From Ignavibacteria bacterium (GTDB taxonomy: Bacteria; Bacteroidota; Ignavibacteria; Ignavibacteriales; SURF-24), in the NCBI GenBank assembly GCA_025612245.1, contig JAAXKQ010000007.1:62001-126000 (forward strand): DNA of 64,000 bases, given 5' to 3'. Of this stretch, positions 1 to 64,000 are shown piece after piece. The position numbers and the translations under genes were made by a program. Position 1 is the first letter of the stretch. Every line of letters begins with the position of its first letter. A model generated the notes under the pieces. The model saw only the letters and a program-made list of their open reading frames with translations. It made no database searches and had not been told where the DNA came from.

Positions 1-282
1 ATGATTAATCCCTGGGTCAGCATGCAGCTGAAAAGCTTCTTCGGGCGGCAGCTGGATAAATCGAAGCTTGCCTCCGGCCTGCCTGCAAACGTTATGTATT
101 ACAATAAAACCGGATGGTTCAGCTACTGGACAAACGACGTTGGCATAGTTGACGACGGAAAAGTAAGATACATAATTTCCTGCTTTATTCCTCTTGAGGA
201 GGACCAGGCACGCCCCAAAATGAAAGAACTGTCCTCACGTGTCTATAAGCTCATTAGCGAACGCCACAAAAAACAGTCCTGA
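1..282 (+). CDS. Class A beta-lactamase-like serine hydrolase, C-terminal part (5' truncated)
   Basis: This is the C-terminal end of a protein related to class A beta-lactamases and D-Ala-D-Ala-type serine hydrolases. Residues 33-50 hold the KTG triad motif in the form YYNKTGW, followed by TNDVGIV and a hydrophobic beta strand (VRYIISCF), then the closing helix. That is the usual order of the last beta strands and helix in this family. The SxxK and SDN motifs are absent because they would lie upstream of base 1, so the ATG at base 1 is probably an internal methionine. Whether it hydrolyses beta-lactams cannot be told from this part. Confidence 0.6.
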   Translation: MINPWVSMQLKSFFGRQLDKSKLASGLPANVMYYNKTGWFSYWTNDVGIVDDGKVRYIISCFIPLEEDQARPKMKELSSRVYKLISERHKKQS

Positions 283-300
283 CATAGTTTTTTCTTCTAA

Positions 301-329
301 AGGGTGCATGGCACAAAGATCCGTGCACC
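301..329. terminator. Hairpin after the beta-lactamase-like gene
   Basis: A 10-bp inverted repeat (GGGTGCATGG with CCGTGCACCC, one G-U pair) sits 19 bases past the stop codon. No clear T-run follows on the plus strand, so its role as terminator is only likely. Confidence 0.35.
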
Positions 330-483
330 CCCGCTTAAAATTGCAAAAGCAGCTTCTTGCGTCACATTTCTACACCTTTTATAATTTTTCCCCTTTTCTT
401 TTTCCCAAAATGGTGTAATATATATTATATAGAGTGGCCCATCAAATGTATGGATACTATAAATAAACAAAAGGGAGGGGAGC

Positions 484-645
484 ATGTTGTACATATTCCT
501 GTACCTGGCTGTGTTTGTGCTATGGATGGTAGTCGAGCTTGTAACTGCACCCAAAGGATACGAAGATGAAAATGGGTTTCACTATGGAACGCCTCCTCCG
601 ATGGATCTGAAAAAAGACCTTCGGAAATCGATTAACCTCAACTGA
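484..645 (+). CDS. Small single-pass membrane protein, 53 aa
   Basis: A 53-residue reading frame starts at an ATG 4 bases after a very strong ribosome-binding site (AAGGGAGGGG). It begins MLYIFLYLAVFVLWMVVELV, one hydrophobic membrane segment, followed by a polar tail containing GTPPPMDLKKD. An A/T-rich TATA stretch lies about 50-60 bases upstream and a canonical terminator follows 20 bases after the stop, so it looks like a complete monocistronic unit. I do not recognise the family. It could be a small stress or envelope protein, which is inference from size and topology only. Confidence 0.7.
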   Translation: MLYIFLYLAVFVLWMVVELVTAPKGYEDENGFHYGTPPPMDLKKDLRKSINLN

Positions 646-665
646 CCTTGTAATTGTACTTTATA

Positions 666-706
666 AAAAAGGCTGCCCTGACTTAATTCCGGGGCAGCCT
701 TTTTAT
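666..706 (+). terminator. Rho-independent terminator of the 53-aa gene
   Basis: GGCTGCCC and GGGCAGCC pair around a 13-base loop, flanked by an A-run on the left and TTTTTATTT on the right. This is a canonical intrinsic terminator for the small gene that ends at 645. Confidence 0.85.
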
Positions 707-805
707 TTGTACGCCCGCAAACAAAATCTAAAAAAGTTTCCGGAATAATTTTCCGAAAACGCTCCTCGTCACCATATATATATATGAGTAAAGGGAATAT
801 GATTT

Positions 806-2185
806 ATGAAAACACTACTTGCACCAGTATACCCCACGTCCCTGTCTTATGGAATAAGAAAAGGAGGCTTAATTATACTTATTTTGCTCCTTTTTGTGTC
901 TCATGGGTGCAAGAGTCCCAATGAGCCTGAAGGAGGGGGGAAAGGCAGCCCCGGGAAGCTGACCTCCGAGGACATTTCCTGCACCGAGGCATGGCTTAAG
1001 ATAGATGCAGGCAGCCTGAGGCTCCCTTCAGAGGTTACAATTTCAAGAGACGGCAACCCCGTAGCCAGATTTAACCTGTCTCTAAAGGATACCACCATTT
1101 ACGACGACTCCCTTCAGCCAGGGAAAGACTACACCTACCAGGTTGAGTTCAGCCCGGGAATGAAGGAATCCTTAAGCATAAGGACGATGGATACGACCAG
1201 CCACGACTTTTCATGGCAGACATTCAGGCTTGGGGATTATGGAACATGGATAAGGGATGTGGCAATCATAAACGACACTCTCATCTATGCCGTAGGTGAG
1301 ATATATAAGAACTTCCCCAATGGACAAGAAGACCCCAAACCCTACAGCCTGGCCCGCTGGGATGGCCACAGCTGGTCGATAAAGAGGCTCTACTATAAAG
1401 ACAAGGACTACCAGGGCAAAGATGTTATCTTCCCCCTTGAGATCCATAGCATTCTGGTCTTTGGGGAAAATGATATCTGGTTTGGAGCCGGAAATATCCT
1501 ACGCTGGAATGGACTGGACTCGCTTGCAGAAATATCCTTTTCTCCTCTTTACAGCGTCAGCAATTATGAAGGATTGCCTCTAGATCAAATCTGGGGAACG
1601 GGGCCTGATGATATATATGCTGCCGGATGGAATGGGGCCCTGAGACATTTCAATGGAAATAAATGGGAGTTAATTGAAAGCGGCACAAACCTCAATTTCT
1701 ACGACATATGGGGAGGCATGAATGACTCCGGGACAAAGCCTGAGGTCCTGGCGGTGGGTTCTATTGTTGCTACCCATTCAGGAAGTGTAATAGAAAAGCT
1801 GGATGGATTAAATGCAGAGCAGATCTCAACCGAAGGCATTCCTTATAACAACACAAGCGTATGGTTTATTCCTGAAAAGGCCTACTATGTTGCAGCTGAC
1901 CGATTGTATTACAAGCACAGGCTTACCGACCCCAGGTGGACTGAAATATCTGGCCTTACGAAATACGATATAACTTGCATATATGGCTCTGACAGGAATG
2001 ATATACTTGTAACCACGGCTTATGGAGACATACTCCATTTTAACGGGAAGAGCTGGAAGAGCTATTACAATCAGACAATGCTTCCTTATGGGGTTTACGG
2101 CGCAGTAAAGCTAAAGAACAACCTTGCTGTTGCCGTGGGCGGCTATACTAACTACGAAGGTGTTATTGCCATTGGCAGAAGATAG
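806..2185 (+). CDS. Lipoprotein with beta-propeller-like repeats
   Basis: Predicted exported lipoprotein of 459 residues. A hydrophobic segment at residues 21-32 ends in VSHGC, with Cys35 as candidate lipidation site; the lipobox is atypical because His is at -2. After a short Gly/Pro-rich linker and a domain ending in TMDTTSHDF, the rest carries spaced repeats such as NDIWFGAGNILRWNG, DDIYAAGWNGALRHFNG and NDILVTTAYGDILHFNGKSW, like blades of a propeller. The gene at 43664-45031 is a clear paralogue with the same domain order. The function is unknown; surface binding is a guess. An alternative downstream start is possible because GGAGG occurs inside the coding sequence near 863. Confidence 0.75.
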   Translation: MKTLLAPVYPTSLSYGIRKGGLIILILLLFVSHGCKSPNEPEGGGKGSPGKLTSEDISCTEAWLKIDAGSLRLPSEVTISRDGNPVARFNLSLKDTTIYDDSLQPGKDYTYQVEFSPGMKESLSIRTMDTTSHDFSWQTFRLGDYGTWIRDVAIINDTLIYAVGEIYKNFPNGQEDPKPYSLARWDGHSWSIKRLYYKDKDYQGKDVIFPLEIHSILVFGENDIWFGAGNILRWNGLDSLAEISFSPLYSVSNYEGLPLDQIWGTGPDDIYAAGWNGALRHFNGNKWELIESGTNLNFYDIWGGMNDSGTKPEVLAVGSIVATHSGSVIEKLDGLNAEQISTEGIPYNNTSVWFIPEKAYYVAADRLYYKHRLTDPRWTEISGLTKYDITCIYGSDRNDILVTTAYGDILHFNGKSWKSYYNQTMLPYGVYGAVKLKNNLAVAVGGYTNYEGVIAIGRR

Positions 2186-2655
2186 AAGAAAATGAATTTT
2201 CCGGAATCTAGCTCCTTTCGGTTCCGTTGAAAGCTTTGGGCAACATCCATTTACAAAATGTCTTTGATCTAAAGCCGCGGCAGAGGCTTGCTGTTGATAA
2301 CCCGGGGTGATTGGGCCCCCGGATGAGAGCGATTGACTCCCGGGGTAGCAAATCCATCACAACACCCAGGAGTCCCCGCAGGTGGCGAAACGTAAAAGGG
2401 AATTAATGGGGAAGATAATTATCGTGTATACCCTTCCACAAGTCGCCCTTCCAGGGCTCTGAAATATCTTTGAGATCAATTATTTCTACAAACAATTCGC
2501 ATCTCCGATGCTCTGAAATGATTTTGGGATATGTCCATTTCTACAGACAACTCGCTTCGCCGAGGCTCTGGTCCTGGGTGATTTGTACGTGTTCAGATTT
2601 CCGTCCCCTCAATAACACGCTAACCAACCAAGAAGTAATGAAGAAGCTTTAAAAT
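2186..2655. repeat. Noncoding stretch with imperfect 54-55 bp tandem repeats
   Basis: No convincing gene is seen in this gap. Two adjacent imperfect units, 2456-2509 and 2510-2564, both start GCTCTGAAAT, carry TTTCTACARACAAYTCGC in the middle and end in a CCGAT/CCGAG step. A partial unit precedes (from about 2434, CTTCCACAAGTCGCCC) and another begins at 2565. Further left, 2299-2355 carries CCCGGGGT motifs, including CCCGGGGTAGCAAATCC, which recurs with small changes at 27322-27339. It looks like decayed dispersed repeat DNA. Confidence 0.6.
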
Positions 2656-2678
2656 AAAAAACCCTTCAAAAGAAGGGC
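2656..2678 (-). terminator. Terminator of the DUF4175 gene
   Basis: Read on the minus strand, CCCTTC-TTTT-GAAGGG is followed by TTTTTTATTTT. It lies 27 bases past the stop of the gene at 2705-6073. Confidence 0.8.
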
Positions 2679-2704
2679 CTGTCTTAAAACTAACCTGCTA
2701 AACT

Positions 2705-5700
2705 TTACCTGCTGCTGTCTCTCTGCAGGGCTTCGTAATACTTCCTGATCAGATTCTCGTAGTCTTTGGAATATCCTTCCTGAACTGCCCGCATCAGTTC
2801 GTCTTTAATACGGCTGTGCGTCCTCTGCAGGTTCAGCTCCGCAGCCGACTGGTGTGCAATCTCCTTGCCCGAATTGGATTCCCTGTCCTTCTCAAAATCC
2901 CGGTCGTTAATTGACCTCTGCGCATCCAGAAGCTTGGATAGTATCCTCTCCTGCTTCTGAACCACGTCGTCATTCAGCTTCTGAGTCTTCATCTCGGAGA
3001 CCACTTCCTGCATCTCTTTTAAGACGTTATCCATGTTGGCCGGAAGCTTTTTCGACTGGCCCGACATCTTGTTCTCACGGTTTAACTGCTCAAGCGACTT
3101 TCTGATCATATCCTGCTGCTGCGCCAGCCTCTGCATCTGCGCCTGCTGCTGCAGCGAAAGGCTTCCCTTGTTCATCTGCTGCGTCATGTTGTTCAGATTC
3201 ATCTGCTGCTGCGAAAGCTTCTGAAGCTGCTGCATCATAGACATCATGCCCGATCCTTCCCCCTGTCCGTTCAGCATGTTCTCCATCGAACGCTTTAAGA
3301 TCTCTGCCGACTGGTTAAGAGCACTCATGGTCCCTTTCTGCTTTTCTGAAGCCGAGGCCCCATTCCTCATCTGAAGCTCGCTTAACGACTGCCGCATTCC
3401 TTGCTGCGCTTTCCCGAGGGCCTGCCCCAGCTCGGGCGATATGGCAAATGTCTTCTGCGAAAGCTTCCCGATCTGCGACATTATCTGCTCCATCCCGCTC
3501 TGAAGATTACTCTGCTTCCTGGCGTTTTCACTGAGCTGCTGTGAATTGGGGTCCATCCTCTGCGTCTGATTCTTTAATGCCTCCTGCTCTTTGGAAAGAG
3601 TCAAAAGATTATCCAGAATCTTTCTCATTTCATTGAATGCCTGGCGCTGGTTCTGCTGCTGCATCTGCTGCTGCATCTGCTGCATGCGCTGTTTCATCTT
3701 ACTCATGTTCTGCGAAATGTTCGATTGTTTCTGCTGCGCCTGCTGCTTCTGCCCCTGCATTAATTCCTCCGAGGCCTGCTCCGAGAGCTTCTCGTTCTGC
3801 TGCTTTTCAAACTCTTCCTGCGCCTTCTTCATCTTGTCCTTGGGCATGTCCTCAAATTCTTTCATCCTTTCCTGCAGCTCGTCCATCTTCTTTTCAAGGT
3901 CCTTCAGATCCTTGGAAACTTCCTTCTGTTTATTTGCCAGGTTCTGCTTCTGGCTGCTGTCGTTAAGGTTGCTTTTCGAAGTCTCCTGCTTCAGCTCGTC
4001 TGCCTGCTTATTTAAGTCCTCGGTCCTTTTCAGTATCTCGTCCATTTTCTGCTCTACCTGGGTCCTTTTCAGAAGCTTCAGCGTCCTTTCGATGCTCTTC
4101 TTAAACTGATCCTCGTCGAACTTCATCTGTTCCATGCTCTGCTGAACGTTATCGCGGTTCATCTGCTGAAGCGCCTGCTGAAGCCTTTCCATTGCCTTCT
4201 TCATCTCGTCGCTGCTCAGGCGGTTGAAAAGGTCCTGCAGCTCCATGTACTTCTGCAGGGTTTCCTTGGAAAGCAGGTTGTTCTGCTGCATGTCGTTCTG
4301 CATCTTTGCCATGTCTTTTCTTATGTCGTCTACCTTATGCTCCAGCTCGTCAAACTTCTGAAGAGCCTTGTCAATTTTTTCCTTCTCCTGCCAGGTGATG
4401 TCTTTTTTATCCTGCTTCAAATCCTGACTCATCTTCTCCAGGTTTTCTTTCAGCTTCTGGGCTTCTGTAAGCGTCTCGCTGAGTTTTTTCTCTGCCGACT
4501 GCTGTGTGTTGTCTGCCTGGCGGAAGAGTTCGTCCAGTGAGGGAACTCTTACGTTAAATACCCCTGTCTTGGCCGATTTTGGCCCGCTTACGTTGTCGTT
4601 GTCATAAACTTCAATGTAATAGGTTATTACGTCCTGCTCTTTAAGCCTTAATGGCGAGAGGTTCCAGATGTAATTTACGTCCTGCTCTTTTTCACCCCTG
4701 CGCACGGGAATTTCCAGCGAGGAGAACTCATCCGTCGGCTTCTGAACCTTTGAGGCGCTCAGGCGGTAGTGAATGACAAGCCTCGTGAAACCAAAGTCGT
4801 CGCTTATCTTAAGAACCAGCGGCACGCGGTCGTCTTCGGCAAGTGTGACGTCTTTATTGGGCGCATAAAATTCTATCGTGGGGTAGTTATCCGGAAGAGC
4901 CTTAATCGTAAAGCTAATCGGGTTCTCGTTTTTATGCCCGTCAATGTCCGTAAGCTCTATGCTGTAGCCTACATCTTTCTTAATCCTGTAATATCCCAAT
5001 GCATTACGCCCGTATACGGAAAGCCTGGCCTCGGTGGAATCCGTAAAGACGAGCTTTGCACTCTTTAATTCCTTTGTGGATAGAACGCTAAACTTGATCT
5101 GGCTTCCCAATAGGGAAGTGATGTTGCCGTTATCCTGCTGCTCAATTGACTGCTGCCCCGAATAAGCCGGGGGCGTTACTACAACGTCAAGCGACCTGAT
5201 GATGGGCTTGTCCACTACGGTGATCTTAAACTCCCTGCTCTGAACTTCCTCGGCCGAAACGAAATAGCTGAATGAACTCCTTACGGCGGGTACTTCAAAG
5301 TAATAAACTCCCGCTGAATCTGCGTGCAGGTCCCTTTGCTCAAATTCAGCCTGTTCGGCATATTTCATCGAAAGCGTTACGTTGCCGGGTTTGGGACCGA
5401 AAACCTTAATCCTTATCTTTACATCTTCTCCCTTGGTCAGCTGAGAGTCCCCGGGCTTTATCTCAAAAGTAAACCTTGCCGGGGGAATAAATTCGCTGCC
5501 GAAATTCAAAATCCTGTATGAGGCGGCCCTGAGCGGGGATAATCCCGCAAAAAGCAGGGCTGCTAGAAGTACAACGCCCGAAAGATATCGGAACATTTTC
5601 TTCGCCCGGGCAAAGCTTATGGCTTCGTTAAAATTAACCGACTGCGTCTTCAAATATACCTGCTGAAAGGCTGCATCTGCAAGGTTCTGCGAATAATACC

Positions 5701-6073
5701 TCCCGCCGCCATTGTTCTTGAGCTCAACGAGCTGCATCGCGTTAAGAAGCTCATCCCGGATTGAAGGAAAAAAGCTTCCAACCTTGCGCGCTGCTTCGTT
5801 GTAGTCGGGTCGGCTGAAAAGGTTAAAATACCTGGAGAAAGGATAGAGGAAAAGATAGACAAACGACCCGAACGAAGCTATCAGCATCACCAGGAAGAAA
5901 GTTGTCCTTACGGCAGAGGAAAAATTCCCCGCGGCTTCTAAAATCGCCAGCACCGTAAAGAGCGAAACCACTAAAATCAGCGTAAAGGCCAGACCCGTAA
6001 GACTGAGGCTGGCATATTCGCGTTTCGAAAGTTTGTCGAATCTATTTAATATTTCTTTGTAATAAGAATTCAT
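2705..6073 (-). CDS. DUF4175-type large membrane-anchored coiled-coil protein
   Basis: 1122 residues. Two hydrophobic segments near residues 22-47 and 55-78 and a third near 163-180 anchor the protein. Residues about 190-510 look like beta-rich periplasmic modules (several VTPPAYSG and IEFYAP type strands). From about 520 to 1000 the chain is a very long Gln/Lys/Glu/Met-rich coiled coil. This layout matches the DUF4175 family, often encoded with DUF4159 proteins and MoxR/DUF58 genes; here only the DUF4159 gene (6185-6856) lies upstream, 111 bases away on the same strand. Function is unknown. The coiled coil suggests an envelope scaffold, which is inference. The strong GCTGCTG repetition in the DNA reflects the Gln/Leu-rich coil and is not a separate repeat element. 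Confidence 0.75.
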   Translation of the reverse strand: MNSYYKEILNRFDKLSKREYASLSLTGLAFTLILVVSLFTVLAILEAAGNFSSAVRTTFFLVMLIASFGSFVYLFLYPFSRYFNLFSRPDYNEAARKVGSFFPSIRDELLNAMQLVELKNNGGGRYYSQNLADAAFQQVYLKTQSVNFNEAISFARAKKMFRYLSGVVLLAALLFAGLSPLRAASYRILNFGSEFIPPARFTFEIKPGDSQLTKGEDVKIRIKVFGPKPGNVTLSMKYAEQAEFEQRDLHADSAGVYYFEVPAVRSSFSYFVSAEEVQSREFKITVVDKPIIRSLDVVVTPPAYSGQQSIEQQDNGNITSLLGSQIKFSVLSTKELKSAKLVFTDSTEARLSVYGRNALGYYRIKKDVGYSIELTDIDGHKNENPISFTIKALPDNYPTIEFYAPNKDVTLAEDDRVPLVLKISDDFGFTRLVIHYRLSASKVQKPTDEFSSLEIPVRRGEKEQDVNYIWNLSPLRLKEQDVITYYIEVYDNDNVSGPKSAKTGVFNVRVPSLDELFRQADNTQQSAEKKLSETLTEAQKLKENLEKMSQDLKQDKKDITWQEKEKIDKALQKFDELEHKVDDIRKDMAKMQNDMQQNNLLSKETLQKYMELQDLFNRLSSDEMKKAMERLQQALQQMNRDNVQQSMEQMKFDEDQFKKSIERTLKLLKRTQVEQKMDEILKRTEDLNKQADELKQETSKSNLNDSSQKQNLANKQKEVSKDLKDLEKKMDELQERMKEFEDMPKDKMKKAQEEFEKQQNEKLSEQASEELMQGQKQQAQQKQSNISQNMSKMKQRMQQMQQQMQQQNQRQAFNEMRKILDNLLTLSKEQEALKNQTQRMDPNSQQLSENARKQSNLQSGMEQIMSQIGKLSQKTFAISPELGQALGKAQQGMRQSLSELQMRNGASASEKQKGTMSALNQSAEILKRSMENMLNGQGEGSGMMSMMQQLQKLSQQQMNLNNMTQQMNKGSLSLQQQAQMQRLAQQQDMIRKSLEQLNRENKMSGQSKKLPANMDNVLKEMQEVVSEMKTQKLNDDVVQKQERILSKLLDAQRSINDRDFEKDRESNSGKEIAHQSAAELNLQRTHSRIKDELMRAVQEGYSKDYENLIRKYYEALQRDSSR

Positions 6074-6184
6074 AATTCAGGTTCAAATCTAAAAAGCCGT
6101 AACAAAATTTATACTGCATAAATAATCTATCTCACACATGGGGACAAATCATTATTCCTAAAGCCGGATGCTAAAAATACAAAA

Positions 6185-6856
6185 TTAGTGAGAAAGTGCC
6201 CAGACTACTATGTTTGTGCCGAACTTTAAGGCTTCCTCTCTTTTTGCCGGAGGATCGTTGTGCACTTCCGGATCGGCCCAGCCGTCGGAAGGATTGCTTT
6301 CGTATGTGTAGTAAACCGCCAGCTTTTCGTTAAGGAAAATTCCGAAACCCTGAGGCGCTTTCCCGTCGTGCTCGTGGGTTTTCGGGGGGCCTGCCGGAAA
6401 ATCAAAGAAACAGTGGTAAAGCCCGTAGCTGAAAGGCAGCTCCACCAGCTCTTTATCCGGGAAAACTCTTTTTATCTCTCTTCTGAATGCCTTGTCAAGC
6501 CCGTAATCATCATCAACGTACAGAAACCCGCCGTTTTCAAGATAAGTTCTCAGCCTCGTAACTTCGTTATCCGAAAGCACAATGTTACCGTGCCCGGTCA
6601 GAAAAAGAAATGGATATGAGAAAATATCATCGCTGTTCAAATCCACATATATATAGTCTGCCTTTGCCTTGATATTTGTGTGCTCACTGACAAACTTGAG
6701 CAGATTTACCTCTTCGGAAGGGTCGTTGTACCAGTCGCCCCCGCCGTTATATTTGACGCGCGCAATCTGAAAAGCCGGCTCGTTCTGCGCAAATAACATA
6801 TCTATATTTACTGCAGCAAGAACAATTAAAATTTTAAGCAAAAATCGTAAATTCAT
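6185..6856 (-). CDS. DUF4159 domain protein, exported
   Basis: 223 residues with an N-terminal signal peptide (hydrophobic run ending ...MLFAQ at about residue 24). The mature part has the DUF4159 pattern: FQIARVKYNGGGDWY near the start, PFLFLTGHGN in the middle, then LRTYLENGGFLYVDDDYG and a C-terminal region with YTYESNPSDGW. The fold is thought to resemble class I glutamine amidotransferase/ThuA-like domains, but no catalytic role is established. It is the first gene of a likely two-gene operon with the DUF4175 gene at 2705-6073. Confidence 0.8.
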   Translation of the reverse strand: MNLRFLLKILIVLAAVNIDMLFAQNEPAFQIARVKYNGGGDWYNDPSEEVNLLKFVSEHTNIKAKADYIYVDLNSDDIFSYPFLFLTGHGNIVLSDNEVTRLRTYLENGGFLYVDDDYGLDKAFRREIKRVFPDKELVELPFSYGLYHCFFDFPAGPPKTHEHDGKAPQGFGIFLNEKLAVYYTYESNPSDGWADPEVHNDPPAKREEALKFGTNIVVWALSH

Positions 6857-7017
6857 AAAAAATAATATATTCAGTAATGCCTAGAATATCAATTTAATAA
6901 ATCGGTCCGTAGTTGTTTTAAAGCCCTGAAGAAATAAAGTTCCTGTTTTCTAATTAGTATTATTTTCTTACTTTTTCCGTGCGCTTTAACAATTTTAATA
7001 CTATTCGGGAATATTTT

Positions 7018-8310
7018 ATGGAAAATACCGGACTTCAGGTCCCTTTGCTGGCTCTCGTCCCTTTTGTCTTAATGCTGGCTTCAATTGCCGTTTTTCCCCT
7101 TTTCCTTAGCCGCTTCTGGGATAAGAACAGGAATAAACTGGCAGTTGCCGCACTCTTAAGCCTGCCGATAATTATTTATCTCGTCGGCGCCGGGGCTTAT
7201 GAAAAGCTGCTTGAGACCGTCTTTTTCGACTATATCCCTTTTATCATTCTCCTGGGCTCTCTTTTTACGATCACCGGAGGCATTTACCTGACGGGCGATA
7301 TTGAGGCAAAACCCGTCATAAATACGCTCTTCCTTGGAATTGGCGCCCTGCTGGCTTCTTTTATGGGTACTACCGGCGCCGCAATGCTCCTTATCCGACC
7401 CGTCATTCAGACCAATAAGGAAAGGGAATATAAAGTCCATACAATCTTGTTCTTCATCGGCATTGTTGCTAACTGCGGAGGACTCCTGACGCCGCTTGGC
7501 GATCCGCCGCTTTTTATGATGTATTTAAGGGGAGCCTCTTTCTCCTGGTTCTTCTCACTGTTCCCGGAATGGCTGGTTACTAACCTATTGCTCCTTATTA
7601 TCTATTATTTCGTGGATTCTTATTACCACAAAAAAGAAAAGCCTGAAAGGGTAAGACTCGACAGGACAAACATCAGACCCATAAAAATCCAGGGAAAACT
7701 TAACTTTATATGGCTTTTAGGGGTCGTTCTGGCTGTGGCTTTTGTAAATGAGCAGTATATCGGCCTCATTAACTCAAACGCCCACTTCAGGTTCCTGAGA
7801 GAGGCTGTAATACTCCTTATGGCGCTTTTGTCGCTCCTTTTTACGCCGCGACTCGTAAGAGTCTCCAATAACTTTACGTGGGGACCCATTCAGGAGGTGG
7901 CTTACCTTTTTATCGGCATATTCATTACCATGGTGCCATGCCTTCTTTACCTCCAGGAAAATGCCAGGCACCTGGGCGTGGACGCCCCAATGCAATTTTA
8001 CTATGCCTCGGGTGCCTTAAGCAGCGTGCTCGACAATACACCAACGGCAGTTACCTTCCATTCCCTGGCATTGGGCCTGGGCCACATTCCCGAGGTCGCA
8101 GGCATCCCTTCGATTATACTGAGGGCAATCTGCATTGGCGCGGTCTTCTTCGGCAGCCTTACATACATTGGTAACGGCCCTAACTTTATGGTTAAGTCTG
8201 TTGCCGAGGAAAATAACATTAAAATGCCCGACTTCTTCAGCTATATCTTTAAGTTTTCACTTATTGTGCTGCTGCCGGTCTTTATCCTAATTCAGTGGCT
8301 GTTTTTATAG
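7018..8310 (+). CDS. NhaD/ArsB-type (ion transporter superfamily) sodium:proton antiporter
   Basis: About 430 residues forming roughly 11-12 hydrophobic membrane segments. The signature GGLLTPLGDPPLF and the later half-motif SSVLDNTPTAVTFHSLA, followed by GSLTYIGNGPNFMV, are typical of NhaD/ArsB/citrate-transporter-like antiporters, where two such inverted re-entrant loops bind the ion. A frame-extending GTG exists at 6979, but ATG at 7018 has GGGA eight bases upstream and gives a normal N-terminus, so I prefer it. It is divergent from the DUF4159 gene and probably monocistronic. Substrate (Na+ versus dicarboxylate or arsenite) is inferred only from family resemblance. Confidence 0.8.
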   Translation: MENTGLQVPLLALVPFVLMLASIAVFPLFLSRFWDKNRNKLAVAALLSLPIIIYLVGAGAYEKLLETVFFDYIPFIILLGSLFTITGGIYLTGDIEAKPVINTLFLGIGALLASFMGTTGAAMLLIRPVIQTNKEREYKVHTILFFIGIVANCGGLLTPLGDPPLFMMYLRGASFSWFFSLFPEWLVTNLLLLIIYYFVDSYYHKKEKPERVRLDRTNIRPIKIQGKLNFIWLLGVVLAVAFVNEQYIGLINSNAHFRFLREAVILLMALLSLLFTPRLVRVSNNFTWGPIQEVAYLFIGIFITMVPCLLYLQENARHLGVDAPMQFYYASGALSSVLDNTPTAVTFHSLALGLGHIPEVAGIPSIILRAICIGAVFFGSLTYIGNGPNFMVKSVAEENNIKMPDFFSYIFKFSLIVLLPVFILIQWLFL

Positions 8311-8350
8311 CTCTGGGGACAGGGAAGATATCTTTGGGGGAGTGTAAGAA

Positions 8351-8385
8351 AAAAGCAGGCATTTATCATTCAAATGCCTGCTTTC
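8351..8385 (-). terminator. Terminator between convergent antiporter and 43-aa gene
   Basis: GCAGGCATTT pairs with AAATGCCTGC. The T-run is best on the minus strand (TTTTTTCTT), serving the small gene at 8391-8522. It can also act on the convergent antiporter transcript. Confidence 0.75.
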
Positions 8386-8390
8386 TGTTA

Positions 8391-8522
8391 TTACGCAAAC
8401 AATGCGTAAATTATGTAGCCGATTACTAAAAGAAAGCTTGCTCCAAGTAATCCGGCAAGCAAATAAAACCCAATGTCAGTCGATTTTTTGTCCTTTACGG
8501 ACTTATCCTGCTGAGTATCCAT
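8391..8522 (-). CDS. Small single-pass membrane protein, 43 aa
   Basis: A 43-residue frame with GGGAG seven bases before its ATG. The polar N-terminus (MDTQQDKSVKDKKSTD) is followed by one membrane segment (GFYLLAGLLGASFLLVIGYI) and a very short tail. A strong T-tailed hairpin directly follows the stop on the same strand, so the unit is complete. Family not recognised. Confidence 0.65.
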   Translation of the reverse strand: MDTQQDKSVKDKKSTDIGFYLLAGLLGASFLLVIGYIIYALFA

Positions 8523-8596
8523 ATAAAACTCCCATACAAATAATTGTTAAAATCACTTCTAAATTATTTAATTAAATCCTGTGTGGAGTTTTATAT

Positions 8597-8998
8597 CTAG
8601 GTGTCCGTGGCAAAATGAGAGGTCAGGAATGTCTTTGTCCTTACTTCTTTTGAAAAGTTTCCCGGAAATATGGTAATAAAGTAGCGGAATTTTACCTGCC
8701 TGCCATTGTCCAGAGAAGAGGTAATTCCATTAAAATTTCCGGTTTGTACCGTCTTGTCCAGGCTTCTTATGAGTACTTCGCCTGAAAAGAGCAGGTCTCC
8801 CGATGAGATGAATGTAACGATCTGCTGCGGAGTGTTTGTCTCCTCCTTTGGGCTATAAGAAAAGCGGCTGTTCAGAAAAAGGTTCAAAGGAAGGGCAAAA
8901 GTAAGCGCAAAGCATAGTGATGCTTTAAGCTGCCGGCTAAGCGCTTTTGCGTGCAAAAGCCCGAATATGCCTCCTTTGAAACGCTTTTTTTCTTTCAT
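8597..8998 (-). CDS. Hypothetical membrane-anchored protein downstream of pdxB
   Basis: 133 residues of unknown family. A basic N-terminus (MKEKKRFKGG) precedes one hydrophobic segment around residues 26-43, then a beta-strand-like domain of about 85 residues. Its ATG overlaps the TGA of pdxB (ATGA arrangement), which argues for translational coupling and for the gene being real. No motif suggests an activity, and it may be a lineage-specific partner without a role in vitamin B6 synthesis. Confidence 0.5.
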   Translation of the reverse strand: MKEKKRFKGGIFGLLHAKALSRQLKASLCFALTFALPLNLFLNSRFSYSPKEETNTPQQIVTFISSGDLLFSGEVLIRSLDKTVQTGNFNGITSSLDNGRQVKFRYFITIFPGNFSKEVRTKTFLTSHFATDT

Positions 8999-10137
8999 AA
9001 GCTGATCTTAAACCTGAAAGCTCTTAAAGTGTCCGCAATTGTCTTGCTAAAAGGGGAAATCCTTACCGAATAATTATTGAACTCACGCCTCAGCCTGTAG
9101 TGTTTCCTGAGCTCATCAAAATAGTATCCCTTTTCTTCCGGCAAAAGTTCCGGTATCTGCCTCATCAGCCGGTCATCTTCCTTTATATCATAGACACATC
9201 CGAAGACTCCGGAAAGAAAGCTTTCCATGGGTAAGCTCCCGTCAGCTTCAATAACCGGGTTTTCAATTTCGGGCAGCTGTGCCTTATAGCCTTTCCGGCA
9301 CTCAAGGAACCTGCACAGGGCTTCTCTTATGATCAGTGTGCCGTTAATTTTTCCTTCAAGGGAGTAGCCCGCAATGTGGGGCGAGGCGATGTCAACTTTC
9401 TCCAGAAGCTTTGAGCTGATGGAAGGTTCGTTTTCCCACACATCCAGCACAACGCTTATGTCTGTCCTGGAACTCAGGCATTCCAGAAGCGCCTTATTGT
9501 TAATTACAGGTCCGCGCGAGGCGTTTATCACTATGGCGCCTGGTTTAACCAGCTTCAGCTTTTCACTGTCTATAAGGTGATATGTCCTGTCCTCGCCCTG
9601 CATATTAAGAGGCACGTGAAAGGTAACTATGTCGGCCTTAAGCGCTTCTTCTAGTCCCGTATATTCACTGCTTCCTGTCTTGCGCCTTAGCGGGGGATCA
9701 TTCTTTAATACTTCCATACCGAGCGCGGAACCTAAGCGGGAAACCCTGCTGCCGATGTTGCCGACCCCTATAACTCCCAGGCTCCTGCCCTTGAGAGTAA
9801 CGCCTTTTTCCTTTGCAACGTTCATAATTGCCGTAAACACATATTCTGTTACTGCGTCGGCATTGCAGCCCTTGGCGCTCGAAAAGGCTATCCCTCTTTC
9901 CTTCAGGTAGCATGTGTCCACGTGATCCGTACCGATTGTTGCCGTACCGACAAACCTTACCGGCGTATCTTTTAAGAGCTCTTCATTGACACTGGTTATA
10001 GACCTAATTATGAGCGCATCGGCATCTTTTAAGGCATTGTTGTCAATCTTCCTTCCGTGCAAAAGCCTTATCTCTCCAAGTGAGGAGAAAGCTTCCTCTG
10101 CAAAGGATATGTTTTCATCAACTACTATTCTGATCAT
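8995..10137 (-). CDS. pdxB: 4-phosphoerythronate dehydrogenase
   Basis: PdxB oxidises 4-phospho-D-erythronate to 2-oxo-3-hydroxy-4-phosphobutanoate with NAD+, the second step of the DXP-dependent pyridoxal phosphate pathway, in the cytoplasm. The protein begins MIRIVVDENI, carries GTATIGTDHVD, the Rossmann motif GVIGVGNIGS at residues 121-130, and NASRGPVINN as in D-2-hydroxyacid dehydrogenases. A C-terminal extension of about 90 residues, typical of PdxB dimerisation domains, distinguishes it from SerA or GhrA. Length from the chosen ATG is 380 residues, the normal size; a start 14 codons earlier is possible but adds an atypical tail. It is followed by an overlapping small gene. Confidence 0.88.
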   Translation of the reverse strand: MIRIVVDENISFAEEAFSSLGEIRLLHGRKIDNNALKDADALIIRSITSVNEELLKDTPVRFVGTATIGTDHVDTCYLKERGIAFSSAKGCNADAVTEYVFTAIMNVAKEKGVTLKGRSLGVIGVGNIGSRVSRLGSALGMEVLKNDPPLRRKTGSSEYTGLEEALKADIVTFHVPLNMQGEDRTYHLIDSEKLKLVKPGAIVINASRGPVINNKALLECLSSRTDISVVLDVWENEPSISSKLLEKVDIASPHIAGYSLEGKINGTLIIREALCRFLECRKGYKAQLPEIENPVIEADGSLPMESFLSGVFGCVYDIKEDDRLMRQIPELLPEEKGYYFDELRKHYRLRREFNNYSVRISPFSKTIADTLRAFRFKISL

Positions 10138-10324
10138 GCAATTATTTTCTTGATTATTCTCTGTCCCGATTGGAAACACGAAAGATAGCTAAAGAGCATT
10201 AAACTCCCAAGGAAAAAACTTTGGCCGCAGTAAGGACTTTTCTTTTAGCCCGCTATTTGCCTTATTAAATAAACGGTGCTTTCTCTAAATATAAGTGTCT
10301 CTTAACTAAAAAGTGAGCTATTTT

Positions 10325-12019
10325 ATGATCCGCTTAATGCTTTTTTCATTCCTGAGCCTTTTTTTCACCGGGGACAGCATACTTAATAACCTGAGTTTTA
10401 CCCCTCCGGAAAGTGAAGGCTCGCCTCTGGACATTAACAGCGTTAACCTTACCGGAAACTATAAGGAGCTCGTAATTGCAATTGGTTTTCCCGACAGGGA
10501 TAATTCCTACCCCGTTCTGCAAAGCAATGAGCAGTTCCCGCTCCTTGGAGCTTTCCCGGATGGGAGACTGCTCAATGATTACGTTAAATCCAGGGGAGGG
10601 ACAATACCCGCGGATGAATGGTATAAGCCCGCACTGAACCACTATTTTAATTCCCTTTCCGGAGGAATCTATACGGTTGACTTTGAGTTCCTGAAACAGA
10701 AAGACTCCAGGGCTTATACTACAGCTACACCAATTGACTCCTGGATCAGGAAAAATAACGGGGCCGACGACGTCATCTGGCGCTACTGGAATGAAATGGC
10801 AAGCGAGGTTGCCGGGAAAATTTATGCCACCGACAAAAATATATTTAAGGGCATTCAGGCCATACATATCGTCTTTACCGGAATTAACAAGAATGAGTTT
10901 AATACTCAGCACGGCGGCACTGTCAGCTGGAATACAAAACTTACTGCCGAAAATGGCGCGGTCCTTTTCGAAGGCCCCGTTAGCATTCAAAGAGGCCTGG
11001 CTGCAATTGCTCACGAAAGAATGCACATAATAGGCAGGCTCCACGGATCCCCTAAAGGCTTTACCGGGTTCCCCGACAGGGGCTACGACGTTGAGGCCGG
11101 GGAGGGGCATTATAACATCTTCTGGGGCTACGACATTATGTACCATAACGCCTCAATCGTCTCTGAACACTCACTCTATGGCATCCCTCCCATTATTTCA
11201 CACGACCTTATTTACCTCGGCTGGATCAGACCCGAAGAAATTGTGGTCATAAATAAAAATAATTACGGGAAATTTAAAGATATTAAACTCACTGACCTTA
11301 ACTACCCCTTGACCAAAGACCAGATTAAAAAAGGCTTCAGGAGAATTGCAAAAGTAATGATAAGAGAAAATTTCATCGGGAAAAGGGACGAGTACTTTCT
11401 CATTGAATTTCACAATGCAACCGGGTTCGATAAAAATTACGCAAACTACGATGAGTACCCCGAATTTGGCTATAATAAGGGAATCCTTATCTGGCACATA
11501 AAAGAAACAAAGGATAATATTAACGTTTTTGCCGATAACCTGATAGACCTTGAAGTGGCTGTGCCTTATAACGGATGGTTCGGAGAGCCTATCCCCAACG
11601 ATAACTACCCGAGAGACTATAAACGCACAAAGGACTGGAACGGCATGATGGGAGATGACTTTGACTACCTTGACGACGGCAAGCAGAATAATATTGGAAA
11701 TAACCACTGGGTCTATAATTATATGCCCGACGGGGGCCGCTCGGAATGGGAGGTCTCTACTAAAGGAATGACCTGGGGCTGGTACCCTAAGGACCCCTCG
11801 CGCTTTCCGCGCCTGCAGAGCATGAGGAGCGACTTCTTTACCGACGTGAAGATAAAAGGCCACAGAAATAACGAGTTCACCGATAAGACGCGCCCTTCCA
11901 CAAAATCCTGGGGCGGCTACTACGGTAAAAATAAAGTTGAGGCTCCGCAGAAAACCGGCATCTCCGTAACCGGCATAAAAAGACACGGCAACTATATGAC
12001 GCTTAAGATTAAATTCTAA
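10325..12019 (+). CDS. Secreted zinc metalloprotease with HExxHxxGxxH motif (M6-like)
   Basis: About 564 residues with an N-terminal hydrophobic signal segment. Numbered from an earlier GTG at 10313, residues 234-244 read HERMHIIGRLH, an exact HExxHxxGxxH zinc site, and about 32 residues later YDIMYHN supplies a Met-turn-like methionine. These are metzincin hallmarks. The overall layout (GFPDRDNSYPV near the N-terminus, IYLGWI after the Met-turn, and a lipobox-free secreted protein) resembles M6-type 'immune inhibitor A'-like proteases. ATG at 10325 gives a more usual signal peptide than GTG at 10313. It lacks an obvious sorting tail, yet an orphan tail of that kind lies directly downstream at 12031-12168 in another frame. 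Confidence 0.75.
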   Translation: MIRLMLFSFLSLFFTGDSILNNLSFTPPESEGSPLDINSVNLTGNYKELVIAIGFPDRDNSYPVLQSNEQFPLLGAFPDGRLLNDYVKSRGGTIPADEWYKPALNHYFNSLSGGIYTVDFEFLKQKDSRAYTTATPIDSWIRKNNGADDVIWRYWNEMASEVAGKIYATDKNIFKGIQAIHIVFTGINKNEFNTQHGGTVSWNTKLTAENGAVLFEGPVSIQRGLAAIAHERMHIIGRLHGSPKGFTGFPDRGYDVEAGEGHYNIFWGYDIMYHNASIVSEHSLYGIPPIISHDLIYLGWIRPEEIVVINKNNYGKFKDIKLTDLNYPLTKDQIKKGFRRIAKVMIRENFIGKRDEYFLIEFHNATGFDKNYANYDEYPEFGYNKGILIWHIKETKDNINVFADNLIDLEVAVPYNGWFGEPIPNDNYPRDYKRTKDWNGMMGDDFDYLDDGKQNNIGNNHWVYNYMPDGGRSEWEVSTKGMTWGWYPKDPSRFPRLQSMRSDFFTDVKIKGHRNNEFTDKTRPSTKSWGGYYGKNKVEAPQKTGISVTGIKRHGNYMTLKIKF

Positions 12020-12030
12020 AATGAATAAAC

Positions 12031-12168
12031 TGGGATCTCCTGAATGATCACAATATGCGGGTGGCAAGCGGCATTTATATTGCTCACATTGAAATGCCCG
12101 ACCTTGGAAAAACCAAAACACTCAAGCTTGCAGTTATTCAGGAACAGATAGTGCCCGAAAGATACTAG
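12031..12168 (+). pseudogene. Orphan C-terminal tail of a secreted surface protein (gene remnant)
   Basis: A 45-codon open stretch with no start codon context encodes WDLLNDHNMRVASGIYIAHI, then a segment rich in KTKTLKLAVIQ, ending VPERY. This is the closing strand pattern of FlgD/immunoglobulin-like C-terminal domains on large secreted proteins of Ignavibacteria-type bacteria. It is preceded by an in-frame stop and lies in a different frame from the protease ending at 12019. It is best read as the remnant of a deleted gene, not a small protein. Confidence 0.6.
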
Positions 12169-12183
12169 TGAAAAGTTGTAGCT

Positions 12184-12225
12184 TTAAGAGTCGCCGCGGC
12201 CCACTATGGCCGCGGCGACTCTTAA
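12184..12225. terminator. Bidirectional 18-bp hairpin terminator
   Basis: TTAAGAGTCGCCGCGGCC (12184-12201) pairs perfectly with 12208-12225 around a 6-base loop, with A/T tracts outside. It sits between the plus-strand remnant and the convergent end of paaZ and closes the paa operon. Confidence 0.85.
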
Positions 12226-12233
12226 AATAAAAG

Positions 12234-14285
12234 CTAGTCCTTTTTCTCCTGCCTTTTCACGAGCGTAAGTATGTCGTAAACCGCAACTTTCTCGTCATTC
12301 TGGTTCAAAACTTCCACGTGCCACTCCACTACTCCGGTAGCCTCTTCGCCTTCTTTTATTTCTTTTTCAGTTTTGCGCTTGCACGTAAGCTTCACATAAA
12401 TTGTGTCCCCGGCTCCAACGGGCTTAATAAACCTCAGGTTCTCCAGGCCGTAGTTTGCAAGAACGGGACCCGGTGCAGGATGCACAAACAGGCCTGCTGC
12501 CGCGGCAAGAATAAAATACCCGTGGGCCACGCGCTTCTGAAAATAGGATTCACCGGCAGCAATTTCATCCATGTGTACGTAAAAGAAATCCCCGCTTACG
12601 CCCGCAAAATTGACTATGTCCGCCTCGGTAATCGTCCTGCGGTGCGTAATGAGCGTCTCGCCTATCTTAAGCTCGTCAAAATACTTCCTGAACGGGTGAA
12701 CCCTGTCCTGAAACTCAAGCGCGCCTTCCATCCAGAGGTTCGTAATGCTGCTAAGTGTTGCGGGTGATCCCTGAAGCGCAACTCTCTGCATGTAGTGCTT
12801 TACCCCCAGAATTCCCCCCAGCTCCTCGCCGCCCCCGGCTCTTCCCGGCCCTCCGTGCACAAGCTGCGGCATCGGCGAGCCGTGCCCGGTGGATTCACCG
12901 GCCGAATTTCTGTTGATTATCATTATTCTGCCGTGGTACGGCGCCAGGCCGAAGGCCAGCTCTTTTGCAACCCTGTCGTCTGCCGTAAATATTGAGGCCA
13001 CAAGGCTCCCGTGACCTAGATTCGAGATCTTTACAGCGTCGTGCAGCGAGACATAAGGCATTACGGTATTCACGGGGCCGAATGCTTCAATCTCATGAGG
13101 CTCACGGCAGTTTTCGGGATCATTGCAGTAAAGAAGAACAGGATCGAGAAAAGCTCCCTTGTCTTTTTCTGCCCCTATGAGCTTGAAGTCTTCGGAATAC
13201 CCGTAAACTACTTCGGTTACTTTGCTTAATTCCATTACTTTGTCTTTTACCTTCTTAAGCTGGCTGCGGCTTACAAGGGGACCCATCCTTACCTCTTCGT
13301 TCTCAGGGTTGCCGATCCTGACTTCGGAGAGCCTTTTCTTAAGCGACTTAACCACCTCGGCAACCCTGCTAAGCGGAACCAGAGAGCGCCTTATTGCAGT
13401 ACACTTCTGTCCCGCCTTTACGGTCATTTCGCGCACTACTTCTTTGACGAAAAGATCAAATTCAGGCATATCGGGCGTAACGTCGGAGCCGAGTATGGAA
13501 CAGTTAATTGAATCGGTTTCCATGTTAAAGCGCACCGAATTGTTGACTATCGAAGGCAGCCCTCTGAGCTTTCTTCCCGTAGCGGCTGAACCCGTAAAGG
13601 CAACCACGTCCTGGCAGGTGAGGTAATCAAGCAGCTTGCCCGGATCGCCCGATATGAGCTGAAGCGAGCCTTCGGGGAAAAATCCTGATTCAATGATCAA
13701 GCGGACCATTTTTTCTGCCAGGAACATCCCCTCGGGAGCGGGCTTTACAACTGCGGGCATGCCGGCAAGAATTGCCGGGGCGAGCTTCTCCAGCATGCCC
13801 CAGCAGGGAAAGTTGTAGGCGTTAATGTGAACCGCCGCTCCCTCCAGGGGTACCAGTATGTGGCGCCCGATAAAGGTGCCGTTTTTTGAAAGAACTTCGG
13901 CTTCACCTTCCACAATGAACTTTTCATTCGGAAGCTCACGCCTGCCCTTGCTTGCATAGGTAAAGAATGTCCCTATTCCACCCTCAATGTCTATCCACGA
14001 ATCCGACTTGGTTGCGCCCGTATAAACCGAGAGCTTGTAGAGCTCATCTTTTCTTTCAAAAAGATACTTTGCCGTGTTTCTAAGGATTGCGGCCCTTTCG
14101 TGAAAGGTCATGGCGCGAAGCCCCGGGCCCCCGGTGTTTCTTGCATACTCAAGCATTCCCTTGAAGTCGAGCCCTTCGGAACTTATCTCGGCAACTTTTT
14201 CCCCGGTGGTTGCATTAAATAGGTCCTGCGCATTGCCTTCGGACTTGTACCACTTTCCCATGGCATAGCTTTCAAGTCTCATCAT
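12234..14285 (-). CDS. paaZ: Bifunctional oxepin-CoA hydrolase / 3-oxo-5,6-dehydrosuberyl-CoA semialdehyde dehydrogenase
   Basis: PaaZ opens the oxepin-CoA ring and oxidises the resulting aldehyde with NADP+. The N-terminal aldehyde dehydrogenase domain (about 1-525) has the glycine motif FTGSAATG near 230, Glu256 in NMETDS and the catalytic Cys295 in AGQKCT; these positions match the residues known in the E. coli enzyme. The C-terminal MaoC-type hydratase domain (about 540-683) carries GVSGDFFYVHMDE and RVAHGYFILAAAAG. At 683 residues it has the full fused length. It is the last gene of the paa operon, 17 bases after paaY, and ends at the hairpin at 12184. Confidence 0.93.
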   Translation of the reverse strand: MMRLESYAMGKWYKSEGNAQDLFNATTGEKVAEISSEGLDFKGMLEYARNTGGPGLRAMTFHERAAILRNTAKYLFERKDELYKLSVYTGATKSDSWIDIEGGIGTFFTYASKGRRELPNEKFIVEGEAEVLSKNGTFIGRHILVPLEGAAVHINAYNFPCWGMLEKLAPAILAGMPAVVKPAPEGMFLAEKMVRLIIESGFFPEGSLQLISGDPGKLLDYLTCQDVVAFTGSAATGRKLRGLPSIVNNSVRFNMETDSINCSILGSDVTPDMPEFDLFVKEVVREMTVKAGQKCTAIRRSLVPLSRVAEVVKSLKKRLSEVRIGNPENEEVRMGPLVSRSQLKKVKDKVMELSKVTEVVYGYSEDFKLIGAEKDKGAFLDPVLLYCNDPENCREPHEIEAFGPVNTVMPYVSLHDAVKISNLGHGSLVASIFTADDRVAKELAFGLAPYHGRIMIINRNSAGESTGHGSPMPQLVHGGPGRAGGGEELGGILGVKHYMQRVALQGSPATLSSITNLWMEGALEFQDRVHPFRKYFDELKIGETLITHRRTITEADIVNFAGVSGDFFYVHMDEIAAGESYFQKRVAHGYFILAAAAGLFVHPAPGPVLANYGLENLRFIKPVGAGDTIYVKLTCKRKTEKEIKEGEEATGVVEWHVEVLNQNDEKVAVYDILTLVKRQEKKD

Positions 14286-14302
14286 AATTCCCGTCTAAAA
14301 AA

Positions 14303-14899
14303 TTATTTGGTTTCTTTCCACGTCTTATACGTGGCTTTTTGTTTTATCCTGTCATCCGGAATTTCCCTTAAGGGTTCGCAGGCCCTCATTGAGCTGTAAA
14401 GCCTTGAGGGCAAAGCCTGGTATATCTTCGTGCCCTCGGTCTTCCAGCCTATCATCTCTTCCGAAACGTCCTTGATGATTTTTGCCGGGCTCCCGGCGGC
14501 AACTTTCCTGTCCGGAATCTTCATCCCCGAGGGTACTAGGCTCAGGGCCCCAATGATGCATTCGTTTCCAATAACGGCGTTATCCATAATTACGGAGTTC
14601 ATTCCGATTAGCGTGTTGCGCCCGATGGTGCCCCCGTGTATAATTGCCCCGTGGCCTATGTGGGCCATTTCGTTTAGCCTTACCGTGGCCCCCGGGAACA
14701 TGTGGATTACACAGTTCTCCTGGACGTTGGAGCCGTCTTCAATTATGATTTCTCCAAAGTCTCCCCTTATTGCGGCACCGGGACCTATATATACGTTCTT
14801 GCCAATAATTACGTTTCCAATTACCGTGGCGTTCGGGTGTATAAATGCGCTCTGGTCTATTACGGGGCGGTAGCCCTCAAATTCAAATATGTTACTCAT
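14303..14899 (-). CDS. paaY: Hexapeptide-repeat thioesterase of the phenylacetate pathway
   Basis: 198 residues with left-handed beta-helix hexapeptide repeats typical of gamma-carbonic-anhydrase-like proteins (runs such as AAIRGDFGEIIIEDGSNVQE, CVIHMFPG, GHGAIIHGGTIGRNTLIG). The conserved metal-binding histidines appear in VIHMF and GHGAIIHG. PaaY proteins hydrolyse dead-end CoA thioesters that form when the ring-opened aldehyde cyclises, protecting the pathway. Length and C-terminal helix fit PaaY. It lies 10 bases after the thiolase and 17 bases before paaZ in the same operon. Confidence 0.88.
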   Translation of the reverse strand: MSNIFEFEGYRPVIDQSAFIHPNATVIGNVIIGKNVYIGPGAAIRGDFGEIIIEDGSNVQENCVIHMFPGATVRLNEMAHIGHGAIIHGGTIGRNTLIGMNSVIMDNAVIGNECIIGALSLVPSGMKIPDRKVAAGSPAKIIKDVSEEMIGWKTEGTKIYQALPSRLYSSMRACEPLREIPDDRIKQKATYKTWKETK

Positions 14900-14909
14900 T
14901 GTGCCTTAT

Positions 14910-16136
14910 CTATATTTTCATGTTTTCAATGATTACGGCCATGCCCTGACCCACGCCTACGCACATGGTGCAGAGTGCGTAGCGCTTTTGAGTTTCTTCC
15001 AGCTCATACATGGCCGTTGTAATAAGCCTCGCGCCCGACATTCCGAGCGGGTGGCCGAGCGCTATGGCTCCGCCATTCGGGTTAAGCCTCGGGTCGTTGT
15101 CTTCGAGCCTGAGCTCCCTAAGGCAGGCGAGCACCTGCGCGGCAAAGGCTTCATTTAATTCTATTACGGAAATTTCGTCGAAGCTGAGGCCGCTTCTTTT
15201 TAGGACTTCCAGTGTAGCCCTTACGGGACCGATACCCATTATGCTTGGCTCAACGCCAACAACGGCTGATGCTACAATGCGTGCGTGGGGCTTAAAGTTA
15301 AATTCTCTTATTGCACTTTCTGAAGCCAGAAACAGGGCGCACGCCCCGTCGTTTATGCCCGAGGAGTTGCCGGCCGTAACGGTCCCGTCTTTCCTGAATG
15401 CGGGCTTGAGCGCTGCAAGAATTTCCAAAGTAGTGTTTGGCCTGATAAATTCGTCATTGCTGAAAAGCAGGGGAGTGCCTTTTGCCTGCGGAATTTCAAT
15501 TTCAGTAATTTCTTTTTTGAACCGCCCTTTCTTCTGCGCCTCCGAAGCCTTCCTTTGAGAGCGGCATGCAAAAAGGTCCTGGTCCTCACGGCTGATGTTG
15601 TAAAGCCCGGCAAGGTTTTCTGCCGTTTCACCCATGGAGTCCGTGCCGTAGAGCGATTTCATCCTTGGGTTCACAAACCGCCAGCCCAGGCTGGTGTCGT
15701 AAATTTCAGCGTGCCCCGAGAACGCAGTGGCTGACTTTGAAACGACAAAAGGGGCCCTCGTCATATTCTCCACACCCCCTGCAATATAGATGTCCCCATC
15801 ACCAAGTCTTATTGCACGCGCGGCTTCAACTACGGCGCTCATGCCCGAGGCGCAAAGGCGGTTTACCGTCTCGCCCGGAACGGTGTATGGAAGTCCTGCT
15901 AACAGGAGCGCCATTCTGGCAACGTTCCTGTTGTCCTCTCCGGCCTGGTTGGCACAGCCCATTATGACGTCGGAAATAAGCCTGGGCTCGAGCGAGGGGT
16001 TCCTTTCCCTGATTTTCAATATTACGTGCGCCGCAAGGTCGTCTGCCCTGAGAAAGGAAAAGCTCCCGGCGTGCTTTCCTATTGGTGTTCGCACGCCGTC
16101 AATTATGTATGCTTCTTTTATGTGCTTCTCTTTCAT
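14910..16136 (-). CDS. paaJ: 3-oxoadipyl-CoA / 3-oxo-5,6-didehydrosuberyl-CoA thiolase
   Basis: 408-residue thiolase. Cys95 in NRLCASGMS is the acyl-carrying nucleophile, His362 in ALGHPLGMSG and Cys392 in MCVGVGQG complete the triad. Strings such as YIIDGVRTPIGKHAG at the N-terminus and the paa context point to the PaaJ/PcaF group that cleaves two pathway intermediates to acetyl-CoA and succinyl-CoA. Placed between paaH and paaY on the same strand with 10-49 base gaps. The PcaF label would be equally valid by sequence; the operon favours paaJ. Confidence 0.9.
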   Translation of the reverse strand: MKEKHIKEAYIIDGVRTPIGKHAGSFSFLRADDLAAHVILKIRERNPSLEPRLISDVIMGCANQAGEDNRNVARMALLLAGLPYTVPGETVNRLCASGMSAVVEAARAIRLGDGDIYIAGGVENMTRAPFVVSKSATAFSGHAEIYDTSLGWRFVNPRMKSLYGTDSMGETAENLAGLYNISREDQDLFACRSQRKASEAQKKGRFKKEITEIEIPQAKGTPLLFSNDEFIRPNTTLEILAALKPAFRKDGTVTAGNSSGINDGACALFLASESAIREFNFKPHARIVASAVVGVEPSIMGIGPVRATLEVLKRSGLSFDEISVIELNEAFAAQVLACLRELRLEDNDPRLNPNGGAIALGHPLGMSGARLITTAMYELEETQKRYALCTMCVGVGQGMAVIIENMKI

Positions 16137-16185
16137 TATTCCTCACAAGCCTGAAACATGTTGTCTTATGGAATGAAAATGGCTC

Positions 16186-17352
16186 TTATGAATAAAACTG
16201 CTGATTGTTCTCTGCCATTTTCTTTAACAGCAAGGAAGGCCTGTAGCGCTCCTCGCCGTATTCCTGCTGAAGCCAGGTAAGCTTTTTTAGGATCTTCTCC
16301 TGCCCGATTTCATCGGCCCACTTCAGTAGGCCCAGCGGGTAGTTTACGCCTTTCATCATTGCAAGATCTATATCTTCACGCGAGGCAATGTTCTTCTGCA
16401 GGGCGTCGGAGGCTTCGTTTATCAGCATGGAAATAATACGAAACCAAATTTCCCGGGCAAGTTCAATGTCTTTTAACGGCTCCTTATTCTGGGCTCCGGG
16501 AGCGTAGTCATAAAACCCCTGCCCGGTTTTTCTTCCAAGGCGCCCTGCCTCAACGAGCCTTTTCTGTATTACTGATGGCCTGTAGCGCGAATCGTAATAA
16601 AATGCCTCAAAGACCGACTCGGTTACCTTGTAATTGACGTCATTGCCTATAAGGTCCATCAGTTCAAAAGGACCCATTCTGAAGCCCCCAATGACCTTCA
16701 TCGACCAGTCGATTGTCGGGACGTCTGCGATGTTCTCCTCCAGAATCCTTAAGGCCTCGCCGTAGAAAGGCCTCGCAATACGGTTTACTATAAAGCCCGG
16801 TGTGTCCTTTGCAATGACGGGTGTTTTATTCCAGCCGTGAACAATCTCCCGTGCCTTGTTTACATTCTCCATCGAGGAGGCCAGCCCGGGCACAATTTCT
16901 ACCAGGGGCATCAGGTAGGCCGGGTTAAAAAAATGCATCCCTATTACGCGCGAAGGATCCTTGCAGGCTGAGGCAATTGCCGTGACCGATAAAGACGAGG
17001 TATTTGTGCCAAGTATGGTCTCTTTTGAAACGAGGCTTTCTGCCTCCGAAAAAACATTTTTCTTTACCTGGTAGTCTTCAACTACGGCTTCAATGACGAG
17101 ATCCGACTTTGCAAGGTCATCCATTTTACCCGTAAACGTAATGTGCTCTTTCAGGCTTTTTGCCTCGGGTTCACTGAAACGCCCCTTTTCTTTCTGGCCT
17201 TTTATGAGCCTGTGGATTTCTTCCTTTGCATTATCCAGCGCCTGGGGGCTGATCTCATAAAGTATAGCCCTGCACTGATTTAATGCGGCGCAATAAGCGA
17301 TTGCCCGCCCCATAATGCCGCCGCCTATTACTCCTACCAGAAGGTGTTTCAC
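16186..17352 (-). CDS. paaH: 3-hydroxyadipyl-CoA dehydrogenase
   Basis: NAD+-dependent 3-hydroxyacyl-CoA dehydrogenase that makes 3-oxoadipyl-CoA. It has the Rossmann motif IGGGIMG near the N-terminus, the substrate-binding stretch GTNTSSLSVT, the catalytic histidine in GMHFFNPAYLMPLVEIV and the C-terminal NDVNYKVTESVF region. I choose a GTG at 17352 (388 residues) because GGGAAG precedes it and the protein then starts at the Rossmann fold; an upstream GTG at 17382 would add ten residues. It is shorter than the E. coli enzyme of about 475 residues because the second C-terminal repeat is incomplete. The operon position supports PaaH. Confidence 0.85.
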   Translation of the reverse strand: MKHLLVGVIGGGIMGRAIAYCAALNQCRAILYEISPQALDNAKEEIHRLIKGQKEKGRFSEPEAKSLKEHITFTGKMDDLAKSDLVIEAVVEDYQVKKNVFSEAESLVSKETILGTNTSSLSVTAIASACKDPSRVIGMHFFNPAYLMPLVEIVPGLASSMENVNKAREIVHGWNKTPVIAKDTPGFIVNRIARPFYGEALRILEENIADVPTIDWSMKVIGGFRMGPFELMDLIGNDVNYKVTESVFEAFYYDSRYRPSVIQKRLVEAGRLGRKTGQGFYDYAPGAQNKEPLKDIELAREIWFRIISMLINEASDALQKNIASREDIDLAMMKGVNYPLGLLKWADEIGQEKILKKLTWLQQEYGEERYRPSLLLKKMAENNQQFYS

Positions 17353-17411
17353 AAAATGCTTCCCGTTTTTATAATTCGGCACAATCCATTTTTACTACGC
17401 TGCCTATTTCC

Positions 17412-18383
17412 TTACCACGCATATGCCTCCGGCGCCTGGTTGCCCGGACCCGGCCAGATTTCATCCAGCTTTTCAAGCATTTCATCGGAAAGCTTTATGT
17501 GCAGCACCTTAAGGCTTTCTTCCAGCTGCTCTATTGTCCTTGGACCTATAATTGGAGCCGTAACAACCGGGTTATGCATAACCCATGCGAGCGCTATATT
17601 TGCGAGGCTCTGTTCCGTATCCTGGCAGCACCTTTCATAAGCTTCAAGCTGGGGGCGCAGTTTTGCTACCGCCTCCTGCAGAGCCGGACGGGCACGGCGG
17701 CCTTCGGAGGGCTTTTCAAGAACCCCGTCGCTTAATATCCCGCCTCCTAAGGGGCTCCATGGAATAAGCCCAAGCCCCATAGCCTTGCACGCGGGAATTA
17801 CCTCAAGCTCTATGTGGCGGTTGCGCAGGCTGTAGATGCTCTGCTCTGAAATGAGCCCGAGAAAGTTCCTCTTTTCAGCTATGTAGTTTGCCTCTACTAT
17901 GTTCCATGCGGCAAAGTTGCTGCTCCCGACGTAAATGACTTTCCCTTCCTGCACTAGCTGCTCCATTGCCTGCCAGATCTCCTCCCACGGCGTCTCGCGG
18001 TCAACGTGGTGCATCTGGTAAAGATCAATGTAATCGGTCTGAAGCCTCCTTAAGCTTGCCTCACAGGCGAGCTTGATGTTGCGCGCCGAGAGCTTTCCCT
18101 CGTTTGGCCAGTCGCTCATGTTGCCGTAGACTTTTGTTGCAAGGACGGTCTTATCTCTTCTTGCAAGCCCCTTCTTAAACCACCTTCCTATGATCTCTTC
18201 TGTCCTGCCTTTATTCTCCCCGCCGTAAACGTTTGCAGTGTCAAAAAAGTTAATGCCGTGCTCCAGCGCGGCATCCATAATCTTAAAACTGTCCTCTTCG
18301 GCCGTGTATGTCCCGAAATTCATTGTACCCAGGCAAAGCCTGCTGACTTTTAAGCCGGATCTGCCAAGACGAGTATATTCCAT
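17412..18383 (-). CDS. Aldo/keto reductase inside the paa operon
   Basis: 323 residues with the canonical AKR signatures: FDTANVYGGENKGRTEEIIG, KVYG with the catalytic lysine region, DLYQMHHVD, and GLIPWSPLGGG. The start at ATG 18383 is supported by GAGGGAG five bases upstream; a longer frame would overlap paaG. It reduces aldehydes or ketones with NADPH. Lying between paaG and paaH on the same strand, it may act on a reactive aldehyde made by PaaZ or on side products, but that is inference and the substrate cannot be told from sequence. Confidence 0.85.
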   Translation of the reverse strand: MEYTRLGRSGLKVSRLCLGTMNFGTYTAEEDSFKIMDAALEHGINFFDTANVYGGENKGRTEEIIGRWFKKGLARRDKTVLATKVYGNMSDWPNEGKLSARNIKLACEASLRRLQTDYIDLYQMHHVDRETPWEEIWQAMEQLVQEGKVIYVGSSNFAAWNIVEANYIAEKRNFLGLISEQSIYSLRNRHIELEVIPACKAMGLGLIPWSPLGGGILSDGVLEKPSEGRRARPALQEAVAKLRPQLEAYERCCQDTEQSLANIALAWVMHNPVVTAPIIGPRTIEQLEESLKVLHIKLSDEMLEKLDEIWPGPGNQAPEAYAW

Positions 18384-18459
18384 TTTTCTCCCTCTCAACT
18401 TAAGTTTGACAATTTGCCACGTGAAAAATTTCATTCTTTCCCAAAAAACTATTCCGCCG

Positions 18460-19248
18460 CTATTTGCCTGAGAATCGTGCCGCTCGTTTTTCAAGGAATG
18501 CCTGAATCCCTTCGTTGTAGTCTTCAGTCATTCCAGCTAACTGCTGGAATTTTGCTTCCAGCTCCAGCTGAGAATCGAGGTCGTTGTTAAAAGACCTGTT
18601 TAAGGCTCTTTTTATAAATCCCAGGCTCTTTGTCGGCATCGAGGCCAGTTTCTTTGCAATCGCGGTTGCCTCTTTAAGCAGCACTTCAGGCTCAACAACC
18701 TTGTATATCAATCCCATATCCAAAGCCTCGTATGAAGATATTTTCTCCCCCAGCATCATAATTGAGGAGGCGCGCTGCAGCCCTATAAAGCGCGGAAGAA
18801 AGAATGTCCCCCCGCTGTCGGGCAAAAGCCCCACGTTTATAAACGACTGTATAAAAGAGGCGCTGCTTGAGGCCACTACAAAGTCGCACGCAATTGCAAT
18901 GTTTGCTCCTGCACCGGCTGCAGTTCCGTTGACGGCACAGACTACGGGCTTCTCGATGCAGCGGATCATTTTTATCAGAGGGTTATAAACCTCTTTTACA
19001 ATTATTCCGGGGTCAACAAGTTTTCCCGCGCCATCGGAAATTTCCTTCAGATCCTGTCCGGCGGAGAATGCGCGTCCTTCGCCCGTAATGAGTACCGCGC
19101 GCACCTTGTCGTTATCCTTTGCAAGCTCAAGTGCCTTGAAAAGCTCGTAGGCCATCTCACGGTTAAAACTGTTCAGCACTTCCGGGCGGTTTAAGGTCAG
19201 GAGTTTTATTGAGTCTTCTATTTTGAATTTTAAGAATTTATATTCCAT
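18460..19248 (-). CDS. paaG: 1,2-epoxyphenylacetyl-CoA isomerase
   Basis: 262 residues, crotonase fold. PaaG converts the ring 1,2-epoxide to oxepin-CoA. Markers are SAGQDLKEI for the oxyanion hole strand, GTAAGAGANIAIACD and the ligand-binding NVGLLPDSGGTFF, all in their usual spacing. Length equals the E. coli enzyme. Its minus-strand neighbours paaD (34 bases upstream) and the reductase (76 bases downstream) suggest co-transcription. Confidence 0.88.
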   Translation of the reverse strand: MEYKFLKFKIEDSIKLLTLNRPEVLNSFNREMAYELFKALELAKDNDKVRAVLITGEGRAFSAGQDLKEISDGAGKLVDPGIIVKEVYNPLIKMIRCIEKPVVCAVNGTAAGAGANIAIACDFVVASSSASFIQSFINVGLLPDSGGTFFLPRFIGLQRASSIMMLGEKISSYEALDMGLIYKVVEPEVLLKEATAIAKKLASMPTKSLGFIKRALNRSFNNDLDSQLELEAKFQQLAGMTEDYNEGIQAFLEKRAARFSGK

Positions 19249-19282
19249 TTTTTTTAAGCAGCCGGTTATTATAAGCTAAAAT

Positions 19283-19774
19283 CTAAAATCGTTTAAAGTA
19301 CTCAAATGGCTCTTTGCAGCTGTTGCAGAAATAAAGTGACTTGCAGGCAGTGGAACCGAAACGGCTCCTTAGGACCGTGTCGGAAGAATCGCAGTACGGG
19401 CAGCTGACGGTCTCGTTATTGATCATGAGCGGAATGAATTCCTCGTCGCCATTCTTTGCCGGGGGTGCAATTCCGTAGTCCTTAAGTTTATGGCGTGCGT
19501 CTTCCGAAAGCCAGTCCGTGGTCCAGACAGGGGAGTAAACGGTCTTAACAGTTACATCATCAAACCCTTTCTCTCTAAGCCTCGAAATGATCTCGTTCTC
19601 TATGGCCTTCATTGCAGGGCATCCCGAGTAGGTGGGCGTAATGCTTACTTCAACGTGTCCTTCTGAAATTTCAACATCCCTTACAATTCCCAGATCCATA
19701 ATGGTCAAGGCCGGCACCTCCGGGTCCATAATTTTAGAGAGATGACTTAGTATTATGTCTTTTTCATTTTTCAT
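19283..19774 (-). CDS. paaD: Iron-sulphur/zinc-ribbon assembly factor PaaD
   Basis: 163 residues. The N-terminal MIP18/DUF59-type domain has DPEVPALTIMDLGIVRDVE and the conserved Cys in SGCPAM, and the C-terminal zinc ribbon has CPYC and CNSC. This is the PaaD family needed for activity of the phenylacetyl-CoA epoxidase, probably in iron-sulphur assembly of the reductase PaaE. The longer frame (202 codons) overlaps paaC, so the ATG at 19774 is the better start. It follows paaC by 22 bases. Confidence 0.9.
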   Translation of the reverse strand: MKNEKDIILSHLSKIMDPEVPALTIMDLGIVRDVEISEGHVEVSITPTYSGCPAMKAIENEIISRLREKGFDDVTVKTVYSPVWTTDWLSEDARHKLKDYGIAPPAKNGDEEFIPLMINNETVSCPYCDSSDTVLRSRFGSTACKSLYFCNSCKEPFEYFKRF

Positions 19775-19796
19775 CGTTTTTCGTGTCCTTACAAAT

Positions 19797-20573
19797 TTAC
19801 CACTTTGCCCCGGGGTAAGAGCGGGCAAGTATCTGCATTTCCGAGAGCAGGTGCCCCAGGTATTCCGTATGATTGCCTTTTCTTCCTCCACGGGCCAGGT
19901 ACTGATCTTCCACGGGCAAAGGCAGCGTTGCCCTTGAAAGCAGGTCTTCCACTCTTTCCTGCCAGAGGGGCTTCAAAAGCCGGCTTTCAGGTACATAGCC
20001 GCTTTCAAAAAGAATGCTGTCCGTCCCTTCGTCCAGGAAAAGTTCACCCGTGTATATCCAGATATCGTCAAGGGCGCGCTGCATCCTGAAGTGGCTTTCT
20101 TCTGTTCCGTCCCCAAGCCTGAGCACCCATTCGCCGGTGTGCCTGAGATGGTACTTAACTTCCTTGTAGGATTTGGCTGCAATGGAGGCAAGCTTGGCCG
20201 ACCTGCTTTTCTGCAGCTCTCCGAATAGTATAAAGTTGTATGAGCTGAAAAGGAACTGCCGGATTATTGTAAAGGCAAAGTCGCCTATCGGGAGCTCTGT
20301 AATCTGGTAATTCTTAAACTGAATGGCGTCACGGAAAAAAGCCAGGTCATCCTCGCTTCTTCCAAGCCCCTCGGTTTCACCTGCAAACTGCAGGAAAGCA
20401 TTTGCTCCGCCCAGGCAGTCGAGTGCTATGTTGCTTAATGCAATATCTTCTTCAATTACGGGGGCATGGCCGCACCATTCGGAAAGCCTGTGACCCAGTA
20501 TCAGCAGGTCGTCTCCTAAGCCCAGCAGGTAATTGAATAAGGCGAGTCTGGCTCCGTCATGGTTCTCATTCAT
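19797..20573 (-). CDS. paaC: Phenylacetyl-CoA epoxidase structural subunit C
   Basis: 258 residues, all helical ferritin-like protein that pairs with PaaA as the non-catalytic partner of the epoxidase. It has the family's LFNYLLGLGDDLLILGHRLS N-terminus and the KEVKYHLRHTGEWVLRLGDG helix. It overlaps paaB by four bases, so A, B, C and D are a tightly coupled set. Confidence 0.92.
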   Translation of the reverse strand: MNENHDGARLALFNYLLGLGDDLLILGHRLSEWCGHAPVIEEDIALSNIALDCLGGANAFLQFAGETEGLGRSEDDLAFFRDAIQFKNYQITELPIGDFAFTIIRQFLFSSYNFILFGELQKSRSAKLASIAAKSYKEVKYHLRHTGEWVLRLGDGTEESHFRMQRALDDIWIYTGELFLDEGTDSILFESGYVPESRLLKPLWQERVEDLLSRATLPLPVEDQYLARGGRKGNHTEYLGHLLSEMQILARSYPGAKW

Positions 20574-20872
20574 ACGCCTCTTACTCCTTTGGGTACTTTA
20601 TAGAACTGGGGATGGCGGTAGATTTTATCGTCTGCCGGATCAAAAAAAGAATCCTTATCCTGGGGTGAGGTGGCTGTAATATCCTCCGAGGCAACTACCC
20701 AGATGCTTCTTACGGGTCCCCGCCTGGCATACACGTCGCGCGCATTCTGAATTGCCATTTCAGCATCAACTGCGTGCAGGCTTCCGGCGTGTATGTGAGG
20801 ACCGCCCGGGGTTTCCTGCAGGAATACTTCCCAGAGTACCCACTGTGTATCATTACTGCTGTTGAAGGGCAT
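20570..20872 (-). CDS. paaB: Phenylacetyl-CoA epoxidase subunit B
   Basis: 100 residues. PaaB bridges the PaaAC hexamer. The chain contains WEVFLQ, GSLHAVDAEMAIQNARDVY and ARRGPVRSIWVV, the normal PaaB core. Forty bases separate it from paaA and four bases overlap paaC. Confidence 0.92.
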   Translation of the reverse strand: MPFNSSNDTQWVLWEVFLQETPGGPHIHAGSLHAVDAEMAIQNARDVYARRGPVRSIWVVASEDITATSPQDKDSFFDPADDKIYRHPQFYKVPKGVRGV

Positions 20873-20912
20873 TTATTCCTCTTTTACTTAATTGCAAATT
20901 GTTGCACCACAA

Positions 20913-21845
20913 CTAAGCCAGCATTCTTCTTTTCTCAGCGTAAGCTTCTGCGGCAATCCTGACCCATTCGCCATTCCTGCGCGCTTCTTTTCTTGCCTTC
21001 AGTCGCTCGCGGTTATATGGACCGCGTCCGCTGATTACTTCAAAAAATTCCTTCCAGTCGAGTTCGCCATAATTCCAGTGCCCGGTTTCATTGTTGTACC
21101 TGAGCTCAGGGTCGGGAAGCGTGAGCCCGACGGCCTGTGCCTGCGGAACGGTTAGGTCAATAAACCGCTGGCGAAGTTCTTCGTTGCCTTTAAGCTTGAT
21201 TTTCCATTTCATCAGCTCGGCGCTGTTGGGCGAGTCCTTGTCGCCCGGACCGAACATCATAAGGGAAGGTTTCCACCAGCGGTTTACGGCGTCCTGTGCC
21301 ATCATTTTTTGTTCCGGGGTGCCGCCGGCAAGCGCCGTAATGATTTCATAGCCCTGCTTTTTGTGGAAGCTCTCTTCCTTGCAGATTCTCAGGTTTGCCC
21401 TTGCATAAGGACCGTAGGAGCACTTGGCCAGCATGGTCTGGTTTACAATGGCTGCTCCGTCTACAAACCACCCGATTGTGCCCATGTCGGCCCAGGAAAG
21501 CGTGGGATAATTAAAAATGCTGGAATACTTTGCCTTGCCCGAAAGGAGCTGTTCGGTGAGCTCCTGCCTTTCAACACCCAGTGTCTCGGCGGCGCTGTAA
21601 AGGTAAAGCCCGTGCCCGGCTTCGTCCTGTACCTTTGCAAGCAGTATCATCTTGCGCCTCAGGCTTGGTGCCCGCGTAATCCAGTTGCCCTCGGGCAGCA
21701 TGCCTACAATTTCGGAGTGGGCGTGCTGCGAAATCATTCTTATCAGCTGCCTGCGGTAGCCTTCCGGCATCCAGTCCTTGGGTTCAATTGTTTCTCCGGC
21801 CCCGATTCTGGATTCAAAGGCCTGAAGTTTTAACTCGTCATCCAT
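20913..21845 (-). CDS. paaA: Phenylacetyl-CoA epoxidase catalytic subunit A
   Basis: 310 residues. PaaA carries the di-iron centre that epoxidises the ring of phenylacetyl-CoA. Visible markers include [32 protein letters not shown] and [16 protein letters not shown], where Glu and His residues ligate iron. It is the first gene of the operon, with GAAAAGAGAAA just before the ATG. The ring-opening pathway needs electrons from PaaE, for which no gene is seen nearby. Confidence 0.93.
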
Positions 21846-21867
21846 AGTTTCTCTTTTCTAAGGAAGA

Positions 21868-21900
21868 ATTGATTTGCCCCCAATGAAATCAATCTATATA
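21868..21900 (-). promoter_or_regulatory. Candidate promoter and palindromic operator of the paa operon
   Basis: An inverted repeat ATTGATTT-N10-AAATCAAT (21868-21893) lies 23-48 bases upstream of the paaA start. Immediately beyond it is TATATAGATT on the minus strand (TATATA at 21895-21900), which could be a -10 element. A transcription factor bound there would overlap the transcription start. This resembles operators of TetR-type PaaR or GntR-type PaaX regulators in position only, and no regulator gene is in the window. Confidence 0.45.
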
Positions 21901-21956
21901 AAAAGAGGCTTAAAGGCAAGGCGCGAAAAAGTGCGGAATAAACGCGGAAAAAGGCC

Positions 21957-22580
21957 CTATTTCTTCTCGAAGTGCTGGTAGTCTTTTGTGCTTCTCCACG
22001 TGGCGCCCCACTTCCAGCCCCGCCTGGTAAAAGCCTTTGCAACGGGGGAAGAGGGGGTAATTGTGCCGGGTACCTTAATGTCGTATTTTGCCCCGAGAGG
22101 GGAGGCTTTGCCTCTTTTTATCTGCGGATTTTGCAGAGGGTTTATGTCAATTGCACGACCCGTAGCGTGCGCAGACATTACCTTTGTGCCCTTTACAAGA
22201 CGGTAGTTGAATGCCGAGGTGTTGTTATCCGACATGGAAAGCGAGTCGGACCAGCCGTATTTTACTATCGGAACTACTTTTGCAACTGGAAACCTGCTTT
22301 CTTCAATCTCCCGGAATATTTCCCTTATCTCACCTGCCAGTTTTGACTGGACGAGCACCTGCCCTTCGTGAAGCCTCCCGTCAAATGAATAGTAATTCAC
22401 GCTTACAAGGCTCAGACTCTTCTTTAGCGGTGAAGGGATCTTAAGCCCCGAGGTGGCTTCCTCAAGCGTCATGCGGCTGTCTATGACAACCTTATTCTGC
22501 AGAACGCTTCCGGATCTGCCGGGTAAAGAGAATGCGGCAAATATGGAAATCAGCAGTATGTAAAAAGTTATTCTTTTCAT
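21957..22580 (-). CDS. M15-type peptidoglycan peptidase (exported)
   Basis: 207 residues with an N-terminal signal segment (about residues 1-24). The zinc site is His138 and Asp145 in SAHATGRAIDIN, with His203 in the closing DYQHFEK, and WKWGATW precedes it. This is the D,D/L,D-carboxypeptidase or endopeptidase M15 pattern, so it trims peptide cross-links in the periplasm. It lies 111 bases upstream of paaA on the same strand but is a separate unit, as the gap holds the paa promoter elements. Confidence 0.82.
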   Translation of the reverse strand: MKRITFYILLISIFAAFSLPGRSGSVLQNKVVIDSRMTLEEATSGLKIPSPLKKSLSLVSVNYYSFDGRLHEGQVLVQSKLAGEIREIFREIEESRFPVAKVVPIVKYGWSDSLSMSDNNTSAFNYRLVKGTKVMSAHATGRAIDINPLQNPQIKRGKASPLGAKYDIKVPGTITPSSPVAKAFTRRGWKWGATWRSTKDYQHFEKK

Positions 22581-22793
22581 TGTTAAATGTGTACGGGAAC
22601 CTGTAAATATAACTTTTTTTTGTGTGCTGCACCAGGGGGCGCTTTTCAGGCAGGACCCGTTTTCATTCCTTGATTATAGTTTTATATGAGTTAAATTTAA
22701 TAAATAAGCCGTTATTTCAGGCTCCGGCAAAAAGAAAATTACGGGCTATTTTGTTACAGCTTTTTCAGTATTATTATTCCCCGGGAGGTCACC

Positions 22794-22943
22794 ATGCTAT
22801 GGACTATCTTTGTCGTTTTGCTCGTCTTGTGGGTACTGGGACTCATAAGCGGCTATACGCTGGGCGGATTTATACATATCCTCCTTATAATAGCCGTTGT
22901 AGCCGTTCTTATAAGGATCATACAGGGAAGAAGTGTTTTATAG
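22794..22943 (+). CDS. lmo0937-family small membrane protein, 49 aa
   Basis: Starts at ATG 22794 with GGGAGG six bases upstream. The sequence begins MLWTIFVVLLVLWVLGLISG and continues YTLGGFIHILLIIAVVAVLI, ending in RIIQGRSVL: two short membrane helices separated by a Gly-rich turn. This is the lmo0937/DUF5670 pattern, found widely with unknown function. A terminator begins 23 bases after the stop codon. Confidence 0.85.
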   Translation: MLWTIFVVLLVLWVLGLISGYTLGGFIHILLIIAVVAVLIRIIQGRSVL

Positions 22944-22965
22944 TGCCGATGAAGAAAATGAAACC

Positions 22966-22998
22966 AGCCGGCATGGTAATAACCCCGCCGGCTTTTTT
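22966..22998 (+). terminator. Terminator of the lmo0937-family gene
   Basis: AGCCGGC (22966-22972) pairs with GCCGGCT (22987-22993), followed directly by TTTTT. Confidence 0.85.
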
Positions 22999-23042
22999 TA
23001 TGATATATAATCTGTTATGGGAAAGATTAAAGAGAAATCATT

Positions 23043-24128
23043 ATGAGTATATTAAAAAAAATAAGCAGGACGACACTGATTGTTATAATAAGCATTGTCG
23101 TCCTTCTTGTGGCCCTGCGCCTTGCGCTGCCTTCCATTATTAAGCATGCGGTAAATAAAAAATTAAACGAACTTCCCGATTATACAGGGCATATAGACGA
23201 CGTCGACCTGCACATCTACCGCGGTGCCTACGCCATTAACGGGGTGGAAATTCTCAAAAGAAACGGCAAAGTTCCCGTCCCGTTCTTTTCGGCTGGAACT
23301 ATGGAGTTCTCAGTCGAATGGCGGCAGCTCTTCCGCGGGCACCTGGTTGCAACAATCAGGATATTCCACCCCATGGTTAATTTTGTGCAGGGACCTACAA
23401 AGGAACAAAGCCAGACTACGGCCGACAAAAGGTGGCAGGATAAGGTTAAAGACCTCTTCCCCCTGAAAATCAACAGCTTTAAGATTGTTGACGGCGAAAT
23501 CCATTTCCGCAACCCTTACAGCGACCCCAAGGTGGATGTCTTTGTACGCGACCTGCAGGTGACGGCAACAAACCTGACTAACAGCCTTAAGGTTGCCAAG
23601 ACTCTGGCCTCCAATCTGAATGCCACCGGCACCATAATGGGTTCTGGCAGATTTAAGGTCGACGTAGACCTAGATCCTTTCAGGGAACAGCCAACCTTTA
23701 ACCTGGATATGCAGCTTACAAATGTAAGTCTGGTAAAGCTGAATGATTTCCTGAGGGCCTACGCAAAGTTCGACGTCCACAAGGGTACTTTCAACATGTA
23801 CAGCGAAGTAGCCGCCAGGGACGGCAGGTATGAAGGGTACCTTAAGCCGCTGCTTAAAGACGTGGAAGTGGTAAAATGGAAAGAGGACATAAAAAAACCG
23901 GTCTTTGAGCTTCTATGGAAAGTCGTGGTCGGTGCCGTAAAAGACATATTTACAAACCCTCCTAAGGAACAGGTGGCAACAAAAGTCCCGTTCAGCGGAA
24001 GCTTCGGCAATACGAGCGTTGGAGTCTGGCCTTCGATATGGGAACTGATTAAAAACGCCTTCATTCAGGCCCTCATGCCCGGTCTCGACAAGACGATCAG
24101 CATGAAGGACGTGTCGAAAAAAGATTGA
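23043..24128 (+). CDS. DUF748 / AsmA-like membrane-anchored protein
   Basis: 361 residues with one N-terminal membrane segment (about 10-28). It then has strands typical of DUF748/AsmA-like lipid-transport or envelope-assembly proteins: VDLHIYRGAYAINGVEI, then EFSVEWRQLFRGHLVATIRI, IVDGEIHFRNP and later FNLDMQLTNVSL. The family forms long beta structures facing the periplasm, thought to help outer-membrane lipid homeostasis. It ends near a hairpin at 24170. Confidence 0.78.
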   Translation: MSILKKISRTTLIVIISIVVLLVALRLALPSIIKHAVNKKLNELPDYTGHIDDVDLHIYRGAYAINGVEILKRNGKVPVPFFSAGTMEFSVEWRQLFRGHLVATIRIFHPMVNFVQGPTKEQSQTTADKRWQDKVKDLFPLKINSFKIVDGEIHFRNPYSDPKVDVFVRDLQVTATNLTNSLKVAKTLASNLNATGTIMGSGRFKVDVDLDPFREQPTFNLDMQLTNVSLVKLNDFLRAYAKFDVHKGTFNMYSEVAARDGRYEGYLKPLLKDVEVVKWKEDIKKPVFELLWKVVVGAVKDIFTNPPKEQVATKVPFSGSFGNTSVGVWPSIWELIKNAFIQALMPGLDKTISMKDVSKKD

Positions 24129-24169
24129 AAACGCGCCCGGCAAAACCCCATTTAACTTCAATACTTTAG

Positions 24170-24187
24170 AGCCCGCTTTAGCGGGCT
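24170..24187 (+). terminator. Short hairpin after the DUF748 gene
   Basis: AGCCCGC-TTTA-GCGGGCT with only a weak T-rich tail (TCCTTTAA). Likely terminator. Confidence 0.5.
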
Positions 24188-24417
24188 TCCTTTAACTGAA
24201 TGGCCTGGATCTGAAATTTTAATGGCCCTTTATATCATCGCTCTGAATTGTAAAGGGTTGATTTTCCCCGGACTTCAGGTTGGACAAAATGTGCCCCCCA
24301 CACCCATTGGGACATTAGTCCCGGATTTTTCCCTCCCACCCGAAACGTGACTCGTAAATCCAGCCGGATTTTCTTATATTTAGATTCTTTAATAACAATT
24401 AATTAGCGAAAAGTTAT

Positions 24418-27012
24418 ATGACCTCAGCAGAAATCAGACAACAATTTTTGGACTTTTTTAAGAATAAAGGGCATCGTATCGTCCCAAGCGCCCCGGTGGT
24501 ACCCTTTGACGACCCGACACTGCTTTTTGCAAACGCGGGTATGAACCAGTTTAAGGATGTTTTCCTCGGGCTCGGTACCAGAGAATACAAGCGCGCTGCC
24601 GATACACAAAAATGCATCAGGGTAAGCGGAAAACATAACGACCTTGAAGAGGTCGGCCGCGATACCTACCACCATACATTCTTTGAAATGCTGGGCAACT
24701 GGTCCTTCGGCGATTATTACAAAAAAGAAGCCATCAAATGGGCCTGGGAACTCCTGACTGTGGTCTGGAATCTTCCCAAGGAAAGACTCTGGGCTACGGT
24801 TTATAAGACGGACAATGAAGCCAGCGAGTTCTGGAGAACCGAAACAGACATCAACCCCTCACACATCCTGCCCTTCGGTGAAAAGGACAATTTCTGGGAA
24901 ATGGGGGAAACCGGCCCGTGCGGACCATGTTCTGAAATTCATATTAACTTAAGCGACGATTACGAGAACCCAAAGTACGTTAATGCCGGCGTACCCGAGT
25001 GCATCGAAATCTGGAACCTGGTTTTTATTCAGTATAACAGGAACAGCAACGGCGAGCTCCAGGATCTTCCGGCAAAACACGTCGATACAGGAATGGGTTT
25101 TGAAAGGATCTGTGCCGTTCTGCAGAAAAAAGGCTCCAACTACGATACTGATGTCTTTACACCCATCATAAATGAAATCTCACGCATCTCGGGTGTTAAA
25201 TACGATACCGAGGCAAACAAGGTCCCCATGAGGGTGATTGCAGACCACGTAAGGACACTTTCATTTGCAATTGCCGACGGCGCTGTCCCCGGTAACGACG
25301 GGCGCGGATACGTCCTGCGCAGAATCTTAAGAAGGGCCGCCCGCTACGGCAGAAAGCTCGGCCTCAGTAAGCCTTTTATCTACGAGCTCGTTGAGGTGCT
25401 CTCGGCTCACATGTCTTCTGTATTCCCAGAATTGAAACAGAAAAAACAGCACATACAAAAAATTATAAAAGCCGAAGAGGAAAGCTTTAACGTAACGCTC
25501 GACAGGGGAATTGAACTCTTCGAAAAAATAGCCGAAAAGGTAACCTCCGCCGGCAGCAGCATTATAAGCGGCGAGGACATTTTTATGCTCTACGATACTT
25601 ACGGCTTCCCGGTTGATCTTACAAACGTAATGGCCGGGGAAAGAAATCTCTCCATAGATGAAGCCCGCTTTAACGCCCTGATGGATGAACAGCGCACCCG
25701 CGCAAGGGAATCCACAAAGGAAAAGTTCGCTTCCGTAAGCGCCCTTATTAACGACGTGGAATCATTTGAAATTGATGAAAGCGAAAAGCCCGAGTTTGTG
25801 GGCTATGAAAGCCTTTACGTGGATGCCAAAATAATAGGACACAAAAAAGAAGGCAACAGCGAGCTTATCATTCTCGACCGCACGCCCTTTTATGTGGAGT
25901 CGGGCGGACAGATAAGCGACATCGGCTGGATAGAATTTCCGGAGAAAAACCGCCGCTTCGAAGTGGATAACGTTTCAAAGGTCTATAACCTGGTTGTGCA
26001 CGCACTTGATGCTGCAGAAATTGATTTCCCAATTGAAAAGGGAATGCGCGTTAAGGCAATAGTGGACCAGGGCAGAAGGTGGGACATAATGAGAAACCAC
26101 TCGGCTACACACCTCCTGCATGCGGCGCTCCGTAAAGTATTGGGTGAACACGTGCGCCAGGCCGGCTCATACGTCGGACCCGACCGCCTGAGGTTTGACT
26201 TTGCCCATTACTCAAAGCTCTCCGAAGAGGAAATAAAAAAGATTGAGGCAATTGTAAACGAGCAGATAAGAAAGAACATACGGCACCTGCCCCACAGGGC
26301 AATTCCATTTGATGAAGCAAAGAAAATGGGAGCCTTGATGTTCTTCGGCGATAAGTACGGCGACCGCGTGAACGTCGTGGAATTTGAAGGCGCAAGCATG
26401 GAATTCTGCGGGGGCACGCACGTAACCAATACGGCTGAAATCGGCATGTTCAAGATCATCAGTGAAGCCTCGGTTGCAAGCGGCATAAGAAGAATTGAAG
26501 CCGTTACGGGCAAAGGCGTTGAAGAGTTCATACACCTTCAGGAAGAAAACCTGAAGAAAGAGGAAGAAAAAATTGCGCAGCTTTTGGAGGAAAAAAGGAA
26601 GCTGGAAAAAGAACTGGCAGAAATCAGCTTCAAGGCAAAACTCGGAAAACTGGATGCCGTCCTTAATTCACCCGTGGATCTTGAAGGCATAAGACTTTTC
26701 AAGGGCAGAGTTGAGGCATCGAACATGGATGAATTAAAAGGCTTTGGCGACGAGCTCAGAGAAAAAATGAAAGACGCCGTTGGAGTCCTTATAAGCGAGA
26801 TGGACGGGAAAGTAGGCATTGTATGCGTAGTTTCAGACGGACTCATTAAGGAAAAGAAGCTTGCGGCAGGCAAAATTGTTGGCGAGCTTGCAAAGCTTGT
26901 TGGCGGAGGCGGAGGCGGACGCCCTCACCTTGCAACTGCTGGCGGCAAGGACGTAACCAAAATAAACGAAGCCTTAAACCAGGCAAACGACGTCATAAAG
27001 AAGATGCTCTAA
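24418..27012 (+). CDS. alaS: Alanyl-tRNA synthetase
   Basis: 864 residues. Charges tRNA-Ala with alanine and edits mischarged Ser and Gly. The class II catalytic core (about 1-240) has ANAGMNQFKDVFLG, FFEMLGNWSFGDYY and GDYYKK. The editing domain carries the zinc ligands His561 and His565 in NHSATHLLH and Cys664 and His668 in CGGTHV. The C-terminal domain ends in VGGGGGGRPHLATAGG, as in other AlaS proteins. Length is normal for bacteria. A strong terminator follows. Confidence 0.97.
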   Translation: MTSAEIRQQFLDFFKNKGHRIVPSAPVVPFDDPTLLFANAGMNQFKDVFLGLGTREYKRAADTQKCIRVSGKHNDLEEVGRDTYHHTFFEMLGNWSFGDYYKKEAIKWAWELLTVVWNLPKERLWATVYKTDNEASEFWRTETDINPSHILPFGEKDNFWEMGETGPCGPCSEIHINLSDDYENPKYVNAGVPECIEIWNLVFIQYNRNSNGELQDLPAKHVDTGMGFERICAVLQKKGSNYDTDVFTPIINEISRISGVKYDTEANKVPMRVIADHVRTLSFAIADGAVPGNDGRGYVLRRILRRAARYGRKLGLSKPFIYELVEVLSAHMSSVFPELKQKKQHIQKIIKAEEESFNVTLDRGIELFEKIAEKVTSAGSSIISGEDIFMLYDTYGFPVDLTNVMAGERNLSIDEARFNALMDEQRTRARESTKEKFASVSALINDVESFEIDESEKPEFVGYESLYVDAKIIGHKKEGNSELIILDRTPFYVESGGQISDIGWIEFPEKNRRFEVDNVSKVYNLVVHALDAAEIDFPIEKGMRVKAIVDQGRRWDIMRNHSATHLLHAALRKVLGEHVRQAGSYVGPDRLRFDFAHYSKLSEEEIKKIEAIVNEQIRKNIRHLPHRAIPFDEAKKMGALMFFGDKYGDRVNVVEFEGASMEFCGGTHVTNTAEIGMFKIISEASVASGIRRIEAVTGKGVEEFIHLQEENLKKEEEKIAQLLEEKRKLEKELAEISFKAKLGKLDAVLNSPVDLEGIRLFKGRVEASNMDELKGFGDELREKMKDAVGVLISEMDGKVGIVCVVSDGLIKEKKLAAGKIVGELAKLVGGGGGGRPHLATAGGKDVTKINEALNQANDVIKKML

Positions 27013-27037
27013 GCCCATTAAGAAGCCAAATAAAATT

Positions 27038-27075
27038 AGCCCCGCCTTAGCACACACTTTAAGGCGGGGCTTTTT
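27038..27075 (+). terminator. Terminator of alaS
   Basis: AGCCCCGCCTTA (27038-27049) pairs with TAAGGCGGGGCT (27060-27071) and a T4 tract follows. Confidence 0.9.
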
Positions 27076-27577
27076 AGTCTGCGCCCGGCACAGAGGCTGT
27101 GAATCCGCTGCCTTAAATAATTGGCAATTCAAACTTTTTCTTGTGCTTCAGTCCCTATAGGCGAGGGGTGCATTTTTCCCCCCATAGGAAGGTCTACGGC
27201 ATACACACAATCTGGCACCGGTTCATCACCTGCAGAAGTAAATTCATGAAAGAATGTAAATGCAGAACATCTTACATAACACAATTACCAAGCCCCTTTT
27301 TAAGGGGCCACATGTCTATAGCCCGGGGTAACCAAATCCCTACCAATAAAATCTAAACCAACAGAACAATGCATCCCCCAAGCTCCGGATAGACTGCCCC
27401 CGGGCTGAATCCAAACCCAATTCCAATTCCTCCCCCTTCATATTCCTTTCCTCCCTTAAACCTTGAACCTCGAACTTTGAACTCTTTCCCAACTTAAAAC
27501 TCAAAACTTAAAACTTAAAATCCCTCCGGGGCATGCTTGGAGGCGCTGTGGCAGCCAAGCCTCATAACCATACGTAC
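27076..27577. repeat. Noncoding stretch with heptanucleotide repeats and a dispersed-repeat remnant
   Basis: No gene is seen. Two runs of a 7-bp unit occur: CCTTGAA-CCTCGAA-CTTTGAA at 27461-27481 and CTTAAAA-CTCAAAA-CTTAAAA-CTTAAAA at 27493-27520, which share the form CYTYRAA. At 27292-27308 a small GCCCCTT/AAGGGGC palindrome precedes CCCGGGGTAACCAAATCC (27322-27339), a near copy of a motif at 2339-2355. Confidence 0.6.
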
Positions 27578-27606
27578 TTGACAAATCCTGGCGAATGGGA
27601 TATATT
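27578..27606 (+). promoter_or_regulatory. Sigma-70-like promoter upstream of the acyl carrier protein operon
   Basis: TTGACA (27578-27583) and TATATT (27601-27606) are separated by exactly 17 bases, an almost perfect sigma-70 consensus. A leader of roughly 195 bases would run to the ACP start at 27810. Bacteroidota promoters usually have a different consensus, so the close match is notable. Confidence 0.55.
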
Positions 27607-27809
27607 TATTTTAATCGTCCCCGTACCGGACGACTATCAGGCAACCCCCTCGAATTTTTGAACTCAGTAGTCTGGAGCTTATTATGCCGGATAAGAGTTC
27701 GTACATGCCCTTATTACTTTTACCGCCTTCCGGCCGCCCCGGATCTAATGCACTTTCTTACTTATCCCGGAACATCTTTGTTAACCTTCATATAAAGGAG
27801 CTATGAAAT

Positions 27810-28070
27810 ATGGAAAGAAACGAAGTGGAATTACGCGTGAAAAAGGTGATCGCTGAAGTGCTTGAAATGGACCAGAGTAAAATTCAGCCCGAGGCAAATT
27901 TTATATTCGACCTGGGCGCAGACTCAATGCAGAGCCTCATGCTCGTGGCGGGACTTGAAGAGGAATTCAATATAAGAATGGATGAGGATAAAGCCCTTGA
28001 GATACAGTCTGTCCTTGGAGCTGTCGATTATGTCGGCTCCATCCTCGCGGAAAAGGAGCACGCTAAGTGA
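27810..28070 (+). CDS. Acyl carrier protein
   Basis: 86 residues of four-helix ACP. Ser39 in LGADSMQS carries the 4'-phosphopantetheine arm in place of the usual DSL motif. The rest (LEEEFNIRMDEDKALEI and VDYVGSILAE) follows the family. AAGGAG lies upstream of the ATG at 27810. It overlaps the next gene by four bases, so it is probably a dedicated ACP and not the housekeeping AcpP, which normally sits with fab genes. Confidence 0.85.
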   Translation: MERNEVELRVKKVIAEVLEMDQSKIQPEANFIFDLGADSMQSLMLVAGLEEEFNIRMDEDKALEIQSVLGAVDYVGSILAEKEHAK

Positions 28071-30199
28071 GCTTCCGTAAAATGAAAACCAGGGAGGAAA
28101 TTGAAAGGATCTTTTACCCCGCTTCAATTGCCGTCGTCGGGACAAACAAGGTTAAAGGTACCGTACCCTGCGACATACTGGAAAACATTCTTAAGGACGG
28201 CTACCAGGGCATAATCTACCCCGTCAACCCGAAAGAACGCTCTATATGCGGACTCAGGGTTTATAAGTACGTCATCGATATTGAGGACCAGGTGGATCTT
28301 GCCGTTATTGTCTATCCCGCCTCTGTCTGCCACCTTGCGGTTGAACAGTGCGGGCAGAAGGGAATTAAGTCCATGGTGATCATTTCCGCCGGCTTCAGGG
28401 AAACGGGACCTCCCGGAACCGAAAGGGAAAAACTTGTCGGGCAAATTGCAAACAAATATGGCATCTCTTTTATCGGCCCTAACTGCCTCGGCATAATAAA
28501 TACGGATCCCCTGGTAAGAATGAACGCTTCGTTTGCGCGCAGGATGCCCGATGAAGGCAATATAGCTTTCGTCTCTCAAAGCGGGGCACTGTGTACTGCT
28601 GTATTGGACTATGCCGCCTCAAAGCACATAGGATTCTCCAAATTTATCAGCTTCGGCAATAAGGCCGAAATAAATGAAATTGACCTCCTGAACTATCTCA
28701 AGGACGACCCGCTTACAAAAGTAATCCTCCTTTATCTCGAGGAAATCAGCGATGTTCAGGCCTTTATGGAAATCTCCCGCACAATTATAAGCCAAACCCG
28801 TAAACCGGTCCTCGTCCTTAAAGCCGGAAGAACCCCCGAAGGCGCCTCTGCCGCGGCTTCTCATACGGGCGCTCTTGCCGGTAAAGACGAAATCTGCGAG
28901 GCAGCATTCCGCCAGGCGGGAATTATACGCTGCGACGACATAGAACAAATGTTCAACTACGCCATCGCTTTTGCATACAGGCCGCTTCCTAAAGGAAACC
29001 ACATCGCAATTATTACAAACGCCGGGGGACCCGGGGTGCTGACTACGGATATGGCCGTCAGAATGGGCCTTAAGCTATCTGAATTTTCTGAAGAAACTAC
29101 GCGCACGCTCAAGAAAAACCTCCCGGCGGCTGCAAATATTAAAAATCCCGTGGACGTAATAGGCGACGCTTCCCCGGAACGCTACAGCGTCGCACTGAAT
29201 GCGGCATTAAACGACGATAACGTAGAGGCTGCAATGGTAATCCTTACGCCGCAGTCAATGACCGATATTAAATCTGTCGCACGCGAGATTTCATCTGTGG
29301 CGGAAAATTCTGTCAAACCGGTGCTGGCCTCTTTCATGGGTGCCTCCGACGTTGCAATTGGAGTGGACCTGCTGCAGAAGAAAAATATTCCCCATTACCA
29401 ACTGCCTGAAAATATGTGCCGCGCCTTTGCATGCGCATACGGCTTTACAAAAGAGCTGGAAAAAAAGCATACCCCCGTCCCAAGGTTTGCGGATATCGAC
29501 TCTGCCGCAGTCCGCTGCCTTCTGGATGAGGCCCTTGCAGCAGGGAGGCACTACTTAACCGAAACGGAAACACTCAACATTCTGGAAGCCTGCAGGCTGC
29601 CCGTTTTGCCTAGAGCCGTCGTATCTTCATGCTCCGAAGCCCTCTATGTGGCTGCCGATATAGGCTACCCCGTCGTAATGAAAGTTGTCTCGGATTTTAT
29701 CGTGCACAAGTCCGATATGGGCGGCGTGGTGCTTAATATTTCAAGGCACGAGGAAGCCGAAGAGGCCTATAAAAAAATAATCCGTAACGCGGAGGCCTCC
29801 CTCCCTAAAGGCGCTATTGCGGGCCTGCTGGTGGAAAAAATGGTCGGGGATGGCCAGGAGGTGATACTCGGACTTAAAAGGGATCCGCAGTTCGGACCGG
29901 TTATTATGTTCGGCCTCGGGGGAATTTATGTGGAGGTCTTTAAGGATGTCAGTTTCAGAATTGCACCCGTGTGGAAGGAATCCGTCCGGGAAATGATCAC
30001 TGAAATCAGGTCCTTCCCCGTCCTTGCCGGCGTGCGCGGGAAAAAACCGAGAGACGTCGAAAGCATTGAAACCTGTATTGAACGCCTCTCGCAGCTTGCG
30101 CTCGATTTCCCCGAAATTAAAGAACTCGATATGAATCCGCTCATCGTTGAAGAAAAGGGAAAGGGCTGCTTTGTTGCTGACGCAAGAATAATCCTTTAG
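28067..30199 (+). CDS. ADP-forming acyl-CoA synthetase, fused alpha and beta subunits
   Basis: 710 residues. The enzyme class interconverts acyl-CoA, ADP and phosphate with acid, CoA and ATP through a phosphohistidine. Residues about 10-140 form a CoA-binding Rossmann domain (FYPASIAVVGTN). The ligase part carries His266 in ASHTGALAGK as candidate phospho-His. Residues about 480-710 form an ATP-grasp domain (GYPVVMKVVSDFIVHKSDMG, MFGLGGIYVEVFKDVSFRI, LDMNPL). The start is a GTG within the ACP stop (GTGA overlap) with AAGGAG nine bases upstream; an ATG at 28082 is the alternative. A tightly coupled ACP is unusual for this enzyme class. Confidence 0.85.
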   Translation: MSFRKMKTREEIERIFYPASIAVVGTNKVKGTVPCDILENILKDGYQGIIYPVNPKERSICGLRVYKYVIDIEDQVDLAVIVYPASVCHLAVEQCGQKGIKSMVIISAGFRETGPPGTEREKLVGQIANKYGISFIGPNCLGIINTDPLVRMNASFARRMPDEGNIAFVSQSGALCTAVLDYAASKHIGFSKFISFGNKAEINEIDLLNYLKDDPLTKVILLYLEEISDVQAFMEISRTIISQTRKPVLVLKAGRTPEGASAAASHTGALAGKDEICEAAFRQAGIIRCDDIEQMFNYAIAFAYRPLPKGNHIAIITNAGGPGVLTTDMAVRMGLKLSEFSEETTRTLKKNLPAAANIKNPVDVIGDASPERYSVALNAALNDDNVEAAMVILTPQSMTDIKSVAREISSVAENSVKPVLASFMGASDVAIGVDLLQKKNIPHYQLPENMCRAFACAYGFTKELEKKHTPVPRFADIDSAAVRCLLDEALAAGRHYLTETETLNILEACRLPVLPRAVVSSCSEALYVAADIGYPVVMKVVSDFIVHKSDMGGVVLNISRHEEAEEAYKKIIRNAEASLPKGAIAGLLVEKMVGDGQEVILGLKRDPQFGPVIMFGLGGIYVEVFKDVSFRIAPVWKESVREMITEIRSFPVLAGVRGKKPRDVESIETCIERLSQLALDFPEIKELDMNPLIVEEKGKGCFVADARIIL

Positions 30200-30279
30200 A
30201 AAGAGGCAGGGAAAAGTGCCCGTCTTTAATGGGCAAAAAAGAGAGAATGAGAACTATATAATATTCGGGAGGTCGGTGT

Positions 30280-32268
30280 ATGGACTTAAGAAATCTATCC
30301 GGATATGAAATCAATATGCTCTACAGCCAGGGCTGTACGGCTGACGACTGGGGCGCAATTCTGGTGCCCAGGGATTTTGATACCGAAAGGCTGCGCAATG
30401 TGCATTTCAGCGGCGATAACATACTGGGCTCTTTCAGAAAAAAAGTCCTCCTTTCCGGCGGCCTCGAAATGCCTTCCGGCATCTATCACTCGCACATTCA
30501 TAACTGCTCCTTCGGCAACGACGTTTACCTTAACGGCGTAGGGCTCATTGCCAATTACGACGTCGAGCACGACGTAATAATCGAAAACGTACTTACACTC
30601 GCAACCGAAGGCATGAGCTCTTTTGGGAACGGAATCGATATCGAAATACTGAACGAGGCCGGCGGCCGCAAAGTAAAAATCTATGACCGCCTCTCTTCCC
30701 AGATCGCCTACTTCCTGGCTTTCTATAGGCATAAGACGCCATTTATCAGCGGCCTGGAAAAAATGATCGATGACCGCGTTAAGGCCAGGACTTTTGAAAC
30801 GGGAAGAATTAAAAAATTCAGCCGCGTAACTAACTGCGGCAAAATTAAAAATGTCTTCATCGGCGAATTTTCTGAAATAGATGGCGCGCTTAAACTTGTT
30901 AACGGCTCTGTCCTGAGCTCAGAGGAAAATCCAGCCCTGATCGGCGCCGGGGTTGAGGCGGTGGATTTTATAGCCCAGGCAGGCTCACGCATCGAAAATA
31001 GCGCAATTCTTAACAGGTGCTTCGTGGGGCAGGGAGTACATGTCGGCCGGCAGTACTCGGCACAGGATTCAGCTTTCTTCGCAAACTCCGAGGCTTTCCA
31101 CGGCGAAGGCTGCTCCGTATTCGCGGGCCCTTACACGGTTACACATCATAAATCCACACTCCTTATTGCAGGATTTTTCTCTTTTTTCAACGCCGGAAGT
31201 GCCACAAATCAGAGTAACCATATGTACAGGCTTGGACCCGTGCACCAGGGGGTGCTGGAAAGGGGAGTCAAAACCGGCTCTTTCAGCTATCTCATCTGGC
31301 CATCAAGAATAGGAGCCTTTACAGCCCTGCTGGGCAAGCACTTTAATAATTTTGATTCCTCCGACTTCCCCTTCTCATATATCTCGGAAGAAGACGGAAA
31401 AAGTATTCTTACTCCCGCAATGAACCTGTTCTCAGCGGGAACCAAAAGAGACACAATGAAATGGCCCTTGCGCGACAGGAGAAAGGGTAACGGTAAACTC
31501 GACCTTATAAACTTTGACGCGTTCAGCCCTTACACCGTAGGCAGAATGCTGAATGCCGCGGCGATACTGCAGGACATGTACCGGAAAACTCCAAAGGAAG
31601 AAAAAACAGTTCCATACAAGGGAATAGAGATTAACCGCCTTATGCTCAGGACTTCGGCCAGGTATTACGAAATGGGAGTTAAGGTTTTTATGGGGCAATG
31701 CCTGGTCGAACAGATTGAAAAAACAGGGGCAAAAGTGCTTGATGAATTGAATACTGCTGAAGCCTTTACGGGCAGTGAGGTAATGGAGGTCTGGAACGAT
31801 ATAGCAGGGCTCCTTGCGCCTGTATCCGAAGTTAACCGCCTCGTGGACGCTGTTAGCTTCGGGGAGATAAACCGTATTGAAATTCTTGAGGATAAATTAA
31901 AACTCATCTGGCAAAGCTACCAGGAAAATAAGTGGCAATGGTGCCTGAGGCTCATTAAGAAAAGATGCGCCCTAAGCCGCGAAAACCTTACTCCCGGGTA
32001 CCTCGCCGGCCTCATACGTGACTGGAGAACCGAAGCCGTAAAGCTCAACAACATGATTTTGAAAGATGCAATGAGGGAGTTCGATGAGATTTCTAAAATA
32101 GGCTACGGAATTGACGGCAGCATGGACGAAGACTTTCTTGCCGTGCGCGGCAGTTGTGAGGAAAACAGCTTTATCGGGCAGTTGAAAGAAGAGAACGCGC
32201 AGATTGAGGAAAGGGCCCTTAAGGCTCTTTCAATTCTGGAAAGCCACATTGAAAGCGTTCATGCATAA
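30280..32268 (+). CDS. DUF4954 family protein
   Basis: 662 residues. It matches the DUF4954 family, common in Bacteroidota and with no established function. The first half has irregular left-handed beta-helix style strands (NCSFGNDVYLNGVGLIANY, VFIGEFSEIDGALKLVNGSV, AILNRCFVGQGVHVG), as in sugar-nucleotide or acyltransferase hexapeptide proteins. The second half (from about 430) is helical. The start has GGGAGG upstream, and an 80-base gap follows the ADP-forming synthetase, so the three genes may form one transcription unit. A role in glycan or nucleotide-sugar chemistry is only a guess from the fold. Confidence 0.8.
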   Translation: MDLRNLSGYEINMLYSQGCTADDWGAILVPRDFDTERLRNVHFSGDNILGSFRKKVLLSGGLEMPSGIYHSHIHNCSFGNDVYLNGVGLIANYDVEHDVIIENVLTLATEGMSSFGNGIDIEILNEAGGRKVKIYDRLSSQIAYFLAFYRHKTPFISGLEKMIDDRVKARTFETGRIKKFSRVTNCGKIKNVFIGEFSEIDGALKLVNGSVLSSEENPALIGAGVEAVDFIAQAGSRIENSAILNRCFVGQGVHVGRQYSAQDSAFFANSEAFHGEGCSVFAGPYTVTHHKSTLLIAGFFSFFNAGSATNQSNHMYRLGPVHQGVLERGVKTGSFSYLIWPSRIGAFTALLGKHFNNFDSSDFPFSYISEEDGKSILTPAMNLFSAGTKRDTMKWPLRDRRKGNGKLDLINFDAFSPYTVGRMLNAAAILQDMYRKTPKEEKTVPYKGIEINRLMLRTSARYYEMGVKVFMGQCLVEQIEKTGAKVLDELNTAEAFTGSEVMEVWNDIAGLLAPVSEVNRLVDAVSFGEINRIEILEDKLKLIWQSYQENKWQWCLRLIKKRCALSRENLTPGYLAGLIRDWRTEAVKLNNMILKDAMREFDEISKIGYGIDGSMDEDFLAVRGSCEENSFIGQLKEENAQIEERALKALSILESHIESVHA

Positions 32269-32271
32269 ACT

Positions 32272-32312
32272 AAAAAAGGCTATAAAGAAAAACTTTCCTT
32301 ATAGCCTTTTAA
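32272..32312. terminator. Bidirectional terminator after the DUF4954 gene
   Basis: AAAAGGCTATAA pairs with TTATAGCCTTTT with A and T tracts on the outer sides. It separates the convergent DUF4954 and NmrA-like genes. Confidence 0.85.
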
Positions 32313-32316
32313 TAAA

Positions 32317-33198
32317 TTATTTATATTGCTTTATCTTGAACTGTGCGAAATTTATTTTGTGCAGCCATTCCTTGAACGTGGTCAGTTCCACGTCGTAGTT
32401 GGATTTCAGGGCCTCAATGTCTACGTCATAACCCACCCTGTTGAACCAGTCAACCATCTGCGCGGTTTCCTTGCCTACGATGTTTTCAAATTCCTTCAGG
32501 CTGAGCTTTACGTAGCTTACGGGCTCACCCAGCTCGCTGCTGAGTATGGAGGCAACTTCGGGATAAGTCTTCGAATCACCTGCCAGCTCAATTTCCTTGC
32601 CCATATAAATATCGGGATTCGAAAATGCCTGCGTAACAAAAGCGCCAATGTCGTCAACTGCAATCATCTGCAGCGGAACATTTTCCTCCATTGCGCTTAC
32701 AAGCTTGCCGGCGAATATCTCATTTCTCATGCCGATAAAATTTTCCATGAAGAATACAGGCCGGAATATGGTGTATGCAAGTTTCTTTTCCTTTATGTAA
32801 TCCTCAATTTCTTTTTTGCTGTCAAAATGCGCAAGCCCCGTATTGCGCGTACAGCTTGCAACCGAGTTATAGATGAAATGCTGCACGTTGCTGTCCTTTA
32901 CGGCGTTGATGAGCGCTTTACCCTGTTCAACCTCACCCTGATAGCCGTGCTCCCAGAAGTTCTGCACGGCAAAGACTCCGAAGGCATCTTTTATGTGCTG
33001 CCTGAATGATCCCGGGTTATATAGGTCACCTTCAATTATTTCAACTCCTCTTTCCTTGAGCTTGCGTGCCTGCTCACTTCCGGGCGATCGGGTAAGCGCT
33101 TTTATCTGATAGCCCTCTTTGAGCAGGTGATTGACAACTGCGCCGCCCTGTTTGCCCGTGGCACCCGTAACAAAAATTAACTTGTTCCTTCCAGCCAT
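32317..33198 (-). CDS. NmrA-like NAD(P)-binding protein
   Basis: 293 residues. Starts MAGRNKLIFV and has the Rossmann motif TGATGKQGGAV at 11-21, then IIEGDLYNPGSF and FRPVFFMENFIG, typical of the NmrA/atypical short-chain dehydrogenase family that senses NAD(P) or reduces quinones. ATG at 33198 has GGAGGAAG just upstream, so the longer frame to 33318 is rejected. The catalytic Tyr-Lys pair of short-chain dehydrogenases is not evident, so a regulatory role is possible. Confidence 0.8.
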   Translation of the reverse strand: MAGRNKLIFVTGATGKQGGAVVNHLLKEGYQIKALTRSPGSEQARKLKERGVEIIEGDLYNPGSFRQHIKDAFGVFAVQNFWEHGYQGEVEQGKALINAVKDSNVQHFIYNSVASCTRNTGLAHFDSKKEIEDYIKEKKLAYTIFRPVFFMENFIGMRNEIFAGKLVSAMEENVPLQMIAVDDIGAFVTQAFSNPDIYMGKEIELAGDSKTYPEVASILSSELGEPVSYVKLSLKEFENIVGKETAQMVDWFNRVGYDVDIEALKSNYDVELTTFKEWLHKINFAQFKIKQYK

Positions 33199-33397
33199 TT
33201 GACTTCCTCCTTTTTTATCACATTTTATATCTTTTGAGAATCCTCTAACTATCTGTGCCGTTTTTAAGCTAAAAGAATTAGCCGTGAAAATCAATGTATT
33301 TGGAAAGTTGGACTTCATGGGGATAATGGTTTATATTAATCGGAGGTTTTAATATATTTCTGCTCGTAAACTAAATAAACAGGGGAGAAAAAGGGGC

Positions 33398-33727
33398 ATG
33401 GATCACAACTTAACTACTACTGCGTTTTCAATTGACGGCTATAAGGTGGCCCAAAATCTCGGCATCGTAAGGGGTATTGTCGTCAGGTCTCGCTCTATAT
33501 TCGGAACTATCGGCGCCAGCCTGCAGACCATTGTTGGGGGTAACATTTCGCTTTTTACGGAGCTCTGCGAAAAAACACGCAACGATTCATTCGAGCTCAT
33601 GGTAAAACACGCCGAGGAGCTTGGCGCAAACGGCGTAATTGGCATACGCTACGATGCCAACGAGGTAATGTCCGGCGTAACTGAAGTGCTTGCCTACGGC
33701 ACCGCCGTGGTGCTCGAAAAAAACTGA
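33398..33727 (+). CDS. YbjQ/DUF74 family heavy-metal-binding-like protein
   Basis: 109 residues with the family's VRGIVVRSRSIFGTIGASLQ and HAEELGANGVIGIRYDA motifs. YbjQ proteins form pentamers and are of unknown function. Its stop codon is only three bases from the end of the convergent large ligase gene at 33731, with no terminator between. Confidence 0.85.
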   Translation: MDHNLTTTAFSIDGYKVAQNLGIVRGIVVRSRSIFGTIGASLQTIVGGNISLFTELCEKTRNDSFELMVKHAEELGANGVIGIRYDANEVMSGVTEVLAYGTAVVLEKN

Positions 33728-33730
33728 TCG

Positions 33731-36700
33731 TTATGCCAGAAACCTTACCAGTCCGCCCCAGCGGCTGTCTACCCTGAACATGTGCTTTGAGAAAAAGGAC
33801 GTCAGGTAAAAATGCGTTGTAACAACCTGTATGCCTTCTGCCATTAAACGGTTGCAGAAGTCTTCCAGAAGCACACTTCCTATGCCGCGGCCGCGGAAAG
33901 GTGCCGCAACTACAATCCCTTCCAGGTGCACTACATTGGAATCCAGTATCTTGTAGCAGATTCCGCCGTTTACGCTTTCCTGCTCCTCATTGTCGGTTAA
34001 AATAAGGAAGTGATCCTCCGAGGTAATGTTAACAGGGTAGTCATCCAGAATGAAAAGACGGTTCAGGTTGCCTACTTCAAAAGGCGAGAGCGCCTGCCTT
34101 ACAACGTGAGCTACATTCCTGCGGTCGGATACAAGCGTCTTTACTATGACCGATTTCCTTTCGTCTTCGCCAATCGGAATGAGCTCCATCTGCAGCCTCT
34201 TCGAAACCTCCGGAAAAACGAGCTTGCTGAATACCTGCCTGTCCTCATACGAGGTGAGCGCGTCCTGAAGTTCGGAAAGCTCAATTAGCCTCGTTGCATG
34301 AACCTCCGGCTGCTCAAACATTACTCGTATCAGGTTCCTGAAGCTTTCCTTTACGTTCTCATCGGCATCGGCAAAGTAGGTCTTCTGGTAAAACATGTAA
34401 CGCGTTATTGCGGGAAAATGATTCAACTGGTAGAGCGAATAAAGCTTCCTTATAAACTGCTCGCGTGCCTCACTGGTTGACCCGGGGTTCTGCGATATCC
34501 ATTCGTTGTATCTTTCTACTGCCCCCAGAAGTGCAAGATTTTCATAAGGCTCGGTTTTCCTTTTCTCCAGGTACCTGTCAATTGCGTCTTTGAGGTCGAA
34601 CTCCTCATATCTCATAGGCGAATTTACCACGTCATTCTTCAGCGCCTCCAGGTACTTAAGCGCCCTCTTCTTCGTGAAAGCCTCAACTGCGGCGTCAAAC
34701 ATCCATTCAATCTTAATTGTGTCCTTGTTCCAGGGATAGTTGCCTATCGTCTGAAGATAAAAGTTCTTGATAAAAGGATGAATAATGCAGAGCGTATTGC
34801 TGTAAGGCTGCCAGCCCGACAAAGAAAGTATGCGCGAGTTCAGCTTCAGGTCGGCCTCAGGTACCACAACGTTTGTCGGCGTAATTGAACCCGGCGTAAG
34901 CGCGTAGCCGCTGTTCTGCCAGGCCTTGAGAAAGGCTGTAAACGCCCTGACAAAAAGGGCCTTCCACCTGTATTCGGTCTTAAGCGAGCGCTGTGTAGTC
35001 TTGACGCTCGAGTAATCGCGTATTTTGTCCCATACCGTCAGGTCATTTACGTAAGCCAGCGAGGCCGCCCCCATCTGTGAACGGAAGTTCCCGAATTTAG
35101 GCATTACGGAAGAAGTACCCGGGTAGCCCGATATCTTAATCATCCAGTAAATCGTCTCGCGCACCGCCGTACGCGTAATGTCGTCTTTTATAAGAAGCAT
35201 CAGGTCGTAGTGCTTGTCATATATCGTGTTTATGCTGATGCGGTATAAAAATGAGTTATGAGGCGAAAGTATCCTCGATATCCAGATGCCTTCATTCGGT
35301 ATATGCTTCAGGTTGAATTTGTCTTCTTCAAATATCAGCAGGAGCGATTCTTTGAGGAAAGTTGAGCAGAAGAGTACCTTCTCAATCCTGTTCCTTTCCT
35401 CGGCCGTGAAATCCTCCTGGAAGACTACTCTTTCGTTCCAGTTCTCTTTTTCCATTTCAAATGCAGTCAGTTCGAAAGTGGACTCGAACCAGGAAGAAAG
35501 CTTGTTGAAAAGCTCCTGTGCATAAGAAGAAAGCTGAGGCTCTTTCTTGTGAAGTATCCAGCTTACCAGCTCCTCTCTCACGGCGCCGTATGAATTCCTG
35601 TTGTGACGCGCAAAATTCACTAGCAGCTCAAGTATTCTCTTAAACTGCGTAACCATAACGCCCGAGGAATTCCAGTCGAGCGTCGTGCGGTACGATTCCA
35701 GCCTCTGGCGCAGCGCTTCAAGCCGCCCGCGCTCAAAATCCGCCTGTGAGATCTGCTCAATGCTTTTCTTGTTGATAAAAGGAAGCCCCGAGTTGATAAA
35801 TGCCGGCAGATACTTGCTGTAATCCAGCCACGGCTCGTCAAAAAGCAGTATCTTATAGGCGTAGCTCCTGACCTCAAAATCGGGATGCAGTGCGAGTGCC
35901 TCAAGCCTGCGCCTGATGAGGTATGCAACCCTGTGGCTTTCGGTGTGGAGCGATTTCTCCATTCGGGTTACCGCCTCCAGGGCAGCGCTGCCGCGCCCGT
36001 AAATGCTGGTTACTGCAACCTCATTTAACTCTTTTAGTTTTGCTTCCGGTATTTTGTTGCTGATAAGTGGAAGCTTCCCGCCATGAAGCCTGCTTAAACT
36101 GGAGGCAAGAAATACCTGCGGCGAAATTTTCTCATGAGGCGTATCCCACCCGTCCTTGCAAAGAGCAAAGTTGATGAGCGAAATGTTGCCCGTCCAGAGC
36201 ATGGGCTGCCTTATAAAGGTCCCCAGGTCCACCTGCTGGCCCCATACGACGTACTCAAAGTCTCCAATCTGCACCCTTTCTGTTTTGGCGTTAAACTTAA
36301 TGGTTATGCGCGTATTGTTCTGCCTGTTAAAAAGACCGTCATGCTGGCTTTTTATGTCGTATTCCGTAATCCCAAGGTCCCTTATTACCCAGCGCGGAAT
36401 GACAACCTTCAGGCTGTCAATCTTAAAGTCAACGTTTGGATATTTGTACATCCTGGCAATTTCAGCGGCAAAGCTGGCTTCAATGGCCTTGCGCCTCATG
36501 CTCCCCTTGGAAGTAAGCTCACCCCTTTGCTCCTCAAAATCCCTGCTCAGGATTGCAAAATCCACAATTCGTTCGTACGGGGCAAGCTCCCTGTTGGCCG
36601 AGGCAATAATGGGACGGAAGTAATCCGTCTGCTTCTTTTTGGAAACCGCTTTCTGAAGTATGGCGTCGGTATTGTCGGGGACGATTAAAAGCGTATTGTA

Positions 36701-38311
36701 TGCAAGGCCGTCGCCCACCAGGAAAGTCCTCTTAAAGCCCGGAATGTTATCGAACATCTTTTCAATGGGGCGGGGAGCAATTGTCTGCCCCTTGTTATTC
36801 TTATAAATGTCCTTTATGCGGTCAACTATGTGATAGTGCCCGTTTTTATCGACCTTGAACAGGTCGCCCGTGGGCATCCAGCCCTGGTTTTTCTCCTTTA
36901 TGTCGTCATCCAGGTACTTTGCAACGTAGTGGCCTTTTATCTCCAGCTCACCTTTTGCGCTCAGGCGCATCTCAATGCCGGGCAGGGGAATGCCGACAGA
37001 ATTTTTTACGTACTGTCCAGGAGGCGTCATGCAGATTCCCCCGGTGGCCTCTGTCATGCCGAACCCGCTACAGAGCTCAACCTCGTGGTCGTGGAAAAAC
37101 TGGAACACCTTCGGGTCCAGGTAGCCCGCAGCCGAAAGGCCCCAGCGCAGGTTTTTACCCGTAAGCTCCTTAAAGAGCCTCTTGTCAACAGATTTAGCCG
37201 ACTGGTGGAGGAATTTATCCCTTATCTGCACAAGCCTGAGCGGTATGCTGATAATGCCCGTAGGGTTTACTTTCTGCATCAGGCTTAATAGCGTTTCAAT
37301 GGAAGGATTTCCCGCAAAGACGTACGTCCCTCCCCAGAAAATCATCCCCATCATCTCCAGATATCTGCCAAAAGTGTGGAAAAGGGGAAGGTAGCAGAGA
37401 AGAACTTCTTTTTCACCTACTTCGGGCAGTGCCGCTGCGCGCGCAAAGCGCTTTGTAATGAGGTTATACATGGTAAAAACAACGCCTTTGGCCATGCCGG
37501 TGCTGCCCGATGTAAAAAGAACCGTTGCAGCATCGTGAAGCGAAAGCCTTTTTCTGACTGAAAGTATGTTCTCAATCCTCGCCGGGTCAAGCTCGGAGAT
37601 TAGCTTTTCCATTATGTAAACGCCTGGAACGGGCTCTATCCTGTCGTAGCCGGTATAAATAATCTTAAACGGATGCCCGAGCTTCTCTCTTACCCTTAAG
37701 AGCAGGTTGAGCCTTGTTTCGGAATCCGTAACGGCAAGGTTTATGTTCGTCCTGCTGAAGATGTCCGTAACCGTATCCGAGCTGAAGTGTATATTTAACG
37801 GGGCGTCAAATATGTCGTAAAGCAGGCACGCAATGTCGCAGCTCGCGCTTTCGAGCGTGTTTTCAGAGAAAATTGCCACCCTGGGCTTAGCCTCGGCGGC
37901 TTCATAGAATACAGAGGCAATCTGGCGCGCTCTTTTCTGCACCCACCTGTAGCTGAATTCGGCAAGCTTGTTGTCTTCGGTTACGGAAAAGAGAATTCTT
38001 TCCGGGTGAGCTTCCACCCTCTGGTCAAAAAGTGCCTTCAGGTTATAATCCGATATGTTTATCGCTTCAAAAGCCGTATCGGCCCACCTGTAGCGCAAGG
38101 CCGTGTCACCCAGGCTCCTTAAGAACGCCGTGCGGCGCGTCAGGTCGAGGTATTTGTGCCAGAAGCTTTCTCCGGCATCGGTTCTCACGGGTAAGGCAAG
38201 TATCTCTTCGGCCAGGCTTAAGACCCTGCAGGCCGAGGATTTGTCTAGTTCCTGCTTGTTTTTCCACTTTTCAAGTTCAGAATGTAAGTCGTTAATTATT
38301 CCGTTATACAT
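33731..38311 (-). CDS. 1526-residue fusion: acyl-AMP ligase, large unknown domain, GNAT acetyltransferase
   Basis: The N-terminal adenylation domain (about 90-620) shows the P-loop LFTSGSTGMAKG at 265-276, GFGMTEATGG at 416-425, PTGDL at 480-484 and VDRIKDIYKNNKG near 496-508, so it activates a carboxylic acid, probably a fatty acid, as acyl-AMP. In the A10-like region, GELTSKGSMRRK at 597-608, the usual catalytic lysine position aligns with Ser604, although Lys602 and Lys608 are near. Residues about 620-1380 match no domain I recognise and contain helix-rich and mixed parts. The C-terminus (about 1380-1526) is a GNAT fold, with the acetyl-CoA motif FRGRGIGSVLLED. No ACP or CoA-transferase lies next to it. 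The substrate and the acetyl acceptor are unknown. Confidence 0.75.
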   Translation of the reverse strand: MYNGIINDLHSELEKWKNKQELDKSSACRVLSLAEEILALPVRTDAGESFWHKYLDLTRRTAFLRSLGDTALRYRWADTAFEAINISDYNLKALFDQRVEAHPERILFSVTEDNKLAEFSYRWVQKRARQIASVFYEAAEAKPRVAIFSENTLESASCDIACLLYDIFDAPLNIHFSSDTVTDIFSRTNINLAVTDSETRLNLLLRVREKLGHPFKIIYTGYDRIEPVPGVYIMEKLISELDPARIENILSVRKRLSLHDAATVLFTSGSTGMAKGVVFTMYNLITKRFARAAALPEVGEKEVLLCYLPLFHTFGRYLEMMGMIFWGGTYVFAGNPSIETLLSLMQKVNPTGIISIPLRLVQIRDKFLHQSAKSVDKRLFKELTGKNLRWGLSAAGYLDPKVFQFFHDHEVELCSGFGMTEATGGICMTPPGQYVKNSVGIPLPGIEMRLSAKGELEIKGHYVAKYLDDDIKEKNQGWMPTGDLFKVDKNGHYHIVDRIKDIYKNNKGQTIAPRPIEKMFDNIPGFKRTFLVGDGLAYNTLLIVPDNTDAILQKAVSKKKQTDYFRPIIASANRELAPYERIVDFAILSRDFEEQRGELTSKGSMRRKAIEASFAAEIARMYKYPNVDFKIDSLKVVIPRWVIRDLGITEYDIKSQHDGLFNRQNNTRITIKFNAKTERVQIGDFEYVVWGQQVDLGTFIRQPMLWTGNISLINFALCKDGWDTPHEKISPQVFLASSLSRLHGGKLPLISNKIPEAKLKELNEVAVTSIYGRGSAALEAVTRMEKSLHTESHRVAYLIRRRLEALALHPDFEVRSYAYKILLFDEPWLDYSKYLPAFINSGLPFINKKSIEQISQADFERGRLEALRQRLESYRTTLDWNSSGVMVTQFKRILELLVNFARHNRNSYGAVREELVSWILHKKEPQLSSYAQELFNKLSSWFESTFELTAFEMEKENWNERVVFQEDFTAEERNRIEKVLFCSTFLKESLLLIFEEDKFNLKHIPNEGIWISRILSPHNSFLYRISINTIYDKHYDLMLLIKDDITRTAVRETIYWMIKISGYPGTSSVMPKFGNFRSQMGAASLAYVNDLTVWDKIRDYSSVKTTQRSLKTEYRWKALFVRAFTAFLKAWQNSGYALTPGSITPTNVVVPEADLKLNSRILSLSGWQPYSNTLCIIHPFIKNFYLQTIGNYPWNKDTIKIEWMFDAAVEAFTKKRALKYLEALKNDVVNSPMRYEEFDLKDAIDRYLEKRKTEPYENLALLGAVERYNEWISQNPGSTSEAREQFIRKLYSLYQLNHFPAITRYMFYQKTYFADADENVKESFRNLIRVMFEQPEVHATRLIELSELQDALTSYEDRQVFSKLVFPEVSKRLQMELIPIGEDERKSVIVKTLVSDRRNVAHVVRQALSPFEVGNLNRLFILDDYPVNITSEDHFLILTDNEEQESVNGGICYKILDSNVVHLEGIVVAAPFRGRGIGSVLLEDFCNRLMAEGIQVVTTHFYLTSFFSKHMFRVDSRWGGLVRFLA

Positions 38312-38608
38312 AAGTTTCCGTTTATATTTAATCCCAGATCGTAATTATATGCGTCTCTTTGTGTGTATGTGTGTGCAGGAGACTGCCTTTAATATCTTCA
38401 GCTAAAATTATAATATGGCTAAAATGACAAAAGAGCAATCAATCCGGTGTAAAAATAATTATGATTATATGTCTGCTCCTCTTATCTTTGCATTACGAAA
38501 ATATGCGATAATCAAAAATAAATAAATCAGGCTTTAAATTAAGGGAAAATCTTTCTTCCCCTTCGTGGTTTCCCTTGTCTTATTTTTCCTTTAACTATTT
38601 TCTTTTTT
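38312..38608. other. Divergent intergenic region without genes
   Basis: About 297 A/T-rich bases between the ligase/GNAT gene and the divergent membrane acyltransferase gene. Apart from a short GTGTGTATGTGTGTG run near 38360-38374 I see no conserved structure. It should hold both promoters. Confidence 0.5.
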
Positions 38609-39748
38609 ATGGACGCGACAAAAAAACGTTTTGCCTTTATTGATCTTTACAGGGGCTGGGCTCTTTTATTCATGATCGAGACCCACATCTTTAACGCCAT
38701 GCTGCAGCCGGAGTTAAGCACCAGTGCGTGGTTTAAGTATCTTACCTTTATAAACGGGCTTGTTGCGCCCTCGTTTTTGTTTATTTCGGGCTTTGCCTTT
38801 ACAATTGCGAGCCAGAGAAAGCTCGATGCCTTCAGAGAGTATAAGTTCGATTTCTGGCGGCAGCTGGGAAGAATTGCCTTGATCTGGCTCATTGGCTATT
38901 CGCTCAGGCTTCCTTACCTTTCGATCCAGAAGATGCTCCATAAGGCCAGCCCCGAGGAGATACTCCCTTTCTTAAGCGTGGACGTGCTGCACTGCATTGC
39001 TTTCGGCCTGCTCCTGATGTTCATACTCAGGCTTTTTATTAAAAGTGACGTTATTTATAACTCCATACTCGTTGCCGTTACGTTCATCTCCTTTATGTTT
39101 GCCCCGCTGGTCTATAAAATTGACTTCACGCAGTATATGCCGCTGCCTTTGGCAAACTATTTTAACGAACAGCACGGATCACTTTTCCCTTTGTTCCCGT
39201 GGCTCGGCTTTATGCTCTCAGGCTCGGTTATAAGCTACTTCTATATGCTCTTTAAGAACCGGAACGAGGAGGCAAAATTCCTGAAAGTTGCGCTTGGAAG
39301 CGGTATAGCCTGTATGCTGGTAGGAGCATTTGTCCTGTGGTTCCCGCTCGATATGCTGGACTATATAAGCAAAATTGTGCCTAACCAGTTCTTCTTCCTC
39401 ATGCGACTTGGAATTGTTCTGGTCCTGCTCATCTCCTTAAGGTATTATGAAATTTCAAGGGATACAAAAAAATCCTTTGTACTCGAAGTAGGACGCGAGT
39501 CCCTCCTGGTTTACTGGCTGCACCTGCAGGTAATCTACAGGAAACTCTGGCAGGGTACAACCCTTTATTCAATTGTCGGGCAGCGCTTCGACTTCCTGCA
39601 GTGCATTCTGGCTTCAATTGCGCTTGCGGGACTCATGGTTTTATCTGCAATGCTGTGGACACGAATTAAAAAACGCTATAAGCTTTTTTCGCAAATTGCT
39701 ACCGTTGCCATGGTTTCAATTGTAATTATTGTGTTCTTTTTGAAATAG
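38609..39748 (+). CDS. HGSNAT/DUF1624-type membrane acyltransferase-like protein
   Basis: 379 residues with about ten hydrophobic segments. The N-terminus KRFAFIDLYRGWALLFMIETHIF matches the RFxFxDxxRG opening of the heparan-alpha-glucosaminide N-acetyltransferase/DUF1624 group, and SFLFISGFAFTIASQRK continues the pattern. Such proteins move acyl groups across the membrane onto glycans. Acceptor unknown. The catalytic His of HGSNAT-type enzymes may be the His in METHIF. There is no coupled partner gene nearby. Confidence 0.7.
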   Translation: MDATKKRFAFIDLYRGWALLFMIETHIFNAMLQPELSTSAWFKYLTFINGLVAPSFLFISGFAFTIASQRKLDAFREYKFDFWRQLGRIALIWLIGYSLRLPYLSIQKMLHKASPEEILPFLSVDVLHCIAFGLLLMFILRLFIKSDVIYNSILVAVTFISFMFAPLVYKIDFTQYMPLPLANYFNEQHGSLFPLFPWLGFMLSGSVISYFYMLFKNRNEEAKFLKVALGSGIACMLVGAFVLWFPLDMLDYISKIVPNQFFFLMRLGIVLVLLISLRYYEISRDTKKSFVLEVGRESLLVYWLHLQVIYRKLWQGTTLYSIVGQRFDFLQCILASIALAGLMVLSAMLWTRIKKRYKLFSQIATVAMVSIVIIVFFLK

Positions 39749-39793
39749 GGGCAAGGCTTCTAAAGCCCACGGGGGGCGCCTTCCTCAAAGAAA

Positions 39794-41761
39794 TCATTTT
39801 GCTGCCGCCAGGCTGTAATTTAATTCCAGGCGGTCCTGCTCACGCGTTCCGGGAGCATTATTTATTTCAAAAAGAACGTCCTTAATCAGGCACAGGCCTT
39901 CAGAGCCTTCCCGGCAGTAGTAAACCACCATCTCGGAATAAAGTTTTGCCGCAGTGCCGTCGAGACCCGTAAGCTCTATTTCCATTTCCGGGGAAGTGAT
40001 GTTCTTCTCAATATTTACCTTTCCGTCCTCGGAAAATATCCTGAGCTTACTCGGGGCTTCGTGGTTCAAGCCGTAGTTTGCGGCAAATGAAAGCTTAAGT
40101 ACCAGCTTCCTGAGCTTTGAAAGGTTAACCCCGTCAAGAACTTCCTTGTCGCCCTTAAATTCCTTTGCGTTAAATGTAACGGCCTTTCTTAGCTTCTCAA
40201 TTCCCTTGAGCTGAAGCGTCGATACACTGCCCGTAGTGAGGTCTATTATCCTTATAAGGTCGTTATTGGTGTCGGAAACATAAAGCCTGCCCTTTGCATA
40301 GGAGATGCCGCCGGGTTCATTAAACCTGGCCTTTGCTGGCTCGCCATCCTCCATGCCTTCCTTACCCGTTCCGGCAAGCGTCCGGCTGGTGTTTTCAATG
40401 GGGTCAACAATTTTTATTTTATTATTATATGTGTCTGCTACATAAAGCTTCCCGTCATGGTACAAAATGCCAAGCGGGTGCTGCAGCCTCGCTTTTTTTG
40501 AATTGCCGTCTATGTCGCCAAATTCAAAAAGCCCTTGCCCCACAATTGTTGAAACCCTTCCGTTTATGGGGTCGAAATCGGCACTCCTTATAGAGCTCAC
40601 CTCGCTGTCGGCAAAGTAAAGCTTATTACTGCTGGCTGTAATTCCGCTGGGCTGCGAAAGCAGTGCGGACTTTAAGGCGCCGTCAAGAATGTTCTCATAT
40701 CCCGTGCCCGCATGAATTCTGATTGAGTTACTGGCTAAATCAATGGCCCATATCTGGTGCTGTCCTGCCATTGCAATGTAGAGCGTGCCGTTGTGTACGG
40801 CAAGATCCCAGGGTGAATTAAGCCCCGTAGACCTGGCATCCCCGTGGGGATTTCTTTCATAGACCTGTTTACCTGTGCCTGCAATTGTTGCCACAGTCCT
40901 CGTCTTAAGGTCGGCCTTTCGTATGAGGTGGTTTTCCGTATCGGCTATATAAAGTGCCTCACCCTGAAGCGCCAGCCCCTGCGGATGGAAAAATGAAGCT
41001 TCTTCAAACTTCCCGTCGGCTTGTCCCGCCTTTCCGGAACCAATGACGTCCATTATGTTCCCTTCGAGGTCCGAAACAATTACCCTGTCGTGGTTGGAAT
41101 CCGTAATAAAAAGCCTTCCCGAGGCTTCGTCTGCAAGTACCTTGCCCGGAAAGCTGAGTAATGATTCGGGCTTCTTATATTTCTCAAGGCTTAGCTTTAT
41201 GTGAGTCCTGTTAATGGAAGATTCGTTCAGCTTTACAAGGTTGGCTATAACGCTGTCCAGGCTTTCAAAGACGCCTTCACCCGAGTGGTGCCCTACGACG
41301 TCACCGCGCGGATCGATAAGTACAACCGTAGGCCACGCGTTTGCCCCATAGCTCGTCCAGATCTTAAAATCCCTGTCGTTTACTACCGGGTGTTCAATAT
41401 CATATCTCAGTATTGCCTGGCGTATGTTGCCGGTCTCCTGCTCGGTGAGGAATTTTGCCGAATGGACTCCAACTACCACTAGCTCGTCCGGATATTTTGC
41501 TTCAAGCTTTTTGAGGTCGGGTATGATGTGCATGCAGTTAATGCAGCAGAAGGTCCAGAAATCCAGAAGTACAATTTTCCCCTTCAGTTCGGAAAGCCTT
41601 ACCGGCTTGTCTACGTTAAGCCAGTCGAGCCCTTCGGGAAATTCAGGTGCATCCCCGTGCGTGTACCTGTTAGCCATAGCATTGCTCCCTTTATAACTTT
41701 TGTCTGCGCAGCCCGGTAGATTAAACATAAGCAGAACAACTAATGCCGCAAAATATTTCAT
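39794..41761 (-). CDS. NHLRC2-like thioredoxin/NHL-repeat lipoprotein
   Basis: 655 residues. The signal peptide ends at LPGC with Cys18 as lipid anchor, so the protein sits on the periplasmic side. The thioredoxin domain carries the active-site-like WTFCCINC at about 69-76 and then an NHL-repeat propeller, with repeats such as LYIADTENHLIRKAD, LYVADTYNNKIKIVD and LYVSDTNNDLIRIID. The same order of domains is found in NHLRC2. The start at ATG 41761 has AAAAGG upstream; a longer frame to 41788 exists. A role in thiol-disulphide handling in the envelope is inferred. Confidence 0.85.
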   Translation of the reverse strand: MKYFAALVVLLMFNLPGCADKSYKGSNAMANRYTHGDAPEFPEGLDWLNVDKPVRLSELKGKIVLLDFWTFCCINCMHIIPDLKKLEAKYPDELVVVGVHSAKFLTEQETGNIRQAILRYDIEHPVVNDRDFKIWTSYGANAWPTVVLIDPRGDVVGHHSGEGVFESLDSVIANLVKLNESSINRTHIKLSLEKYKKPESLLSFPGKVLADEASGRLFITDSNHDRVIVSDLEGNIMDVIGSGKAGQADGKFEEASFFHPQGLALQGEALYIADTENHLIRKADLKTRTVATIAGTGKQVYERNPHGDARSTGLNSPWDLAVHNGTLYIAMAGQHQIWAIDLASNSIRIHAGTGYENILDGALKSALLSQPSGITASSNKLYFADSEVSSIRSADFDPINGRVSTIVGQGLFEFGDIDGNSKKARLQHPLGILYHDGKLYVADTYNNKIKIVDPIENTSRTLAGTGKEGMEDGEPAKARFNEPGGISYAKGRLYVSDTNNDLIRIIDLTTGSVSTLQLKGIEKLRKAVTFNAKEFKGDKEVLDGVNLSKLRKLVLKLSFAANYGLNHEAPSKLRIFSEDGKVNIEKNITSPEMEIELTGLDGTAAKLYSEMVVYYCREGSEGLCLIKDVLFEINNAPGTREQDRLELNYSLAAAK

Positions 41762-41918
41762 ATTTATGCCTTTTCTTGTTCCTGCCATATACCTTATATT
41801 TTAACACATGGGCAGGTGATTTAGTTTCTCTCTCTCTCTTTGCGGGGAGGTTATGGTCTGCTTCTTCTAAAATGGGCGGGGGACTTCCTTCAAAAGACCG
41901 GTAGGGGAGGAAATGCGC

Positions 41919-42881
41919 TTAATGTGAGCTGCTTTTCAGGCAGGAGAGACTTTTGCATGCCAGGTCGTACTCTTCAATGAGCTCTCTAAAAAGGGTCCTT
42001 ACGTCGGGTATATCCTTAATTATCCCCGCACCCTGCCCGGCTTCCATCATCCCGTTATCCCTGTCGCCTTCAAATATGCCGAGGCGTTCGCGTTTTCTGC
42101 CCAGCAATTCTTTGAGCTCTCCGGCACCGGCACCGGAGGCTTCAGCTGATTGCACCTGGTCTGTATACTGGTTTTTAAGCGTTCTTACGAGTCCGATTTT
42201 TTTTAAGATGAGGACGGTATCGTTATCCTTTGCCTCGCAGACGCGCTTTTTATATTCTGCGTGCGCTGAGGACTCCTCGGTTACGGCAAAGCGGGTTCCA
42301 AGCTGAACCCCTTCGGCGCCAAGTGCCATTGCAGCCAGTATGCCCTTTCCATTGACAATTCCGCCTGCAGCCATAACAGGAATTTGAAGTTCACCTTTAA
42401 GCTGCGGAATAAGCGTCAGCGTCGTCAGTTCATCATGTCCGTCGTGCCCTCCGGCTTCAACTCCTTCCCCCACAACGGCATCGCATCCCGCGCTTTCGGC
42501 CTTGAGGGCAAACTTGACTGAGGGCACTACGTGCGTAACCGTAATCCCGCTTTTTTTAAGCTCGTCTATGAATTTCCCCGGGTGCCCGGCCGAAGTGAAT
42601 ACAATTTTTACACCTTCTTCAATAACCGTCCTTATCAGTTCCGAGGCATCTTCACGCAAAAGGGGAATGTTGACTCCGAAGGGCCCGGAGGTTGCAGCCC
42701 GGCATTTCTTTATGTGCTCTCTTAAAAGCTCCGGCTTCATGGAGCCTGCACCTATCAGGCCGAGGCCCCCGCAGTTCGATACGGCTGAAACAAGCCTCCA
42801 GCCGGAAACCCAGACCATCCCGGCCTGTATGATGGGGTAGCGGATATTGAAGAGTTCTGTAATTCTGTTTTGAATTTCCAT
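41919..42881 (-). CDS. Nitronate monooxygenase / FabK-like flavoprotein
   Basis: 320 residues, FMN-binding TIM barrel. Markers are YPIIQAGMVWVSGWRLVSAV at the N-terminus, AVVGEGVEAGGHDG for the flavin phosphate loop, PVMAAGGIVNGKGI and GAEGVQLGTRF. The GHDG loop and the size fit class I nitronate monooxygenases and the related enoyl-ACP reductase FabK; the two cannot be separated here with certainty. ATG at 42881 is used, with a TTG at 42896 as the alternative start. Confidence 0.8.
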   Translation of the reverse strand: MEIQNRITELFNIRYPIIQAGMVWVSGWRLVSAVSNCGGLGLIGAGSMKPELLREHIKKCRAATSGPFGVNIPLLREDASELIRTVIEEGVKIVFTSAGHPGKFIDELKKSGITVTHVVPSVKFALKAESAGCDAVVGEGVEAGGHDGHDELTTLTLIPQLKGELQIPVMAAGGIVNGKGILAAMALGAEGVQLGTRFAVTEESSAHAEYKKRVCEAKDNDTVLILKKIGLVRTLKNQYTDQVQSAEASGAGAGELKELLGRKRERLGIFEGDRDNGMMEAGQGAGIIKDIPDVRTLFRELIEEYDLACKSLSCLKSSSH

Positions 42882-42962
42882 GGCTTTAAATAACAAATCC
42901 TGAACAAATTCACGCGAATTAAACTTTGTTCAGGATAACTTTAGCTAACGCGGTAACCTTTA

Positions 42963-43397
42963 TCAGAGCGCACGGGCAATCTGCGATTCCCTTTTTTCAA
43001 GCTTTATTTGCGTTTCCGCCACTTCTTTATTCAGGAAGCTGATCTTTTCTTCTCCCTTTGAAATTACTTCCTGTAGCTTCGAAATCTCTTTCCTGCAGTC
43101 TTTGTCGACGAGTGCCAGGCTCTTGAGCTCGCACTTACAACCTCCCAGGTACTTTGCATAAATCTCAAGCTTCGACTGCAGGTTTTGACGGAACTTTGCA
43201 TCTTCCAGGCTTTCTCCTGCGCTGGAGGCAACCTGCTGAACAAAAACAGAAAGCGTGTCGTTAATTTTATCGATCCGGGCTATGGCCTTTGTAATGCTTT
43301 CTTCAGCCCTGGTTTTCTCCTTACGTGCAGCCTCTTCCTTTCTGCCGCAGCCCGGTAAGATGAGAAAGACGGCCAGAATTAAAATAACATACTTCAT
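42963..43397 (-). CDS. Small coiled-coil lipoprotein
   Basis: 144 residues with a lipobox LPGC (Cys17) after a hydrophobic run, then a Lys/Glu-rich helical chain with heptad character throughout. Residues about 85-105 have a short Cys-containing stretch (GGCKCELK and DKDC). Unknown family. It lies upstream of the flavoprotein gene on the same strand with an 81-base gap. Confidence 0.65.
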   Translation of the reverse strand: MKYVILILAVFLILPGCGRKEEAARKEKTRAEESITKAIARIDKINDTLSVFVQQVASSAGESLEDAKFRQNLQSKLEIYAKYLGGCKCELKSLALVDKDCRKEISKLQEVISKGEEKISFLNKEVAETQIKLEKRESQIARAL

Positions 43398-43663
43398 AAA
43401 TCCCTCCTCGTTACATGGGCAAACGTGCCAAGGTTAACCTTCACCGGAAACAAAGCATCGTTCTACATCTGCATTAAGCTGCTCTGAAAAACATACTGAA
43501 TGGAGGATCAATTTCTGAGTAACACATAAATGTATATTTATTTGGTGCTATTTGCAAGTATGGTAATCACAAGGCCCCTGAATGCTGCTTTTTATAAAAT
43601 AATTATTGAGAGCCGCCAGAAGTGGTTTTTTAGAAAGCTTAGGCCTCCTGATTTGTTATAACT

Positions 43664-45031
43664 TTATCTTATGGTTCTTTGTCCCAAATAGAGAATTGCC
43701 TCACTTCCCGTACTCCCGACGGCACAAATGGTATTTCCCTTCATGTCCATGCCGTAGAAGTTCCCGTAAAACATTGCAACCTCACTTCCCATGTAGTTCT
43801 TCCAGGTCTTCCCGTTGAAGTGGCATATCTCCCCGAATCCCCCGGCTATGGCAAAGTCGTTGCTTGCATTCCCTGAAATTGTGTGGGTGTAGTACCTCGT
43901 AACTTCATCGTACTTGTCATCCCATGAAAAGGGGTTTATTCCCCGGTTAAGAGTAAAGATCCCGTCTCCACCCAAGAAGATTTTATTTACCCCCAGGAAC
44001 CATATAGACTCAAAGTTCCATCTTAAGCCATTAATTGGGAGCTCAGTTACCCTGTCGTTCTTTATCCGGAGTACTCTGGGAGTGGCAAACATGTCCAGGT
44101 TAGCAGCCACACAGATGACCACCTCTTCACCCGTAATGGGGTCGGTACTTCCCCACACATCCTGGATATCCAGGTCTGTGCCGCTTTCAATCTTCTTCCA
44201 CTTCTTCCCGTCAAAATGGGCTATTGCTCCTTTTCGTCCAACGGCATAGATGTTCTCTGAGGAACTGCCCCAGAGTTTTCTTATCTCATGGTCTTTCTCC
44301 AGGATGATCGTAGTGGAATCAAAGTTACCGGAGAAATCAACGATCCAGTAGCACTTTGTCACTTTCTTCCCGTCGAAGTGGATTACGCCGCCATTTGCAA
44401 ACCAGATGTCATTGCCTGAAAAGGCGAGAACATCCATAGGAGTGAGAAAAGTAGTGTAGTGCGACACGTATGCCGGGAGCTTTACCTGCTTCCACTCCTT
44501 CCCGTCCCAGTGTACCGCTCCAACTGGCTCATAGTCGTCTTTGCCTTCAGGGAGGTTTGAATACATATCTCCCACTGCCCAGATGTCATTGTCGTTAATG
44601 ATTGCCACATCCCAAAGCCCGCTGGTACGGTTTGATACGGAGAAGCTCCTGAAATGAAAGTCATGGCTCGTCGTATCCATTGTGGTCAGTCTTACTTCTT
44701 CTGAAGGGAAAAGGCCCTTAATGGCTCTGTAGGTATACTGCCTTCCCGGGCTGAGTGAGTCTTCACAGATGAGAGTGTCCTTTCCCTGAAGACGGAAGGA
44801 AAGAATGGTTGAACCGTCACGCTGAAGTGTTATTGTCTGCCAGGGGTTTACGGGTTCAGACCTGAGCCTGATCCAGGCCTCTGTAGAGGAGACTTCTTCA
44901 ACACTAACTGAGAAGGAACCGTAAGGCTTGAGATTTCCCGGTTCATTTACACTGCAGCCCTGGGCTAAGGCTAAAAGGAAAATGAGGATGAACTTACAGT
45001 GCCTTCTGAAGAAACCAGCTGAACTATTCAT
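43664..45031 (-). CDS. Lipoprotein with beta-propeller-like repeats (paralogue of 806-2185)
   Basis: 455 residues. A hydrophobic segment ending in LAQGC (Cys26) is followed by the same domain order as the gene at 806-2185. Shared strings include TMDTTSHDF, the ND(N)DIWAVGD motif and AHFDGKKWKKIESGTDL for ALRHFNGNKWELIESGTNL. The repeated NxxIWF-HFDGK units look like propeller blades. The two copies sit about 42 kb apart on opposite strands, so they look like an old duplication and not a recent one. Function unknown. Confidence 0.75.
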   Translation of the reverse strand: MNSSAGFFRRHCKFILIFLLALAQGCSVNEPGNLKPYGSFSVSVEEVSSTEAWIRLRSEPVNPWQTITLQRDGSTILSFRLQGKDTLICEDSLSPGRQYTYRAIKGLFPSEEVRLTTMDTTSHDFHFRSFSVSNRTSGLWDVAIINDNDIWAVGDMYSNLPEGKDDYEPVGAVHWDGKEWKQVKLPAYVSHYTTFLTPMDVLAFSGNDIWFANGGVIHFDGKKVTKCYWIVDFSGNFDSTTIILEKDHEIRKLWGSSSENIYAVGRKGAIAHFDGKKWKKIESGTDLDIQDVWGSTDPITGEEVVICVAANLDMFATPRVLRIKNDRVTELPINGLRWNFESIWFLGVNKIFLGGDGIFTLNRGINPFSWDDKYDEVTRYYTHTISGNASNDFAIAGGFGEICHFNGKTWKNYMGSEVAMFYGNFYGMDMKGNTICAVGSTGSEAILYLGQRTIR

Positions 45032-45114
45032 TACGGAAACCTCCTTTTTCTTTAAGTACAGGGTCCGATTAACTGAACAGCCGGGCTTGGGCTTCCGGTT
45101 TGGAATTAAAAAAC

Positions 45115-45777
45115 TTAATCTACCATATAAAGGAAATTGGGCAGCTTAACTTTTATTCCCGTATACTGTCCCTTGAGGTCGCTCCACTGGTCGCCCACGC
45201 AGCCTTCAATCTTGTAGCCCATATCGGAAAGAACAATCCGCTCTATATTCTTGAAGTTTTCTGCCGGGGCATCCGACATTTTTCCGGAACGCACAATAAG
45301 AGTATCGAAAGTGGTAAAGCCCGCCTCTTTCAGGTTTTTATACGTGGCTTCATACTGCGCAAGCGTTCTTCCGGTAAGAAATATTATGTGGAACTTTCTT
45401 GCCACCAGGTAATTGTAAAGATTCCTGACCTCTTCAATTGCAGGCGCCTTTGCCTCCAGTATCCACTGGTTCCAGATGTCGGGCACAAACCCGAAATCCA
45501 GCTTTTTAATCGCAGGGTAATTTGAAAGTACCGTCTCGTCGACGTCAAAGACTACGGCGGAACTGTCATGAACTTCCACCTTTTCAAAGTCATCCATGGC
45601 TTCTGAAACTACTTCCTGAAGTTCCTTGTCATACCGGCCCGAATCATAATATAGCCTCACCTCGCTCTTTGCGGTCTCCAGGTTCTCAAGCCCGGGGCCG
45701 GAGGAGCATCCGGCAAGAAATGCCGCAAATATTATGGCTGGCAGATAACTGATTGTACGGACATTAAAATAGTTCAT
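45115..45777 (-). CDS. HAD-superfamily acid phosphatase, lipoprotein
   Basis: 220 residues. Lipobox FLAGC (Cys24), then the HAD nucleophile motif VFDVDETVLS with Asp78 and Asp80, the second motif FLTGR and a terminal GDQWSDLKGQ. This matches the outer-membrane lipoprotein e(P4)/class C acid phosphatase family that dephosphorylates nucleotides, NMN or haem-linked substrates at the cell surface. The start at ATG 45777 has GGGATT upstream and replaces a longer frame starting at 45801. Confidence 0.85.
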   Translation of the reverse strand: MNYFNVRTISYLPAIIFAAFLAGCSSGPGLENLETAKSEVRLYYDSGRYDKELQEVVSEAMDDFEKVEVHDSSAVVFDVDETVLSNYPAIKKLDFGFVPDIWNQWILEAKAPAIEEVRNLYNYLVARKFHIIFLTGRTLAQYEATYKNLKEAGFTTFDTLIVRSGKMSDAPAENFKNIERIVLSDMGYKIEGCVGDQWSDLKGQYTGIKVKLPNFLYMVD

Positions 45778-45840
45778 AATAAATCCCAAATCAGAAAACA
45801 TTTTTTAAAGGAACTAAAGTTATGAAACTTTTTAAAGAAT

Positions 45841-45880
45841 AAAAAACGGGCAGGCTTCCCTAAAAAGACGCCTTGCCCGC
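45841..45880 (-). terminator. Terminator of hslU
   Basis: Read on the minus strand, CGGGCAAGGC pairs with GCCTGCCCG (one bulge), followed by TTTTTTATTC. It lies 20 bases after the hslU stop. Confidence 0.8.
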
Positions 45881-45899
45881 ATAATAAGTTTATAATATG

Positions 45900-47276
45900 T
45901 CAGAGTATGTATTTGCTGAGATCCCTGTTCTGAACTATTCTCTCCAGCTTATCCTTTACCAGTTCGCCATTGATCATAACCTTAGAGGATGGTATCTGGT
46001 CGGGGACGTTAAAGAGTATGTCGTCTAAAAGGGTGGTAAGGATTGTATGAAGCCTCCTTGCCCCAATGTTCTCAACCTGCTCGTTTACAATTGTTGCAAT
46101 GCGGGCTACTTCCTTGATCCCGTCTTCCAGGAACTCGATTTCCACCCCCTCGGTCTGAAGAAGGGCCGAATACTGCTTCAGTAAGGCGTTCTGTGGAATG
46201 GTAAGTATTTTTATGAAGTCTTCCTCCGTCAGGCTTCTCAGCTCCACGCGTATCGGAAACCTTCCCTGGAGCTCGGGTATCAGGTCCGAGGGTTTTGAAA
46301 CGTGAAAAGCACCCGAGGCTATGAAAAGTATGTGGTCTGTCCTAACAACGCCGTACTTGGTGTTGATGCTCGATCCTTCAACAATCGGAAGGAGGTCCCT
46401 TTGCACGCCCTCGCGCGATACGTCGGGCCCCTGGGCCTTTCCGCCTCCGGCAATTTTGTCTATTTCATCTATAAACACTATGCCCGAATCCTGAACGCGC
46501 GTAATTGCTTCCTTCTGCACGGCTTCCATGTCTATTAGTTTCTGTGCCTCTTCCTGTGCAATTACAGTGCGCGCTTCCTTGATCGGCGTCTTTCTTTTCT
46601 TCTTCTTCTTGGGCATTATGTTGCTCATGATCTCCTGTATGTTTATGCCCATGTCGTCAAAGCCGAAGGGCCCGAGCACCTGCATACCCATTCCGCCCTG
46701 TGCCGAAGAAGTGTCAAACTCCACCATCTTGTCGTCGAGCTCGCCGTTGCGGAGCTTCTGCCTCATCCAGTCGCGCGTCTTCTGGTTCTGGAAAGCCTCA
46801 TCCGGCTCTTCGCTGTTCTCCTGTGGAGTCGTGCTGGGTTTCTTTACCGGGGGAATAAGCAAATCCAGAATTTTTTCTTCTGCAATTCTTTCGGCTTTCT
46901 CCTGAACCTCACCCGTTTTCTCCGACTTCACCATAGTAACTGCCAGCTCTGTAAGGTCGCGTATCATGGATTCGACGTCGCGCCCGACGTAGCCTACTTC
47001 TGTGTACTTTGAGGCTTCAACTTTTATAAAAGGAGCGCCCGAAAGTTTGGCCAGCCGCCTGGCTATTTCGGTTTTACCGACGCCGGTAGGCCCTATTAAA
47101 ATTATGTTGTTCGGAAGTATCTCCTCTTTGAGCTTTTCTTCCACCTGCTGTCTGCGCCACCTGTTCCTGAGTGCAATTGCAACTGCACGCTTGGCTTCAT
47201 CCTGGCCTATGATGAACTTGTCCAGCTCTTTGACGATCTGTGTTGGCGTCAGATTTTTCATTAAGTCATTTTTCAT
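45900..47276 (-). CDS. hslU: ATPase subunit of the HslUV protease
   Basis: 458 residues, AAA+ unfoldase that feeds substrates to HslV. Walker [12 protein letters not shown] at about 62-72, Walker [10 protein letters not shown], the sensor/arginine-finger FPIRVEL region and the I-domain between them (about 120-250). It is 65 bases downstream of hslV. The I-domain insert has an unusually basic KKKKKRK tract near residue 226. Confidence 0.95.
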
Positions 47277-47341
47277 TTTATAAAAATCCGTTTTTTAATT
47301 CTTGTGTGTTTTCCCAATGCAGCATTCCGGGAGCATAGCTG

Positions 47342-47878
47342 TCAGATTGTCTCCACGCTTATCTTGTCGTTAGTATAAATGCAAATGTCCGCCGCTGTCT
47401 TCAGGGCTTCGGTTACTATTTCCCTGGCCGAAAGATTGCTGTACTTCTTGAGCATTTTGGCTGCCGCAAGCGCAAACATTCCGCCGGAACCGATGGCAAC
47501 TATGTTGTCTTCCGGCTCAATTACGTCTCCCGTGCCCGAAATGATATATGCCTGATCCTGCGACAGTACGGCAAGCATTGCCTCAAGGCGCCTCAGGTAC
47601 TTGTCTGTCCTCCAGTCCTTTGCAAGCTCAACTGCCGCACGGCCTACGTTGCCCCTGTACTGCTCCAGCTTTTCTTCAAATCTTTCGAGCAGTGTAAAAG
47701 CGTCTGCCGCGCTTCCGGCAAACCCGCAGAGCACCTTGCCGTTATAGAGTTTCCTTATCTTCATGGAATTGTGTTTTACAACTGTATTGCCAAGCGTTAC
47801 CTGCCCGTCACCCCCTATGGCAGCTACGCCGTTATGAACAACACCTAGTATTGTGGTTGAGCGAATTTTTTGACCCAC
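47342..47878 (-). CDS. hslV: Peptidase subunit of the HslUV protease
   Basis: 178 residues. A short propeptide precedes Thr8, the likely catalytic N-terminal nucleophile (STTILGV). The [13 protein letters not shown] and [14 protein letters not shown] strings match HslV. Together with hslU it forms the two-gene protease operon, transcribed leftwards. Confidence 0.95.
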
Positions 47879-47924
47879 TTTTTCTCTCCGTCGTTTTTGA
47901 GCATTAAATTTCTAAAATAAAAAT

Positions 47925-47999
47925 GCTGAAAAATCAAAACCTCAATTAACATATAACCGCTTATGTGCTCATTGAGGGACTGACATTTTTTTTTTCAGC
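47925..47999 (-). other. Structured leader upstream of hslV
   Basis: Nested inverted repeats lie 47-121 bases upstream of the hslV start: outer GCTGAAAAA (47925-47933) with TTTTTCAGC (47991-47999), inner CCTCAAT (47940-47946) with ATTGAGG (47971-47977), and a central ACATA/TATGT step. On the minus strand the inner hairpin is followed by TTTTGATTTTT, like an intrinsic terminator or attenuator. Confidence 0.45.
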
Positions 48000-48058
48000 C
48001 GTATCCTAACAATATAATAAAATAACGATTAAAAATATTCAGAAGCCCCTAAATTAAG

Positions 48059-48081
48059 CAAAAACCCGGCAAAGCCGGGTC
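48059..48081 (-). terminator. Terminator of the SurA-like gene
   Basis: On the minus strand, ACCCGGC-TTT-GCCGGGT is followed by TTTTG, 16 bases past the stop at 48097. Confidence 0.8.
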
Positions 48082-48096
48082 TTTTAAGCTTTAATG

Positions 48097-49926
48097 CTAA
48101 GGTAAATCCGACTTGTATTCCATCCACGGGCTCACCCAGTCAAAAAAGGGCGCCGAGAGGGGTACGGCCGGAAGCTTGCCCCCGAAACCCATGTACCTGA
48201 ATGTAAACATCGGAATATTTATTACCTGCGTGGACTCCAGGGCTTTCTCGTCAATCTTGAGCCCGTACTCCGCGGCAAGCTTTACGGTATATTTAACCGC
48301 GGAATTATACGCCTTTTCCGTGGAAAGTTCTTTCTTAATGGATTCCTTAAGTTCGGAGAATGGCTTGTCTATGTGCGTGGAGTCTTCCTTTTTCCCGATT
48401 ACCTTAAAAATGGAGTAGCCTTCGGGAAGCTTCAAGGGCCCGTAGATGTCCCCAATTGCCATGTTGGCTGCAATGTGCCCTATTTCTCCTTCATTTACAG
48501 AAAAGAAATCCGTTTCGCCGCCGGTTCTCTTTGCGTCTTCACGCTTTGAATACATCCTTGCAAGCTCGTGTATGTCAGTGTCTTTCTTAATTGCATCAAG
48601 CACTTTTTCGGCAACTTCAAGGCTGTCTGTAAGTACCTCCACTATCTTTACGCTGGCCGAACCCGTGGAGCCCTGCTGCATCTTGTGATAGTACTGCAGC
48701 GCTTCTGCCTCACTTACATCCGAGGAGTCCTTGAACGTGGACCTTAAAAGCTGAGAAAGGTAGTTGTCTTTCCACATATCAAGAGACTTTTTCACCTCGG
48801 GCAGGTTCTGAAGCCCCCGCTTGAAAGCCTCGCGCGTCAGCATCTCATTTTCAATGTATTTCCTGACCACCCGGTTGAAAATCGAATATACCCCGCGCGC
48901 CTCAGGTGCAAGTGTGCTGAAGCCTTCCATTGCAAACTCTTCTATAAACTGCTTAAGGCTTACGGGATTTTTTTCAAACTGTACAAAATTTGTTTTCAGC
49001 ACCTCGGGGCTGAATGCTTCTTCGAGCCTTAAGATATCAGGCGGCTGGAGTGTGATGCTGCTGCTGTCGGGAATACTGTCCGTATCCTTTTTTTCTTTTG
49101 CCAGCCTTACAAGATTGTCTGCCAGCTTCTTGAAGATTTTGCTGTCGACTGTAACCTTCTGGCTTGAGAAAAAATTGCGGAAGAACTGCTGGTAGACCCT
49201 GGCAGTTGCCCTTTCATTTGTAATCTTCTTTACCAGCTGAGCTACCTTTTCCTGATCCTTTGGATTCTGCCTGAGTTCAACTATGTCTCTAAGACGGAAG
49301 ATGCACCAGCCGTTGGGAGTAAAAACGGGAGGCGTGTACTGACCTACCATGAGGTTATATATTTCGTCTTCTACGGCTTCTTCCATCATGCCGTAAGAGA
49401 CAGTCAGTGTATCCGGCCCCTTGCTCCCGTTTTTCTTCAGCATTGTGTCGAAGGAGCTCCCGCTGCGGAGGCTGTCGTACATCTGCTTAATAGCCTCTTC
49501 CGATCCGCTTATCAGGTAGTCGGTCTTGTATGCAAAGCGGGTTCTTAAGTAACCCTTGGCTTCCTCGCTTTCAGGAATGACCGTCTTCTGCTTTATTTCC
49601 ACCTGCCAGAGTGCGTCCCTTACGTACATCTTCTCCAGTGAGCTGAAGGCCATCTTTATCGCCTTTGAGGTATCAAGCCCCATCTCGTGAGCCTTGGCTG
49701 CCCAGAGCTTCTCGGCGGCAAGTGTGTAGAGGAAATCCTTCTTTAAGTCCTCGGGCGTAACTTTCTTCGGCGCCCGCGGCCATGGCGTCATTTCAAACCT
49801 TTCCAGGAACTCTTCTTTTGTAACGGTCTTGTCGCCTGCTTTTGCCAGGACTTCATCGTTTGACTGCGCCCGGAGTAAAACAGGGCAGAGCATGATAAGC
49901 GAGCAAAATAAAAAAACTTTTTTCAT
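48097..49926 (-). CDS. SurA/PpiD-like peptidyl-prolyl isomerase
   Basis: 609 residues with a signal peptide (MKKVFLFCSLIMLCPVLLRA). A long helical chaperone-like N-terminal part is followed by a parvulin domain around 455-560 (VKIVEVLTDSLEVAEKVL and GGETDFFSVNEGEIG). It probably chaperones outer-membrane proteins in the periplasm. The longer frame reaches 50046 but would overlap the methyltransferase gene, so ATG 49926 is chosen; this leaves 19 bases to the preceding stop. Confidence 0.82.
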   Translation of the reverse strand: MKKVFLFCSLIMLCPVLLRAQSNDEVLAKAGDKTVTKEEFLERFEMTPWPRAPKKVTPEDLKKDFLYTLAAEKLWAAKAHEMGLDTSKAIKMAFSSLEKMYVRDALWQVEIKQKTVIPESEEAKGYLRTRFAYKTDYLISGSEEAIKQMYDSLRSGSSFDTMLKKNGSKGPDTLTVSYGMMEEAVEDEIYNLMVGQYTPPVFTPNGWCIFRLRDIVELRQNPKDQEKVAQLVKKITNERATARVYQQFFRNFFSSQKVTVDSKIFKKLADNLVRLAKEKKDTDSIPDSSSITLQPPDILRLEEAFSPEVLKTNFVQFEKNPVSLKQFIEEFAMEGFSTLAPEARGVYSIFNRVVRKYIENEMLTREAFKRGLQNLPEVKKSLDMWKDNYLSQLLRSTFKDSSDVSEAEALQYYHKMQQGSTGSASVKIVEVLTDSLEVAEKVLDAIKKDTDIHELARMYSKREDAKRTGGETDFFSVNEGEIGHIAANMAIGDIYGPLKLPEGYSIFKVIGKKEDSTHIDKPFSELKESIKKELSTEKAYNSAVKYTVKLAAEYGLKIDEKALESTQVINIPMFTFRYMGFGGKLPAVPLSAPFFDWVSPWMEYKSDLP

Positions 49927-49945
49927 TTTCTTTATTATGGAAATG

Positions 49946-50575
49946 TTAGTCCTTCCACTTAAACTTAAGCGGCAATATTCTGGGAACCCTTCTCTTGTAA
50001 TCTTTATATTCCTGACCGAATCTTTCAACGAGTTTCCTTTCCTCAAAAACTGAACCGGCGTAAAAATAAGCCGTCAGACAGAGAAAAGAAACCAGGTAAA
50101 ATAGGTCCATCTGGGGCCTCAGTCCTAAAAAGAGCATTGTAAACAGATAAACCGGGTGACGGCTCAGCTTATAAAGCCCTTTTGTAACTAAAGTTCCTTT
50201 TTCATCCAGGTCCTCTTTGCTGTATGTGCCGTCGTACCACCTGATAATCTGCCTTATTCCAAGAAATTCCAGGAGGTCGAATTCTGTAAATGACCAGATC
50301 AGAAACACGAGGCTCAAAGCCTGAAGTGAGAAAACAATTATGTCAAAGGGGGTACTTAAGTCGTAAACAATTCTATCCGGTTTCGGGGCGAATTCAAGCA
50401 GCAGCATGAAAGAAAGAAAGGAGACCAGATTGTAAAACAGCCTGTAGAAGGCAATATAGTCCCCGTATCTGTCTGCAATTTTTTTCTTAAGCTTCCGGGA
50501 GGCAAGATATGAATGCAACAGGCCGAAAAGAAAATAAAGCAGTACTATTGCAAATACATCCCAAATCAGGCTCAT
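49946..50575 (-). CDS. Isoprenylcysteine carboxyl methyltransferase-like membrane protein
   Basis: 209 residues with about five membrane helices. The C-terminal part holds the ICMT/NnrU-type GLYKLSRHPVYLFTMLFLG and EERKLVERFGQEYKDYKRRV, where the RHP and E-xxx-Y patterns bind S-adenosylmethionine in this family. Its real substrate in bacteria is unknown. It overlaps rpoN by four bases. Confidence 0.78.
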   Translation of the reverse strand: MSLIWDVFAIVLLYFLFGLLHSYLASRKLKKKIADRYGDYIAFYRLFYNLVSFLSFMLLLEFAPKPDRIVYDLSTPFDIIVFSLQALSLVFLIWSFTEFDLLEFLGIRQIIRWYDGTYSKEDLDEKGTLVTKGLYKLSRHPVYLFTMLFLGLRPQMDLFYLVSFLCLTAYFYAGSVFEERKLVERFGQEYKDYKRRVPRILPLKFKWKD

Positions 50576-52065
50576 AGTTCTTTGCGCAGGCGTGCCACCG
50601 GAATCCTCAGCTGCTCCCTGTATTTGGCAACCGTCCGGCGCGCAATGTGAATGCCCTTCTCATTAAGAAGCTCTGCAATCTTGTCGTCACTGTATGGCGA
50701 GTTCTTCGACTCGGAATCGCATATCTCCTTTATCAGCTCTTTAATGTGCTTGTTTGAAATTTCCTCGCCGTCATCGGTCGATAGGCCCTCACTGAAGAAA
50801 TACTTCAGCTCGTGAATTCCCACCGGGCTTTGAACATACTTGCCGTTTACAACCCTGCTGATGGTGGAAATGTCCATCCCTATCTCTTCGGCAATATCCT
50901 TGTATATCATGGGCCTTAAGGCTTTCGCCCCGAATTCAAAGAACGCATACTGCTTTTCTACAATTGCACGCATGATCTTCATCAGCGTCTCACGCCTCTG
51001 CTGAATTGAGGCTATGAACCACTTGGCCGACTCGAATTTCTCGCGCAGGAACTTGTGCGTTTCCTTCTCGCGGTTTGAGATGTTCCTTTTCCTTTTGTTG
51101 GAGTTCAGCATCTCAAGGTATGTCGAACTTATGGTTACAGAAGGAACGTGGCGGTCGTTGAGCGAAATAATAAAGTTGTCGTCCACCTTTTCTACTATAA
51201 AATCAGGAGTTATCTGGTTTGCCTGGTCGGATTCTATGTTACCTTCGCCAGGCTTGGGGTTAAGCTTATGAATCAGGCTGATGGTCGACCTGAGCGTTTC
51301 AGTCGTAAGATTCATGTTCTTCTGTATGGCGTCGAAACGCTTGTTTATAAAGTCGCTGAAATAATCCGTCAGAAGATGCTCGGCCAAATAAGAGTAGTAA
51401 GGATCGAAAGATGAGTTCCTTATCTGTATCAGAAGGCATTCCTGCAGGTTCCTGGAGGCAATTCCCACGGGATCAAAGGTCTGTATCTTCTTCAGCAGGC
51501 TTTCGGCTTTTTCAATTGAAACATCCACGTGCTGAAACATGTTCAGCTCGTCAACAATGCTCTTCAAGTCGCGCTTTAAGTACCCGTCCTCGTCCAGGTT
51601 TCCTATGACCTCTTCTCCTAGCGCAAAAAGGTCCTCACTTAAGTCAAGCAGGTAAAGCTGACGCGTCAGGTGCTCGTTTAAGGTTTCCCTTAAGGGCGCC
51701 ACGGGCTGCGTCTTGTCCTCGTCCCCGTTTCGGTTGTAATAGTCGTTCTCTGTGTCGGAATCCCCGTCGTTCATAAAGTCTTCAAGCTCAAACTCATCAT
51801 CGCTTGTGTCAGCAACTTCCTCTTCATCACCGTCACTTTCTACTGAAACGTCTTCAGGCTGCTCATCCTGGGGCTTTTCCTCGTCCTGGCTCATCTCGAG
51901 CTCATAGTCGTCCAGCATTGTCTCTTCAAGTATCGGATTGAGCTCAAGCTCCGTCTTGATCCTCTGTTCGAGCGAGAGCGTGTTGAGCTGGAGCAGTTTC
52001 TGGTACTGTATCTGCTGGGGGGAGAGTTTCTGAAGCTGCGAGAGTCTTTGATTTAATGATAACAT
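50572..52065 (-). CDS. rpoN: RNA polymerase sigma-54 factor
   Basis: 497 residues. The Gln/Leu-rich region I at the N-terminus (QRLSQLQKLSPQQIQYQKLL), an acidic linker (about 55-115) and the core-binding and DNA-binding parts precede the RpoN box ARRTVAKYREQL at about 475-486. It directs transcription that needs enhancer-binding ATPases, none of which appear in this window. It is the second gene after the DUF3109 gene (three-base gap) and overlaps the methyltransferase gene. Confidence 0.95.
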   Translation of the reverse strand: MLSLNQRLSQLQKLSPQQIQYQKLLQLNTLSLEQRIKTELELNPILEETMLDDYELEMSQDEEKPQDEQPEDVSVESDGDEEEVADTSDDEFELEDFMNDGDSDTENDYYNRNGDEDKTQPVAPLRETLNEHLTRQLYLLDLSEDLFALGEEVIGNLDEDGYLKRDLKSIVDELNMFQHVDVSIEKAESLLKKIQTFDPVGIASRNLQECLLIQIRNSSFDPYYSYLAEHLLTDYFSDFINKRFDAIQKNMNLTTETLRSTISLIHKLNPKPGEGNIESDQANQITPDFIVEKVDDNFIISLNDRHVPSVTISSTYLEMLNSNKRKRNISNREKETHKFLREKFESAKWFIASIQQRRETLMKIMRAIVEKQYAFFEFGAKALRPMIYKDIAEEIGMDISTISRVVNGKYVQSPVGIHELKYFFSEGLSTDDGEEISNKHIKELIKEICDSESKNSPYSDDKIAELLNEKGIHIARRTVAKYREQLRIPVARLRKEL

Positions 52066-52068
52066 ATT

Positions 52069-52641
52069 CTACTTCCTCCTCCTGGCTACTTGTAATTTTT
52101 CGAACCAGGACGGGCCGTAAAGCCTGAGAAGGGACTCCTTGCAGAAATCAGCAATCGTAACTTTCAGCTTCACGCCGTTTTCCACGGCGTCATGGCACTC
52201 CGGTATCCTTTCGTATCTTAAAATGTCACCGCCGAACCTGGAGACGCGAATAGGGAAAAGATGACAGGAAATTGGCTTGTTGCAGCTGATCTTGCCATCC
52301 TTGTAGGCCTTCTCTATGGCGCATTTGGCAACCTCACCCTCATAATAGACAAATACACAGGCGCGGTTGTTAACGCTCCTGGTTAAAAGTTCGCCTTCCT
52401 TATCCTCCCAGAACCCTTTTGCTTCTATTTCCTTTATGTGCTTTGGTGAAAGGTATTCCCTTACTATGGGAAGAACCTTTTCTATTTCCTCAATTTCTTC
52501 TTTCTTTAAGGGCGCGCCATACTCGCTTTCCATTGTGCAGCATGCCCCTTTGCACTTCGTTAAATCACAGACAAAGTGCGAATCAATTATATCCTTCCGG
52601 ACAGTCACATCATCTATTTGTAATACGTTATCTAAATACAT
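52069..52641 (-). CDS. DUF3109 family cysteine-rich protein
   Basis: 190 residues, first gene of the rpoN operon. The family signature CDLTKCKGACCTMESEYGAP near residues 25-44 is followed by AKCAIEKAY, SCNKPISCHLFPIR and ECHD, about nine conserved cysteines in all, suggesting a metal or iron-sulphur cluster. No reaction is known. Conserved neighbourhood with rpoN is my observation here only. Confidence 0.82.
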   Translation of the reverse strand: MYLDNVLQIDDVTVRKDIIDSHFVCDLTKCKGACCTMESEYGAPLKKEEIEEIEKVLPIVREYLSPKHIKEIEAKGFWEDKEGELLTRSVNNRACVFVYYEGEVAKCAIEKAYKDGKISCNKPISCHLFPIRVSRFGGDILRYERIPECHDAVENGVKLKVTIADFCKESLLRLYGPSWFEKLQVARRRK

Positions 52642-54046
<1,405 letters not shown>

Positions 54047-54245
54047 TACTGAAAACTAAAATCCCGACAATATTTATATTTCAGCTGTCCTTTGATAGAA
54101 GGTGGCCCCCGGGTTTTATTCTGTTAAGGACCCATTAAAGGATTTGTAAGGATATGGAATTGTTAAAAAAATGATGTTATTTTACCTGGTGCCATCCTTG
54201 TTCCGTGGCGGTCTCCGGACATAAAATTTTAAGTATTGAAAGTTT

Positions 54246-55139
54246 ATGATACATTTTAAGAAAATCAGTGAATTAGATAAAGCAGTTGGATTTCCGCCTC
54301 CGGGGAATCCTTTGTTCAGCCTCAATAAAATCTCCAGTGCAACGAATGATTCAAAAAATTTGAGGATTAAGTGCGATTTCTATATTATCTGCCTGAAAAA
54401 AGTAAAAAACGGCGCGATTTCGTATGGCAGGACAAAGTATGATAATAACAACGGCTCCATGTATTTTACTAAGCCAGGGCAAATTATTACGGTTCAGGAT
54501 GTTGAATTAAAGGAAAAAGGTTTTGCCATACACATACACGAAGATTTTCTAGCTGGAAATCAGCTATTTGCTGAAATCAAAAAATATGGCTACTTCGATT
54601 ATCAGACCAATGAGGCACTGCGCCTTACGTCAAAGGAAGAAAAAATCATGTGGTCATTGTTTAACAAGATGGAAACGGAATACCGCAATAATCCGGATGA
54701 GTTCAGCAGATCAATTATCCTTTCACATCTGGACTCAGTATTAAAATATGCCCAGCGGTTCTACAAAAGACAGTTCATTGACCGTATGACTTTATCAGGT
54801 ATTACAGCAACAAAATTCAATGAGCTTTTGACAGCATACTTTGAAATGGGAGAAGCATCTGAAAAGAGACTACCAACAGTTCACAGCCTTGCTTCTCAGC
54901 TTAATCTTTCGCCAAAATACCTAAGTGATCTTCTGAAACAAGAAACTGGAAAAACCGCACTGGAGTTGATTCACCTTTTTATAGTCTCTGAAGCCAAGAA
55001 TATGCTGGCTGCAGGTGAAAAAAGCGTTTCCGAGATTGCATATCAGCTTGGCTTTGTGAATCCGCCGTACTTCTCAAAGTTATTTAAGAAAGAGACGGGA
55101 TTAAGTCCAAAAGGATATAAGAATCAAATACTGAATTGA
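54246..55139 (+). CDS. AraC-family transcriptional regulator
   Basis: 297 residues. The N-terminal ligand-type domain contains CDFYIICLKK, ISYGRTKYD and FTKPGQIITVQD. The C-terminal double helix-turn-helix contains HSLASQLNLSPKYLSDLLKQ and SEIAYQLGFVNPPYFSKLFK. It probably controls the adjacent aldo/keto reductase gene, which is a common pairing. No effector can be named. Confidence 0.88.
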   Translation: MIHFKKISELDKAVGFPPPGNPLFSLNKISSATNDSKNLRIKCDFYIICLKKVKNGAISYGRTKYDNNNGSMYFTKPGQIITVQDVELKEKGFAIHIHEDFLAGNQLFAEIKKYGYFDYQTNEALRLTSKEEKIMWSLFNKMETEYRNNPDEFSRSIILSHLDSVLKYAQRFYKRQFIDRMTLSGITATKFNELLTAYFEMGEASEKRLPTVHSLASQLNLSPKYLSDLLKQETGKTALELIHLFIVSEAKNMLAAGEKSVSEIAYQLGFVNPPYFSKLFKKETGLSPKGYKNQILN

Positions 55140-55300
55140 TGTAATTTGACACTTTTCCCGACGGAGCTCGTTTTGGGGTGGGGAAACGCTGTGTACCAGG
55201 GGGCCATCTAATAATGCCCTGCATTTACGGGGCTTAATGAGGCCGTGTTCTAAATTCCCTTTTCCCCCCCCACGGCGTGCATGGACGAGAGTTATTTCTT

Positions 55301-56074
55301 TTAGCTGGATTTTTTCCCCTGCGCCTTAAATTCCGAAATGTAATTTGACGTGAACTCTGAAAGTACCAGCTTCCCCGATATCTCGGCCCTTGTTTCCAAA
55401 AGCATATCCCAGTGGTCCGTGCCTTCCCAGAGGACGGATTTCAGCCTGGCCATGGCTTCGGGATTTGTCCTCGAAAGCCTTACGGCCAATTCCAGCACCG
55501 CTTTATCCAGCTCTTCTTTTTCCTGGAAAACATCCGTGTAAAGCCCGTTGTTCTCGGCCCAGAGGGCATCCCTCCAGTTTGTATCTATCGAAAGCGCGCT
55601 GAAGGCGCTCTTGCCGACCTTTCTTTCAACGGCAGGACCCACTACAAAAGGACCAATGCCAAGCTCCAGCTCGCTGAGCTTAACTGAAGCCGTTGAAAGC
55701 GCCAGCGCATAATCGCTTGCCGCAATAATTCCGACGCCTCCGCCTACGGCCTTTCCCTGAACGCGCGCTATAATGAATTTAGGGCAGTTCCTCATTGCAT
55801 TGATTAGACGCGCAAAACCCATGAAGAATTCTTTGCCTTCTGCATAGCTGCTGATGTCCAGGAGCTCGGTAAAAGAAGCTCCGCCGCAGAAAGCCCCTTC
55901 ACCCCTGCTGGCTAGCACAATAACACGGGTTTCCTCATTTTCCGAAAGACCCTTTATGTCGTCGGCCATGCTCCTTAGCAGCGCCGAAGGCAGGGAATTC
56001 CCTTTCGGGTGGGAAAAAGTAACTGCGGCAATGTTGTTGTTTATCTTAACCGATACTTCACCTGCCTCTTCCAT
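55301..56074 (-). CDS. Enoyl-CoA hydratase/isomerase family protein
   Basis: 257 residues, crotonase fold: ITH-type strand AAVTFSHPKGNSLPS, oxyanion-hole strand GAFCGGASFTELLD, AVGGGVGIIAASDYALA and SELELGIGPFVVGPAVERKV. A catalytic Glu pair typical of hydratases is not clearly placed, so isomerase or other crotonase activity is possible. It lies far from the paa operon, so a PaaF role is not supported, although such an enzyme is needed there. It is 58 bases downstream of the HAD phosphatase gene on the same strand. Confidence 0.7.
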   Translation of the reverse strand: MEEAGEVSVKINNNIAAVTFSHPKGNSLPSALLRSMADDIKGLSENEETRVIVLASRGEGAFCGGASFTELLDISSYAEGKEFFMGFARLINAMRNCPKFIIARVQGKAVGGGVGIIAASDYALALSTASVKLSELELGIGPFVVGPAVERKVGKSAFSALSIDTNWRDALWAENNGLYTDVFQEKEELDKAVLELAVRLSRTNPEAMARLKSVLWEGTDHWDMLLETRAEISGKLVLSEFTSNYISEFKAQGKKSS

Positions 56075-56132
56075 GTCTTAGCCCTCTTCCTTTCTTAAGC
56101 CGCTTGTTCTATAATAAAGATAGTGTAATTGC

Positions 56133-56798
56133 TTATACGGCGTCTTTGCCGACTATCTGAATTATTTCCTTCATGTCGGAAATCAGGTAATCGGGATTTT
56201 CCTTCTCCAGCTCTTCTTTCTGACGGTAGCCGAATGTTACCCCGCAGGTAAGCGAGCCCGCATTCTTGCCGCACCTGATGTCAAGTTCTGAGTCCCCAAC
56301 CATCAGCGTCTCTGACGGCTTTATGCCCGTGTCCTCACATATCTTTAACAGGGCGTCCGGCGCGGGCTTGATTGCCATGCCGTTCCGCCTGCCTACAATA
56401 AATGAAAAATAATCTTTCAGCGCAAAATGTTCAAGTATTCTCTCTGCCTGATCCTGCGCCTTTGTGGTTAGAAGGGAAGTGGCTACCCCGTTAGCCTTCA
56501 GGAATTCCAGCGCTTCAAGTACGTTGGGGTAAACCTTGGATTCCTCGATGAAATCGAAGTAAAGCGATTTGTACTTCTCTATGAAATTCTCCAGGTCGGG
56601 AACTGAGATGTTAAAGTCGGCAAAGATGTCCTTAAAATGATAGCCGATCTTTTTGTTGAATTCCTCTTCCGAAAGTTCGGCTGCAATGTTAAATTCCTGA
56701 AATGTCCTGAGTGTGCACTTGTATATCGTTGCGCTTGAGCTCATGAGTGTCCCGTCGAGGTCGAAGACAACACTTTTGACTTTTGGGCTTTTATTCAT
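56133..56798 (-). CDS. HAD-superfamily phosphoglycolate phosphatase-like hydrolase
   Basis: 221 residues. Motif I VFDLDGTLMSS at 14-24, the cap with KFxxNGV ATSLLTTK region, motif III around KPAPDALLK and motif IV MVGDSELDIRCGKNAG. This arrangement matches phosphoglycolate phosphatase/Gph-type enzymes, although other phosphomonoesters are possible. Confidence 0.78.
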   Translation of the reverse strand: MNKSPKVKSVVFDLDGTLMSSSATIYKCTLRTFQEFNIAAELSEEEFNKKIGYHFKDIFADFNISVPDLENFIEKYKSLYFDFIEESKVYPNVLEALEFLKANGVATSLLTTKAQDQAERILEHFALKDYFSFIVGRRNGMAIKPAPDALLKICEDTGIKPSETLMVGDSELDIRCGKNAGSLTCGVTFGYRQKEELEKENPDYLISDMKEIIQIVGKDAV

Positions 56799-57032
56799 AT
56801 AATTCCACGGTTTTCTTTTAAGAATGTTGAAAAATCTGCATCGTCAGGGATTTGCGCCTGAAAAGCAGCCCTAAACTCCTGGGAATGCTTCTAACGAGGC
56901 AATGTGACGTTTCCTTCTTGCAAAAATATCAAATTATAACTAAGTTTAACGTTTAATTTTACTAAAGAAGAAAAAGATCTCTGTTATTTAAAATCAGAAA
57001 TATATACAAATAAATCCAATAGGAGTATTAAA

Positions 57033-58064
57033 ATGCCCGTTGTAGATTACAAGAAATATTGCTCAATGCTGGATAACGCCAAGAAAAATAAATTTGCTTA
57101 TCCTGCAATCAATGTTACTTCAGAAGCAAGTGCAAATGCCGTTCTGGCTGCACTGGCTGAAACAAAGAGTGACGGTATTATCCAGGTTTCCACCGGCGGC
57201 GGTGAGTTTGCCTCAGGTCAGGCAGTTAAGGATGCCGCTCTGGGTGCTATGTCTATTGCACAGCACGTTCACCTCCTGGCAGAAAAATATGACATTAACG
57301 TTGCACTCCATACAGACCACTGCCAGGCAAAAAAACTGGACGGCTTTGTAAAACCTTTAATTGCAGAATCACGCAAAAGAGTGGCACAGGGACTCAAGCC
57401 CTTGTTCAATTCACACATGTTCGACGGCAGCGAACTGCCCCTGAAGCAGAACATGGATATCGCAGTTGAACTGCTAAAGGATTGCGCTGAACTGGGAATT
57501 ATACTTGAAGTTGAAGCCGGCGTCGTAGGCGGTGAAGAAGACGGCGTTAACAATGAAGGCGCTCCAGCAGCAAAACTTTATACAACCCCTGAAGACATGG
57601 TTGAAGTTTATACACGCCTTTCGTCAGTCAACGGCGCAAGATTCATGTTTGCCGCTACTTTCGGAAACGTTCACGGCGTTTATAAACCGGGTAACGTTAA
57701 GCTCCGCCCCATTATTCTCAAGCAGGGACAGGATGCTACGGCTGCCAAGTTCGGCAAGGAAAAACCTTTCGACCTCGTTTTCCACGGCGGAAGCGGTTCT
57801 TCACTCGAAGAGATCAGGGAAACTCTTGAGTATGGCGTTATAAAGATGAACGTCGATACCGATACTCAGTACGCCTTTACTCGTCCTATGGTTGACCACT
57901 TCTTCAAAAACTACGACGGCGTCCTGAAGGTTGAAGGCGAAGTCGGCAACAAGAAGGTCTACGACCCGCGCGCTTACCTGAAAAAAGCTGAAACCGGAAT
58001 GAAAGAAAGAGTAATTCAGGCTGTCAAGGACCTCCGCGCAGAGGGCACAACTTTAGGCAGATAA
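57033..58064 (+). CDS. fba: Class II fructose-bisphosphate aldolase
   Basis: 343 residues. Reversibly cleaves fructose-1,6-bisphosphate to dihydroxyacetone phosphate and glyceraldehyde-3-phosphate with zinc. Markers are NVALHTDHCQ with the metal His/Asp pair, EVEAGVVGGEEDGV, GNVHGVYKPG and FHGGSGSS, typical of the longer class II group. RBS AGGAG precedes ATG 57033. Strongly biased codons suggest high expression. A T-tailed hairpin follows. Confidence 0.93.
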   Translation: MPVVDYKKYCSMLDNAKKNKFAYPAINVTSEASANAVLAALAETKSDGIIQVSTGGGEFASGQAVKDAALGAMSIAQHVHLLAEKYDINVALHTDHCQAKKLDGFVKPLIAESRKRVAQGLKPLFNSHMFDGSELPLKQNMDIAVELLKDCAELGIILEVEAGVVGGEEDGVNNEGAPAAKLYTTPEDMVEVYTRLSSVNGARFMFAATFGNVHGVYKPGNVKLRPIILKQGQDATAAKFGKEKPFDLVFHGGSGSSLEEIRETLEYGVIKMNVDTDTQYAFTRPMVDHFFKNYDGVLKVEGEVGNKKVYDPRAYLKKAETGMKERVIQAVKDLRAEGTTLGR

Positions 58065-58089
58065 TTTCTATATCATTGATTTATGTGCG

Positions 58090-58126
58090 GCACAGCTGTA
58101 ATATTATCTTTACAGCTGTGCTTTTT
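58090..58126 (+). terminator. Terminator of the aldolase gene
   Basis: GCACAGCTGTAA (58090-58101) pairs with TTACAGCTGTGC (58110-58121), followed by TTTTT. Confidence 0.9.
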
Positions 58127-58156
58127 GTTAATATGCTTTGAATTTTTTATGTAATT

Positions 58157-58870
58157 ATGGACTGGCTGCTCAATACCCCAATTGCCCATCGCGGGCTTCA
58201 CGACAACATCACCGTGCCCGAAAATTCTCTGGAAGCTTTCAGACGCTCCGTGGATGCAGGTTACCCTGTGGAACTGGACGTCAGGCTTCTAAGGGACGGC
58301 TATATTTGCGTCTTTCACGACCTTTACCTTTCCCGCATGACGGGTGAGAAGGGCTCCGTATTAAAGAAAACTTCCAGGGAAATAAAAAACATCATGCTGC
58401 TCGGGACCGACCAGCATATCCCCCTTTTCTCCGAGGTACTGAACCTTATTGACGGAAAAGTGCCCATCCTGATTGAAATTAAGAATAGAAGGGGAATAGG
58501 ACAGCTGGAAAACAGGCTGCTGAACCTCCTGTCGGCTTATAAAGGGGAATATGCAGTCGAATCTTTTAACCCTCTTGTCGTCAGGTGGTTCAGGGATAAC
58601 GCTCCCGCCATTAAAAGAGGACAGCTTTCAGGTGCCTTCGGCGCCCTGAGAACACAGGGAAAAAGAGCCCTCCTGAGGGGGTACCTCTTCTCGCGCCTCT
58701 GCAGGCCCGATTTTATTGCCTACGATATCAGGTACCTGCCTGCAAGAAGAGTGAATAACTTCCGCCTGAACGGCATCCCTATAATAGGATATACGGCAAA
58801 AAGCCGCGAGGAATACGATACTGCTAGCTTTTACTGCGATAACGTCATTTTTGAAGGCTTTACCCCGTAA
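58157..58870 (+). CDS. Glycerophosphodiester phosphodiesterase family protein
   Basis: 237 residues of the GDPD TIM barrel: PIAHRGLHDN near the N-terminus (catalytic His), PENSLEAFRRSVDAG, VELDVRLLRDG (metal Glu and Asp), VFHDLYLSRMTG and VPILIEIKNRRG. Hydrolyses glycerophosphodiesters to glycerol-3-phosphate and an alcohol. No signal peptide is seen, so it is probably cytoplasmic. Confidence 0.85.
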   Translation: MDWLLNTPIAHRGLHDNITVPENSLEAFRRSVDAGYPVELDVRLLRDGYICVFHDLYLSRMTGEKGSVLKKTSREIKNIMLLGTDQHIPLFSEVLNLIDGKVPILIEIKNRRGIGQLENRLLNLLSAYKGEYAVESFNPLVVRWFRDNAPAIKRGQLSGAFGALRTQGKRALLRGYLFSRLCRPDFIAYDIRYLPARRVNNFRLNGIPIIGYTAKSREEYDTASFYCDNVIFEGFTP

Positions 58871-58881
58871 AACCCCAGAGT

Positions 58882-58930
58882 CACACACACACACATAGCT
58901 CCCGAACTTCTCCCTTTCTTTGGAGCTATG
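58882..58930 (+). repeat. Short CA repeat and weak hairpin
   Basis: (CA) run ACACACACACACA at 58883-58895, followed by CATAGCTCC (58894-58902) which pairs with GGAGCTATG (58922-58930). It may terminate the GDPD gene although the T-run is poor. Confidence 0.4.
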
Positions 58931-59090
58931 CCTCCTTTTCCGGTTTAGCCTTACTTTTTTGGGGCTTCGCCGACCCCCCCCTGAAGTCAGCTGGCGGAGC
59001 CTGTCTAGATTTCCGTTTTTTTCTTATCTTAACGCAAGACTTTTTTGCAATTCTTTATTTCCAACATATTAGAAATCAGGAGAAGCTCCG

Positions 59091-60479
59091 ATGACATTTA
59101 AGAATAAGTACTTCCCGGGCCTTACGGCTGCCGCATATCTGCTGTCTGTGTTAATCCTTTTTATGAGTATACAGCAGACTTATGCCCAGGCCGTAAAGAC
59201 TTCGGTCAAACACCCTGCTTGGACACGCAATAAAATGATCTATGAGGTAAATATACGCCAGTATACAAAAAGCGGCACATTTAAGGACCTCGAAAAAGAG
59301 CTGCCGAAATTGAAGGATATGGGCGTGGGGATCGTCTGGCTGATGCCCGTTAACCCAATCGGCGAGAAAAACCGCAAGGGCACCCTCGGAAGCTACTACG
59401 CCGTCAGTGACTATATGGCTGTGAACCCTGAATTCGGTACCATGAAGGATTTTAAGTCACTCGTTAACAGGACGCATAAGCTGGGAATGAAGATTATCAT
59501 CGACTGGGTGGCAAACCACACCTCCTGGGATAACGTGCTTACAAAATCCCACCCCGAATTCTTCAAGAAAGATTCACTCGGAAACTTTGTGGCCCCGGTT
59601 AAGGACTGGACGGACGTCATTCAGCTCGATTACCAGAACAAGGAGCTCTGGAAATATATGATTGGCGCTTTGAAGTTCTGGATTACAGAAACCGGCATTG
59701 ACGGCTTCCGCTGCGACGTGGCGGCAATGGTCCCGACGCCGTTCTGGAATGAGGCACGTAAAGAGCTGGATAAGGTTAAACCCGTCTTCATGCTGGCTGA
59801 GGCCGAAAAACAGGACCTGCACGAAAAGGCATTCGACATGACCTACGGCTGGGATCTGCACAGCCTCATGAATAACATAGCCTCCGGAAAAAGAAATGCT
59901 TCCGAAATCAATTCCTACCTTTCAAGGCAGGACAGACTCTATCCCGCCGACGGCTACAGGATGTACTTTACAACCAACCACGATGAAAATTCATGGAACG
60001 GTACAGAGTTCGAACGCATGAAACAGGGAGTTGAGGCTTTCAGCGTTCTTACCTTTACACTGCAAAACAGCATGCCTTTGCTCTATAGCGGGCAGGAAGC
60101 CGGCCTCAACAGACGACTTTCTTTCTTTGAAAGAGACCCTATCGACTGGAAGGACTCCGAATACAGGAAGTTCTATACAACTTTAATCAACTTAAAGCTG
60201 CAGAATAAGGCCCTTGCCAATGGCTCTGAAGGCGGGCAGATGACCTTGGTCTCTTCTAAGGCTGATAAGGCCGTCTACGCTTTTACAAGAGCAAAAGGGA
60301 AAAACAAAGTCTTTGTGGTGCTGAACCTTTCGGGCGAAAAGAAAGAAGCCCGGTTAAGCGCACAGAGCATGAAGGGAAACTACACTGAACTGTTTACAAA
60401 TGAAAAGACGAATTTCAAGAGTATGGAGACCTTTAAGCTCAATCCCTGGGAATATAAGGTTTTTGTGAGCAATAAGTAG
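59091..60479 (+). CDS. Secreted GH13 alpha-amylase-like glycoside hydrolase
   Basis: 462 residues with a signal peptide to about residue 33 (...QQTYAQ). The GH13 catalytic set is intact: DWVANHTS at 138-145, nucleophile Asp209 in GFRCDV, acid Glu237 in LAEAE and Asp298 in TTNHDENSW. The short size and lack of a large C-terminal domain suggest an enzyme that works on malto-oligosaccharides, such as a neopullulanase or maltohexaosidase. It would be exported to the periplasm or outside. Substrate specificity cannot be assigned. Confidence 0.88.
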   Translation: MTFKNKYFPGLTAAAYLLSVLILFMSIQQTYAQAVKTSVKHPAWTRNKMIYEVNIRQYTKSGTFKDLEKELPKLKDMGVGIVWLMPVNPIGEKNRKGTLGSYYAVSDYMAVNPEFGTMKDFKSLVNRTHKLGMKIIIDWVANHTSWDNVLTKSHPEFFKKDSLGNFVAPVKDWTDVIQLDYQNKELWKYMIGALKFWITETGIDGFRCDVAAMVPTPFWNEARKELDKVKPVFMLAEAEKQDLHEKAFDMTYGWDLHSLMNNIASGKRNASEINSYLSRQDRLYPADGYRMYFTTNHDENSWNGTEFERMKQGVEAFSVLTFTLQNSMPLLYSGQEAGLNRRLSFFERDPIDWKDSEYRKFYTTLINLKLQNKALANGSEGGQMTLVSSKADKAVYAFTRAKGKNKVFVVLNLSGEKKEARLSAQSMKGNYTELFTNEKTNFKSMETFKLNPWEYKVFVSNK

Positions 60480-60498
60480 CAAAAAGTTTGTCTAAGCA

Positions 60499-60534
60499 TT
60501 CCGGCGGATACTCATTGTGTGTGATCCGCCGGAA
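60499..60534. terminator. Bidirectional hairpin between GH13 and outer-membrane genes
   Basis: TTCCGGCGGAT (60499-60509) pairs with ATCCGCCGGAA (60524-60534) around a 14-base loop. T-runs are weak on both strands. Confidence 0.6.
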
Positions 60535-60544
60535 GCTTTGGCCG

Positions 60545-61579
60545 TTAAAAGTTAAAGTTCGTGCCTATCCTGAATATCGGAGAAGCTCCCTCGATGTTCC
60601 CATTTTCATACCACATCAGCATTCCTGCTGCCCAGAAGAAGTTCAAAAACCTGGAGGAAACGTTGTCATTCCCCAGTGTTAAAACAATCGGCCCTTTACT
60701 ATCCCCTGAAAAAAAGTTTTCCATATGCTTGCTGAATTCAAGCGAGATGTTGTTAAAGGCCATCCCTGAAAAGTAACCCGTCAGCTTCAGTCCGCCCGTA
60801 AATTTCTTGAATTCCGGACGGGAATAAACATCCCAGTTGAGTACTCCCGCAATACTCAAAAAGTCCAGGACCTGGTAGCCGAGCTGCGTATTGATAAGGT
60901 CCGGAAAACCTGTTCCGCCGGCCAGAAATATGTGCCTTCTTTTAGCTGCGGTTTCAACTGCGCTTTCTTCTGTGGCCCCCGCTTTTCCTAAAACCGTCTC
61001 TTCTTTGCCGGGTTTTGGGGTGAAAGAGAAATTATATGCTAAGCCTAGTTTTATAATACTGTAAACCTTCCAGTATTCGATGCGGGGCTGACCGTTCATG
61101 TCCCAAAAGGAACTGAAACCGAATTTCTCGTCCAGCACTTTGTTGTACTGAAGCTCAACTGCAAAGTTGTCCGAAGCATTAAAACCGATTCCTCCCCCGA
61201 GCATTGTATGGGTCCCGCTAAAGCTCTCCTCATAAATTAAAGTGCCGTGCGCATCGCCGGAACTGCTTAGTAGGCTTATTCCGCCCATGAGGTATATATA
61301 ATCCTTTAGAATATTCTCCTTGGCATAAAGCCCGTACTGCATGCCGCTTAAATCATCTGAAAGTAAAACTCCCCACCTGCCTTCCAGGGAAAAATCCTCG
61401 CCAATTTTTAAGCCTAGGTTTAACCCGGGTTCGAAAGAAGCCGAGGATCGGTTATTCGAAAGGCTATTTGATCCCAGGAAATTTTGTTCAACCCTAAAGC
61501 CGCCAAAAACACTCTGGGCATAATGAAAACTCTGAAAGAGGGTGAAGCACAGTAAAATGGAAATAAAAAGCTTCTTCAA
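60545..61579 (-). CDS. Outer-membrane beta-barrel protein
   Basis: About 344 residues. I take TTG at 61579 as the start, giving an N-terminal signal peptide KKLFISILLCFTLFQSFHYA with cleavage at AQ, because AAGGA lies seven bases upstream. A methionine 21 codons earlier exists but adds a non-signal tail. The mature chain has alternating short strands ending in aromatic residues (GVLLSDDLSGMQYGLYAK, NIKGLAYNFSF-like) and a terminal F, as in porin-like proteins. The protein's cargo is unknown. Confidence 0.7.
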   Translation of the reverse strand: MKKLFISILLCFTLFQSFHYAQSVFGGFRVEQNFLGSNSLSNNRSSASFEPGLNLGLKIGEDFSLEGRWGVLLSDDLSGMQYGLYAKENILKDYIYLMGGISLLSSSGDAHGTLIYEESFSGTHTMLGGGIGFNASDNFAVELQYNKVLDEKFGFSSFWDMNGQPRIEYWKVYSIIKLGLAYNFSFTPKPGKEETVLGKAGATEESAVETAAKRRHIFLAGGTGFPDLINTQLGYQVLDFLSIAGVLNWDVYSRPEFKKFTGGLKLTGYFSGMAFNNISLEFSKHMENFFSGDSKGPIVLTLGNDNVSSRFLNFFWAAGMLMWYENGNIEGASPIFRIGTNFNF

Positions 61580-61744
61580 GGGGTATTCCTTAAAATATAT
61601 TAGATACGAAATTAAATTACTAAATATAGGGGTGCCTGTCAAATATCAATAAAACCGGCAGATAAAATGAGCGCTTTAATCCTGCTTAAAAGAACACGGA
61701 TCCGCAGAGGATTATTTCTACGAGCGGGAGAGTATGGAAGAGTC

Positions 61745-62050
61745 CTACAAATTACTTTTTTCTGCTGCCTCAGACTTGCCGCAGAAGAAAACCACCACAT
61801 TGCTTTCTACAAAATGAACCAGTGCGCCGTATCTGGTAATTGAAGAAGTCTCCGCTGCATCGGAAAGCTCCTTTTTAATCGTTTCAAGCGCTTCTTCGTA
61901 AGAGACTAAATTATTATAAATGACAAGCAGCTTTTCTTCCCCATTCATCTTCTGCCAGTTTTTCGTGGACAGCTCCTGGTAGAAGCTCCTGCACTGATTT
62001 GGGGATGGATCCCCCAGCAGATCAATTTTAAGTACAGCTTTTACTGCCAT
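61745..62050 (-). CDS. Small protein, paralogue of the next upstream gene
   Basis: 101 residues of unknown family. The N-terminal half (AVLKIDLLGDPSPNQCR and FYQELSTKNWQKMN) clearly matches the neighbouring 62096-62362 protein (AMMTVDFKGSASFEQSR, FSSELIRRDWQKLN), and the rest has a similar strand-helix-strand outline. It therefore belongs to a small duplicated family that forms a likely operon with the 366-residue protein. The extra C-terminal part ends EKSNL. Toxin or antitoxin roles have no support from motifs. Confidence 0.6.
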   Translation of the reverse strand: MAVKAVLKIDLLGDPSPNQCRSFYQELSTKNWQKMNGEEKLLVIYNNLVSYEEALETIKKELSDAAETSSITRYGALVHFVESNVVVFFCGKSEAAEKSNL

Positions 62051-62095
62051 AATAATTACTCCAATTGGTAATACTTAGCCCGGGCTAAACCTGTC

Positions 62096-62362
62096 TCAGG
62101 CCAGAACTAATTTGGCGTCTCCCAAATAAATTTCGGCTTTGATCTTTTTTATGCCGGCTTGTTCAAGAGCAAAACTAATGTCGGATTTAATTACTTCGGA
62201 AATCTCTTCTCTCGACATGTCCCCTTCAAAGGCTACCTGCCAGACGGTATTCATTTTATTAAGCTTCTGCCAGTCGCGCCTGATCAGCTCGCTGGAAAAA
62301 TTTCTGCTTTGCTCAAATGAAGCGCTTCCCTTAAAATCCACTGTCATCATGGCTCTAAACAT
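62096..62362 (-). CDS. Small protein, paralogue of the next downstream gene
   Basis: 88 residues with the same fold pattern as 61745-62050: a strand (MFRAMMTVDFKG), a helix with SRNFSSELIRRDWQKLN, a strand (VWQVAFEGDMSREEI), a helix and a final strand (IKAEIYLGDAKLVLA). Tandem arrangement, 45 bases apart, indicates local duplication. It is the middle gene of a three-gene minus-strand cluster whose first gene, at 62386-63486, ends 24 bases upstream. Confidence 0.6.
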   Translation of the reverse strand: MFRAMMTVDFKGSASFEQSRNFSSELIRRDWQKLNKMNTVWQVAFEGDMSREEISEVIKSDISFALEQAGIKKIKAEIYLGDAKLVLA

Positions 62363-62385
62363 ATGTCAAGACTTTCTGTTAAATC

Positions 62386-63486
62386 TTAGTTTACCATGCT
62401 CTGTGCTATCGTCGTCTTAATCGTCTTGAGCATGTATTCCAGTATATTCTGGTATTTGGATTCATAAACTTCCCGGCTCAGACTGTTGATATAGGTATCC
62501 AGGTAATAATGCAGGCCATGGCACGAAAAACCGTGCTGAATGTCCCATGCCATGTCGGCAATTGCAGCCTTGAGGAATCCGGCCTCATGACTGTTTAACT
62601 TGTTCCTTCCCAGGTAAAATTTATCCAGCTTTGCCGTTGACATTGAAACCGCACGACTGATCATGTCGTTGACGTGAATTGCGTCATCCATGTAATTCGG
62701 ATGTGTCTCGCACCTTGGTTCACAGTTCTCACCGGGATTTACCTCGCAGCAGTACTCGTCACATCCTCTTAAGTATTTCAGCCTCCTGATGAGAATATTG
62801 ACAGGAATTGCCGGATGGAAGTCTGTTTCCGCCTCCAGGTACGAGGCTATATCTGTCAGCAGTGTCTCGTCATTGGAAAGCAGGTAATACGGAATGGCCT
62901 CAAAACTTTCCTCGTCAATGAGCCTCCGGCCTTCGGCCTTTGTGCCCGATTTTACAAAGTAGGCTCTCCCGCTGTGCCTTATGAGCTTAAAATTCTGCTT
63001 CCTCGCAAAATGGTAAATCGTACGCTGCAGCTTTGTGTAATAAGGATCGGAGCTCCTTATTGATTCCGACAGGTGCTGGTCGACCCTGCTTTTAATGAGC
63101 TTGTGAAGAAATTCCATGACCTCGGTTTGAGTTCTGATGGGAGAATCCCAGTTCTTAAAGGCAGTCCTTATCGAAAACTCGTTTTGCTGGTTGCGCAAAA
63201 AAAGCGGGGTTACGGCACTGATGGCAAAATCCTTGTAGTTGTACTCGCCGCCTAAAAAGCAGGGGGCAATCTTGCTCCTGTTCTTAATGACAAACATGTA
63301 AGATATATTGCAGCAGTACTTTGCTAGTGCGTTTAATTCTTCGGGAGTAATATTTTCCTTCTCAAGAATTTCAAGTGTGTTAAGGCTTTTTCTTTTTCTG
63401 TCAGTTTTCATTATCTCAAGCAATTTTTTTTTGAACCTGCCGGCTACTTTAAGCTCAATGTGTGTGTGTGCCTTCAGGAAAGACAC
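62386..63486 (-). CDS. Cysteine-cluster protein of unknown function
   Basis: 366 residues, no recognised family. The first 230 residues are basic and helix-rich (MKTDRKRKSLNTLEI, HKLIKSRVDQHLSESI, RTIYHFARKQNFKLIRHSG). A tight Cys set at 242, 246, 247, 255 and 259 (CDEYCCE and CEPRCETHP) may bind a metal. The basic helical part suggests nucleic-acid contact, which is a guess. The start is uncertain: GTG at 63486 or ATG at 63411, because neither has a good ribosome site. It starts just downstream of two T-tailed hairpins. Confidence 0.5.
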   Translation of the reverse strand: MSFLKAHTHIELKVAGRFKKKLLEIMKTDRKRKSLNTLEILEKENITPEELNALAKYCCNISYMFVIKNRSKIAPCFLGGEYNYKDFAISAVTPLFLRNQQNEFSIRTAFKNWDSPIRTQTEVMEFLHKLIKSRVDQHLSESIRSSDPYYTKLQRTIYHFARKQNFKLIRHSGRAYFVKSGTKAEGRRLIDEESFEAIPYYLLSNDETLLTDIASYLEAETDFHPAIPVNILIRRLKYLRGCDEYCCEVNPGENCEPRCETHPNYMDDAIHVNDMISRAVSMSTAKLDKFYLGRNKLNSHEAGFLKAAIADMAWDIQHGFSCHGLHYYLDTYINSLSREVYESKYQNILEYMLKTIKTTIAQSMVN

Positions 63487-63553
63487 ACTCTAATAAAATT
63501 CCAAAGCCGGTTTTTAACGGAAAGAAATATAAACAGCCCGGTTTCAAAAAAAA

Positions 63554-63590
63554 TCAGTACCCTTTGCCCTGTGAGCAAAAAGGATACTGA
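63554..63590 (-). terminator. T-tailed hairpin upstream of the unknown cluster
   Basis: Imperfect stem TCAGTACCCTTTGC (63554-63567) with GCAAAAAGGATACTGA (63575-63590). On the minus strand it is followed by TTTTTTTTG, so it would end transcripts entering from the right, or act as attenuator before the cluster at 63486. Confidence 0.5.
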
Positions 63591-63744
63591 ATCCTGAATT
63601 AAAAATGCGGCGAATTAAGGCCTCCGGAATGCAAATGCAGCCTTAAAAACGCCCGAAACAGCGATTGAGAATTTTTTGTGGAGGAAAATGTAGGGGAAAA
63701 CCGCGATTTTGTGCTGAAATCGAATATCAGTATGCCTTTATTGC

Positions 63745-63773
63745 AAAAATCAGTATAAGTACTGATTTTTTTT
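63745..63773. terminator. Perfect 11-bp hairpin with T-run
   Basis: AAAAATCAGTA (63745-63755) pairs with TACTGATTTTT (63760-63770) around a four-base loop, with a T-run on the plus side and a shorter one on the minus side. No gene ends immediately before it on either strand. Confidence 0.55.
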
Positions 63774-63924
63774 AAAAAAACCTGTTGTATATTGAATACC
63801 AGTTATAAAAAAATCATTTTTTCTGTAAAAAAACGGGAATCCGGCTCTATTCGGAAGCATTTTAAGCTCATTGTGAAATTGATACTCTTAAAAAACTGTT
63901 AAATATACGCTCGAATCTATTGTA

Positions 63925-64000
63925 ATGGCTGGATACATGAATTATACAGAACCGTCTGATTATTTACTTCCTTTAGCTCTAGAGCTGTTCGTTGCGGGTA
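63925..64000 (+). CDS. Start of a membrane protein gene cut by the window edge
   Basis: A frame begins ATG GCT GGA TAC at 63925, with a second ATG at 63937, and continues into NYTEPSDYLLPLALELFVAG before the window ends. The hydrophobic start after a short polar segment is compatible with a small subunit such as NADH-quinone oxidoreductase subunit A, but the fragment is too short to assign. The second ATG has GGCTGGA just upstream. Confidence 0.3.
   Translation, partial: MAGYMNYTEPSDYLLPLALELFVAG

Follow-up and report, generated by a model that had tools for sequence, protein, structure and literature searches.

The window, that is, the whole stretch of 64,000 nucleotides that was analysed, carries on its minus strand an open reading frame (33731-38311) which starts with ATG, has no internal stops and encodes 1526 residues. 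The extent of the gene, which encodes a protein composed of ligase, kinase-like and GNAT parts, is based on the ORF call and on orthologues of the same length. A YbjQ family gene (33398-33727, plus strand) converges on the fusion gene and ends 3 bp from its stop codon. On the other side, a gene for an HGSNAT-like membrane acyltransferase (38609-39748, plus strand) is transcribed divergently at a distance of 297 bp, and this divergent pair is retained in three related genomes (G001, G003 and G004). The Rfam search returned no RNA features. A mobile or defence element was considered and rejected, with no plasmid matches and no PADLOC families found. Elsewhere in the window, an ORF of 455 aa (43664-45031, minus strand) has no Pfam matches.

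Within the fusion protein, Pfam recognized AMP-binding (PF00501, residues 95-463, E 1e-48), AMP-binding_C_3 (PF23562, residues 507-623, E 3e-13) and Acetyltransf_1 (PF00583, residues 1430-1506, E 1e-8). These domains flank about 750 residues (approximately 625-1375) for which searches of Pfam, NCBIfam and PDB sequences gave no matches. The sequence-only reading, which had described a ligase, roughly 760 unassigned residues and a GNAT domain, was therefore correct about the three-part architecture. Six segments, all encoded on the minus strand, can be distinguished. Residues 1-623 (36443-38311) comprise an N-terminal helical extension (about 1-94) and the AMP-forming (ANL) ligase, as defined by Pfam and by motif counts in 83 relatives. 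They are followed by a beta-rich domain (residues 625-750; 36062-36439), delimited from the structure model and from conservation and having no Pfam, NCBIfam or PDB matches, and by a helical region (residues 751-949; 35465-36061), which the secondary structure of the predicted model marks as a possible alpha-solenoid. The next segment (residues 950-1240; 34592-35464) is predicted by the model, the fold search and motif counts to contain a protein-kinase-like fold at about 970-1240. Extra helices past the kinase-like lobe (residues 1241-1374; 34190-34591), recognized from conservation and the model, lead to the GNAT acyltransferase domain (residues 1375-1526; 33734-34189), assigned by Pfam, VIA-align, a profile match and motif counts.

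The fusion is not an artefact of this genome. Full-length matches of 88%, 69% and 58% identity (same family), 45-48% (genus g28) and about 29% (rest of the order) are all single ORFs of 1515-1638 codons, and the fusion is present in 27 of 59 related genomes. The single chain proposed from the sequence holds, and a merge of frames that are neighbours in relatives is excluded, because the relatives retain one ORF down to about 28% identity. A few split copies look like isolated events or errors; two of them come from metagenome-assembled genomes, with an in-frame stop after the beta domain (L082, 7922-12697) or within the kinase-like domain (L092, 4738-9621). A species-level scan, which relied on a C-terminal pattern that copies without the GNAT could escape, located 89 encoding places, of which 80 were kept (one genome per species). 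The carriers belong to the Ignavibacteria and other Bacteroidota, Gemmatimonadota, Acidobacteriota and Calditrichota, and include a planctomycete, a deltaproteobacterium and others. The profile of the architecture across genomes, suggested by the sequence-only reading as a check, thus recovered the same full-length fusion in several phyla: the complete ligase-middle-GNAT chain was found in nearly all places where the contig allowed it, nearly always as one ORF of 1515-1650 aa. Moreover, a profile of the kinase-like region matched 21 of 395 genomes of the phylum, all of which belong either to a single order or to a single family within the same class. Each match lay inside an ORF of 1515-1640 codons, and no stand-alone copy was found in the 395 genomes. 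Within the fusion family, ligase and GNAT were never found apart.

The fixation of this one-chain architecture over several phyla suggests that the modules work together. The dN/dS values between the window copy and its same-genus orthologue were 0.04-0.08 in all six segments, and this purifying selection on every segment indicates a functional single chain and not a chance fusion. The tree separates two old subfamilies, the larger one and the window's own, and the Gemmatimonadota members form one clade. The window's subfamily consists of its own family, genus g28 and family f11; the f11 members, 40-42% identical to the window copy, were placed there by identity. The fusion is therefore more widespread than a single sequence could reveal. 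Nothing matching it was found in the open-licence papers that could be searched, and within this searchable literature the combination of ligase, kinase-like and GNAT domains is absent from any described family.

The ligase module contains the core motifs A3, A5, A7 and A8 and a lysine in the A10 region, which places it in the ANL superfamily. In the window copy, these motifs are TSGxTGxxKG (267-276), GFGMTEA (416-422), TGD (481-483), DRxKxIYKN (497-505) and ELTxKG (598-603). In the 83 aligned relatives, TSG[ST]TGxxKG, SGFGM[TS]EA, TGD, DRxKxIYKN, T600 and K602 are near- or fully invariant, and because of this strict conservation the ligase is probably catalytically active. K602 is a candidate for the A10 catalytic lysine, judged from its position in the motif. 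The closest NCBIfam and PDB sequence matches are long-chain acyl-CoA ligases, luciferases and A-domains of carboxylic acid reductases, and models of fatty acyl-AMP ligases (FAALs), whose characteristic insertion prevents the formation of acyl-CoA, fell outside the best 25 of the 81 NCBIfam matches. The term acyl-AMP ligase, used in the sequence-only reading, is acceptable as a description of the chemistry, with long-chain acyl-CoA ligases and carboxylic acid reductase A-domains as the nearest models. The fusion shares the core motifs and the AMP-binding_C_3 subdomain with both of these groups; it differs from them in that the ligase is followed by the middle region and the GNAT, and not by a carrier-protein or reductase domain. 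Pfam found neither a carrier protein nor an NAD(P)H reductase domain past the A-domain, as a carboxylic acid reductase would have, and no carrier-protein domain anywhere in the chain, the middle region included.

At the C-terminus, the predicted GNAT fold begins at about residue 1375-1390, ahead of the start of the Pfam match at 1430. VIA-align of the model gave Z scores of 15.6 to YhbS and 15.3 to Gcn5, and a profile of the C-terminal 900 residues had Tetrahymena Gcn5 as its best match (E 1.5e-7). The acetyl-CoA loop, described as intact in the earlier reading, is indeed so: it reads R1473-G-R-G1476-I-G, with R1473 present in 83/83 and G1476 in 82/83 relatives. Together with the fold, this R/Q-x-x-G-x-G/A loop assigns the domain to the GNAT superfamily, although in most relatives the loop has the form R-x-x-G-x-S/A. 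Gcn5- and YhbS-type GNATs share with the fusion the fold, the CoA loop and a conserved acid on the beta strand preceding the loop. They differ in the end of the loop, which is Ser or Ala in most relatives of the fusion, and in size, the chain described here having about 1500 residues. The acid, at position 1464, is E or D in all 83 relatives. In the alignment, the catalytic Glu of Gcn5 lies on the corresponding strand, two residues ahead of E1464. Many GNATs modify small molecules, and a Gcn5-like GNAT fold is no proof of a protein substrate.

The sequence-only reading had judged the middle domain to be new. This stands as far as sequence matches are concerned, but the best-conserved part of the region folds like a protein kinase in the predicted models, which makes the middle in part a known fold. 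The AlphaFold model of residues 625-1526 (82 aligned relatives; pLDDT 85.5, pTM 0.78) begins with the beta-rich domain (625-750) and continues with helices at 751-949, a mixed domain at about 970-1240, further helices and finally the GNAT. G683, W706, G708 and N709 are almost invariant in the beta-rich domain, as are W1271, A1282, Y1294, R1304 and T1311 in the helices of residues 1241-1374. When residues 950-1370 were modelled alone (pLDDT 87.9, pTM 0.86), the fold search gave Bud32 (4ww7) with Z 13.9 over 220 residues at an rmsd of 3.4 A, and all of the 50 best listed entries were kinases, including PRPK, PsiK, choline kinase, Rio1 and corramycin phosphotransferase. The predicted model thus has the bilobal protein-kinase-like (PKL) fold. 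Structure prediction and fold search, which the earlier reading had proposed for the middle, pointed to a kinase-like fold at about 970-1240 and left the beta and helical parts without an assigned fold. A global fold match to PI3K/mTOR/ATM was not trusted because of its rmsd of 15-19.

On the predicted model, residues 970-1240 are kinase-shaped, but they do not form a canonical kinase. The motifs were located by eye from the order of strands and helices. The canonical kinase catalytic loop contains the motif DLKPEN, whose counterpart here is residues 1142-1147. At the HRD-Asp position (1142), 65 of the 71 rows of the main subfamily have D, N or E and the window copy has Ser, and the loop Asn (N1147) is present in the window copy and mostly conserved among relatives. 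At the position of the DFG Asp (Ser1163), Ser occurs in 81/82 relatives and Asp in no row, and beta3 has no lysine that is conserved among the aligned relatives. The features of an active kinase are therefore incomplete, and the Ser at the DFG position and the missing lysine mark the domain as probably a pseudokinase. With Bud32/PRPK, PsiK, choline kinase, Rio1 and APH, the fusion has in common the PxN catalytic-loop pattern and, in the predicted model, the bilobal fold (Z 13.9 to 10), whereas the DFG Asp, the beta3 Lys and any detectable sequence-profile similarity to them are missing. The 25 Pfam families listed for the 82 members include no kinase family, the PDB profile search gave no kinase matches, and no signal resulted from hhalign comparisons with related fructosamine-kinase/APH proteins. 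It is nevertheless possible to imagine an active enzyme of unusual chemistry, such as nucleotidyl transfer, in a protein with three activities. The conservation of the HRD-Asp position in the main clade, the loop Asn, an unusual HDY motif and the nearly invariant Ser would fit such an enzyme and indicates that the pocket is under selection. The lack of the DFG Asp and of a conserved beta3 Lys, along with the loss of HDY and the Ser at the HRD-Asp position in the window copy, makes it very improbable.

Genomic surroundings provide a further indication of function. In the larger subfamily, the commonest neighbour is citrate synthase (PF00285), located within 10 kb of the fusion in 37/77 loci, and this is the sole genomic link that recurs across phyla. 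In Ignavibacteria it is usually the gene directly upstream of the fusion. Five Gemmatimonadota loci, two Acidobacteriota loci, a deltaproteobacterium and an unclassified genome have it downstream of the fusion, on one strand or the other. Since the proximity is retained while the gene order changes, a functional tie between the two genes in the larger subfamily is suggested, beyond inherited order alone. The tie fails for the window's subfamily, because its own family has only a distant prokaryote-type citrate synthase elsewhere in the genome and family f11 has none near the fusion. An obligatory partnership was also rejected: the window's family is without the eukaryote-like enzyme, and the order has this enzyme with or without the fusion. 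Comparison of the window's own genome (G000, contig C26:83568-84587) with relatives of the order showed that the eukaryote-like citrate synthase missing in the window's family is carried by most of the order. In many Ignavibacteria, citrate synthase and the fusion are directly preceded by a hopanoid-like gene set, made up of two squalene/phytoene-synthase-like genes and one of amine-oxidase type (L041, L050, L054, L063, L078, L090 and others).

The reading that we favour, tentatively and with the prospect that it may well be wrong, is that of a Pat-like single-chain protein acyltransferase with an AMP-forming ligase module. The domain order, the intact ligase and GNAT motifs, the kinase-like fold without canonical catalytic residues and the synteny come from sequence or model; from these we infer the two activities, the acceptor and a role in regulation. 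The N-terminal ligase would activate a carboxylate with ATP, probably yielding acyl-CoA, or would report how much acyl-CoA is supplied. Together, the beta and helical parts and the kinase-like domain would serve as a scaffold, whose pseudokinase would bind a nucleotide or a protein and so dock the substrate or pass on a signal. The Gcn5-like GNAT would then move an acetyl or acyl group from CoA onto an amine, in all likelihood that of protein lysines. In the larger subfamily, a plausible target would be the citrate synthase encoded nearby or a different enzyme at the entry of acetyl-CoA into the TCA cycle.

The sequence-only reading had instead suggested a multi-step modification of a lipid or peptide. 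Such a modification is possible, but nothing pointing to a lipid was found, and the citrate synthase link is at least as suggestive of protein acylation or of a regulatory role in central metabolism. Close to that suggestion is a self-contained synthase of N-acylated small molecules or lipids, in which the ligase would convert a fatty acid to acyl-AMP or acyl-CoA and the GNAT would pass the acyl group to an amino acid, amino sugar or polyamine; this acceptor might be bound by the kinase-like fold, by analogy with choline and aminoglycoside kinases and their small substrates. The nearest ligase models (long-chain acyl-CoA ligases and carboxylic acid reductase A-domains), the small-molecule kinases among the structural neighbours (PsiK, choline kinase, corramycin phosphotransferase) and the HGSNAT-like gene divergent from the fusion in the window's family are all consistent with it. 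It is considered somewhat unlikely, as lipid, NRPS or export genes do not recurrently adjoin the fusion across phyla, the chain has no carrier-protein domain, and the best structural neighbour, Bud32/PRPK, is dedicated to proteins.

The invariance of K602 in 83 relatives can also be read in another way, namely that the fusion is a self-regulated acyl-CoA synthetase, whose GNAT would acetylate the candidate catalytic lysine of the ligase at high acetyl-CoA and so switch acid activation off. The model for this would be Pat and AcuA, which act in trans on acetyl-CoA synthetase, and GNAT control of AMP-forming synthetases is established (PMC11255334, PMC4053389). The constant association of ligase and GNAT in the fusion family also agrees with self-regulation, and acetyl-CoA homeostasis would fit the citrate synthase synteny. 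However, the 750 conserved residues of the middle would be left unexplained, no deacetylase gene is prominent among the neighbours, and K602 is assigned as the A10 lysine by motif position, so that we regard this explanation as doubtful.

The Pat-like acyltransferase reading has its closest precedent in bacterial GNAT lysine acetyltransferases of types I and II, whose chains combine a synthetase domain with a GNAT and sense acetyl-CoA; in the Pat family, acetyl-CoA is sensed by a synthetase domain that is NDP-forming and inactive, and the GNAT acetylates lysines (PMC8556138). Five architectures of bacterial GNAT lysine acetyltransferases have been described, none with an AMP-forming ligase or a kinase-like domain (PMC8556138). 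Pat, PatZ and SlPatA resemble the fusion in joining an acyl-CoA-synthetase-type module and a GNAT in one large chain, but their synthetase is NDP-forming and inactive, whereas the ligase described here is AMP-forming with all motifs intact and is separated from the GNAT by about 750 residues with a kinase-like fold. In its fullest form, the proposal would be that single-chain protein acyltransferases of several phyla make their own acyl-CoA through the fused ligase, choose targets through the pseudokinase, have citrate synthase as the main target in the larger subfamily and constitute a type beyond the five described; in this entirety it is unlikely. The fusion may represent a type of acylation enzyme that has so far gone unrecognised and is linked to central carbon metabolism. 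If so, a new architecture would join those known among enzymes that regulate metabolism through acylation, a pseudokinase would have been recruited into such an enzyme, and acetyl-CoA/TCA control could be approached directly in phyla that have received little study. Even otherwise, a 750-residue region that has no Pfam or NCBIfam family and is conserved in several phyla can now be described by its domain boundaries, a predicted fold for part of its length and a candidate for a partner gene. In the fusion, Pfam found AMP-binding in place of the CoA_binding_2, Succ_CoA_lig and ATP-grasp_5 domains. A separate ADP-forming acyl-CoA synthetase composed of these three domains adjoins a DUF4954-DUF6819 protein in the window (28067-30199 and 30280-32268, both plus strand), and this pair is retained in the related genome G001.
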